Source: a virus
Strand: one strand, 5' to 3'
IMG/VR virus record: IMGVR_UViG_3300049841_000030
Location: 1 to 36,388 of that record
Length of the DNA: 36,388 nucleotides
Shown here: piece by piece, positions 1 to 36,388 of the stretch
Numbering within the stretch: the stretch's first letter is position 1
Layout of the letters: each line of letters begins with the position of its first letter
Program-made: the position numbers and the translations under genes
Notes under the pieces: model-generated
The model's input: only the letters and a program-made list of their open reading frames with translations
Told to the model about the DNA's origin: nothing
Databases searched by the model: none

Positions 1-127
1 CCAACCAGCGATTTAATTTATAGGGGGCTAGCGTGAAGCAACTCGACTTAGGCTGTGGCGGCGCTTACCGTATACGAGATGAGTACGAGGGTTATGGCGT
101 TGATTTGAATAGTGAAAAAGGGCTTGA
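1..127. repeat. Terminal direct repeat, copy 1 (circular junction)
   Basis: Bases 1-127 are identical to bases 36262-36388. The ends therefore overlap and the molecule closes at 36,261 bp. The gene ending at 36297 then runs into the methyltransferase that starts at 33 with a 4-base overlap, as expected of an intact operon. A length of exactly 127 matches a common largest k-mer size in short-read assembly, so the repeat is probably an assembly overlap of a circular or circularly permuted genome rather than a biological terminal repeat. Confidence 0.95.
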
Positions 128-575
128 TTATAAGCAAGTAAAACACGCCGACCTTGCTATTGCGCCAATACCTTACGAAGACAATATGTTTGATTTAGTC
201 ACAGCATATGATTTTCTTGAACACATACCGGCTGTTTTGTATCTATGGAATGGTACGAAGAATGTAAAACGCGCGCCAATGGTAGAGTTAATGAACGAAA
301 TCTATCGAGTATTAAAACCTGACGGCGAATTCTATATGCAGACCCCGGCTTATATGCCAAACACAAACATTGACCAATTATGGGGCGACCCAACACATTG
401 CTTTGTTTGGACACCTACCACCGTAGCGCACTTTAGTGGTGATTATTTTGGACAGCACGCTGACTATGGGCATACCTCGGATTTTACAATGGTAAACCAA
501 GAGTTCGAGAACGGGCATATTTGTTTAACACTTAAGGCGAGCAAGCCGGCACGAGAGGGGGCATATCTATTATGA
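33..575 (+). CDS. Class I SAM-dependent methyltransferase
   Basis: This 180-residue protein has a Rossmann-type methyltransferase fold. Motif I is LDLGCGG near residues 5-11, the acidic end of strand 2 is YGVDLN (21-26), and motif II/III is FDLVTAYDFLEHIP (about 53-66). The post-motif RVLKPDGEFYMQTP (about 92-105) is typical of small-molecule or glycan methyltransferases. The start is GTG behind an AGGGGG ribosome site. On the circle the GTG overlaps the TGA of the upstream FkbM-type gene, and its own stop overlaps the next ATG, so it sits in a translationally coupled cassette of sugar-modifying enzymes. Methylation of a glycan or its precursor is inferred from this context; the substrate cannot be read from sequence. 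Confidence 0.85.
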   Translation: MKQLDLGCGGAYRIRDEYEGYGVDLNSEKGLDYKQVKHADLAIAPIPYEDNMFDLVTAYDFLEHIPAVLYLWNGTKNVKRAPMVELMNEIYRVLKPDGEFYMQTPAYMPNTNIDQLWGDPTHCFVWTPTTVAHFSGDYFGQHADYGHTSDFTMVNQEFENGHICLTLKASKPAREGAYLL

Positions 576-1291
576 GCAAACCAGCACTAGCAAAAGTAGG
601 CGTAGTTGTACCAATTCTTAATAACTTCAAGGGTTATTGTGAGTTTATGATGAGCTTACAGAGTAACCACCCGCTTTCAATGCGTGTTGTACCGCAATGG
701 CGTAATCAGGTAGCGCTCGCTAAGGCTTGGAACTTAGGCACGTTTGCTTGTATAGCTGATGGCTGTGACTACATTCTAATTAGTAATGACGATATATTGC
801 TGTCGCCACACACAATCAATCATATGGTCGAAAGCTTTAGCCTACTACCAAAAGAGGTGGTACTGGTTAGCGCCAATAACCTATTTGGCAATGAGCAAAT
901 GCCAGACCCCTACGCCATATTAAGTAAGCAACCTGAAACCATAGAAGAAATGTCATACAGCGAACACCCAAACTATAGCTGTTTTATGATTAAAGCAGAC
1001 TTCTTTGATAAGGTTGGCACGTTTGATGAGAACTTTTACCCGGCTTGGTTTGAAGACAACGACAGCCACCGGCGCATTAACCTGCTTGGCTACAAAGGTG
1101 TTTGTACTACCTATGCTAGCTGTATTCACTTTGGTGGGCAAACCAGTGCCATAGCCGGTACAGCCAATAGCGAAGCAAGCCGAAGTTACTATGTAGAAAA
1201 GTGGGGCGGTATACCCTACCCTGCGGCAGAAAAGTTTGATACACCATATAACGACCCTAAATTAACCCCTAAAGATTGGACACCGAAATGA
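572..1291 (+). CDS. Family 2 (GT-A) glycosyltransferase
   Basis: This 239-residue protein opens with the GT2 beta strand VGVVVPILNNFKGY (9-22). It then has CDYILISNDDILLSPHTI (about 65-82), whose NDD is the metal- and nucleotide-sugar-binding DxD-type motif. A later acidic segment, YPAWFEDNDSHRRI, resembles the catalytic/acceptor region of rhamnosyl- and GlcNAc-transferases (DxD, then ED near residue 160). It is coupled by ATGA to the methyltransferase before it and to a small membrane protein after it. A role in building a short glycan on a virion or envelope acceptor is inferred; donor and acceptor are unknown. Confidence 0.85.
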   Translation: MSKPALAKVGVVVPILNNFKGYCEFMMSLQSNHPLSMRVVPQWRNQVALAKAWNLGTFACIADGCDYILISNDDILLSPHTINHMVESFSLLPKEVVLVSANNLFGNEQMPDPYAILSKQPETIEEMSYSEHPNYSCFMIKADFFDKVGTFDENFYPAWFEDNDSHRRINLLGYKGVCTTYASCIHFGGQTSAIAGTANSEASRSYYVEKWGGIPYPAAEKFDTPYNDPKLTPKDWTPK

Positions 1292-1434
1292 AAACTATTT
1301 GTGAGGTAACAGCTATGATAGGTGCGTTTGTAGCAATAGTAACAGCCTATCTAGGGCATACGCTTGAAGCTATATTTTTAATACTGTTAGCAATTTTTGT
1401 AATTAAGCTTTGGCAGATTGGTGGGGGTAAGTAA
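1288..1434 (+). CDS. Small two-helix membrane protein
   Basis: This 48-residue ORF starts with an ATG overlapping the previous stop (ATGA) and ends in a TAATG overlap with the next glycosyltransferase. Two hydrophobic stretches (about residues 8-20 and 26-41) are joined by a short turn, LGHTLEA. Such proteins can anchor enzymes or act in the membrane, but no family is recognised. Tight coupling on both sides supports real translation. It is the only membrane protein in the glycosyltransferase cassette, so membrane anchoring of the pathway is possible. Confidence 0.65.
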   Translation: MKTICEVTAMIGAFVAIVTAYLGHTLEAIFLILLAIFVIKLWQIGGGK

Positions 1435-2741
1435 TGCAAGAAAAGATTAAAGTTTTAGCTCTATGTGACTACGCTTGTAGCACAGGCTTTGCAACAGTAA
1501 GCCGTAATATCTTACAGAATGTTTACAAATCTGGTAAGTACGAGATTGACGTAGTAGGTATTAACTATAATGGCGACCCTTACGATACTGAAAAGTGGGT
1601 GGGCAGAATCTACCCGGCTATGACAATCGCTGAGGTTCAACAAGACCCTTACGGGCGACAGAAGTTTTTAAGCATACTTGGGCAAGGTGACTACGACGTA
1701 GTATTTATTCTACAAGATACCTTTATTGTGCAAACAATGATGGACGTTCTAAAGGAAACCTACGACACACTCGATAAGAAATTTAAAACTATACTCTACT
1801 TTCCTTTTGACTGTACCCCAAAAAAGGAATGGGTAGAAAAGGTAGTTAGTAAGATAGATTACCCGGTTGCTTATACCAACTATGCTAAACAGCTTTGTGT
1901 AGACGTAGACCCTAAACTCAAAGACATTGAGGTAATTTATCACGGTACAAATGTCAAAGAGTTCTTTGTAGCCCCTAAAGAAGCTACCCAAGAGTTTCGT
2001 AAGAAGTTTTTTGCTAGTGGCGCAGACGGTAAGTTTCTTATCACTAATGTTAATCGTAACCAGAGCCGTAAAGATATTGTGCGTAACTTTATGATTCTAA
2101 ACGAGTTGCGTAAGCGCGGTTATGAACAAGCTGTACTCTACTTGCATATGAGCCACGACGACCAAGGTGGTAATGTACTGGTGATGGCTGACCATTTTGG
2201 CTTTGAACTGGGCAAAGATTATCTTTTACCTAGCCCTAAAGTCTTTAATGTGAACCAAGGTGTGCCGGTAGATATGGTGAATATGATTTATAACGCCAGC
2301 GATTGCTTACTTACCACGACGCTCGGCGAGGGCTGGGGGCTATCTGTGACCGAAGCAATGGCAACCAAAACCCCTATTGTCGCACCGAATAACACCAGTC
2401 TGACTGAAATGCTAGCTGATGATAGAGGTTACTTAGTAAAATCAGGCGACACGCCTAGTATGTGGATTCTCAAAGAGATGGACAACGAACGCTTACGCCC
2501 GCTTATGGACGTGGTAGAAGCAGCCGACAAACTAGAACTAGTTATTAAAGGCAAAAAGCCAGACCTAGACGGCGCGTTTACTTGGGCGCATAGGTACACT
2601 TGGGAAAGTATCTGCCAAGATTGGCTAAGAATATTTGAACGAGCCGCACTAGACGCTAAGACTGCAACTGCCAAAGCCAAAAGCAAGCCAGCCATAACAG
2701 GGCTTAATCGCGCTCAACGTAGACGGGCAGGTATAAAGTGA
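1434..2741 (+). CDS. GT-B glycosyltransferase (GT4-like)
   Basis: This 435-residue protein has an N-terminal Rossmann domain (KVLALCDYACSTGFATVSRN, residues 6-25; the CxxxGFATVSRN loop is typical of retaining GT4 enzymes). The C-terminal donor domain starts with FLITNVNRNQSRKDI (about 202-216). The nucleotide-sugar signature is TLGEGWGLSVTEAMATKTPI (about 297-316), where the paired Glu residues of the EGWGLSVTE segment are the usual E-x7-E motif, followed by APNNTSLTEML. The C-terminal 25 residues are basic (RAQRRRAGIK). It is coupled to its neighbours by overlaps. It probably transfers a sugar in the same pathway as the GT2 enzymes. Confidence 0.85.
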   Translation: MQEKIKVLALCDYACSTGFATVSRNILQNVYKSGKYEIDVVGINYNGDPYDTEKWVGRIYPAMTIAEVQQDPYGRQKFLSILGQGDYDVVFILQDTFIVQTMMDVLKETYDTLDKKFKTILYFPFDCTPKKEWVEKVVSKIDYPVAYTNYAKQLCVDVDPKLKDIEVIYHGTNVKEFFVAPKEATQEFRKKFFASGADGKFLITNVNRNQSRKDIVRNFMILNELRKRGYEQAVLYLHMSHDDQGGNVLVMADHFGFELGKDYLLPSPKVFNVNQGVPVDMVNMIYNASDCLLTTTLGEGWGLSVTEAMATKTPIVAPNNTSLTEMLADDRGYLVKSGDTPSMWILKEMDNERLRPLMDVVEAADKLELVIKGKKPDLDGAFTWAHRYTWESICQDWLRIFERAALDAKTATAKAKSKPAITGLNRAQRRRAGIK

Positions 2742-2938
2742 CCAAGCCCGAAGACTGGAACTACGACAAGTACGAGATTCGTACTATGCGAGATGATTGG
2801 CAATTCTTACAATTCATATTTGATGTAATGCCAGACGAGAGCCTGAATGGGTTAATGACAACTTGGAAAGCAGGGGTTACGCCTGAGCAAATGCGACAAA
2901 TTACTCAAAGTATGGCAAAGGACAATGATGATGAATAG
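2738..2938 (+). CDS. Hypothetical protein, 66 aa
   Basis: The GTG start overlaps the TGA of the GT4-like gene (GTGA), and the gene overlaps the next one by 14 bases. The protein is acidic, rich in Trp, Asp and Met, with probable helices (DDWQFLQFIFDVMPDESL and TPEQMRQITQSMAKDNDDE). I do not recognise the family. It begins the short run of small proteins before the terminase. Confidence 0.6.
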   Translation: MTKPEDWNYDKYEIRTMRDDWQFLQFIFDVMPDESLNGLMTTWKAGVTPEQMRQITQSMAKDNDDE

Positions 2939-3155
2939 CTTTTACCGTTATGAATGTGACTGTGGTTTAAAGCATACCGTTGCTCTTAACGATTTAAAAG
3001 AATTCTTGGTACTAACTTGTGAGCGTTGTGGGCGTGGCGTTACAGCCCGGCGAGTAGCAGACAAGAATGTGAAGCTTGAAGAAAAAGATGGCTTAATTGG
3101 AGTATTCAGACGCGATAAGAAAGAGGGTAAAAATGGCGACACAAGTACAACCTGA
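2925..3155 (+). CDS. Zinc-ribbon protein
   Basis: This 76-residue protein has two Cys pairs, CDC (residues 10-12) and CERC (32-35), in a YECDCGLKH...LTCERCG arrangement typical of a small zinc ribbon. A charged tail follows, rich in Lys, Asp and Glu. Three consecutive ATG codons are possible starts (2925, 2928, 2931). The AAAGGA site at 2917-2922 best fits 2928 or 2931. It overlaps the previous stop and runs 23 bases into the next gene. A regulatory or nucleic-acid-binding role is likely for the fold but not shown. Confidence 0.7.
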   Translation: MMMNSFYRYECDCGLKHTVALNDLKEFLVLTCERCGRGVTARRVADKNVKLEEKDGLIGVFRRDKKEGKNGDTSTT

Positions 3156-3411
3156 GAATACTACTACCCCACTGCAAATGGTGCTGGGGTTTGAGTGCGC
3201 CGAAGAAATATACGATATGCTAGAAATACGCGAGCAAATAATACTCGACCTACTTATTGCCGGAATGACACAAGAAGAAATTGGCGACGTATTAGATTTA
3301 AGCCAAGGCTGGGTAAGCGTAATTATACACAGAGTACGATATAAGCTCGCTACTTCAAAGCTACGTACAATACTTGAAATGAGAATAGAAATACGCGAGG
3401 GTCGCAGATGA
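3133..3411 (+). CDS. Sigma-70 region 4-like HTH protein
   Basis: ATG 3133 is chosen because it follows AAGAGGG with good spacing; a longer TTG start lies at 3097. The 92-residue product carries a helix-turn-helix of sigma region 4/LuxR type: REQIILDLLIAGMTQEEIGD, then VLDLSQGWVSVIIHRVRYKL. The pattern is a 'new sites appear by iterated T-Q-E-E-I-G' helix followed by a recognition helix. Stand-alone proteins like this in phages sit near terminase genes, where they act either as small terminase DNA-binding subunits or as transcription regulators of late genes. It lies four genes ahead of TerL. I favour DNA binding; which of the two roles applies is open. Confidence 0.7.
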   Translation: MATQVQPENTTTPLQMVLGFECAEEIYDMLEIREQIILDLLIAGMTQEEIGDVLDLSQGWVSVIIHRVRYKLATSKLRTILEMRIEIREGRR

Positions 3412-3509
3412 ACAAAAAATGTGTTCTTTCTCCCCTCCCCCGGTCAAAAACCACTCCCCCCAACCGAGAGAGTGTGGTACATAGGCAAAGAGGGGAGAGA
3501 GGTATATAG
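3408..3509 (+). CDS. Possible 33-aa coupled ORF in a C-rich segment
   Basis: ATG 3408 overlaps the preceding TGA, a GAGGG site lies six bases upstream, and the TAG stop overlaps a GTG start at 3509. These couplings suggest it is translated. The protein is basic and Pro/Arg-rich with no recognisable fold, and base composition here is unlike its neighbours, so the DNA or RNA itself may be what is selected. Confidence 0.35.
   Translation: MNKKCVLSPLPRSKTTPPNRESVVHRQRGERGI
3429..3498 (+). promoter_or_regulatory. C-rich segment with SD-masking inverted repeat
   Basis: TCTCCCCTC at 3429-3437 is the exact complement of GAGGGGAGA at 3490-3498. The right arm overlaps the GAGAGAGG ribosome site of the gene at 3509. 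Between the arms lie two further cytosine runs (CCCCC and CCCCCC), very unusual for this AT-rich genome. It could mask the ribosome site in RNA, or be a packaging (cos/pac) recognition site just upstream of the terminase genes. Confidence 0.4.
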
Positions 3510-3667
3510 TGGAATTTATAGCAGAAATAAAGCGAACAACACAAAAGAAAATGGCGAGCTTAGATAATGTTTTTGAAATCGTTTTGATAACTGACAACCC
3601 AAACATCTTAGACTTAGGCAAGCTACCAAGTGACCAAACCGTAAAAGTAATTATTAGTACTGAATGA
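3509..3667 (+). CDS. Hypothetical protein, 52 aa
   Basis: The start is GTG 3509, eight bases after a GGGGAGAGAGG ribosome site and overlapping the upstream TAG. The product begins MEFIAEIKRTTQKKMASLDN, then a strand-rich VFEIVLITDNPNILDLGKLP and QTVKVIIST. The alternation of strands and short helix suggests a small alpha/beta or swapped beta protein. No family is recognised. It lies directly before the small terminase-like gene. Confidence 0.6.
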   Translation: MEFIAEIKRTTQKKMASLDNVFEIVLITDNPNILDLGKLPSDQTVKVIISTE

Positions 3668-3686
3668 TTAGAGAAAGATTAGAGAA

Positions 3687-4040
3687 ATGGCAAACAACGA
3701 GAATCTAATACCAGCAAAAAAAGGTGAAGTGCGAAACCCTAAAGGCAAACCAAAGGGCGTACCGAATAGCCGTACCCGCTTAATGCGCTTATTAGAGATT
3801 ACGCAAGACTTAGAGAACCCAATCACTGGCGAAGTAGAGGGCTTTACTGTGGCTGAGCAAATGGATATGAAGCAAATACTCAAAGCTCAAAAAGGCGACA
3901 GCAAAGCATACTCGGTAATTCTAGACAGGCTAGAGGGCAAGCCAATGCAAGGCTTGGCAATTGACGCAAGTATAAGTGGCGAACTTAAAATAGCACTAGT
4001 AGAGTTTGTTGGTGAAGACAGTACGAATAAAGATACTTAG
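3687..4040 (+). CDS. Putative small terminase subunit (DUF5681-like)
   Basis: The 117-residue protein starts with [20 protein letters not shown] followed by [12 protein letters not shown]. The 'K-G-x-x-x-N-P-K-G-x-P-K-G' element is the hallmark of DUF5681-type proteins, which in phages are found immediately upstream of the large terminase and are annotated as its small subunit. The rest is helical ([47 protein letters not shown]). Its 3' end overlaps the start of TerL by 29 bases. Position and motif agree; DNA binding has not been shown for this protein. Confidence 0.7.
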
Positions 4041-5271
4041 TGTTTTTAGAGAACTGTTTGACGAACAGTGGCGCTATATTATTTACTATGGCGGACGTAG
4101 TAGCGGTAAGAGCCAAAGCGTAGCCCGGGCTTTACTTATACGCGGCAGACAAAAGAAACTGCGAATACTATGTACTCGTGAAATTCAAAACACTATTAAA
4201 GATTCTGTGCATAAGTTGCTCAAAGACATAATCACTGAGTTTGAATTTACTGACTATGTAGTTACAAACGATAGCGTAGTTAATTCTGTCACTGGCACAG
4301 AGTTTATATTTCGTGGCTTGCGCCATAACATCACTGAGATTAAGAGTACTGAGGGTATAGACATATGCTGGGTTGAAGAAGCCCAGAGTATTACCGAAGC
4401 AAGCCTAGACATTATCACACCAACCATTCGTAAGCCGGGCAGTCAAATCATATTCACATTTAACCGCTTTAATGAGCTTGACCCTGTATATGTGCGCTAT
4501 GTGCAGAACCCACCAAAGAACTGCTTTGTTAAAAAGGTGAACTACACAGAGCTTGAAAAGGTTGGCTTACTGCCAGACGTAATCAAACAAGAGATTGATA
4601 ATGACAAAGACAACCCGGCTTTGTTTGCTCACAAGTGGCTAGGTGAGCCAATTGAGCAGAGCGAGCTTAGTATTCTAGGGCGCACTATTGTACTTGACGC
4701 TATGCAGCGTGAGATTGAGGGCGACGGGCAAGAGGTGATTGGCGTTGACGTTGCGCGTATGGGTGATGACCGCACAGTCTTTTGGAAACGCAAGGGTCTT
4801 AAGACGACTGACTTTAAGGTTTATACCAAGCTGCGCACTACCCAAACCTGCGACGAGCTAGAGAAATTTGTAAACTTTGATAAGAAAGCCGAGATTAAAG
4901 TTGATGACACTGGTGTTGGTGGTGGGGTAACTGACGAAATGATTAAGCGCGGTTACAACGTAGTGCCTATTAACTTTGGTAGTAAAGCCGGCGACGAAGA
5001 CAAATACCCTAACTGGATTAGTGAAGCGTGGTTTCATATGGCAGAGATACTGCCCGAAGCTCAATTGCCTTACGAGAGCGACTTGCTTATGGAGTTAAGC
5101 ACCCGCCAATGGAATCAAGACAATAAGGGTAAGCGGCGGGTCGAGGGTAAGATTGACTACAAGAAGCGCGGCTTTCGTAGCCCTGACTTAGCTGACGCGT
5201 GTATTATCTGCTACGGTATGTCAAAGACCCCGGGCGTTCTAGGGTACTATTCTGGCATAGCTGATGAGTGA
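4012..5271 (+). CDS. terL: Terminase large subunit
   Basis: The packaging motor ATPase and nuclease. With GTG 4012 as start (TTG 4006 is also open) the product is 419 residues. Walker A is [12 protein letters not shown] (about 25-36). Walker B is [10 protein letters not shown] (about 117-126) with the catalytic Glu pair. The coupling motif is [10 protein letters not shown]. The RNase H-like nuclease has [15 protein letters not shown] (about 243-257), [16 protein letters not shown] (about 297-312) and a final acidic DLADACII (about 395-402). This is the PBSX/Terminase_3 type. It overlaps the small terminase gene by 29 bases, so it is probably coupled. Confidence 0.95.
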
Positions 5272-5333
5272 TGATATTTTATAACTTGATGTATTATAGT
5301 AATGAAGAATAAAAATATAGGAAATTTTACAAT
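5272..5333 (+). promoter_or_regulatory. AT-rich gap with possible -10 before portal
   Basis: This 62-base gap between TerL and portal holds TATTATAGT at 5292-5300 and an AGGAAA ribosome site before ATG 5334. A -35 is not convincing. It may be a weak internal promoter for the head genes. Confidence 0.3.
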
Positions 5334-7073
5334 ATGGGACTGATAGACAGACTGTTTGCCAACACTTTAGCAACGCGTGAAGCTCAATTTAAAAAGGAAC
5401 TTACGCAAGAGGTTAAAAAACAAGGGCAGAAGAATGTAGAAAAGATTAGTACGGCGGTAGCAGACAAACTTGAAAAGTCTGCAAGTAACACGCCGGGTGT
5501 TTTGCGTTACCAATACGACACGTCGCCAGAGCGAATGAGTAACCTAACCTCTAAACGCAAGCCTGACAGCAATGTTAGCTTTGATGTGTTACGGCGCTTT
5601 AGCGTAGCCCACGAAGTAAGCCGGGCTTGTATCAATGCTCGTAAGCGACAGATAACCCAGCTCGATTGGGACATTGTAGCCAAGAATGTTAGTGACAAAA
5701 CAAACTACGACAATCAAAAAGCCGGGGTAGTAGAGTTTTTTGAAACCCTAGGCGGACAGCAGAACTACCGTACTGTAGTAAACAAAGTTATTGAAGACCT
5801 ACTAGTACTAGACGCTGTAGCACTATATAAGCAAAGAGCTGTCAATAGTAGTTTACTCTGGCTTACGCCGGTAGATGGTAGCACTATTAGATTGCGCGTT
5901 GATGATAGCGGCAGTACCCCTCTGCCGCCTGAAATTGCTTATAAACAGGTTATTCGTGGTGAGATTGTAGCTGAGCTTACAACTGACGAAATGGTTTACG
6001 CTATGATGAACCCGCGAACTAACAGCCCTTACGGTCTAGCCCCACTTGAAAGCTTGATAATTGTAGTATCTAGTGCGCTTAAGGCTGGCACATATAACTT
6101 GAGCTATTTAACAGACGGTAATATACCAGAGGGCATATTTAATGTACCTGAAAACTGGACACCGCAAATGATTAAAGACTTTCAAGAAAACTGGGACGCT
6201 GCAATGGCTGGTAACGAAATGGCTACAAGTAAGCTTAAATTTACGCCGGGTGGTACTGGTGCTGGTTATATGCCTACCAAGAAGCCAACCGATATGGCTT
6301 GGGGTGAATTCAATACTTGGCTAATGAAAGTTACTTGTGCAATCTTTGATGTTCAGCCACAAGAGATTGGCTTTGCCCAAGACGTTAATAAAGCTAACGG
6401 CGAAGTACAAGACAATATCACAGACCGCCGAAGTATCGCCCCGCTTGCTAGCTTTTTAGAAGAAATATTTAACGGCATTATTAAGAACGACCTTGGCTTA
6501 CCACACCTAGAGTTTAAGTACCTAGGCTTAGACGACAAGGACGATATGAAAAACGCCGAAACTAACGAGGTGCTTATTAGAAGCGGGCAACGTACCGTAG
6601 ACGAGCTACGCCAAGATGACGGCTTAGAGCCTATAGGTATGGACGTACCAATCATTATTGGTAACTATAGCGTACTAAGCAGCGAGCCAGCCCCAGTAGC
6701 CCCTACTATTATGACCCCAGCCCAAACAGATGTACCTACCGCAGTAGTACCAGAAGCTACCACGCCAGCCCCAGACAATACCGACAAACGAATGATTGAG
6801 CTTGTTACCGAGCTGCGTACATTCCGCAAAATGGCTATCAACCGGCTTAAAGAAGAAAAACCACTACGCCCATTCACTAGCGCTGTGTTACCTGCAACAG
6901 TCTGTAACGAAATGAACAAGCGTTTAGCTGGTGCTGACATTGACCAAGCCAAAGAGATATTTAAAGAATATATGCAAGACTACCAAGTTAAGTTTATTGC
7001 CGACGTTATGGAACTCAAGACTAAATTGGTTGCTGCTCGCGAGATTGATAACAAGGTGAATAAACTGCTATGA
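5334..7073 (+). CDS. Portal protein (HK97-like)
   Basis: This 579-residue protein lies directly after TerL and before MuF, the usual portal position. Recognisable portal features are the N-terminal coiled region (residues 18-50), RACINARKRQITQLDWDIVA (about 98-117) and VVNKVIEDLLVLDAVALYKQ (about 148-167). LWLTPVDGSTIRLRVDD, YAMMNPRTNSPYGLAPLESL (about 224-243) and the late clip/stem region WLMKVTCAIFDVQPQEIGFA follow. The C-terminal 150 residues add a Pro/Thr/Ala-rich linker and a helical tail. It forms the dodecameric ring through which DNA enters and to which the tail is joined. Its stop overlaps the next start (ATGA). Confidence 0.9.
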   Translation: MGLIDRLFANTLATREAQFKKELTQEVKKQGQKNVEKISTAVADKLEKSASNTPGVLRYQYDTSPERMSNLTSKRKPDSNVSFDVLRRFSVAHEVSRACINARKRQITQLDWDIVAKNVSDKTNYDNQKAGVVEFFETLGGQQNYRTVVNKVIEDLLVLDAVALYKQRAVNSSLLWLTPVDGSTIRLRVDDSGSTPLPPEIAYKQVIRGEIVAELTTDEMVYAMMNPRTNSPYGLAPLESLIIVVSSALKAGTYNLSYLTDGNIPEGIFNVPENWTPQMIKDFQENWDAAMAGNEMATSKLKFTPGGTGAGYMPTKKPTDMAWGEFNTWLMKVTCAIFDVQPQEIGFAQDVNKANGEVQDNITDRRSIAPLASFLEEIFNGIIKNDLGLPHLEFKYLGLDDKDDMKNAETNEVLIRSGQRTVDELRQDDGLEPIGMDVPIIIGNYSVLSSEPAPVAPTIMTPAQTDVPTAVVPEATTPAPDNTDKRMIELVTELRTFRKMAINRLKEEKPLRPFTSAVLPATVCNEMNKRLAGADIDQAKEIFKEYMQDYQVKFIADVMELKTKLVAAREIDNKVNKLL

Positions 7074-8683
7074 ATGACGTAGCCACTATTGAACGAGCTG
7101 TAGATACTTTTATAAGCAAAGCTACCCGACAGAACGACCCTTTGCAGGAGTTTTGGAGTACTCGCGACTTTGCCAAGTTCAAGATGATATTTGCTAGTGC
7201 TATACGCCAGCAAGGGCGTTGGGCTGCTAACTATGTTCAGACTATAACCGACCCAAAGATTATGCCACAAGATGGTACAGCTATGACCGACACCCAGAGA
7301 ATCTATATGCGCCAAGAGCTTGAACGCTATATGCCCCGTTTGCGCGACTACATTCATACAGACGAAATCTCACCTATTCTTAAAAAGGCTTTTGAAGCCG
7401 GTGTAGTAGGTGCTTATAAGCGTATGGGCATTACAGCCCATCTTAAAAAAGGTGTTGGTGATATTGAGGTAGACTTTAAGCTTACCAACTCTGGCTATAT
7501 GCAAACTATAGAAGCTCAAGCTGGCTACCTTATCAATAAAAGTAACCTCGACAATACCACAATTGACCGTCTAAGCGATTTGATACATACCAGTAGTACG
7601 AGTGGCGAAACCGCAGCAGAGATGGCGGGCAGTATACGCGATTACTTTAGTGCTAATGAAATGCGCGACGCTGAGGGCAATTTGCTTAGTAACATACCTG
7701 ACTACCGGGCTGATATGATTGCTCGCACTGAAACCAGTAATAGCTTAGCTGAGGGCAACCACGCTGCAATGCAAGAGAATGGCGTACAACTAGTACGTTG
7801 GGTTTGCGCCGGCGATAACCCTTGCGAAGAATGCTTAGGCAACGAAGACGACGGGGCGATTAAGATTGACGAACCATTTACGAGTGGTGATACAGACAGC
7901 CCAGCTCACCCAAACTGTGAATGTTACACTGAGAGCGCAGACGACCAAATAGACCCACAGAATATGGACATCTGGGACGGTAGCGATAATGCCACTGACT
8001 TTGATGGTGTAGGCGCAATGGACAACCCAGATATGCCTAGCCCACGCGAGAGTGGTACACCCACTGAGGGCGCACTAGAAGACGAATTGCGTAGTGCTGG
8101 CTATAGAATGAACGCTGATGGTGATTGGATTAACCCACAGGGCAAACCCGCAACGACTGGCGAAATGCAGAATATCACTGAGAGCCGTGCAGCCCGAGCA
8201 GCCGAAGCTCATATCAACAGCCAGCATATTAGTGTTGAGCAAGCTGACGCAGAAGCCTTTGGTAAGCAAAAGATTGGTACAGTTTTCCACAGTGATATAC
8301 ACAGTGGTAGTGCTACCGGTTCTAGTATGGAACTTGGCAATGCTACTTACGTTGCTCGCGACGCTACAACTGCCGAGCAATACGGCGGACGTACCTACGT
8401 CGTCAATGGTCTTAATATCAAAGAGAGCCAAGTACTTAAGCTTGATGATAGTGGTCTTGCCAATGCCACCAAAGCAGCTCGCGAGATGGCACAAAAGGGC
8501 GGGGGTACATTCAACTTTGATACTGACTTTCCTAAATACGTTCAATCACAAGGCTATAAAGCGGCTGAAATACCAGCCATTAACCCAGATGGTAGTAGAA
8601 ATGTGGTTGGTGTAGGCATAGGTATCTATAATAAAACAGCACAAAAAGCGGTTGCTAACGCAGTAAAGGCGGCAAACAAATGA
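7070..8683 (+). CDS. MuF-like head morphogenesis protein with C-terminal extension
   Basis: The N-terminal ~300 residues form a helical head protein ending in the phage Mu gpF (SPP1 gp7) domain: ADMIARTETSNSLAEGNHAA (about 213-232), WVCAGDNPCEECLGNEDDGA and DSPAHPNCECYTE with the usual Cys/His ladder. After an Asp/Pro-rich linker (about 290-330) comes a separate domain: KIGTVFHSDIHSG (about 400-412), NATYVARDATTAEQYGGRTY (about 425-444), then VQSQGYKAAEIP and VVGVGIGIYN. The second segment resembles the 'Y-x-A-x-D-x-x-x-A-x-x-Y-G' element of ADP-ribosyltransferase-like toxins. MuF proteins are known to carry polymorphic toxin tails in some phages, and a few copies enter the cell with DNA. The toxin assignment is tentative. 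Coupled by ATGA on both sides. Confidence 0.85.
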   Translation: MNDVATIERAVDTFISKATRQNDPLQEFWSTRDFAKFKMIFASAIRQQGRWAANYVQTITDPKIMPQDGTAMTDTQRIYMRQELERYMPRLRDYIHTDEISPILKKAFEAGVVGAYKRMGITAHLKKGVGDIEVDFKLTNSGYMQTIEAQAGYLINKSNLDNTTIDRLSDLIHTSSTSGETAAEMAGSIRDYFSANEMRDAEGNLLSNIPDYRADMIARTETSNSLAEGNHAAMQENGVQLVRWVCAGDNPCEECLGNEDDGAIKIDEPFTSGDTDSPAHPNCECYTESADDQIDPQNMDIWDGSDNATDFDGVGAMDNPDMPSPRESGTPTEGALEDELRSAGYRMNADGDWINPQGKPATTGEMQNITESRAARAAEAHINSQHISVEQADAEAFGKQKIGTVFHSDIHSGSATGSSMELGNATYVARDATTAEQYGGRTYVVNGLNIKESQVLKLDDSGLANATKAAREMAQKGGGTFNFDTDFPKYVQSQGYKAAEIPAINPDGSRNVVGVGIGIYNKTAQKAVANAVKAANK

Positions 8684-9357
8684 AAAAACAACACGACTAC
8701 GGCGAAATGCCATTAACTGAAACCCAAAAACAAGCCAAGCTATTGCAAGGTGCAGTATTACCTTTGGCTGAAAAGCTAGTTAAGCAAAGCGAGAATCAAG
8801 ACGCTAAGCTACTCGAAGTTATGCAAAAGATTGATGACTTTACCGCGGCGATTGCTGACCTAGAGAAGACTAATCAAGATGTGATTATCGAAGCGTTGAC
8901 TGCAAACGCTGATGGTATTCGCAAGGGTATGCCAATAACAAACATTGACGAAGTTACAGAGATATTGAAGAACTTGCTTGAAAAAGAGTATACGGTACAA
9001 TATGACGCGCCCAAAAACGAGATAAACATAGGCGCGGGCGACCCAAAGAACCCGATTGCTGTACGTTTGAGTGATGGTACTAAGTTCTACGATATGCTCA
9101 AGCAGGTTGTATCTGCCCAACGTATGCCTTTCACAAACCCTAGTACTGGTACACAGACACCAATAACACTTACGACTGATGGGGCATTACCTACAAGTAG
9201 GGGTCTAGTACCGTTTAAGTTTGACCAGATTGTACCTACTTGGGACGCTAACAATAACCCTACCAGCGTGGTCTATAAGCAAGGTGGTCAAACTGTCTGT
9301 ACGCTTACAATCACTTGGGACGCTAACAATAACCCAACTAATGTTATAAGGAGTTAA
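8680..9357 (+). CDS. Head-module protein with coiled coil and beta tail
   Basis: This 225-residue protein has a helical, probably coiled-coil first half (residues 10-75 and EVTEILKNLLEKEYTVQYDA). It ends in beta-rich repeats, VPTWDANNNPTSVVYKQGG and ITWDANNNPTNVIRS. The repeats are almost identical in DNA as well (see repeat at 9238). Small capsid-associated fibres or decoration proteins often look like this, and the gene lies between MuF and a large fibre-like gene. No named family is recognised. Confidence 0.6.
   Translation: MKKQHDYGEMPLTETQKQAKLLQGAVLPLAEKLVKQSENQDAKLLEVMQKIDDFTAAIADLEKTNQDVIIEALTANADGIRKGMPITNIDEVTEILKNLLEKEYTVQYDAPKNEINIGAGDPKNPIAVRLSDGTKFYDMLKQVVSAQRMPFTNPSTGTQTPITLTTDGALPTSRGLVPFKFDQIVPTWDANNNPTSVVYKQGGQTVCTLTITWDANNNPTNVIRS
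9238..9335 (+). repeat. 23-bp direct repeat within gene 8680-9357
   Basis: Bases 9238-9260 and 9313-9335 are identical, with 75 bases from start to start. They encode the two TWDANNNPT units near the C-terminus, so this looks like a recent tandem duplication of a beta-hairpin unit. Confidence 0.8.
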
Positions 9358-9358
9358 T

Positions 9359-9508
9359 ATGCCTTATACACTAAACGTATTTACTGGCGAGTTCGACTAC
9401 TACCAGACCGTAGATATACCCCTTATAAATGAAGAAATAGCGCTTGAAAATGGGGTACTGATGGTGGACGAAGCTGGCAACCAGTTAATTATAGAAACCG
9501 AAGCTTAA
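9359..9508 (+). CDS. Small acidic protein, 49 aa
   Basis: ATG 9359 follows AAGGAG at good spacing. The product is acidic and strand-rich (MPYTLNVFTGEFDYYQTVDI, then IALENGVLMVDEAGNQLIIE). It is conserved-looking in shape but not recognised. It fills the space between the coiled-coil head protein and the fibre, with no room for another gene. It may be a minor virion component or assembly factor. Confidence 0.6.
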   Translation: MPYTLNVFTGEFDYYQTVDIPLINEEIALENGVLMVDEAGNQLIIETEA

Positions 9509-9518
9509 AGATATAATA
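9509..9518 (+). promoter_or_regulatory. AGATATAATA box (candidate -10) before fibre gene
   Basis: This decamer contains TATAAT (9512-9517) and lies just after the stop of the 49-aa gene and 9 bases before the AAAGGAG ribosome site of the fibre gene. The same decamer occurs at 16291 and 21876. There is no good -35. Confidence 0.45.
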
Positions 9519-9536
9519 GTAAAAGGAGTTATTTAA

Positions 9537-11855
9537 ATGACAAAAGCATTCTCACAGTTCGGCACAGTTAGCGGGTTACAGCCCACTGACATTATTGGTA
9601 TTAGTAAAGATACTGGTGGTAGCACTTGGAGTAGCCGAACAATCGCGGCTGATAAACTACGCCAATCAATTGACCACACAATGGCTCAAAACATAGGCAC
9701 GAATACCCACCCCCAGATTGACACTCACCTTGCCAGCACTTCAAACCCACATACAACTACTGCCGGGCAAGTGGGTGCGCCGGCTCTAACTACCCTTACT
9801 ACTAAGGGCGATATATATGCTGCAACCGCTGCTTCTACCGTAGCTCGCCGGGCTGTTGGTACTGATAATCAGGTTATGGTTTCAGATAGTAGCCAAACAA
9901 CCGGACTTAACTGGGCGACTGTATCTGGTTCAGCCCCTACCGATACTGATGGTACGCTAGCTGCCAATAGCGATACCCGCGTAGCTACTCAAAAGGCTAC
10001 CAAAACCTATGCCGATACCAAGATTGCTAAAAGCCTAGTTGCTGCCAAAGGTGATTTGGTTGCTGCAAGTGCTAGTGCTACCCCACTCAATCAAACTGTA
10101 GGTGCTAATTATCAAGTACTAGTAGCCGATAGCGCACAGACCACAGGCTTGAACTGGGCTACAGTTTCAGGTACAGCCCCGGCAACAGACGCAACAGTTA
10201 CGTTTACAGATATTACAACTAATGATAGCTCGACCTCTAAACACGGATTCTTAAAGAAGCTCGACAATACTGCCACTCACTATATGGACGGTACGGGTGC
10301 TTGGAGTACACCGGGCGGGCAAGCAGCCTACGACGCTATAGTAGCTGCAAGCGGTGGTGATTATACTACTCTAGGTGCTGCTATTACCGCAGGTAAGAAA
10401 TATATCTTTGTTAAGCCGGGTACTTATACCGAAACTGGCGTGATTGCATTAACTAGTAACACTACAATTGTTGGTGATAACCGCGACGCTACCATAATTA
10501 ACTTTGGTACAAACGCTTATAACTTTACAATCACTGGCACAAGTGGTGTTCATAAAAACAATGTAACAATTGCCAACATCACTATTAAAGATGGCTATAC
10601 CCAAGGGCAAATAAATGCTGACTACATTGATGATTGTACGTTCGATAATGTTAAATTCTGGCGCTCACAAACTGACGGCGCTGGTAATAAACGTCAAGTA
10701 GACTTAAACGGCAATAGCGCTACAAACGTACACTTTAGAAACTGTTACTTCTTGATGGCAGCCGTAGACTTCTCAGCTTCAATTTGCTTTAACGGTGCGC
10801 CGGGGGCAGCTCTAACAAGAAACTCTATTAGTAACTGTTACTTCAACTTCTTAGGTACTACTAACCTATCTAACTGGATTAGCGGACTAGCCTATTGGGA
10901 CATACGAAATAACACCTTTAGCGGTGGATTGAAAGCCGCAACAGTCAGTACGCAAGGCACTTTTGTTGGCAACTCTGTAGACGTTTACGCCGCTAACGGA
11001 CAAATGGCGGTTAGTACCTCTGGCGGTAACGACTGTGTAATAGCCGATAATATGATTGTTATGGGTACTACTGCGAGTTCTTACGGCATAGCACTAGATT
11101 CAAACCTCGTGACTGTCACTGGTAATCAAGTGCTTATGGCGGCTTCAAGCCAAGTTGGTATACGTTTCAGTTCAACTTTTAACCCTACATATGGGGTAGT
11201 TGCTGGCAATACAGTGACCTCAAGCAACTCAACCAGCACTATAGGTATTGAAACTGCCGGAACTGGCGCAGGTGGCACGGTGGTTGGAAACGTAGTCTCT
11301 GGCTGTGCTACTGGTATCAAAGAAACCGCTGGTACTGGGCAAACAATTACTGGCAATAATGTAACCAACAACACTACCCCAATTACTTTAGGGGCTGCTG
11401 CGCAAGAGGTTAATACTGTATACAACAACGTAGGTGATACTGCTTCGACCTCACGGCTTGTAGTGAGAATGAAAAATACTAGTGGTGGTACGATAAACGC
11501 GGGTAACTTAGTTATTCGTAAAGCCGTAGCCGCTGGTGACGAAGTAACTACCAGTACAACTGCCAGTGATGTTAACATCTTTGGAATGGCTGCCGCTGCT
11601 ATATCGAATAACGCCTATGGCTACATTATTGTAGCTGGCAAAACAGTACAACTAACTGTTAATGGTACGACAGATATTGCGATTGGGGACTACATAACTC
11701 ACTTCACGAGTGCTGGTATAGGACGTAAAGCCACTGCTGGTACTCTTGGGACTACCCCGGGTGACTTAGCTGTTGCTTACGCACTCGAAGCATACACGAC
11801 AGATGATAGTAACGGCGTAATCGACGCGGTGATTATCTCGCCACTCCGTATGTAA
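9537..11855 (+). CDS. Beta-helix fibre/spike protein in the head module
   Basis: This 772-residue protein has three parts. Residues about 1-260 contain two copies of a fibre repeat (TTKGDIYAATAASTVARRAV and AAKGDLVAASASATPLNQTV, each followed by QTTGLNWATVSG). Residues about 263-625 form a right-handed parallel beta-helix of the pectate lyase/NosD type (SGGDYTTLGAAITAGKKYIF starts it, with many N-x-F and V-x-G-N-x-V rungs). The last ~130 residues (NTSGGTINAGNLVIRKAV to VIDAVIISPLRM) resemble DUF2190-type capsid decoration domains. Receptor or glycan binding is the usual role of such spikes. Its location between MuF and the protease, not among tail genes, suggests attachment to the capsid. Confidence 0.75.
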   Translation: MTKAFSQFGTVSGLQPTDIIGISKDTGGSTWSSRTIAADKLRQSIDHTMAQNIGTNTHPQIDTHLASTSNPHTTTAGQVGAPALTTLTTKGDIYAATAASTVARRAVGTDNQVMVSDSSQTTGLNWATVSGSAPTDTDGTLAANSDTRVATQKATKTYADTKIAKSLVAAKGDLVAASASATPLNQTVGANYQVLVADSAQTTGLNWATVSGTAPATDATVTFTDITTNDSSTSKHGFLKKLDNTATHYMDGTGAWSTPGGQAAYDAIVAASGGDYTTLGAAITAGKKYIFVKPGTYTETGVIALTSNTTIVGDNRDATIINFGTNAYNFTITGTSGVHKNNVTIANITIKDGYTQGQINADYIDDCTFDNVKFWRSQTDGAGNKRQVDLNGNSATNVHFRNCYFLMAAVDFSASICFNGAPGAALTRNSISNCYFNFLGTTNLSNWISGLAYWDIRNNTFSGGLKAATVSTQGTFVGNSVDVYAANGQMAVSTSGGNDCVIADNMIVMGTTASSYGIALDSNLVTVTGNQVLMAASSQVGIRFSSTFNPTYGVVAGNTVTSSNSTSTIGIETAGTGAGGTVVGNVVSGCATGIKETAGTGQTITGNNVTNNTTPITLGAAAQEVNTVYNNVGDTASTSRLVVRMKNTSGGTINAGNLVIRKAVAAGDEVTTSTTASDVNIFGMAAAAISNNAYGYIIVAGKTVQLTVNGTTDIAIGDYITHFTSAGIGRKATAGTLGTTPGDLAVAYALEAYTTDDSNGVIDAVIISPLRM

Positions 11856-11866
11856 TAATACCTTTT

Positions 11867-11910
11867 GCAAATTGCAGATATACTTGTTATAGAAATATAA
11901 GCGAGGAATT
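11867..11910 (+). promoter_or_regulatory. Candidate promoter before protease-scaffold
   Basis: TTGCAA (11865-11870) and TATAGA (11888-11893) are 17 bases apart, and the spacer includes AGATATAC, a variant of the box found at 9509, 16291 and 21876. A GCGAGG ribosome site precedes ATG 11911. Confidence 0.4.
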
Positions 11911-13437
11911 ATGCAATTAAATATACCAATTAGTAAAGTAGACGAAGAAAAACGTATGGTTTATGGCTATGCGACTGCTGAGGTTTTAGATAGCCAAGGC
12001 GATATTGTGGACTATAAAGCTAGTAAAAAAGCTTTCGGCGAATGGGCTGGTAACATACGTGAAATGCACGACGAAACCCGGGCTGTCGGTAAAGCTCTAG
12101 AAATTAGCTATGACGATAAAGACAAAAAGGTTTTAGTAGGCGCAAAGATAAGTGAGAGCGCTGATGGCGAAAATGCTTGGGTCAAAGTTAAAGAGGGCAT
12201 TCTTGCTGGTTTTTCAATTGGCGGGAAAGTCAACAAGACTGTTCGCGAAACCGTCAAATCAGCAAGCGGTGACGATACCCCTGCCACAAGAATACTTGAT
12301 TATACGCTTGGCGAGCTAAGCTTGGTAGATAACCCAGCTTGCCCCCTTGCAACTCTGGTAATGGTAAAAAGTATTGATGGCAAACTTCAACGCGTAGAAG
12401 AACCAGAACGTGCAAGCAACCCTTACTCGGAATTATGGTGGGTTAAAAAATATATGTCACCAATGGAAACTGAAACTACAAACTATAATGAGAATGTAAG
12501 CAAGCGAAAGGAATCAATGAGTAAACAAGAAATTAAAAAAGATATGTATGCCGCTGGGTTTTTGCTAGACCTAGCTTGTAACTTTGCCAGCTATATTATG
12601 GGCGAGCAATACGAGGGCGAAAACGTAGATGACTTGAACGCTGCTTTAGCTACAATTAAAGCTGCAATTGTAGATGAGCTAACCGAGCCAGACGACGCTT
12701 TAGATAGCGCAATAGCAATGGCTAGTAAAGTAACCAATCTTAAGAAAGGAAGTAAAAAGATGGCAGAGAAAAAAGAAGTCGAAAAGACCGAGGGTGCAGA
12801 AGAAACCAAAATAGTAAAAAGCAAAAAAGAAAAAGTAGAAGTAGAAAAGAATGTAGTCGGCGGCGTTGAGCGCGACGAAAATGGCGAGGTTAAAGAAGAC
12901 GACAGCCCAGCCGAGGGCGAGAGTGCAGAGAATGCCGTAACTGCAACTGAAATTACCCCAGAGGGTGACGAAGAAGCTGGCGCAGAAGCAGACGAAGCGG
13001 ACGAAACCGCCAAGGACGAAGCTGATGGTAAGACCAAAGTAGATGTAAAAGCTGATAAAAAAAGTACCAAACCGCAAGGCTTGGAAAAATCAGTCAATAC
13101 TCTACTCGAAAAATTAGACGTTATGAACGATTTGCAGAAAACAGTAAGCGAGCTTAACGGTAAAGTAGAGCAACTTTCAGCTCTAGAAGACCGTATTGGT
13201 GTGTTAGAAAAGCTACCAGCAGCAAGCAAAGTCAAAGCAAGCTATCACGACGTTAGTAAAGCCGGCGAAGAAGTCGATACCGAACAAGCAGAAGTATCAA
13301 AACTGCAAGAACGGCAAGCGGAATTGATGGCTGACCCACAAGCGGGGACACCACAAGAACGTAACGAAGTCTATAACGCACTTTACCGAGCCAATCAAAA
13401 AGGCTTGTTAGACGATAAAGAAACTAAAAAGGAGTAA
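11911..13437 (+). CDS. Prohead protease (XkdF/U35-like) fused to scaffold
   Basis: Residues about 1-155 are a herpesvirus-type serine protease: MVYGYATAEVLDSQGDIVDY (11-30), the catalytic His in REMHDETRAVGK (about 49-60), the catalytic Ser in ILAGFSIGGKV (about 101-111) and ELSLVDNPACP (about 130-140). Residues 203-508 are highly charged (long Glu/Lys/Asp runs) with a coiled coil near 400-440, which is the scaffold. Two in-frame ATG codons with ribosome sites (12517 and 12760) could make scaffold alone, as in lambda C/Nu3. It directly precedes the capsid gene. The protease matures the prohead and destroys the scaffold. Confidence 0.85.
   Translation: MQLNIPISKVDEEKRMVYGYATAEVLDSQGDIVDYKASKKAFGEWAGNIREMHDETRAVGKALEISYDDKDKKVLVGAKISESADGENAWVKVKEGILAGFSIGGKVNKTVRETVKSASGDDTPATRILDYTLGELSLVDNPACPLATLVMVKSIDGKLQRVEEPERASNPYSELWWVKKYMSPMETETTNYNENVSKRKESMSKQEIKKDMYAAGFLLDLACNFASYIMGEQYEGENVDDLNAALATIKAAIVDELTEPDDALDSAIAMASKVTNLKKGSKKMAEKKEVEKTEGAEETKIVKSKKEKVEVEKNVVGGVERDENGEVKEDDSPAEGESAENAVTATEITPEGDEEAGAEADEADETAKDEADGKTKVDVKADKKSTKPQGLEKSVNTLLEKLDVMNDLQKTVSELNGKVEQLSALEDRIGVLEKLPAASKVKASYHDVSKAGEEVDTEQAEVSKLQERQAELMADPQAGTPQERNEVYNALYRANQKGLLDDKETKKE
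12517..13437 (+). CDS. Possible internally initiated scaffold protein
   Basis: ATG 12517 is in frame (codon 203 of the protease gene) and follows AAAGGA by five bases. A second, ATG 12760 (codon 284), follows AAAGGA by nine bases. Either would give a scaffold without the protease domain, of 306 or 225 residues. Nested protease/scaffold genes are known in lambdoid phages; here it is inferred from ribosome sites alone. Confidence 0.45.
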   Translation: MSKQEIKKDMYAAGFLLDLACNFASYIMGEQYEGENVDDLNAALATIKAAIVDELTEPDDALDSAIAMASKVTNLKKGSKKMAEKKEVEKTEGAEETKIVKSKKEKVEVEKNVVGGVERDENGEVKEDDSPAEGESAENAVTATEITPEGDEEAGAEADEADETAKDEADGKTKVDVKADKKSTKPQGLEKSVNTLLEKLDVMNDLQKTVSELNGKVEQLSALEDRIGVLEKLPAASKVKASYHDVSKAGEEVDTEQAEVSKLQERQAELMADPQAGTPQERNEVYNALYRANQKGLLDDKETKKE

Positions 13438-13442
13438 TCAAA

Positions 13443-14426
13443 ATGGAAATGGACGTTGACACAATATTGTCGCAAGTAGACGACAAAATTTCGAAAGCTG
13501 TTACAGCTACAACCTACACAATGTCGCCACCTACTCGCTCTATTTACTCACCTGAGAATCTAGACCCAGTAATCAAGCACCTTGTACCAACTACTGCACC
13601 AGTTCGTAATATTTTTCCACGAACCGCAGGATTTGGACAAATTGCTACTTGGCGTAAACTAACTAGCCGACTTGACCCACAAGCCGGTGGTACTGGTACA
13701 CGCGTAGGTTTTGCCGACGCTGGAACTCCAAGTTCTACCACCCAAACTTATAGCCTTGCAACCGCAGCCTATAAGAACCTTGGTCGTGATGTAGAAATTG
13801 GACGACAGCAAATTGCTAATAACCGAGGTAGTGCTTTAGAAGATGTGCGAATGCACGAAGAAAAGATTAAAGCCCTCGAAGTAGTTTTAGGTGAAGAAGA
13901 CTGTATCTTGAATGGTGATACCGTAACAACCTCTACCGAGTTTGATGGTCTAGCTAAAAGTATTACCACTAATAGTGGCTCTGCTAGCTTGCTAACAAGT
14001 TCTGGTGTATCTAGTTACGCACAAACCCTTTATACAGCCGGTGCAGACAACCCAACACATCTCGTATGTAGCGCTCGTGAAAACCGCGCACTTGCAGACG
14101 ACTTGCAGGGTTCAGGTTCAATTCAACGAATCGTTGTTGATAATCAAGGTTCTGCTCAAGGTGGTGTACACCTTTCAGAAATCGTTAATGCGGTTTCAGG
14201 CAGTATGATAAAGATTGTTACCAGCCGATACGTTGGCGCATATGCTTATCTTTTGACAGTTACCGATTTATCTGGTGAAAACTGGGTAGAGATGGAAGAC
14301 TTAGAAAGTATGAGTGTTTACGACGTTCCAACTGCTAACCACAGTCTAGTATCTCGTGTATACGAAACCTGTGTTCTAAAAGTAATTGGCGAACCGTTCC
14401 AATACAAAATTTCTGGCTTAGCCTAG
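13443..14426 (+). CDS. Major capsid protein
   Basis: This 327-residue protein follows the protease-scaffold by five bases with an AAGGAG ribosome site. Its content fits an HK97-fold capsid: an N-arm (residues 1-60), FPRTAGFGQIATWRKLTSRL (about 58-77) with the E-loop/beta region, a spine helix rich in charged residues (NRGSALEDVRMHEEKIKALE) and a strand-rich P/A domain (THLVCSARENRALADDLQGS, MIKIVTSRYVGAYAYLL). It is short, with no delta domain of its own, consistent with the separate scaffold. It forms the icosahedral shell. It ends before a strong hairpin. Confidence 0.85.
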   Translation: MEMDVDTILSQVDDKISKAVTATTYTMSPPTRSIYSPENLDPVIKHLVPTTAPVRNIFPRTAGFGQIATWRKLTSRLDPQAGGTGTRVGFADAGTPSSTTQTYSLATAAYKNLGRDVEIGRQQIANNRGSALEDVRMHEEKIKALEVVLGEEDCILNGDTVTTSTEFDGLAKSITTNSGSASLLTSSGVSSYAQTLYTAGADNPTHLVCSARENRALADDLQGSGSIQRIVVDNQGSAQGGVHLSEIVNAVSGSMIKIVTSRYVGAYAYLLTVTDLSGENWVEMEDLESMSVYDVPTANHSLVSRVYETCVLKVIGEPFQYKISGLA

Positions 14427-14439
14427 AAATAATGTTTAG

Positions 14440-14469
14440 GGCTTCTGGGCTGCGTTGCAGCCTAGAGCC
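14440..14469 (+). terminator. RNA hairpin after capsid gene
   Basis: GGCTGC (14448-14453) and GCAGCC (14457-14462) pair across a three-base loop, with a further GGCT (14440-14443) and AGCC (14466-14469) outside a small internal loop. There is no U-tract, so it is more likely a stabilising or processing hairpin than an intrinsic terminator. It separates the abundant capsid message from the connector genes. Confidence 0.55.
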
Positions 14470-14490
14470 GTAACCATTAACAAGGAAATT

Positions 14491-15165
14491 ATGAATAACC
14501 AAAACCTACTTACACAAACAGACTTAGCGAACTTCGCACCAGATTTAGACCTTACTGGTTTTAGCACTGCTACAGTAAGCGGTATCTTGTCGCGCGCGCA
14601 AGCTATGGCTGCGAGTATTAGCAATGTATCTGGTTTTGATTTACAAACCGTTACTGCCGAAAGCGACAGAGCTTTAATAAGTAACAATGGTGAGCTGAGT
14701 ATATGGGTAGAACGTAAACCAATAGTAACGCTGAGCGCCATACGACTTGTTAAAGGTGGTTTCAGTAGCGCTATGACGCTAAGCCAAGGCAGTACGAACT
14801 ATTACCAAATACCGCAACCACAAAGCCGGGTTGTATTTCCTAATCTGTTTTTAACAATGACCGGTACGTATATGGCGGGTGGTAGTACAAACTTACTAAG
14901 TTTACGCGGGGCTAATATGTTTTATGAGATTGATTATATAGGCGGCTGGACACGAGCCAATTGCCCACCTGATTTAGCCGAAGCTATTACCCTACTTACC
15001 CGCCACGTTCTCAATACCCGCAATAACCCTAAAGGAGTATATAGCTTTAAGCAGGGTAGTTATGAAGAAGTGTACTACCGCAGTAACTACACCAAGAGTG
15101 CTTTGGTTGAAGAAGCTGAGAGCATACTAATCAACGGGGGCTACACCCGCAATGTGGTGTTCTAA
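14491..15165 (+). CDS. Head-tail connector (adaptor) protein
   Basis: ATG 14491 follows AAGGAA; a longer TTG start overlaps the hairpin and is disfavoured. The 224-residue protein begins with a helical head (LLTQTDLANFAPDLDLTG) and has a helical C-terminus (CPPDLAEAITLLTRHVLNTR), with beta strands between. This matches gp6/YqbG-type connectors that sit under the portal, and CPPDLAEAITLL is typical of the family. It is first in the connector-stopper-gp10-terminator string. Confidence 0.7.
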   Translation: MNNQNLLTQTDLANFAPDLDLTGFSTATVSGILSRAQAMAASISNVSGFDLQTVTAESDRALISNNGELSIWVERKPIVTLSAIRLVKGGFSSAMTLSQGSTNYYQIPQPQSRVVFPNLFLTMTGTYMAGGSTNLLSLRGANMFYEIDYIGGWTRANCPPDLAEAITLLTRHVLNTRNNPKGVYSFKQGSYEEVYYRSNYTKSALVEEAESILINGGYTRNVVF

Positions 15166-15491
15166 TGATACTAGACAAAAGTGTACTAGTAGCAAACTTA
15201 AACCCTGACGCTAACAATGCCGATAAAGAGGGTTATACCACCTATTCAGGGTTTGCCCTCGGCGCTTATGTGACAATGAACATACAGCCGGCAAGCGCTG
15301 AGTTTACAATGATGTCAGATGGGCAACCGTTCAAAATGTACCGGGCGTTCACTCTAGCTAGTGGTGTAATCGAGAATATGAAGCTGACTGTATCTGGTAC
15401 GAGCGATACCTACTATGTGCGCGGGCGTGAAGTGTACGACTTCGGTATGGGGCAGCACTATGAATTAACCTTAGAAAAGAGAACACGGTAA
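15165..15491 (+). CDS. Head closure (stopper) protein
   Basis: The start overlaps the previous TAA (TAATG). The 108-residue protein is mostly beta (ALGAYVTMNIQPASAEFT, VIENMKLTVSGTSDTYYVRG), consistent with gp16/head-closure proteins. Family membership is inferred from size, fold impression and position between connector and gp10-like gene. Confidence 0.6.
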   Translation: MILDKSVLVANLNPDANNADKEGYTTYSGFALGAYVTMNIQPASAEFTMMSDGQPFKMYRAFTLASGVIENMKLTVSGTSDTYYVRGREVYDFGMGQHYELTLEKRTR

Positions 15492-15874
15492 TGCACGTAG
15501 AAATTGACCTACACGAATTAGACCAGTTTGTTGCCCAAGCTCACGCTGCGGGCGCTACCGGTATAAATCAGTTCACTAAAAAGGCGCTCAAGGACAGTGC
15601 CGAGCTTTTGCAACACGAGGTACGCCAAGAAGCCCCTATACTCACAGGCGCGCTTAAACAGGGCGTATTCGCTAATATAAGCGATACGTTTGCAGTCGTT
15701 GGCACAGACCCACTCAAAACGCCTTACGGTGTATATGTCGAATTTGGTACGAAGCGTATGCGCGCTAACCCATTCTTTAGACGCGCTAAGAAAACTGTTG
15801 ACCCTAAAATTGATAAGATTATTAGCGATATTGGCACAGAGATGGTGCGCCAGCTAGCAAGGAAACCGATATGA
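15491..15874 (+). CDS. HK97 gp10-like neck/tail-completion protein
   Basis: This 127-residue protein carries the gp10 pattern: a leading helix (KKALKDSAELLQHEVRQEAP), LTGALKQGVFANISDTFAVV and YGVYVEFGTKRMRANPFFRR (about 82-101). The YxxYxExGT...NPFF element is highly characteristic. It joins the neck to the tail end. Start overlaps TAA upstream and its stop overlaps the next ATG. Confidence 0.9.
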   Translation: MHVEIDLHELDQFVAQAHAAGATGINQFTKKALKDSAELLQHEVRQEAPILTGALKQGVFANISDTFAVVGTDPLKTPYGVYVEFGTKRMRANPFFRRAKKTVDPKIDKIISDIGTEMVRQLARKPI

Positions 15875-16287
15875 CAGCAACAAATACCACTATAAATATA
15901 CTCGCCAAGATTAAAGGCATACTAAATGCCAGCACTAATCTTAAGTATGTGTACGACTACCCTAACTCAACACCCCAAGGCTACCCAAGCGCGGTGGTAT
16001 TTCGCTCTGAAACCCAAGGTAGTTTTGCAGATACCAGCCGGGACGAACGCCACTATCTATTTGATATTCGGCTTATGCAAGAGCGCTTAGAGGTAGGCGA
16101 GCAGAGCGCTGAGCGTATACTTATGCAACTAGAAGACGAATTGGTTGCTGCTTTCGACGCAGATTATAACCTAACTGGTAGTTGTAATTGGTGTAAGCCA
16201 ATTGCTTTCAAGTGGGGTTTCATTCAAGCGCCGAGTGTAGATATACGAACGGCTATCATAACGCTTGATGTAATAGTAGTTGCGTAA
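15871..16287 (+). CDS. Tail terminator protein
   Basis: This 138-residue alpha/beta protein starts with a helix (TTINILAKIKGILN), then YPSAVVFRSETQGSFADTSR, a strand-helix unit YLFDIRLMQERLEVGEQSAE and DVIVVA at the end. Size, fold impression and position between gp10 and tail tube fit the tail terminator (gpU-like/YqbJ). Assignment by context. Confidence 0.65.
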   Translation: MTATNTTINILAKIKGILNASTNLKYVYDYPNSTPQGYPSAVVFRSETQGSFADTSRDERHYLFDIRLMQERLEVGEQSAERILMQLEDELVAAFDADYNLTGSCNWCKPIAFKWGFIQAPSVDIRTAIITLDVIVVA

Positions 16288-16290
16288 AAC

Positions 16291-16300
16291 AGATATAATA
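16291..16300 (+). promoter_or_regulatory. AGATATAATA box before tail tube gene
   Basis: The decamer lies in the gap between the tail terminator and the tail tube gene, with ATAATAG following and an AAGGAG site before ATG 16330. It matches the boxes at 9509 and 21876. No clear -35. Confidence 0.45.
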
Positions 16301-16329
16301 ATAATAGTAAAGATTAAGGAGTAATAAAA

Positions 16330-17298
16330 ATGAGTTTAAATATAGGACGAAAAGGCTGGGTTGGCGTAGCTCTAGAAGCTACTGCTGGAGTACCTGTTAC
16401 TCCTACAGATTACGCCCCATTCGTAAATAATACTTTCATTGCTAAGCAAGATAGTATCGAAATAGAATCAGCAAATTCAATCAGAGAAAAAACTTACGGT
16501 GCTGTACCGGGCAAGCGCTGGAGTGAGGGCGACGTAGAAATTAACCTAGACAGTAAGATTGCTGGCTACTTTATGGTAGGTGCAATGGGAACTGTTAGCG
16601 TTGCTAGCCAAGGTGGGGGTGTGTATCTACACACTATGACCCGCAACAATAGCAATACCCCGCAAACACTAACTGTTGTCAGTAACCGCGCCGGCGTTGA
16701 TAGCCAACAGTTTGCCAATGTCGCAGTAGACACACTTTCAATGACGGTTAAAGACGGTTTGGCTACGGCTAAAGCTACTCTAAAAGGCGGCTTTCCAAAC
16801 GATACCACTTCTGGAACTGGTACAACTGCAAGCGGTAACTTGTTTACCTTTAAAAATGCAGCTCTAGGTTTTGGCTCAAGTGTTGCTGCCGCGCAAAGTG
16901 CTGCTAATCTTAAGCCACACGAAGCAACTGTGACCATTAAAAACAATGTAGAAACCGTATTTAGACACGGTAACAATGCCCCTGACACTGTAAACGTACA
17001 CGAGTTTGAAGCAGAGCTAGACTTTATGCTCTACTTTGAAAGTACTACAGACCGTAACAGCTACTACAATGTAAGCAAGCAGTGTGCGAGCCTTACGTTT
17101 ACTGGTGCTGGTTTAGGTGGCGGTAATAGCGAACTATTGCGAACCAACTTCTACCAGATACACTTTGACAGTATGGATTTTGAAACTGGCTTGTCTAACT
17201 TCTTCGCTGAAAAAGGCAAGGCAAAGGCTGAGTATGACGCAGTTAATGCCAAGTCTGTCGATATGAACTTGCAGAATACTAAGAGCTTGTACATCTAA
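16330..17298 (+). CDS. Major tail tube protein
   Basis: This 322-residue beta-rich protein begins IGRKGWVGVALEATAGVPVT followed by PTDYAPF, the standard opening of many siphophage tube proteins. KTYGAVPGKRWSEGDVEINL and LSMTVKDGLATAKATLKG are typical of the beta-sandwich core. It is followed by the frameshifted chaperone pair and the tape measure, which is diagnostic. It polymerises as hexameric rings into the tube. The region 160-190 with Gly/Thr is likely a surface loop. Its stop overlaps the next ATG (TAATG). Confidence 0.85.
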   Translation: MSLNIGRKGWVGVALEATAGVPVTPTDYAPFVNNTFIAKQDSIEIESANSIREKTYGAVPGKRWSEGDVEINLDSKIAGYFMVGAMGTVSVASQGGGVYLHTMTRNNSNTPQTLTVVSNRAGVDSQQFANVAVDTLSMTVKDGLATAKATLKGGFPNDTTSGTGTTASGNLFTFKNAALGFGSSVAAAQSAANLKPHEATVTIKNNVETVFRHGNNAPDTVNVHEFEAELDFMLYFESTTDRNSYYNVSKQCASLTFTGAGLGGGNSELLRTNFYQIHFDSMDFETGLSNFFAEKGKAKAEYDAVNAKSVDMNLQNTKSLYI

Positions 17299-17639
17299 TG
17301 GGTTACTTCAACGAGAGTACTACTAAGAAAATACCCCTAACCAACCCTGATTATTGGGTAGAGATTCTTACTGACTTGAAGTATGGCGATATTAAAAAGT
17401 TTACCAAGTTAAATGAAACTGGCGAACCAGATATTGTTGCCCAAGCAGATGTATTCTTACAGACCATTATTAAGTCGTGGAATCTAGACGACGATAAAGG
17501 CGAGGTTCTGCCAATCAACGCAGACAACATTGACAAGTTAGACCAAGCAGACGCGGTACTTCTAATGAACGAAGCAGGTGGTATCGTTCAAGACGAAGAC
17601 GCAAAAAAAAATTCTACAAGCACGCCTACACCTGCCTAA
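17298..17639 (+). CDS. Tail assembly chaperone G
   Basis: This 113-residue acidic protein (YFNESTTKKIPLTNPDYWVE, LTDLKYGDIKKFTKL, DADNIDKLDQADAVLLMNEA) is the zero-frame product before the tape measure. The tail ends in KKNSTSTPTPA at TAA 17639, directly after a run of nine A. Chaperone G coats the tape measure while the tube assembles. The longer frameshift product is listed separately. Confidence 0.85.
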   Translation: MGYFNESTTKKIPLTNPDYWVEILTDLKYGDIKKFTKLNETGEPDIVAQADVFLQTIIKSWNLDDDKGEVLPINADNIDKLDQADAVLLMNEAGGIVQDEDAKKNSTSTPTPA

Positions 17640-17824
17640 ACACTGACGGTGTGGTTAATAACCCGCCAATCGAGCTTGTAGAATACCGGCTTTGTGAAAA
17701 GTTTGGCTGGACAATAGACGAACTTTATTGCCAGCCATACGATAAAATAAGTAAGTTTCTTATTATAATGAGTATAGAAGCACTTAAGCAAAAGGAATTA
17801 GAAAGCAGCAATGAACGAAACTAA
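17298..17824 (+). CDS. Tail assembly chaperone GT (-1 frameshift)
   Basis: Nine adenines (17603-17611) form the slippery A AAA AAA site. Slipping back one base at 17609 continues as KFYKHAYTCLNTDGVV... to TAA 17822-17824, giving a sensible 175-residue fusion and filling the otherwise empty 17640-17810. The extension includes ELVEYRLCEKFGWTIDELYC, a helix typical of T domains, and SIEALKQKELESSNERN. It overlaps the tape measure start. Programmed -1 frameshifting here is conserved across siphophage tails; this case is read from the sequence and not measured. Confidence 0.85.
17603..17611 (+). promoter_or_regulatory. Slippery A9 frameshift site
   Basis: Reading codons at 17604 (AAA) and 17607 (AAA), the ribosome can slip back by one and re-pair perfectly, as both tRNAs face only A. 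The downstream -1 frame stays open for 71 codons. Confidence 0.85.
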
Positions 17825-19535
17825 AAACCTCGAAGTACGAATAGGCGGTAACGCCACCGGGTTCAAGTCTGCAATGGGCGAGGTTTCCGGGCAAACCCAG
17901 CAAGCCGGAATGAGTTTTGGTAAGATGGCTGCCGCTGTTGCTGTAGGGCAAGCGGCTTTTGCTGCCGCCGAAGCCGGCGCTCGAATGCTCAAAGACGCTG
18001 TTACAGATGTAATGAAGACTACTACCGATTTAGGCACTGACACTTTAAAGTTGCAGCGCCAATTTGGGTTTACTGCCGAGCAAGGTTCGGGGCTAATTGC
18101 TGTATTTCAACGGTTCGGTATGGGTGCAGACGACGCGAGTAAAGCCTTTGGTATCTTTGAAAAGCATTTACTCAACGTGCAAGACGGTGAAAGCGTTGGG
18201 GTTAAAGCTATATCTGTACTGGGTGTAAGCGTAAAAGACGCTAGCGGACACTTGCGTGGTATGAATGATGTATTGCTAGACGTTGCTGATAAGTTCAAAA
18301 ATGGTGTAGTACCTGAGAGCGAACGCGCTGGCGTTGCTATGCAACTGTTCGGGCGCTCTGGTAAAGACTTAATACCAGTGCTGTTGCAGGGTCGTGACGG
18401 TATTATGGCTATTGAAGAACACGCAAAGAAAATGGGTATTATCTTAACTCAAGATAACGTCGAAGCTGTACGTAAAAATGCCATAGCCACAAAGGACTTG
18501 AACCAAGCTTGGGAGGGCGTACAACTCACAATTGGTAATGCTCTAATGCCGGTTCTTACTAACCTAATAGGGCAGCTTAATGCTTGGATTGATAAGCAAG
18601 GGGGCATTCAAGTTATTATGGACAGATTCAAGCCGGTACTCGATAAGATTGTAGAAAAGCTACCCCAACTTGTACAAGGCATTCTTGATTTCGTTTCTAA
18701 TGTGAAGCCAGAAGACATAGACAAGTTCGCAAACTCGGTTAGTTCTGGTATGGACGCTATGTTTGCTTTCGGGCATATCTGTGTATTAGTTGGTGGCTGG
18801 ATTGGTGGTGCATTCAATTGGATTGTAATGGCTTTGCAAAATACTATTCTGTTCTTCTGGAACTTGGTTGACCAAGTGAACTTAGCAATTGCGAATATTA
18901 AAGCTATTATAATGCTTTCACAGATGGCATTTCACTACTGGCTAGGGGTAGTGGGCGGAGTTATCAACCAGATTGGTGCTTGGTTTGCTGGCTTACCCGG
19001 ACGTATTGCGGGCGCACTTGGCGCACTTGGCGGTTTATTATACGGCGCGGGTAGAGATTTGATACAGGGTATGATAAATGGTATCGGCGCAATGGCTAAT
19101 GCTATATGGGACACTGCTAGAAATATTGCCCAGAACGTGGTTAATACAATAAAACATACTCTAGGTATAAGCTCACCATCTAAAGTATTCCACGACTTAG
19201 GTAAAAACATAGGGCAGGGCTTAGCTAACGGTATCAATGGTACTTCAAACATTGTACAAGACGCTATAAGTGGTTTAAGTAGCGACGTTAAGGTGAATGC
19301 TCAAGGTACTTTCCAACAAGACGGTATAGCTGCACTGGCTAGCGGCGGTACAAATCAAAGCACCACTCACCAAAACACATCTGTAACAGTTAATGCCACA
19401 GCTAATATTGGTATGTACGCCGGAATGCCAGCCGAGAAACGCGAGATTGCTAAGGAACTATGGCGCGAGTTAGTACGCGAAGCCCACGCCCATAATGTTC
19501 AACTGCCACAAATTGGCGGGGTTGAGGTGCAATGA
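17811..19535 (+). CDS. Tape measure protein
   Basis: This 574-residue protein has a Gly/Ala-rich amphipathic N-terminus, a long helical region and repeated hydrophobic helices (about 320-400: AFGHICVLVGGWIGGAFNWI). The segment LGISSPSKVFHDLGKNIGQG (about 460-479) is the usual C-terminal landmark of siphophage tape measures. At roughly 0.15 nm per residue the tail would be about 85 nm, which is an inference. It lies after G/GT as expected. Confidence 0.9.
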   Translation: MNETKNLEVRIGGNATGFKSAMGEVSGQTQQAGMSFGKMAAAVAVGQAAFAAAEAGARMLKDAVTDVMKTTTDLGTDTLKLQRQFGFTAEQGSGLIAVFQRFGMGADDASKAFGIFEKHLLNVQDGESVGVKAISVLGVSVKDASGHLRGMNDVLLDVADKFKNGVVPESERAGVAMQLFGRSGKDLIPVLLQGRDGIMAIEEHAKKMGIILTQDNVEAVRKNAIATKDLNQAWEGVQLTIGNALMPVLTNLIGQLNAWIDKQGGIQVIMDRFKPVLDKIVEKLPQLVQGILDFVSNVKPEDIDKFANSVSSGMDAMFAFGHICVLVGGWIGGAFNWIVMALQNTILFFWNLVDQVNLAIANIKAIIMLSQMAFHYWLGVVGGVINQIGAWFAGLPGRIAGALGALGGLLYGAGRDLIQGMINGIGAMANAIWDTARNIAQNVVNTIKHTLGISSPSKVFHDLGKNIGQGLANGINGTSNIVQDAISGLSSDVKVNAQGTFQQDGIAALASGGTNQSTTHQNTSVTVNATANIGMYAGMPAEKREIAKELWRELVREAHAHNVQLPQIGGVEVQ

Positions 19536-19540
19536 AAAAA

Positions 19541-19888
19541 TCAATCATACAATTTTCTAAGACTACCATTCTTTTTCCACTGTTTAACAACGTGTATCTT
19601 GGCGTGTTTAGAGGGGTTTATAACTTCAAGGTTAGCAAGTCTATTATCAATTTTATTGCCGTTCTTGTGATGGACGTGTTCTTGTTTTGTAAGTTTACGA
19701 CCAAGGTGTTTTTCCATAATATAACGGTGTTCAAGAATACTTTTACGATTAACTCTAATCTGAACATAACCAAAGTTAGTTACCCTTTTGCCGCCTTTCC
19801 ACAAAGGGTGGTTTTCGCCAGTCATATTAGGTCTAAGTTTGCCTTTAAAGACAGATGGCTGACCTTTCTTGAATTGCCCGCTATTCAT
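19541..19888 (-). CDS. HNH homing endonuclease, antisense
   Basis: This 115-residue minus-strand protein carries an HNH_3 core: LEHRYIMEKHLGRKLTKQEH (about 54-73), VHHKNGNKIDNRLANLEV (about 74-91), then NPSKHAKIH. The His of HHKNG and later His form the metal site. The N-terminus has GQFKKGQPSVF and ENHPLWKGGK, typical of phage endonucleases. It is inserted exactly between the tape measure and distal tail gene. No ribosome site is seen; TATTAT lies six bases before its ATG, so the message may be leaderless. Stand-alone HNH genes spread by cutting and gene conversion. Confidence 0.85.
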   Translation of the reverse strand: MNSGQFKKGQPSVFKGKLRPNMTGENHPLWKGGKRVTNFGYVQIRVNRKSILEHRYIMEKHLGRKLTKQEHVHHKNGNKIDNRLANLEVINPSKHAKIHVVKQWKKNGSLRKLYD

Positions 19889-19894
19889 AGGAGT

Positions 19895-19900
19895 ATAATA
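19895..19900 (-). promoter_or_regulatory. -10 box of HNH gene (TATTAT, leaderless)
   Basis: On the minus strand TATTAT is separated by six bases from ATG at 19888-19886. That puts the first transcribed base at or near the start codon. Confidence 0.4.
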
Positions 19901-19902
19901 CT

Positions 19903-20244
19903 ATGATTCAACTTAACGGCACAACCGTATTACAACCAACAATGCTGACCGAAGAATACTTACAGATACAAACCGACCAAACAGCGGTTGATGGTTCTAT
20001 GCAACGCAACCGTATGGGGCAGAAAAAACAAGCCACTTTGCAATGGACTATGATGACCTCTAGCGACTACCAAGTAGTGACAGCGCTTTTCAGTACTGGC
20101 TCTGGTATAAGCTACTACAATGACCAATCAAATAAGCCGGGTGGAGTATTCACATTCTCTGGTTTACCTAGCTATGTAGATAGCCAATACACTCAAGGTG
20201 GTAGCTTACTTACCAATTTGCAATTAAAGATACGCGAGATTTAA
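19903..20244 (+). CDS. Distal tail protein, 113 aa
   Basis: ATG 19903 follows AGGAG. The protein is beta-rich: MIQLNGTTVLQPTMLTEEYL, GQKKQATLQWTMMTSSDYQV, GLPSYVDSQYTQGGSLLT. Its place after the tape measure suggests a small distal tail (Dit-like) or tail-tip protein. I cannot name the family with certainty. Confidence 0.55.
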   Translation: MIQLNGTTVLQPTMLTEEYLQIQTDQTAVDGSMQRNRMGQKKQATLQWTMMTSSDYQVVTALFSTGSGISYYNDQSNKPGGVFTFSGLPSYVDSQYTQGGSLLTNLQLKIREI

Positions 20245-20247
20245 ATT

Positions 20248-21858
20248 ATGCAGACGACTAGCTCAGGCTGGGCGCAGGCACAAGCCAGTTCTTATCGTCT
20301 GGTTAATCAGGGTGTGCAAATTAGCTGGCAAGAAACTATTACCAGTGGTACGCAATTCTTTACTATTGGTGCGAGTACAATTGGCGGCACAGATATTATT
20401 AAGGGTGGCGGTAGTTTTGTTACGTTCTGGGACAAGTACCAATACACTGACTACTCTGCCTATGTACTAAGCTGGACTGTAGCCCGAGCGATTGGACAAT
20501 ACCCGTATGGCACGTTTATGGCTCAGGCTGATGTCGAACTAGATAACACTAGTAACTTATTCACGCCAATGCACGACGCTACAATTGGCTCAGGCATACT
20601 GCCATTTAGACCAATGAAAGTTGCTGTTGGGTTTAACGGCGAAAGCTTACAACAGTTTGTCGGCTTTACTGGGCAACCAGAACCAACGCTGGGCGATAGG
20701 AAAATGACCTTGCACGCCTTTGACGTTATGAATAACTTAAACAGCACGACAGTGCTGGCTAGTGGTACGACCTATTCTGGCATATATGTCAATGCAAAAG
20801 CCGACGTTATTATGCAAGATTTGCTCGTGAGCGCTGGCTTTAGTGCTAATCAATTCAGTCTAGATACTAGCGTAAACCCGGCTATTAGCTTTATGACGAC
20901 TGCTAATAGAAAACTCGGCGACATATTCGCCGATATTTGCGAAGCCGAACAGGGTATGATGTTCGTAAGTGAGAATGGTATTATTCGCTTCTGGAATAGA
21001 CAGCACTTATTTACTAGTTCTGGAATTGGTTTACAAGCTAACTTTACAGTTCAAAACCTGCGCGATATTGAATACCAAACTGCCCCACTTATAAATGACG
21101 TACAAGTGACAGCCTACCCACGAGCTGTACAAACCAAACAAAGCGTCTATAGTTCGACCAACTCAGCCATTGCCGTACCAGCCGGGGGCTATGTAACTGT
21201 GCCAATTAACTTTACTGATACTTACGGCGATACCCCACTACCTAGCTATACTGTACCGGGCTATAGTAGTACTGCAATTTCAGACAGTTACTTCACTGCT
21301 AATACCTCTAGTGACTTATCTGGCGTAGACGGTTCGGGCTATGTAACTCTAACCAGCAATCGTTTTCACGGTAGTTCGGTTGAGTTTACGTTCCATAATA
21401 CCTATTCAAGCGCAATGTACTTAACTTCAATTGTAGTTTGGGGTACGCCTGCGAGCGTAACTAGCCCGGTTGTTGTGCGTTATAACGACCAAACCAGTAT
21501 CAATCAGTACGGTACAAACCCGGCTAATAGCGGCAAGGTGTTAGAGATAAACAATAAACTTATTCAAGACTACTCAACCGCTTATGCCCTTGCCTACAAT
21601 CTGGTGAACGATTATAAGCAACCCTATCGTCGCTATAAGCTACAAAACTTTGCTAACCCGGCACTGCAAATTGGTGATTATGTAAGTGTCTATATGACTG
21701 AGACCGGCGAGACTATGCAAATGTTCGTAACCGGAATTAAAACCAAACTTGGACGCGATAGCAACCTCGAGCAAGAGCTAATCGTAGAATATCGCGCACC
21801 CGCTAACTATATGGTAATTGGCACTGGTACAATTGGTACAGGGGCGATTGCGCCATAA
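20248..21858 (+). CDS. Baseplate/tail-tip hub protein
   Basis: This 536-residue protein starts three bases after the previous gene. Its first half has YVLSWTVARAIGQYPYGTFM (about 72-91), LQQFVGFTGQPEPTLGDRKM and MNNLNSTTVL, followed by FADICEAEQGMMFVSENGII (about 227-246), the pattern of phage tail hub proteins that resemble gp27/Tal. The centre (about 300-420) is a beta domain with Ser/Thr-rich loops, likely an adhesin or carbohydrate-binding insert. The C-terminus (GDYVSVYMTETGETMQMFVT) closes the fold. It probably binds the host or plugs the tail. Confidence 0.7.
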   Translation: MQTTSSGWAQAQASSYRLVNQGVQISWQETITSGTQFFTIGASTIGGTDIIKGGGSFVTFWDKYQYTDYSAYVLSWTVARAIGQYPYGTFMAQADVELDNTSNLFTPMHDATIGSGILPFRPMKVAVGFNGESLQQFVGFTGQPEPTLGDRKMTLHAFDVMNNLNSTTVLASGTTYSGIYVNAKADVIMQDLLVSAGFSANQFSLDTSVNPAISFMTTANRKLGDIFADICEAEQGMMFVSENGIIRFWNRQHLFTSSGIGLQANFTVQNLRDIEYQTAPLINDVQVTAYPRAVQTKQSVYSSTNSAIAVPAGGYVTVPINFTDTYGDTPLPSYTVPGYSSTAISDSYFTANTSSDLSGVDGSGYVTLTSNRFHGSSVEFTFHNTYSSAMYLTSIVVWGTPASVTSPVVVRYNDQTSINQYGTNPANSGKVLEINNKLIQDYSTAYALAYNLVNDYKQPYRRYKLQNFANPALQIGDYVSVYMTETGETMQMFVTGIKTKLGRDSNLEQELIVEYRAPANYMVIGTGTIGTGAIAP

Positions 21859-21875
21859 TAGAAATATGTTTTAAC

Positions 21876-21885
21876 AGATATAATA
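21876..21885 (+). promoter_or_regulatory. AGATATAATA box before gene 21904
   Basis: The decamer matches those at 9509 and 16291. It lies 14 bases after the hub gene and is followed by AAAGG before ATG 21904. Confidence 0.45.
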
Positions 21886-21903
21886 TAAGCGAAAGGTAAT
21901 ACT

Positions 21904-22356
21904 ATGATAAACGTACCACAAGTAGACACAGCACAACAAAAAGAAATGCTCGATTTTTATAGAGCGCAGGCTAGCTCTGTAAAAGTAATCACTTGTGATA
22001 AATGTAAAACCGACATTGCCATTGAAGTTATGGGTGATAGTCTCGGAATGCAAAAAGACAAACGGGGCGTAACGGTAATACCGATTGGCGAAAAACTTTT
22101 GGCTAGCAGAGTGCGTTTAGATATGCAAACAGATGGGTCGCCTATGGTTGGTTATGAGTGTACTTGTGGGAATGATACGCGCCTAGCTAGCATTGAAAAA
22201 GCTTTAGTGCCTACTAGTAACAGACCGTTTCAACTAATGCCGCACGAAGAAGCCGGTATTGCCAAACAAATTGCAGATAGTAAGTATGTGCCTAAGGTTA
22301 AATATGAGGGTAAGAAAGTTATTATGGAAAGCTTTACAGCTAAGGACGTGAGCTAA
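21904..22356 (+). CDS. Zinc-ribbon tail-region protein
   Basis: This 150-residue protein has two Cys pairs, CDKC (about 31-34) and CTCG (about 87-90), separated by 50 residues with VTVIPIGEKLLASRVRLDMQ. The tail PKVKYEGKKVIMESFTAKDV follows. Zinc ribbons of this spacing bind metal as a structural element. It lies between the hub and the receptor-binding proteins and may be a virion component. No named family is recognised. Confidence 0.6.
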   Translation: MINVPQVDTAQQKEMLDFYRAQASSVKVITCDKCKTDIAIEVMGDSLGMQKDKRGVTVIPIGEKLLASRVRLDMQTDGSPMVGYECTCGNDTRLASIEKALVPTSNRPFQLMPHEEAGIAKQIADSKYVPKVKYEGKKVIMESFTAKDVS

Positions 22357-22925
22357 TGAGCTACCAAGCGAACACTTTTGTCGCTGGTGAAGTTCCAAGC
22401 TCTAGCAAATGGCAACAGCTCTGGGACAATGACGCGAGTATGCACGACGGCACTGGTTTGCCGAGCGGTACTTGTGTACAAATGGTTCAAAACGTAACTA
22501 CGGCGGTAGCCACTGGCACAACCGCAATACCTCGAGATGATACTATACCCCAAATAACTGAGGGTACAGAGTTTATGACCCAAGCAATCACTCCGAGAAG
22601 TGCCACCAATATACTTGTAATAGAGGTTATTTCTTACTTAGCTAATAGTGCCGTCTGTACAATTGCCGCTGCGCTTTTCCAAGACTCTACAGCGAATGCT
22701 CTGGCGGTGGGAATATCACCCGTACCTGACGCGGCAGCCGTAAGTATTGGGCGAATGGTTGTTACACGGCACGAAATGGTAGCAGGTACAACGTCAGCCA
22801 CAACTTTTAGGTTGCGAGCCGGTACTAATGGTGGTGGTACACTAACTTTTAATGGCTCGGCGGGCGGTAGAGAATACGGTGCTATTACCAAATCATCTAT
22901 TGTTATTAGGGAGTACACAGTATGA
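22356..22925 (+). CDS. Receptor-binding-type tail protein A
   Basis: This 189-residue protein opens YQANTFVAGEVPSSSKWQQL followed by WDNDASMHDGTG, an N-terminal module shared with the next gene. The remainder is a beta sandwich (ATNILVIEVISYLANSAVCT, FRLRAGTNGGGTLTFNGSAG, IVIREYTV) resembling trimeric head domains of fibres. The stop of 21904-22356 overlaps its ATG (TAATG). Host binding is inferred from order and fold impression. Confidence 0.6.
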   Translation: MSYQANTFVAGEVPSSSKWQQLWDNDASMHDGTGLPSGTCVQMVQNVTTAVATGTTAIPRDDTIPQITEGTEFMTQAITPRSATNILVIEVISYLANSAVCTIAAALFQDSTANALAVGISPVPDAAAVSIGRMVVTRHEMVAGTTSATTFRLRAGTNGGGTLTFNGSAGGREYGAITKSSIVIREYTV

Positions 22926-23473
22926 CATACACTGCACAAACTTTTACGGCTGGTGAACAGCCTACTACTACAAAGTGGAATCTGCTTTGGAGTAATGACG
23001 CGGCAATGAATGACGGTACTGGTATTGCTAACCTAGCTTTGAACACAACCACTATTTCCAACCCTTATAAGTTTAATGTTCGCCGAAATGCGGCGGCTAA
23101 CACCGGGAACGGTACTTTTGCAAAAATAGTATGGGACACAGAAATTTTTGATACTAATGGTAATTTTGCAACAGGTACATATACTGCACCAGTCGCAGGC
23201 TTTTACTTATTCAGCTCGGCTGTTCAAGTGGCTGTAGGTGCTGCCGGTGTAGACCTAGCGCTTGAGTTGTATAAGAATGGGGCTATTTACAGGAGATTTG
23301 CAGAAGTTGCGAATGGTAACGTCTCGGACGAAATGATTGGGGGTAGTATACTAGCACAGTCGGCTACTAACGATACTTGGGACGTTTATATATATGCTAG
23401 TTCGGCAAAAGCTCTACAGGTTGGTGATAGTAGATATAATTACTTTACTGGCTTTCTGGTAAGCCAGACATAG
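22922..23473 (+). CDS. C1q/TNF-like receptor-binding protein B
   Basis: This 183-residue protein has the same N-terminal module as A (YTAQTFTAGEQPTTTKWNLL, then WSNDAAMNDGTG). A C1q-like jelly roll follows: KIVWDTEIFDTNGNFATGTY, TAPVAGFYLFSSAVQVAV, ELYKNGAIYRRF, TWDVYIYASSAKALQVGD and a terminal FTGFLVSQ. These are the standard strands of bacterial and phage C1q domains, which form trimers. It is coupled by ATGA to gene A. Use of one attachment module with two heads suggests two receptors or alternative tips. Confidence 0.7.
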   Translation: MTYTAQTFTAGEQPTTTKWNLLWSNDAAMNDGTGIANLALNTTTISNPYKFNVRRNAAANTGNGTFAKIVWDTEIFDTNGNFATGTYTAPVAGFYLFSSAVQVAVGAAGVDLALELYKNGAIYRRFAEVANGNVSDEMIGGSILAQSATNDTWDVYIYASSAKALQVGDSRYNYFTGFLVSQT

Positions 23474-23481
23474 GTGATGAT

Positions 23482-23784
23482 ATGGAAAAAGAAGTGGAAA
23501 GGTTAGCAGTGTTAGAAACCAAAGTTAATACCCTACAAACCGGGCAAGACCGTATTGAGAAAAAGCTCGATACCCTTGGCACGAAAATTGATGATGGTTT
23601 CTTAAAGAAAGCTGACTTTGACATATTCAAAAAAGAGTTTGAATCTAAGAACGCGTCGCAAGACAAAGACATTGACGGCATTAAGAACTCTAAAGTAATG
23701 AAAACGTGGATTGGGTTTATGGCTCTAATCATCTCAATGTTACTTAACTTATTCGCATTATTTGAAATAGTAATTAGAAAGTGA
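23482..23784 (+). CDS. XhlA-like lysis protein
   Basis: This 100-residue protein has a long N-terminal coiled coil (VERLAVLETKVNTLQTGQDR, KKLDTLGTKI, then KADFDIFKKEFESKNASQDK). One C-terminal membrane helix follows (KTWIGFMALIISMLLNLFAL), ending in a positive tail. This is the haemolysin XhlA arrangement, found next to endolysins. It probably acts in the membrane with the holin to release or position the lysin. It is seven bases from the endolysin. Confidence 0.75.
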   Translation: MEKEVERLAVLETKVNTLQTGQDRIEKKLDTLGTKIDDGFLKKADFDIFKKEFESKNASQDKDIDGIKNSKVMKTWIGFMALIISMLLNLFALFEIVIRK

Positions 23785-23791
23785 GGTTTGT

Positions 23792-25225
23792 ATGACAATT
23801 CAAGAATTTATCAATCAATGGCAAGGGCAGCTTGTACCGAGTTGCGGTGGTATAACTGGGCAGTGCGTAAGTCTATCTCAACAGTGGGCGCAAGCGAATG
23901 GCGTAAGTGGTTGCCCAGTATTTCCGGTAGCGGCTGCTAAAGATATGGCTGGCTCTCGCCCTGACTTCTTTGATTGGACACCCAATACCCCAAGTGGTGT
24001 ACCACCTGCCGGCGCAATTATTGTTTTTGATAGTCGTTATGGCGGTGGCTACGGTCATACTGGTGTCTGTACTGGGCGAGCAGATACTAACACTTTTGAT
24101 ATGTTTCAAGAGAATGACCCGGGCGGTAGTGGCGCACACGTCAAAACCTACAATTATAACGGCTGTTCTGGCTGGCTAACCTTTAAAAGTGTTACCCCAC
24201 CACTAGCAGATAACGAGGGAATTGTACAAGGGCAAGGCTTGCGCGCGCATACTGAACCAAATACTACCTCAACCTACCCTTGGTACTATGATGACCAAGA
24301 GCATATAACCTTACTGGCTCGTACCAAAGGCGAAAACGTAGACGGCAAATGGGGCTATACAGATATATGGTATCAAACAGATAAAGGCTGGGTAACTGAC
24401 GGCTATGTTCAAACCAAAGCTACACCTGCAAACGTGCCAGATTATGTACCACCAGCCGCGCCACCTACTCCTGCCCCACCTACTTACAGCCAAAACCCAG
24501 CTAAGGGTTTATGGGGTATTGATGTATCTGCACACCAAGGCGATATTGACTGGAGTAAAAAGGTAGTTGATTTCGTAATAGTCAAAGCCGGGCATACTGG
24601 CGTAAGCTACGGCGGTAAACAGCCTGCCAACGCTGACCCTAAATATGCTGACAATATAAAAGCTTGTGGCATACCGTTTGGCTCGTATTGGTATGGCTAC
24701 CCTAGTCTAGACGCGAAAGCCGAAGCCCAAGCGTTCGCTAATACTGTTGACAAGTCCGGTTCACTCTGGCTTGACCTAGAAGAACAGGGCGACAATATAG
24801 CACAATGGGCGCTAGACTTTATAAACGAAACTGAAAAACTAACTGGTAGACCTTGCCACTTATACACGTACTTCGACTACGCCAATAACCACCCCGGGCT
24901 TGACCACGTATTCATAGGCACTAACCGTCAGCTTTGGCTCGCACACTACGGTATTAAGCCCGGCGACAAACTACCAGCCACACCACTCAATAAAGAGCCT
25001 ATAATGCACCAGTACAGCTCGACAGGGCTTTTAGCTGGTATTACGGGCAATGTAGATTTAAACGTCTATAACGGTACTGATTTGAGTTTTAACGCACTAG
25101 CCGAACCACTACACACTGAGCCGATACCTACCGAACCACAAACCCCACCAGACCCGAACGCCCCAACACCTACTTTTTGGCAGCTATTCATACAATTTAT
25201 TAAGCAATTGTTTGGGTGGGCTTGA
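23792..25225 (+). CDS. Bifunctional endolysin (CHAP + SH3-like + GH25)
   Basis: This 477-residue lysin has an N-terminal CHAP amidase/endopeptidase (about 1-135). Its Cys is in GQCVSLSQQW, His in GGYGHTGVC, and the third residue is in DMFQEND. An SH3-like wall-binding segment follows (about 145-205, QGQGLRAHTEPNTTSTYPWY, WGYTDIWYQTDKGWV). A Pro-rich linker leads to a GH25 muramidase (about 232-430) with GIDVSAHQGDIDW and the catalytic acidic pair in LWLDLEEQ. A Pro linker and an amphipathic/hydrophobic end (FWQLFIQFIKQLFGWA) complete it. It cuts both the peptide and the sugar backbone of peptidoglycan. Confidence 0.95.
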   Translation: MTIQEFINQWQGQLVPSCGGITGQCVSLSQQWAQANGVSGCPVFPVAAAKDMAGSRPDFFDWTPNTPSGVPPAGAIIVFDSRYGGGYGHTGVCTGRADTNTFDMFQENDPGGSGAHVKTYNYNGCSGWLTFKSVTPPLADNEGIVQGQGLRAHTEPNTTSTYPWYYDDQEHITLLARTKGENVDGKWGYTDIWYQTDKGWVTDGYVQTKATPANVPDYVPPAAPPTPAPPTYSQNPAKGLWGIDVSAHQGDIDWSKKVVDFVIVKAGHTGVSYGGKQPANADPKYADNIKACGIPFGSYWYGYPSLDAKAEAQAFANTVDKSGSLWLDLEEQGDNIAQWALDFINETEKLTGRPCHLYTYFDYANNHPGLDHVFIGTNRQLWLAHYGIKPGDKLPATPLNKEPIMHQYSSTGLLAGITGNVDLNVYNGTDLSFNALAEPLHTEPIPTEPQTPPDPNAPTPTFWQLFIQFIKQLFGWA

Positions 25226-25268
25226 GGTAAAATAGAAGTAAACAACTTAATTTAAGGAGTATTTAATT

Positions 25269-25484
25269 ATGGCACAATCAACTAAGATTTCGTTCTGGCA
25301 AACTAGCTGGGGCAAAGGTGTTCAGCGTTTAGTTTACCTAATAATATCAGGCGCGTTGGCTAGTGTTCTAGCTTATGTGACTAAAGATAATATGGCTTTT
25401 GGTATCGCTACACCAGTAATTTACTTTGTAGTAAAGACTGCTAGTGACGTGTTCAACAAAAACATACCTAACTCAATGAGTTAG
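25269..25484 (+). CDS. Putative holin
   Basis: This 71-residue protein has an AAGGAG site and two hydrophobic stretches (VQRLVYLIISGALASVLAYV, then MAFGIATPVIYFVVKTASDV), with a charged turn (TKDN) between. Size, topology and position directly after the endolysin fit a class II holin. No named family assigned. Confidence 0.65.
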   Translation: MAQSTKISFWQTSWGKGVQRLVYLIISGALASVLAYVTKDNMAFGIATPVIYFVVKTASDVFNKNIPNSMS

Positions 25485-25487
25485 CCT

Positions 25488-25604
25488 GTGGAAAAACCTG
25501 TTGATAAACTGGAAAAAGTAGAAACCAAAACAGAAGAACCAGATTTTTTAGAGGGGTTGGTGTGCAGCATACTGAACCCCGACAGTTGCGAAGCCTGTCA
25601 ATAG
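25488..25604 (+). CDS. Small acidic Cys-rich protein, 38 aa
   Basis: GTG 25488 gives MEKPVDKLEKVETKTEEPDF followed by a Cys-containing tail (VCSILNPDSCEACQ). The ribosome site is weak and it starts only three bases after the holin stop. It may be a small lysis regulator or be untranslated. Confidence 0.4.
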   Translation: MEKPVDKLEKVETKTEEPDFLEGLVCSILNPDSCEACQ

Positions 25605-25606
25605 CT

Positions 25607-25699
25607 ATGTGGGAAGCCCTTATCTTTACGATAATGGGCTTTTCTGTTGGCTTCTTCGTGGGCGGTGTAATAGGTATGTTAATTGGTGAAGCAGAATAA
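25607..25699 (+). CDS. Tiny Gly-rich membrane peptide, 30 aa
   Basis: ATG 25607 follows two bases after the previous stop. The product is one membrane helix with GxxxG-type packing (ALIFTIMGFSVGFFVGGVIG). It ends the plus-strand lysis operon. It may be a holin partner or regulator. Confidence 0.45.
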   Translation: MWEALIFTIMGFSVGFFVGGVIGMLIGEAE

Positions 25700-25702
25700 A
25701 AA

Positions 25703-25761
25703 AACCCTGTGGAAAACAGGGTGTGTGGTAGTTCCTTTTTTTTCTGCGCTAGGAACTACCA
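25703..25761. terminator. Terminator zone between convergent operons
   Basis: CCCTGT/ACAGGG (25705-25721) forms a hairpin; on the minus strand it is followed by seven T, a clean intrinsic terminator for the minus operon. A second inverted repeat of 10 bp, TGGTAGTTCC/GGAACTACCA (25726-25735, 25752-25761), has a T-rich loop and could stop plus-strand messages. A further CCAAG/CTTGG pair lies at 25760-25779. Confidence 0.75.
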
Positions 25762-25806
25762 AGCTGCGCACTTCTTGGAACTAGGGGAGTAGCCCCAAGG
25801 TAGCGA

Positions 25807-26095
25807 CTAACCCTCGTGTAGCTCTCTTAATACGCTAGAGCGCTCACGCTGGATTATTTGAATGTTCTTTTGCAGGCGGGCAGATTGTTTGTAAAGAGCG
25901 GCTAAACGGCGGTCTAAGCGTTCTAGACGCAGCCGGTTTTCTGGCTCTCTCGACGACTGTGATTTCTTTGAAGTCGGTTGACCATATGACACGGTTCGTA
26001 TACCACACTTTCTCTGTGACTTCACAGAAATGCACCTCGGCGTGGACGAATAGACCAATTACTTCACTCCTTTGGTGGCAGAATGGACAAATCAT
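25807..26095 (-). CDS. Zinc-finger and coiled-coil protein, split by a +1 shift
   Basis: The upstream frame (ATG 26095) begins MICPFCHQRSEVIGLF with a CxxC pair and a later Cys (VHFCEVTEKVWYTNRVIW, FKEITVVE). It then decays and stops at 25844. The other frame, one base ahead, supplies a sensible coiled coil (RLERLDRRLAALYKQSARLQ, KNIQIIQRERSSVLRELHEG) to TAG 25807. Joining them gives a 95-residue protein. The switch probably lies in the 25930-25960 stretch, where AGAAAAC is the only homopolymer. It could be an indel, a programmed +1 shift or two overlapping genes. Its start overlaps the stop of the gene before it (ATGA). Confidence 0.5.
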
Positions 26096-26238
26096 TTCAG
26101 GTCTTCTTCGCGAGCGAGCTTTTGACCGTCCTTGGTTATAACGAACATAGTGCGAGTGCGCCCGCAGTAATGTAGAACTTTCTTATGGAACGTGCTGATA
26201 ATTTTCTTGTTGCAATAGGTACAGCGCGTATTCAGCAA
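26092..26238 (-). CDS. Small zinc-finger protein
   Basis: TTG 26238 follows an AGGGAG site on the minus strand by six bases. The 48-residue product has CTYCNKK (CxxC) and HYCGRTR, followed by MFVITKDGQKLAREEDLK. Its stop overlaps the ATG at 26095, so it is the first gene of a coupled two-gene minus-strand operon facing the lysis operon. DNA or RNA binding is plausible for such a finger but not shown. Confidence 0.6.
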   Translation of the reverse strand: MLNTRCTYCNKKIISTFHKKVLHYCGRTRTMFVITKDGQKLAREEDLK

Positions 26239-26389
26239 GGTACACTCCCTTCACTAGAGTCATATATATTTTCTCACGAATAGGAGTATGATAACGGTAA
26301 GAGCAAGTACCCCTTATTAGTATTCAAAGACTAAAACTTAGTACAAATTAGTAATGTGAACTACGAAATTACTCAAGAAAAATATTTTC

Positions 26390-26416
26390 ACCGCGTCAGG
26401 CTCTTGCGCGGTTTTT
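26390..26416 (+). terminator. Intrinsic terminator 1
   Basis: ACCGCG (26390-26395) pairs with CGCGGT (26407-26412) over an 11-base loop, followed by a T run. It would stop plus-strand transcription from the left before the promoter at 26486. Confidence 0.8.
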
Positions 26417-26439
26417 AAGTTTGGGTATACAATGATAAA

Positions 26440-26465
26440 GACTTTTCTTTTGACATTGAAAAGTC
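26440..26465 (+). promoter_or_regulatory. Inverted repeat GACTTTTC/GAAAAGTC
   Basis: Eight-base perfect arms (26440-26447, 26458-26465) surround a TTGACA (26450-26455). A repressor or activator at this site could cover that -35-like hexamer. A matching -10 is weak. Confidence 0.5.
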
Positions 26466-26473
26466 ACTTTAGT

Positions 26474-26525
26474 AGAGATTATCTCTTGACAAAAAGAGGG
26501 TGGCTTTTGTATACTGATATTATCA
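26474..26525 (+). promoter_or_regulatory. Promoter with two operator-like palindromes
   Basis: TTGACA (26486-26491) and TATACT (26510-26515) are 18 bases apart. The palindrome AGAGAT-T-ATCTCT (26474-26486) abuts the -35, and TGATA-T-TATCA (26515-26525) spans the likely first base. Both could be operators. Confidence 0.65.
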
Positions 26526-26566
26526 ATGTCATTAGAAACGAAAGCCGCTGTTCAAGCGGTTTTTTC
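26522..26566 (+). ncRNA. Possible ~45-nt promoter-terminator RNA
   Basis: The promoter at 26486-26515 would start near 26522 and terminator 2 ends by 26566. No gene fits in between. This may be a small RNA or an attenuated leader for the early operon. Its existence is inferred from the signals alone. Confidence 0.4.
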
Positions 26567-26568
26567 GT
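26538..26568 (+). terminator. Intrinsic terminator 2
   Basis: CCGCT (26545-26549) pairs with AGCGG (26555-26559) over a five-base loop, followed by six T. Flanking ACGAAA/TTTCGT extend the stem. It lies about 45 bases after the promoter start at 26522. Confidence 0.85.
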
Positions 26569-26619
26569 CTAAAGCATAAACCTCGACAGTAGTTTACAAG
26601 GAGTTCTGCTGTATAAATA

Positions 26620-26713
26620 AAAAGGGTTTTGGGTGGGGTTACTCTAGTGTCCCCACACTCACACTAGAGGGGCTGTTTTATAGCGATTTCAGCCCCTCGC
26701 CCTAAGCCCTTTT
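26620..26713 (+). other. Nested multi-stem structure
   Basis: Outer arms AAAAGGG (26620-26626) and CCCTTTT (26707-26713), next GGG (26631-26633) and CCC (26700-26702), enclose CTCTAGTGT/ACACTAGAG (26642-26650, 26661-26669) and GAGGGGCTG/CAGCCCCTC (26667-26675, 26690-26698). The two inner hairpins share three bases, so they partly exclude each other; GTGGGG/CCCCAC (26633-26638, 26651-26656) is a third option. A structured RNA, switch or origin element is possible. Confidence 0.5.
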
Positions 26714-26723
26714 ACTAAATATC

Positions 26724-26793
26724 TTGCTTGTAAGCAGATGATAGTGCGGGCAACGCCCACCGTCTGCGACCCGCGACCTCACTTGCTTATAAG
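26724..26793. repeat. Direct repeat TTGCTTRTAAG flanking a hairpin
   Basis: TTGCTTGTAAG (26724-26734) and TTGCTTATAAG (26783-26793) differ at one base and each is partly palindromic. Between them GCAGA/TCTGC (26734-26738, 26763-26767) encloses GGGC/GCCC (26748-26751, 26755-26758). This layout is suggestive of an iteron or origin element. Confidence 0.45.
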
Positions 26794-26872
26794 AGTTCTA
26801 ATAAATGAGGGTATAAATACTAAATCAGATTCCTAGAATATATGAGGGATAGAAGACGGTGTTCATATCTGG

Positions 26873-26899
26873 TTTTGTTGTATAAAAAAGTCAACAAAA
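26873..26899 (+). promoter_or_regulatory. Inverted repeat upstream of early promoter
   Basis: TTTTGTTG (26873-26880) and CAACAAAA (26892-26899) are perfect 8-base arms with an 11-base centre, ending 15 bases before the early -35. A regulator site is likely. Confidence 0.55.
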
Positions 26900-26914
26900 A
26901 GTACTGAATATCTA

Positions 26915-26943
26915 TTGACATTTAACAAGTATAAGAGTAATAT
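26915..26943 (+). promoter_or_regulatory. Early promoter
   Basis: TTGACA (26915-26920), a 17-base spacer and TAATAT (26938-26943) give a near-consensus sigma-70 promoter. It would start close to 26950, ahead of the long early operon at 26984. Confidence 0.8.
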
Positions 26944-26983
26944 AGACAGTACAAAATAGTCTAATTTTGAAAGGGTATTAAGA

Positions 26984-27214
26984 ATGAATGGTAACGACCA
27001 ATATTTAGAGAATATCGAACGACAGTGGGGTAATTTTGACCCACCAGAGAATGACATATATGAAGCCCTAGGCAAACAGCTTAGCCACGCCAAGGCTATA
27101 GCCAAGTCTGGTGACAAAGCGGCTCAAGATATTCAAGCTATGGCAGAGCGAGAGCAAGAACGGGCTGACGAGTTGCGCGATTCAATGCGCGAAGACGGCA
27201 TAGGTGGTTACTAA
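26984..27214 (+). CDS. Early protein, 76 aa
   Basis: This is the first gene after the early promoter, with a GAAAGGG site. The protein is very charged and helical (QLSHAKAIAKSGDKAAQDIQ, then AMAEREQERADELRDSMRED). I recognise no family. Its stop overlaps the next ATG by one base (TAATG). Confidence 0.65.
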   Translation: MNGNDQYLENIERQWGNFDPPENDIYEALGKQLSHAKAIAKSGDKAAQDIQAMAEREQERADELRDSMREDGIGGY

Positions 27215-27897
27215 TGACTAAAGAAGCTATCGCAGAAGTTGAGATTGCAGAGCCGGTGGCTGTAATACCCCGTGCTGTAATGGCAGGTGCAGCCCAGCTC
27301 AAGCGCCAAATGACCCGTGACCAAGACCTGCGCAAAGTAATCAATGAATATATTGATAATAATATGGAAAGTGGCAAAGACTATGGCTCAATCACAATCA
27401 AGGGCGCAGTAAGTAAGCCAAGCCTACTCAAGCCCGGCGCTGAAAAGTTTTGCTCGTTATTCAAAGTGCGTCCAACCTTTCGCAAAGACGAAGACACTTG
27501 TAATATGCTTGGTGACACGCCCGGCATTGTGGCTTATGTTTGTGAACTGGTTGACACCAAAGGTTTAATTATTGGCGAGGGTAGGGGTGCATACAAAGTG
27601 GAACTAACTGATTCAGACTTTAATATAAACAAAGCTATTAAGATAGCCGAGAAACGTGCGCAGGTAGACGCTGTGCTGCGTACTGGCTGTTTAAGCGACT
27701 TCTTTACTCAAGACGTAGAAGACGCGCCACAGGGGGTATTAGACAACCAAGCCAAAGCCCCAATGACAGGCGCACCAAGCGCGGCTCAACTAGGCTTGAT
27801 TGATAAGCTGGTAAGAGAAAAGGGGCTTGACCAAGAACCGCCACCAGAAACTAAGCAAGAAGCAAGCGATACTATTGCGGAGTTAATGAAGCTATGA
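27214..27897 (+). CDS. Putative recombination (single-strand annealing-like) protein
   Basis: This 227-residue protein has the element SKPSLLKPGAEKFCSLFKVR (about 67-86), then EGRGAYKVELT and KAIKIAEKRAQVDAVLRTGC followed by SDFFTQDVED (about 149-180). 'K-P-G-A-E-K' with 'A-x-K-R-A-x-V-D-A-x-L...F-T-Q-D' is a common phage family that I associate with Rad52/Sak-like annealing proteins; the assignment is from memory of the pattern. The C-terminal AAQLGLIDKLVREKGLDQEP is a small helical domain typical of that family. It is the only replication- or recombination-type protein found. Confidence 0.6.
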   Translation: MTKEAIAEVEIAEPVAVIPRAVMAGAAQLKRQMTRDQDLRKVINEYIDNNMESGKDYGSITIKGAVSKPSLLKPGAEKFCSLFKVRPTFRKDEDTCNMLGDTPGIVAYVCELVDTKGLIIGEGRGAYKVELTDSDFNINKAIKIAEKRAQVDAVLRTGCLSDFFTQDVEDAPQGVLDNQAKAPMTGAPSAAQLGLIDKLVREKGLDQEPPPETKQEASDTIAELMKL

Positions 27898-28034
27898 CAC
27901 TCCTACAGAAAACCGCTCGTGCCAAAGCTGAAATGTATATTATCTACGATATGTACAAATCTAAGCGAGCAGAATATGAAAGTTTACTAAGTAGATTAAC
28001 AGAAGAAACATTAAAGAAAAGAGGGAAAAAGTAA
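27894..28034 (+). CDS. Small basic helical protein, 46 aa
   Basis: The start overlaps the previous TGA (ATGA) and the TAA overlaps the next ATG. The product is helical and basic (TLLQKTARAKAEMYIIYDMY, KSKRAEYESLLSRLTEET, LKKRGKK). Coupling on both sides supports translation. Function unknown. Confidence 0.6.
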   Translation: MTLLQKTARAKAEMYIIYDMYKSKRAEYESLLSRLTEETLKKRGKK

Positions 28035-28294
28035 TGCCGGGGACTATCAAGGGCGGAATTAAAGCCGCTCAAACAAACAAGAAAAAATATGGTAGGGGTT
28101 TCTACCAAACAATAGGTGCTATGGGTGGCAAGATAAGCCGGGGCGGTGGATTTGCTGCCAACCCAGAACTAGCCCGTATTGCTGGTGCTAGAGGTGGACG
28201 CGGGGCGAATAAATACACTGCTAGCGAACTCAAAGAATATAAACGCCAACTTAAAGAAGCTAAAGAGATGGCTAGATATGGGGGTATGGAATGA
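28034..28294 (+). CDS. Conserved GG-rich phage protein (KGGFAxxPELA)
   Basis: This 86-residue basic protein contains GAMGGKISRGGGFAANPELA (about 28-47) and RIAGARGGRG, a pattern seen in many phage genomes without known function and reminiscent of GsiB/KGG stress-protein repeats. A helical basic tail follows. Its start overlaps the previous TAA. Confidence 0.65.
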   Translation: MPGTIKGGIKAAQTNKKKYGRGFYQTIGAMGGKISRGGGFAANPELARIAGARGGRGANKYTASELKEYKRQLKEAKEMARYGGME

Positions 28295-28464
28295 TATTTA
28301 TAGTTATATTTGGCTCGTTTGCTGCCGGTATGTTAGCTGGCTACCAGATTGATACTGAACGAGCTACGCTTAAAGTATTTAATATGATGAAAAAAGACCC
28401 AGTATTATCTAAAAGACTTAATCAGTTATTTGAAGAAGCAAAGAGAAAAGATGGAAAGCTTTAG
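28291..28464 (+). CDS. One-helix membrane protein, 57 aa
   Basis: ATG 28291 overlaps the previous stop. The product has an N-terminal membrane helix (IFIVIFGSFAAGMLAGYQ) and a charged helical tail (TERATLKVFNMMKKDPVLSK, RLNQLFEEAKRK). It is one of several small membrane proteins in this operon. Function unknown. Confidence 0.65.
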   Translation: MIFIVIFGSFAAGMLAGYQIDTERATLKVFNMMKKDPVLSKRLNQLFEEAKRKDGKL

Positions 28465-28696
28465 TATGGATTGGTTTGATACTAAAAAAGCCTACGAGCT
28501 TTACCTTGCCGGGCATAGTATAAATGGTATAGCAAAGATTATGGATTGCTCGCAACCAACTTGTAAACGTAAACTCGAAGCCGCTTACCCACAAGTAGAG
28601 TTTAGTAGAGTTACACCAAAGAAACGTAGTAAAGACTACTTCGCTGGCTATAATGCCGGCTGGCGCGCACGAGATAGGAGTTTACAAAGTGAGTAA
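28451..28696 (+). CDS. Small HTH DNA-binding protein
   Basis: ATG 28451 is preferred; TTG 28430 and ATG 28466 are also open. The 81-residue product has a Hin/homeodomain-like helix-turn-helix (KKAYELYLAGHSINGIAKIM, then DCSQPTCKRKLEAAYP). Its C-terminus is basic (KKRSKDYFAGYNAGWRARDR). A transcription role in the early operon is plausible. It overlaps both neighbours. Confidence 0.65.
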   Translation: MESFSMDWFDTKKAYELYLAGHSINGIAKIMDCSQPTCKRKLEAAYPQVEFSRVTPKKRSKDYFAGYNAGWRARDRSLQSE

Positions 28697-28925
28697 GCTA
28701 ATAACCTTTTTCTGGCTACTGGTATGTGCTTTTATTGTAGCTGTCGGCGCAATGATGTTATGGGTGGCAGTACTGTTATTCACCTATGGTCTTTGGTTAA
28801 TTTCACTTTGTTTAGTTATTAGCTGTGTACTAGCGGGACTATTAGCAATAATGATTTGGGAAGTTGTTAATTCTCGCCACAAGTTTCCTGATGATTGGAG
28901 TAAAAAAAATGACCAAGACAATTGA
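28689..28925 (+). CDS. Two-helix membrane protein
   Basis: GTG 28689 follows GGAG by eight bases. The 78-residue product begins MSKLITFFWLLVCAFIVAVG and has a long hydrophobic span to AIMIWEVV, enough for two helices, then NSRHKFPDDWSKKNDQDN in the cytoplasm or outside. Function unknown. Confidence 0.65.
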   Translation: MSKLITFFWLLVCAFIVAVGAMMLWVAVLLFTYGLWLISLCLVISCVLAGLLAIMIWEVVNSRHKFPDDWSKKNDQDN

Positions 28926-29163
28926 AAAGTACGACAAAATGAAAGTGGACAAGACCGATTATGGCTATGCGATTGTTATTCAAGATGGGCTAGCTTCGGT
29001 TATGACTACAAAAAAAGGCGCTGCACTTTTTAAAGATAAGAAGACTATGTTTTATAGGTCTGGGTGTTTTGAAGTAGTTATACCCTACCCAATTCTACAA
29101 GATATTCTAGAAGAAGCAGACAAACATATTAGTAAATATGAAAAGAGGTATAGCAATGATTAA
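28909..29163 (+). CDS. Hypothetical protein, 84 aa
   Basis: ATG 28909 follows GGAG; a longer frame begins upstream but lacks a ribosome site. The alpha/beta product (KTDYGYAIVIQDGLASVMTT, FEVVIPYPILQDILEEADKH) is soluble and charged. No family is recognised. Confidence 0.55.
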   Translation: MTKTIEKYDKMKVDKTDYGYAIVIQDGLASVMTTKKGAALFKDKKTMFYRSGCFEVVIPYPILQDILEEADKHISKYEKRYSND

Positions 29164-29272
29164 GATGTTTAAAGGTTTATTCTGTAATCACTCCAAGGAA
29201 AGCCGCTTTACCCACAACGGCATAAACTACTATCGCTGTAATAAGTGCCAAACAGTTAGGCGGTCTAAATGA
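29156..29272 (+). CDS. Tiny zinc-finger protein, 38 aa
   Basis: ATG 29156 overlaps the upstream stop region, and its TGA overlaps the next ATG. The product carries FCNHSKESR and YRCNKCQTVRRSK, which gives C-x-H plus C-x-x-C ligands for one zinc. It is basic and may bind nucleic acid. Confidence 0.6.
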   Translation: MIKMFKGLFCNHSKESRFTHNGINYYRCNKCQTVRRSK

Positions 29273-29598
29273 AAAAGCAAAAACTCGAAACCCAAATACT
29301 ACATTGCCTAGAAAAATACCCTGACACCCGGAACGACGACATAGTTCTAACCCGGGTAATATGGCAAGTATTCTACAGCCACCTGATACAAGGCGAGGGT
29401 AAGTCTAAATTCGTACTGCTTATAGACTTAAACAAGCTACCGCGCGAAGACAATGTGAAGCGCATACGGGCTAAGATACAAAATGAGCAAAAGAAATTTC
29501 CACCTACCGAGTATGCAGTTGCTAAGAAACGTGGCTGGGCAGAACAAGAGTGGCGTAATTATCTAGGCTATGGGCAGAAAAGGCTATGGAATGAGTAG
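29269..29598 (+). CDS. Conserved phage protein (IQNE family)
   Basis: This 109-residue protein has LHCLEKYPDTRNDDIVLTRV (about 12-31), RVIWQVFYSHLI, DNVKRIRAKIQNEQKKFPPT (about 61-80) and AEQEWRNYLG. The 'R-N-D-D-x-x-L...I-Q-N-E-x-x-x-x-P-P-T' pattern is a recurring phage family of unknown function. It is translationally coupled to its neighbours (ATGA). Confidence 0.65.
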   Translation: MKKQKLETQILHCLEKYPDTRNDDIVLTRVIWQVFYSHLIQGEGKSKFVLLIDLNKLPREDNVKRIRAKIQNEQKKFPPTEYAVAKKRGWAEQEWRNYLGYGQKRLWNE

Positions 29599-29740
29599 AA
29601 AATTGTACATTAAAAAGACCCACAGAACCGTGCCAATGAGTTATAATCTACTAAATTTAAAAATTAGTAGGGTGAGTTTTTGGCAGAATCTTAAGTATCA
29701 TATTAAGTTAAAGTTGAGAGGTAACCCGAATGAAAAGTAA
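29591..29740 (+). CDS. Small basic protein, 49 aa
   Basis: ATG 29591 overlaps the end of the previous gene, and its end overlaps the next start (29730) by 11 bases. The product is very basic (KLYIKKTHRTVPMSYNLLNL, SRVSFWQNLKYHIKLKLRGN). Hydrophobic residues alternate with basic ones. Function unknown. Confidence 0.5.
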   Translation: MSRKLYIKKTHRTVPMSYNLLNLKISRVSFWQNLKYHIKLKLRGNPNEK

Positions 29741-29993
29741 AGTTCTAAATTATATATTACAAGCGATTGTAGCTGGTGCTTTAGTATTTAGTATTGTGCA
29801 AAATCTATTGGCTAAGAATGGTGAAGCAGTGCTTGGTTTCTCGCTAGCACTAATGTGGTTCGTTATGTTTATAATGTCTGAGCATTTTAATAATACCCTG
29901 CGTGCCTTGCTTGACGACTACGGCAAGCTAGTAGATAAAATAATCAAAGACCAGATTGCTTGGGCTAAAGAATTAACAAAGGCAAAGAAATGA
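29730..29993 (+). CDS. Two-helix membrane protein, 87 aa
   Basis: ATG 29730 follows a GAGAGG site. The product has YILQAIVAGALVFSIVQNLL and VLGFSLALMWFVMFIMSEHF as two membrane helices, then a coiled helical tail (LRALLDDYGKLVDKIIKDQI, AWAKELTKAKK). It resembles small phage envelope proteins; no family. Confidence 0.6.
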   Translation: MKSKVLNYILQAIVAGALVFSIVQNLLAKNGEAVLGFSLALMWFVMFIMSEHFNNTLRALLDDYGKLVDKIIKDQIAWAKELTKAKK

Positions 29994-30202
29994 AAACCAC
30001 AGAGCAAGCTTTACTTGATGGCTATACGCTTGAGGGTGAACTAGGCTTTAGCTTCAAGTTCGGTGACAATGACGAATATGAACTATGGTTTGAACCATTA
30101 CTATTTGATAATCAGATGTACGTAGCGTTGTATAAAAACCAAAGTTTACTAACCGAAAAGGTTGTGGTTAAGCCCGGGTATATAAAGGAGTTAGAAGAAT
30201 GA
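29990..30202 (+). CDS. Hypothetical protein, 70 aa
   Basis: ATGA overlap with the previous gene. The soluble alpha/beta product has LDGYTLEGELGFSFKFGDND and QMYVALYKNQSLLTEKVVVK. Acidic. Function unknown. Confidence 0.5.
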   Translation: MKTTEQALLDGYTLEGELGFSFKFGDNDEYELWFEPLLFDNQMYVALYKNQSLLTEKVVVKPGYIKELEE

Positions 30203-30411
30203 ATGATTATGGTAGTAAATTAGAAAAAAGCTTATGGGTAATCTTATTCGTAGCCAGTTCAGTGATGTTTGTATGGGCTTATTTTAGAGGTTGGGCAATG
30301 CGCGACCTTGTGTTTTATGGCATATTGTCAATTCTATTTAGCTTAGAAGTATCTGACCAGCAAACGTGGGAACTTATAAAGCTAAGAACTAGTAGGAAAA
30401 AGCGGGTATGA
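30199..30411 (+). CDS. Two-helix membrane protein, 70 aa
   Basis: ATG 30199 overlaps the previous stop. LEKSLWVILFVASSVMFVWA and LVFYGILSILFSLEV are hydrophobic spans with a basic Arg-rich turn between. The tail is basic (KLRTSRKKRV). Function unknown. Confidence 0.6.
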   Translation: MNDYGSKLEKSLWVILFVASSVMFVWAYFRGWAMRDLVFYGILSILFSLEVSDQQTWELIKLRTSRKKRV

Positions 30412-30710
30412 AAAAGATTAAACGAAAAGATGGTAGAGGTTTTATTCTAAAGTTTGATAATGGGCGTATGTACAGTGTAGTTAATCTAGGTATTATGCCG
30501 TGCTTTAGTAACGAACCGACTAGCCCAGAAGCCAGTAAAGAACGAGAAAAAGCCGGCGAGATGATTGGCGAAATGTACGATAAAATGGGTGGGCGCTTTG
30601 AAGCTATTGAGATTGTTGGCGAGGGCTTTGGCGAATTGTATAGAGGGCAAAGCTTTGATGATGTTATTAAGGTAGTAAAAGATTATGAAAAAACACATAC
30701 ACGAAAGTAA
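30408..30710 (+). CDS. Hypothetical protein, 100 aa
   Basis: Coupled by ATGA. The product has KIKRKDGRGFILKFDNGRMY and a conserved-looking Cys in GIMPCFSNEP. The end is charged and helical (SFDDVIKVVKDYEKTHTRK). Soluble. Function unknown. Confidence 0.5.
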   Translation: MKKIKRKDGRGFILKFDNGRMYSVVNLGIMPCFSNEPTSPEASKEREKAGEMIGEMYDKMGGRFEAIEIVGEGFGELYRGQSFDDVIKVVKDYEKTHTRK

Positions 30711-30870
30711 TCTTATAGAGGGCTACGACGACCCGGAGTTTGACGCGGCAGTTGAAGAAATATTAGCCGAGAAGAATCACGTTAATTTAGTTGATACGAA
30801 TGTAGTGGTTACAGTTATAACCGAAGCAATGGCAGAAGAAAGACCTTACTTAGAAAGAGAAAATAAATGA
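30685..30870 (+). CDS. Small acidic protein, 61 aa
   Basis: It overlaps the previous gene by 26 bases, so its start is uncertain. The product is acidic (IEGYDDPEFDAAVEEILAEK, MAEERPYLEREN). Function unknown. Confidence 0.45.
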   Translation: MKKHIHESNLIEGYDDPEFDAAVEEILAEKNHVNLVDTNVVVTVITEAMAEERPYLERENK

Positions 30871-31040
30871 CCTTACGAATATATCAAGTGCTTATGGCTA
30901 TATTGACAATACTGTTGATACTAGATTTAGTATGGTTATGGCAAGCCGCTAATCAACCTGTAATTGTTTACCCGCCTATGCACTATATACCCACCCAAGT
31001 GCCACAAAACAACGCTACCCCGGCGATTCAACAGATATAA
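30867..31040 (+). CDS. Membrane-anchored Pro-rich protein, 57 aa
   Basis: ATGA overlap with the previous gene. An N-terminal helix (VLMAILTILLILDLVWLW) is followed by a Pro-rich segment (PVIVYPPMHYIPTQVPQNNA). It could be a membrane anchor or an exported peptide. It ends the early operon. Confidence 0.55.
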   Translation: MTLRIYQVLMAILTILLILDLVWLWQAANQPVIVYPPMHYIPTQVPQNNATPAIQQI

Positions 31041-31071
31041 AAAAGATAATAAAAAAAGTCTGTAAAAAGTA

Positions 31072-31101
31072 TTGACACAAGCACTATGTTTGTGCTATGA
31101 T
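31072..31101 (+). promoter_or_regulatory. Strong promoter with internal dyad
   Basis: TTGACA (31072-31077), an 18-base spacer and TATGAT (31096-31101) with an extended TGC before it. AGCAC (31080-31084) and GTGCT (31092-31096) form a dyad inside the spacer, an operator position. It drives the C/G-ending-codon gene at 31174. Confidence 0.75.
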
Positions 31102-31173
31102 AGGCGCAATCTACTTCACACGTAGAGAGTACCCCACCAGTTCAACCGCAATACCAACCGAAAGGGGAAGCTC

Positions 31174-31422
31174 GTGAGCTTCTTTGGTACAAACAAGTCG
31201 GGCGAGAAAGGGACGGACAAAGCGCCCACCGTCACCCGTTCAACGTCCGGCGGAAGCAAGGGCGGCGAGGTCAAGACCCAGACCAATTCCAAGACCGGCG
31301 AAACCAACAACTACTACGGTGGTGCTGGCAAAGCCGACGGCAAGGGTCACTCGCACACCACGCTCGACAAGAGCGGCAACGTCACCTACCACCGCGAGGG
31401 TGGCGGGCGAGGGCGCAAGTAA
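31174..31422 (+). CDS. Cargo (moron-like) Gly/Ser/Lys-rich protein
   Basis: GTG 31174 follows AAAGGGG and has its own promoter and a 65-base leader. The 82-residue product is hydrophilic (TVTRSTSGGSKGGEVKTQTN, GGAGKADGKGHSHTTLDKSG). It ends with NVTYHREGGGRGRK. Codons end mostly in C or G (AAG, GAC, ACC, GGC, GTC), unlike neighbours, which suggests recent transfer or different selection. GAAGCTC/GAGCTTC arms (31167-31173, 31176-31182) bracket the start codon. Function unknown. Confidence 0.65.
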   Translation: MSFFGTNKSGEKGTDKAPTVTRSTSGGSKGGEVKTQTNSKTGETNNYYGGAGKADGKGHSHTTLDKSGNVTYHREGGGRGRK

Positions 31423-31507
31423 GTTCTCGAATCTCTACAGGGGGTCGAGTTCGCCACAAGGCAAACAGCCTAGTAACGAGGTTGCGAAACTCTACAAAAG
31501 TCGTTAG
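31400..31507 (+). CDS. Possible 35-aa basic peptide
   Basis: GTG 31400 in another frame overlaps the end of the cargo gene. It gives MAGEGASKFSNLYRGSSSPQ and ends NEVAKLYKSR. The repeated Leu-Tyr and charged residues look coding, but there is no clear ribosome site. Confidence 0.25.
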   Translation: MAGEGASKFSNLYRGSSSPQGKQPSNEVAKLYKSR

Positions 31508-31600
31508 GGGGCGTAGCCGTTACATACGCTATTAGCCCCGAGCGCTGGCTAGCCAGACGAGTTAAATGTTTGCCACCCCCTGCAAAGTTTTGAGGGTATC
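31423..31600 (+). other. Structured gap after cargo gene
   Basis: GGGG plus GCGTA (31507-31515) can pair with TACGC and CCCC (31525-31529, 31536-31539). A perfect palindrome CTGGCTAGCCAG lies at 31545-31556, and TTTGC/GCAAA at 31569-31573/31582-31586. It may be a 3' untranslated region or a small RNA; no tRNA is seen. Confidence 0.4.
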
Positions 31601-31630
31601 GAGCCGCTAGAAATAGCGGCTCTTTACTTT
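31601..31630 (+). terminator. Intrinsic terminator 3
   Basis: GAGCCGCTA (31601-31609) and TAGCGGCTC (31614-31622) form a nine-base stem with a GAAA loop, followed by TTTACTTT. It ends the cargo transcript before the nuclease genes. Confidence 0.85.
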
Positions 31631-31632
31631 GC

Positions 31633-31638
31633 TATAAT
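31633..31638 (+). promoter_or_regulatory. -10 box of VRR-NUC gene (TATAAT, leaderless)
   Basis: TATAAT lies seven bases before ATG 31646 with no ribosome site between. The expected first base is at or within one base of the ATG. Confidence 0.55.
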
Positions 31639-31645
31639 ATTATTT

Positions 31646-31987
31646 ATGCAATATATACCAACCGAATTTGAAGAAGCTCTAATCTTAGTAGAGTATTTAC
31701 GTTTGAAAAATATCAAGTTTTGTCATATCAATAATGAAGTTTATACAAAAAGTAGGTGGCAGAAAAGTAAAATGATGGCACAAGGCACAGCCAAGGGATT
31801 TCCTGACTATCTGATTATTATAAATAATAGACTTATTGCTATAGAGCTTAAACGCAGTGTTAAGTCAAAATCAAAAGTTACAAAAGAACAGGAGATATGG
31901 GTTGAAGAACTTAATAGGAGTAATGTGCCTAGTAAAGTTTGTTACGGCGCTAAAGGTGCTATAGATTTTATATCGCAATATACTTAA
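31646..31987 (+). CDS. VRR-NUC domain nuclease
   Basis: This 113-residue protein contains a small PD-(D/E)xK nuclease: MMAQGTAKGFPDYLIIINNR (about 43-62), LIAIELKRSVKSKSKVTKEQ (about 63-82), and then VCYGAKGAIDFI. The aspartate in FPDY, the E-x-K in IELKR and the later Gln-containing helix are the expected catalytic elements. VRR-NUC proteins cleave branched or structured DNA, and in phages often sit near replication or recombination genes. The coding sequence is unusually AT-rich. Confidence 0.85.
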   Translation: MQYIPTEFEEALILVEYLRLKNIKFCHINNEVYTKSRWQKSKMMAQGTAKGFPDYLIIINNRLIAIELKRSVKSKSKVTKEQEIWVEELNRSNVPSKVCYGAKGAIDFISQYT

Positions 31988-32001
31988 TTGAGACGGTTTG
32001 T

Positions 32002-32007
32002 TATAAT
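32002..32007 (+). promoter_or_regulatory. -10 box of HNH gene (TATAAT, leaderless)
   Basis: TATAAT lies six bases before ATG 32014. There is no ribosome site, which suggests a leaderless message. Confidence 0.5.
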
Positions 32008-32013
32008 GGTGGT

Positions 32014-32607
32014 ATGGTCGAAAAATGTAAAGTTAAGGGTTGTATTTATACAAACCCAAAAGATTACCTACAAAAAGGGTACTGCAATGCTCATTATAAA
32101 AAGTATAAAAAGTATGGTAACCCCCTCTATTCTATTAGAGCTACCAATGATGGCAGAACCAAAACAATAACTTATAAAAGTTATTCGTGTATGGTTTATA
32201 GGTGCAAATCTAGTTATAGGTTTAGAAAAAACTACTTTGATAGGGGTATAAAGGTATGTAAAGCTTGGGTGCAACCGAGGGGGTTAGGGTACGACAACTT
32301 TCTAAAAGATATGGGACACAGACCGTCTAAACACTACTCTATTGAACGAATAGATAATAACGGTGACTATAACCCTAACAATTGTAAGTGGGCAATGAGA
32401 ACAGAACAGAACAGAAATCGTAGGGGTAGAAAGAATAATATTTATGAGTGCATATATGCTACTAAAGATGGCAAAAAGATATTATATGATGTTCAGGTGA
32501 AAGTTTGTGGGGTTTTATATAGAAGCTACTTTCATAAAAAAAGTGACGCTATTCAATACAGAAATAATATTTATAAATTAGACGAGCAGAAAGGTATAGA
32601 TTTATGA
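32014..32607 (+). CDS. HNH endonuclease with C-terminal DNA-binding (AP2-like) region
   Basis: This 197-residue protein has an N-terminal Cys-containing segment (CKVKGCIYTNPKDYLQKGYC, NAHYKKYKKYGNP), then the HNH core: GYDNFLKDMGHRPSKHYSIE (about 92-111), RIDNNGDYNPNNCKWA (about 112-127) and a basic MRTEQNRNRRGRK. The C-terminal about 50 residues (IYECIYATKDGKKILYDVQV, VLYRSYFHKKSDAIQY) fit an AP2/integrase-like DNA-binding fold. Phage homing endonucleases of this shape are common. It is coupled by ATGA to the next gene. Confidence 0.85.
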   Translation: MVEKCKVKGCIYTNPKDYLQKGYCNAHYKKYKKYGNPLYSIRATNDGRTKTITYKSYSCMVYRCKSSYRFRKNYFDRGIKVCKAWVQPRGLGYDNFLKDMGHRPSKHYSIERIDNNGDYNPNNCKWAMRTEQNRNRRGRKNNIYECIYATKDGKKILYDVQVKVCGVLYRSYFHKKSDAIQYRNNIYKLDEQKGIDL

Positions 32608-32885
32608 GAACTGAAAAAGAGATTTCAGAAGCAGAAGACGAAATGTTTGATAGGGTATGGTTTGAGCGTAAAAAAGTATACATAACTAAGTTAATAGATA
32701 ACGAAGAAGCAATGCCCTCCAAAGACGTTATGGACACTATGCGTAAAGCCTATAGAGATGTAGAGAAAAAATACGGTAGAGAAGAATTAAATATAGATGA
32801 TGACTTTGCGTGGGGGTTTGTGAATGGTAAGCTTTCTGCCCTACGTTGGGTGCTTGGCGACGACTGGGACAACCTAGACACTTAA
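32604..32885 (+). CDS. Conserved phage protein, 93 aa
   Basis: The protein is charged and helical (EKEISEAEDEMFDRVWFERK, VMDTMRKAYRDVEKKYGREE). It ends WGFVNGKLSALRWVLGDDWDN, a Trp-rich pattern I recall from many phage and actinobacterial hypothetical proteins. The function is unknown. It is coupled to the HNH gene. Confidence 0.6.
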   Translation: MRTEKEISEAEDEMFDRVWFERKKVYITKLIDNEEAMPSKDVMDTMRKAYRDVEKKYGREELNIDDDFAWGFVNGKLSALRWVLGDDWDNLDT

Positions 32886-32902
32886 AAAATAATAAAAAAG
32901 GC

Positions 32903-32931
32903 TTGACGCGTGTATAATGCTTGGCTTATAT
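32903..32931 (+). promoter_or_regulatory. groES-groEL promoter
   Basis: TTGACG (32903-32908), 17 bases and TTATAT (32926-32931). It is followed by seven bases and ATG 32939, so the message would be almost leaderless. A second TATAAT (32913-32918) lies inside the spacer. Confidence 0.65.
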
Positions 32932-32938
32932 TTAGGTT

Positions 32939-35601
<2,663 letters not shown>

Positions 35602-35617
<16 letters not shown>

Positions 35618-36297
35618 GAGATGACGGCACAATACAGCCAGCCAAAGTAACCCACTTTACTGAGCAAGGCTTTACCATTAACGGTGTTATACACGGCGGT
35701 GCTAACGACTTTGAAGAAGCCTATAGCTATAAAGACTTAGGCATTAAAAATATTATAGGATTTGAGCCATACGAAAAGGCTATACTAAAAGCTATAGCCG
35801 ACCACAAAAACGTAGAGCTTTACCCCATAGCTCTTAGTGATAAAAACGGTACTGCCACGCTTAATATAACGTATGGCGACGGTAAAGGCAGTAGTCTGCT
35901 TGCAGAAGTACCAGACCACCCAGAGATTAAAGCAAACTGGACAGATAACGCTAATGTAATTGGTACAGACGAAGCACGTACTATGCGGCTCGACCACTTT
36001 ATAAAAGAGCGTAAGCTTGATTTTAACGAGTTTGATTGTCTAGTACTCGATACACAGGGCAACGAAATGGAAGTACTAAAAGGTTGTGGCAAGTTTCTAA
36101 AGAACTTCAAGTACCTTTCAGTTGAGCTTTCAAGTGTGCCAGTCTATGTGGGCGAAACGCCGGGGCAAGAAGTAATTGATTGGCTAGCTAAAAAGGGCTT
36201 CACTCAAGACAGCCCACTTCAAAGCCATAATGATGTATTCTTCGTACGTTCAGATATAAAACCAACCAGCGATTTAATTTATAGGGGGCTAGCGTGA
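35602..36297 (+). CDS. FkbM-family methyltransferase
   Basis: This 231-residue protein has GVIHGGANDFEEAYSYKDLG (about 28-47), IGFEPYEKAILKAI (about 51-64) and LYPIALSDKNGTATLNITYG (about 73-92). RLDHFIKERKLDFNEFDCLV, then LDTQGNEMEVLKGCGKFL (about 149-166), is the FkbM signature. Such enzymes methylate sugar hydroxyls. It overlaps the previous gene by 16 bases and, on the circle, the GTG of the class I methyltransferase. Confidence 0.85.
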
Positions 36298-36388
36298 AGC
36301 AACTCGACTTAGGCTGTGGCGGCGCTTACCGTATACGAGATGAGTACGAGGGTTATGGCGTTGATTTGAATAGTGAAAAAGGGCTTGA
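36262..36388. repeat. Terminal direct repeat, copy 2
   Basis: Identical to bases 1-127. It contains the first 95 bases (36294-36388) of the methyltransferase gene, which is complete only at 33-575. It should be trimmed when the circle is closed. Confidence 0.95.

Follow-up and report, generated by a model that had tools for sequence, protein, structure and literature searches.

A candidate untranslated, highly structured RNA behind a post-lysis promoter of an uncultured GroEL-encoding phage group

What is the function of a 94-nt block of nested inverted repeats (positions 26620-26713) in a 36388-base virus record? The block is located in the largest non-coding gap of this record (hereafter the window, meaning the whole stretch of DNA analyzed), between the lysis genes with leftward small ORFs and a rightward small-gene operon. 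The window encodes terminase, portal, GH25/CHAP endolysin, glycosyltransferases and a GroEL-type chaperonin (33183-34742, 519 aa, phrog_5725), the last of which is present in most relatives checked. No tRNA genes were found in the window. The relatives with portal identity of approximately 42-55 % are exclusively uncultured contigs, and BLASTn among named phages revealed no close relatives. Nor did the collections searched yield any member similar enough for covariation analysis.

A sequence-only reading had described two 9-base perfect hairpins that share three bases, together with a third alternative, within nested outer and inner arms. All of these elements were located in the sequence, and the block was predicted to fold as an independent branched domain:

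26620-26626 and 26707-26713: outer arms, AAAAGGG and CCCTTTT
26631-26633 and 26700-26702: inner arms, GGG and CCC
26642-26650 and 26661-26669: first 9-bp hairpin, CTCTAGTGT and ACACTAGAG
26667-26675 and 26690-26698: second 9-bp hairpin, GAGGGGCTG and CAGCCCCTC
26667-26669: GAG, common to both 9-bp hairpins
26633-26638 and 26651-26656: third alternative helix, GTGGGG and CCCCAC
26620-26713, + strand: branched domain with outer helix 26620-26629/26704-26713, inner helix 26631-26637/26696-26702 and hairpins 26642-26669 and 26670-26695

The stems of the block are not due to chance. When the block was shuffled with dinucleotide composition preserved, two perfect 9-bp hairpins were not obtained in any of 5000 shuffles, and one such hairpin was obtained in 0.9 %. 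On the + strand, the RNA fold has an energy of -45.3 kcal/mol (z -5.3 to -5.7), and the z score for the - strand is -2.7 to -3.1. In a folding scan of the window, no other 100-nt stretch of the + strand had a GC-corrected energy as low as that of the block. The same fold was obtained for the block alone and in context.

The block belongs to a larger structured unit, which begins right behind a promoter with an 11/12 consensus match and stops at approximately 26800:

26486-26515, + strand: sigma70-type promoter, TTGACA-18-TATACT
26522-26800, + strand: candidate untranslated RNA, whole (z -7.08 on the + strand, -2.72 on the - strand)
26540-26564, + strand: H1, promoter-proximal terminator-like hairpin, GAAAGCCGCTGTTCAAGCGGTTTTTTC, about 20 nt past the expected start
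26586-26612, + strand: H2, predicted hairpin, ACAGTAG and CTGCTGT
26727-26793, + strand: H4, predicted long hairpin, CTTGTAAGCAG ... CTTGCTTATAAG, with inner GCGGG/CCCGC
26915-26943, + strand: second promoter-like site, TTGACA-17-TAATAT, serving the downstream genes, with unstructured sequence behind it
26984-27897, + strand: first rightward genes downstream of the block, encoding 76 aa (no family) and 227 aa (phrog_10048, unknown function)

Judged from the promoter sequence, transcription would be expected to start near 26522. Both flanks (26240-26486 and 26801-26983) are ordinary, with z scores of about -1.2, and the part behind the block (26714-26800) has a z score of -3.8 on the + strand. 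Among the five rightward sites in the window with at least 10/12 matches, the 26486 promoter is followed by the most structured 200 nt; the sequence downstream of a promoter-like site at 23413, inside a coding sequence, also has a z score of -4.9. No ORF of at least 30 aa was found over 26573-26737. H1 was predicted by folding and its U-tract was seen in the sequence; by eye it fits an intrinsic terminator (GC-rich stem followed by a U-tract). A simple terminator scan did not list H1 on the + strand, probably because the stem absorbs Ts.

A 19-nt inverted repeat (26444-26462 and 26520-26538, 84 %, shared TGACATTGA) brackets the 26486 promoter and overlaps the expected transcription start; as far as its sequence tells, it could be a pair of repressor sites.

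With moderate confidence, we interpret 26522-26800 as an untranslated, highly structured RNA that would be made from the 26486-26515 promoter and would likely be a regulatory leader or small RNA in a transcription-control region. The structured RNA of the sequence-only reading is supported: the fold is strong, strand-biased, non-coding and located behind a promoter, and an analogous structured stretch occurs in a related phage (see below). The element is real and strongly structured, is probably RNA, and would be a new orphan among phage untranslated leaders and small RNAs.

The hairpins had also been called mutually exclusive, which holds for one pair of helices and not for the other. In nested folding, GTGGGG/CCCCAC and CTCTAGTGT/ACACTAGAG do exclude each other, but the two 9-bp hairpins clash at three bases only, so that nearly all of both can form together. 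The nested prediction consists of an open three-way junction (approximately 79 %) and the GTGGGG/CCCCAC form (approximately 16 %), which lie within 1.2-1.6 kcal/mol of each other and both retain the outer helix as well as the third hairpin's core. No ribosome-binding site or U-tract is hidden or exposed by these alternative folds. When the growing transcript was folded, the GTGGGG/CCCCAC hairpin appeared first and the junction only once approximately 26706-26716 had been made.

Nested-only folding is unable to reveal a pseudoknot. The GTGGGG/CCCCAC and CTCTAGTGT/ACACTAGAG helices may nevertheless form together, as their spacing is exactly that of an H-type pseudoknot, with interlocked helices, short L1 and L3, and an L2 of 0-1 nt:

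26633-26669 (37 nt), + strand: candidate H-type pseudoknot; S1 26633-26638/26651-26656 (6 bp), L1 3 nt, S2 26642-26650/26661-26669 (9 bp), L2 0 nt, L3 4 nt

With 15 bp, this is the longest Watson-Crick pseudoknot in the window (maximum of 14 bp in 12 whole-window shuffles), and only 1 of 1000 block shuffles reached 13 bp. The energy of the pseudoknotted block was roughly estimated at between -39.5 and -47.5 kcal/mol, according to the penalty chosen, compared with -45.3 kcal/mol for the nested fold.

Transcription from the 26486 promoter would meet the terminator-like H1 first, about 20 nt after the start, and some polymerases may stop there. Those that pass H1 would produce an RNA with the block as its core, a self-contained branched domain. 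During transcription, the 6-bp and 9-bp helices would probably interlock as the H-type pseudoknot, which may later refold into the open three-way junction. Such an RNA may act in cis by attenuation or read-through control, or in trans as a stable RNA.

The corresponding position in related phages was compared using 200-nt folding scans covering early regions and a set of 40 promoter-like sites from matching regions of the window and related phages. Of the 40 sites, the first rightward post-lysis promoters of relative G010 (z -7.2) and the window (z -5.9) had the most structured sequence downstream, and the post-lysis promoters of G009 and G014 ranked fourth and sixth (z -4.6 and -4.3). In G013, the 200 nt past the same promoter are weakly structured (z -2.1), and in G015 no post-lysis rightward promoter of this sort, followed by structured sequence, was found. 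In G010 (portal identity 52 %), the promoter is located in a non-coding gap before small genes and is followed by a structured stretch (2655-2850; z -7.0 on the + strand, -2.5 on the - strand), beyond which the sequence is unstructured. This stretch shows no sequence similarity to that of the window.

In G009, G013 and G014, the promoter is directly followed by a nearly invariant hairpin, AAAGCCATAGCTGCCGAATACCACCGAGCTATGGCTTGTCGCTTTTT (L076:15222-15316(-), L078:5580-5677(-) and L030:13232-13332(+)), with a fully conserved loop and a U-tract; in G014 the stem has altered length and letters and is still perfect. The conserved loop suggests, at the level of sequence, an attenuator or a short RNA. 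The recurrence of position is analogy and not homology, because the structured elements match neither that of the window nor each other. By this analogy, it speaks for a regulatory leader or RNA being located here in the genome.

G010 also carries a 24-nt perfect inverted repeat with copies 1.8 kb apart (L072 minus strand, 2664-2687 and 4526-4549 of the reverse complement of L072:1-10900). The repeat is itself an imperfect palindrome, TACGAGTAGAAGATTCGTA, with one copy at the post-lysis transcript start and the other behind a 12/12 promoter, and may be regarded from its sequence as a candidate operator or RNA-RNA pairing site.

An extension of the preferred reading is that the GroEL-encoding group possesses a new, fast-evolving class of phage regulatory RNA, in which the first rightward post-lysis promoter drives a strongly folded, pseudoknot-containing RNA whose position and architecture persist and whose sequence does not. 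We consider this rather unlikely; a host factor or a defence system engaged in an arms race with the RNA would be a possible driver.

Family and homologue searches returned no relative of the block. None of the 4227 Rfam models matched the window at the gathering threshold, and the best weak match over the block (MIR405, 19.7 bits, E-value 1.5, gathering 102) is at chance level. Approximately 2 Mb of related and pattern-selected contigs yielded no homologue of the block, either by sequence or by structure, and neither the leader-hairpin model of G009/G013/G014 nor the model of the G010 element found a counterpart in the window.

Several candidates were rejected. An exact 16-mer of the hairpin loop region had three matches in viral contigs, with no relation seen. 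The arm pattern GAGGGGCTG-N-CAGCCCCTC had at least 119 matches, of which 80 loci were screened with a covariance model of the block and rejected as common hairpins (best E-value 0.025, partial stems only). Homologues of the downstream 227-aa protein are distant and have no block nearby.

The closest known systems include the putL and putR antiterminator RNAs of HK022, which follow an early promoter directly or at a distance of some 270 nt and are active as nascent RNA with tightly packed helices (PMC9378689). The put RNA has about 70 nt, two stem-loops and a conserved sequence, and acts via the zinc-binding domain of the RNAP beta' subunit (PMC9378689). The candidate RNA resembles put as a phage-encoded structured RNA behind a promoter, and its position would fit by analogy; it differs in being about 280 nt long with a branched, possibly pseudoknotted core.

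The lambdoid late promoter is followed by a short untranslated Q-type leader with a terminator-like hairpin (PMC6606751), and H1 likewise lies shortly past the promoter here. However, no Q-like gene was identified, the large block has no counterpart in the Q-type leader, and the present element sits after, not before, the lysis genes. The ornate GOLLD and ROOL RNAs are also structured non-coding phage RNAs; they are large (many GOLLD members exceed 800 nt), of unknown function, widely conserved and often found near tRNA islands (PMC12286853). The unit described here is much smaller and has neither an Rfam match nor tRNA genes in its window.

Type III toxin-antitoxin RNAs (ToxI-like) consist of tandem pseudoknot repeats upstream of a ToxN-like gene. 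The 37-nt candidate pseudoknot, which lies behind a promoter and close to a terminator-like hairpin, resembles this arrangement. This type is not supported, as there is no tandem repeat of the pseudoknot unit and no toxin or defence family match in the neighbouring genes.

The main rival to the RNA reading is a stack of partly bidirectional terminators, formed by H1 and the block. Such a stack would keep the rightward operon insulated from the late/lysis and leftward genes, and the elaborate inner arms would serve no purpose of their own. Bidirectional terminators typically have flanks like AAAAGGG/CCCTTTT, the - strand end of the block (CCCTTTTTATTTAT) is a good U-tract, and the block ends in CCCTTTTACT, which could be part of a terminator. 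Furthermore, T runs close both H1 and a hairpin at 26389-26416, the convergent stretch at 25560-25760 resembles a terminator, and late terminator hairpins occur in the same gap of G009, G013 and G014. However, the U-tract on the + strand (TTTTACTA) is weak and is itself paired in the stem, the terminator scan made no call at the block, and with 80 nt between its closing arms the hairpin would form slowly. Immediately upstream there is no end of a rightward late gene, the nearest genes there being leftward, and on the right-hand side no leftward gene is present. A terminator stack also leaves H4, the 15-bp pseudoknot and the 9-bp inner hairpin unexplained, and we regard it as somewhat unlikely.

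The 26389-26416 hairpin (CACCGCG...CGCGGTTTTTAAG) is located upstream of the 26486 promoter and has no obvious transcript to end.

A DNA element is distinctly improbable; the inverted repeats would then form cruciforms or bind proteins in a replication origin, a packaging site or a multi-operator region. In its favour, the largest non-coding gap has long and perfect inverted repeats, a further inverted repeat surrounds the promoter, and no polymerase or primase gene was recognized among the proteins searched. The folding energy, however, is much stronger on one strand, with 10 of 83 pairs being G-U on the + strand, and the terminase gene (4006-5271) is distant. The origin proposed from the sequence also lacks iteron-like direct repeats in the region, and the GC skew rises steadily through the site without a turn.

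A ligand-controlled leader of the downstream operon, toggling between the nested alternatives, is very improbable, even though the conformers differ by at most 1.2-1.6 kcal/mol, a pseudoknot is possible and the fold switches during transcription at about 26706-26716. Aptamers of riboswitches show strong conservation, whereas the block has no homologue in the contigs searched and no Rfam match. Neither a Shine-Dalgarno sequence nor a terminator U-tract changes state, and the next gene starts at 26984, 270 nt past the block, with its own promoter-like site (26915) in between. The riboswitch-like leader is not supported. Chance clustering of inverted repeats in a non-coding gap, which a single sequence without conservation might suggest, is hardly credible given the shuffles above, a z score of -7 and a second phage (G010) with the same layout at the same place.

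Without transcriptomes, untranslated regulatory RNAs of phages are difficult to detect, and the phage group concerned here is an uncultured one. The locus offers a precise, testable candidate, with a promoter, a predicted start site, domain borders and a candidate pseudoknot whose helices can be separately broken and restored.

Long hairpins with different stems and a common loop, GGAGGTGCAACT(A/T)C, were also observed in early-region segments (L074, L030) of G012 (approximately 6021-6065) and G009 (approximately 6300-6345). The loop resembles a ribosome-binding site, GGAGGTGCAAACT, near the downstream start in G012.

A capsid alignment scan of genome contigs found one relative (60 %), on a contig in a Patescibacteria metagenome bin, which is a weak hint at the host. 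A 380-genome sample of Patescibacteria gave two further matches, both weak and partial, and the portal alignment scan of genome contigs found no relative.

On the minus strand of the window (25807-26238), leftward ORFs of 48 and 83 aa contain CxxC motifs. The minus-strand ORF 25844-26095 overlaps ORF 25807-26058 in another frame, and the two resemble halves of one protein, possibly as a result of a frameshift or sequencing error.
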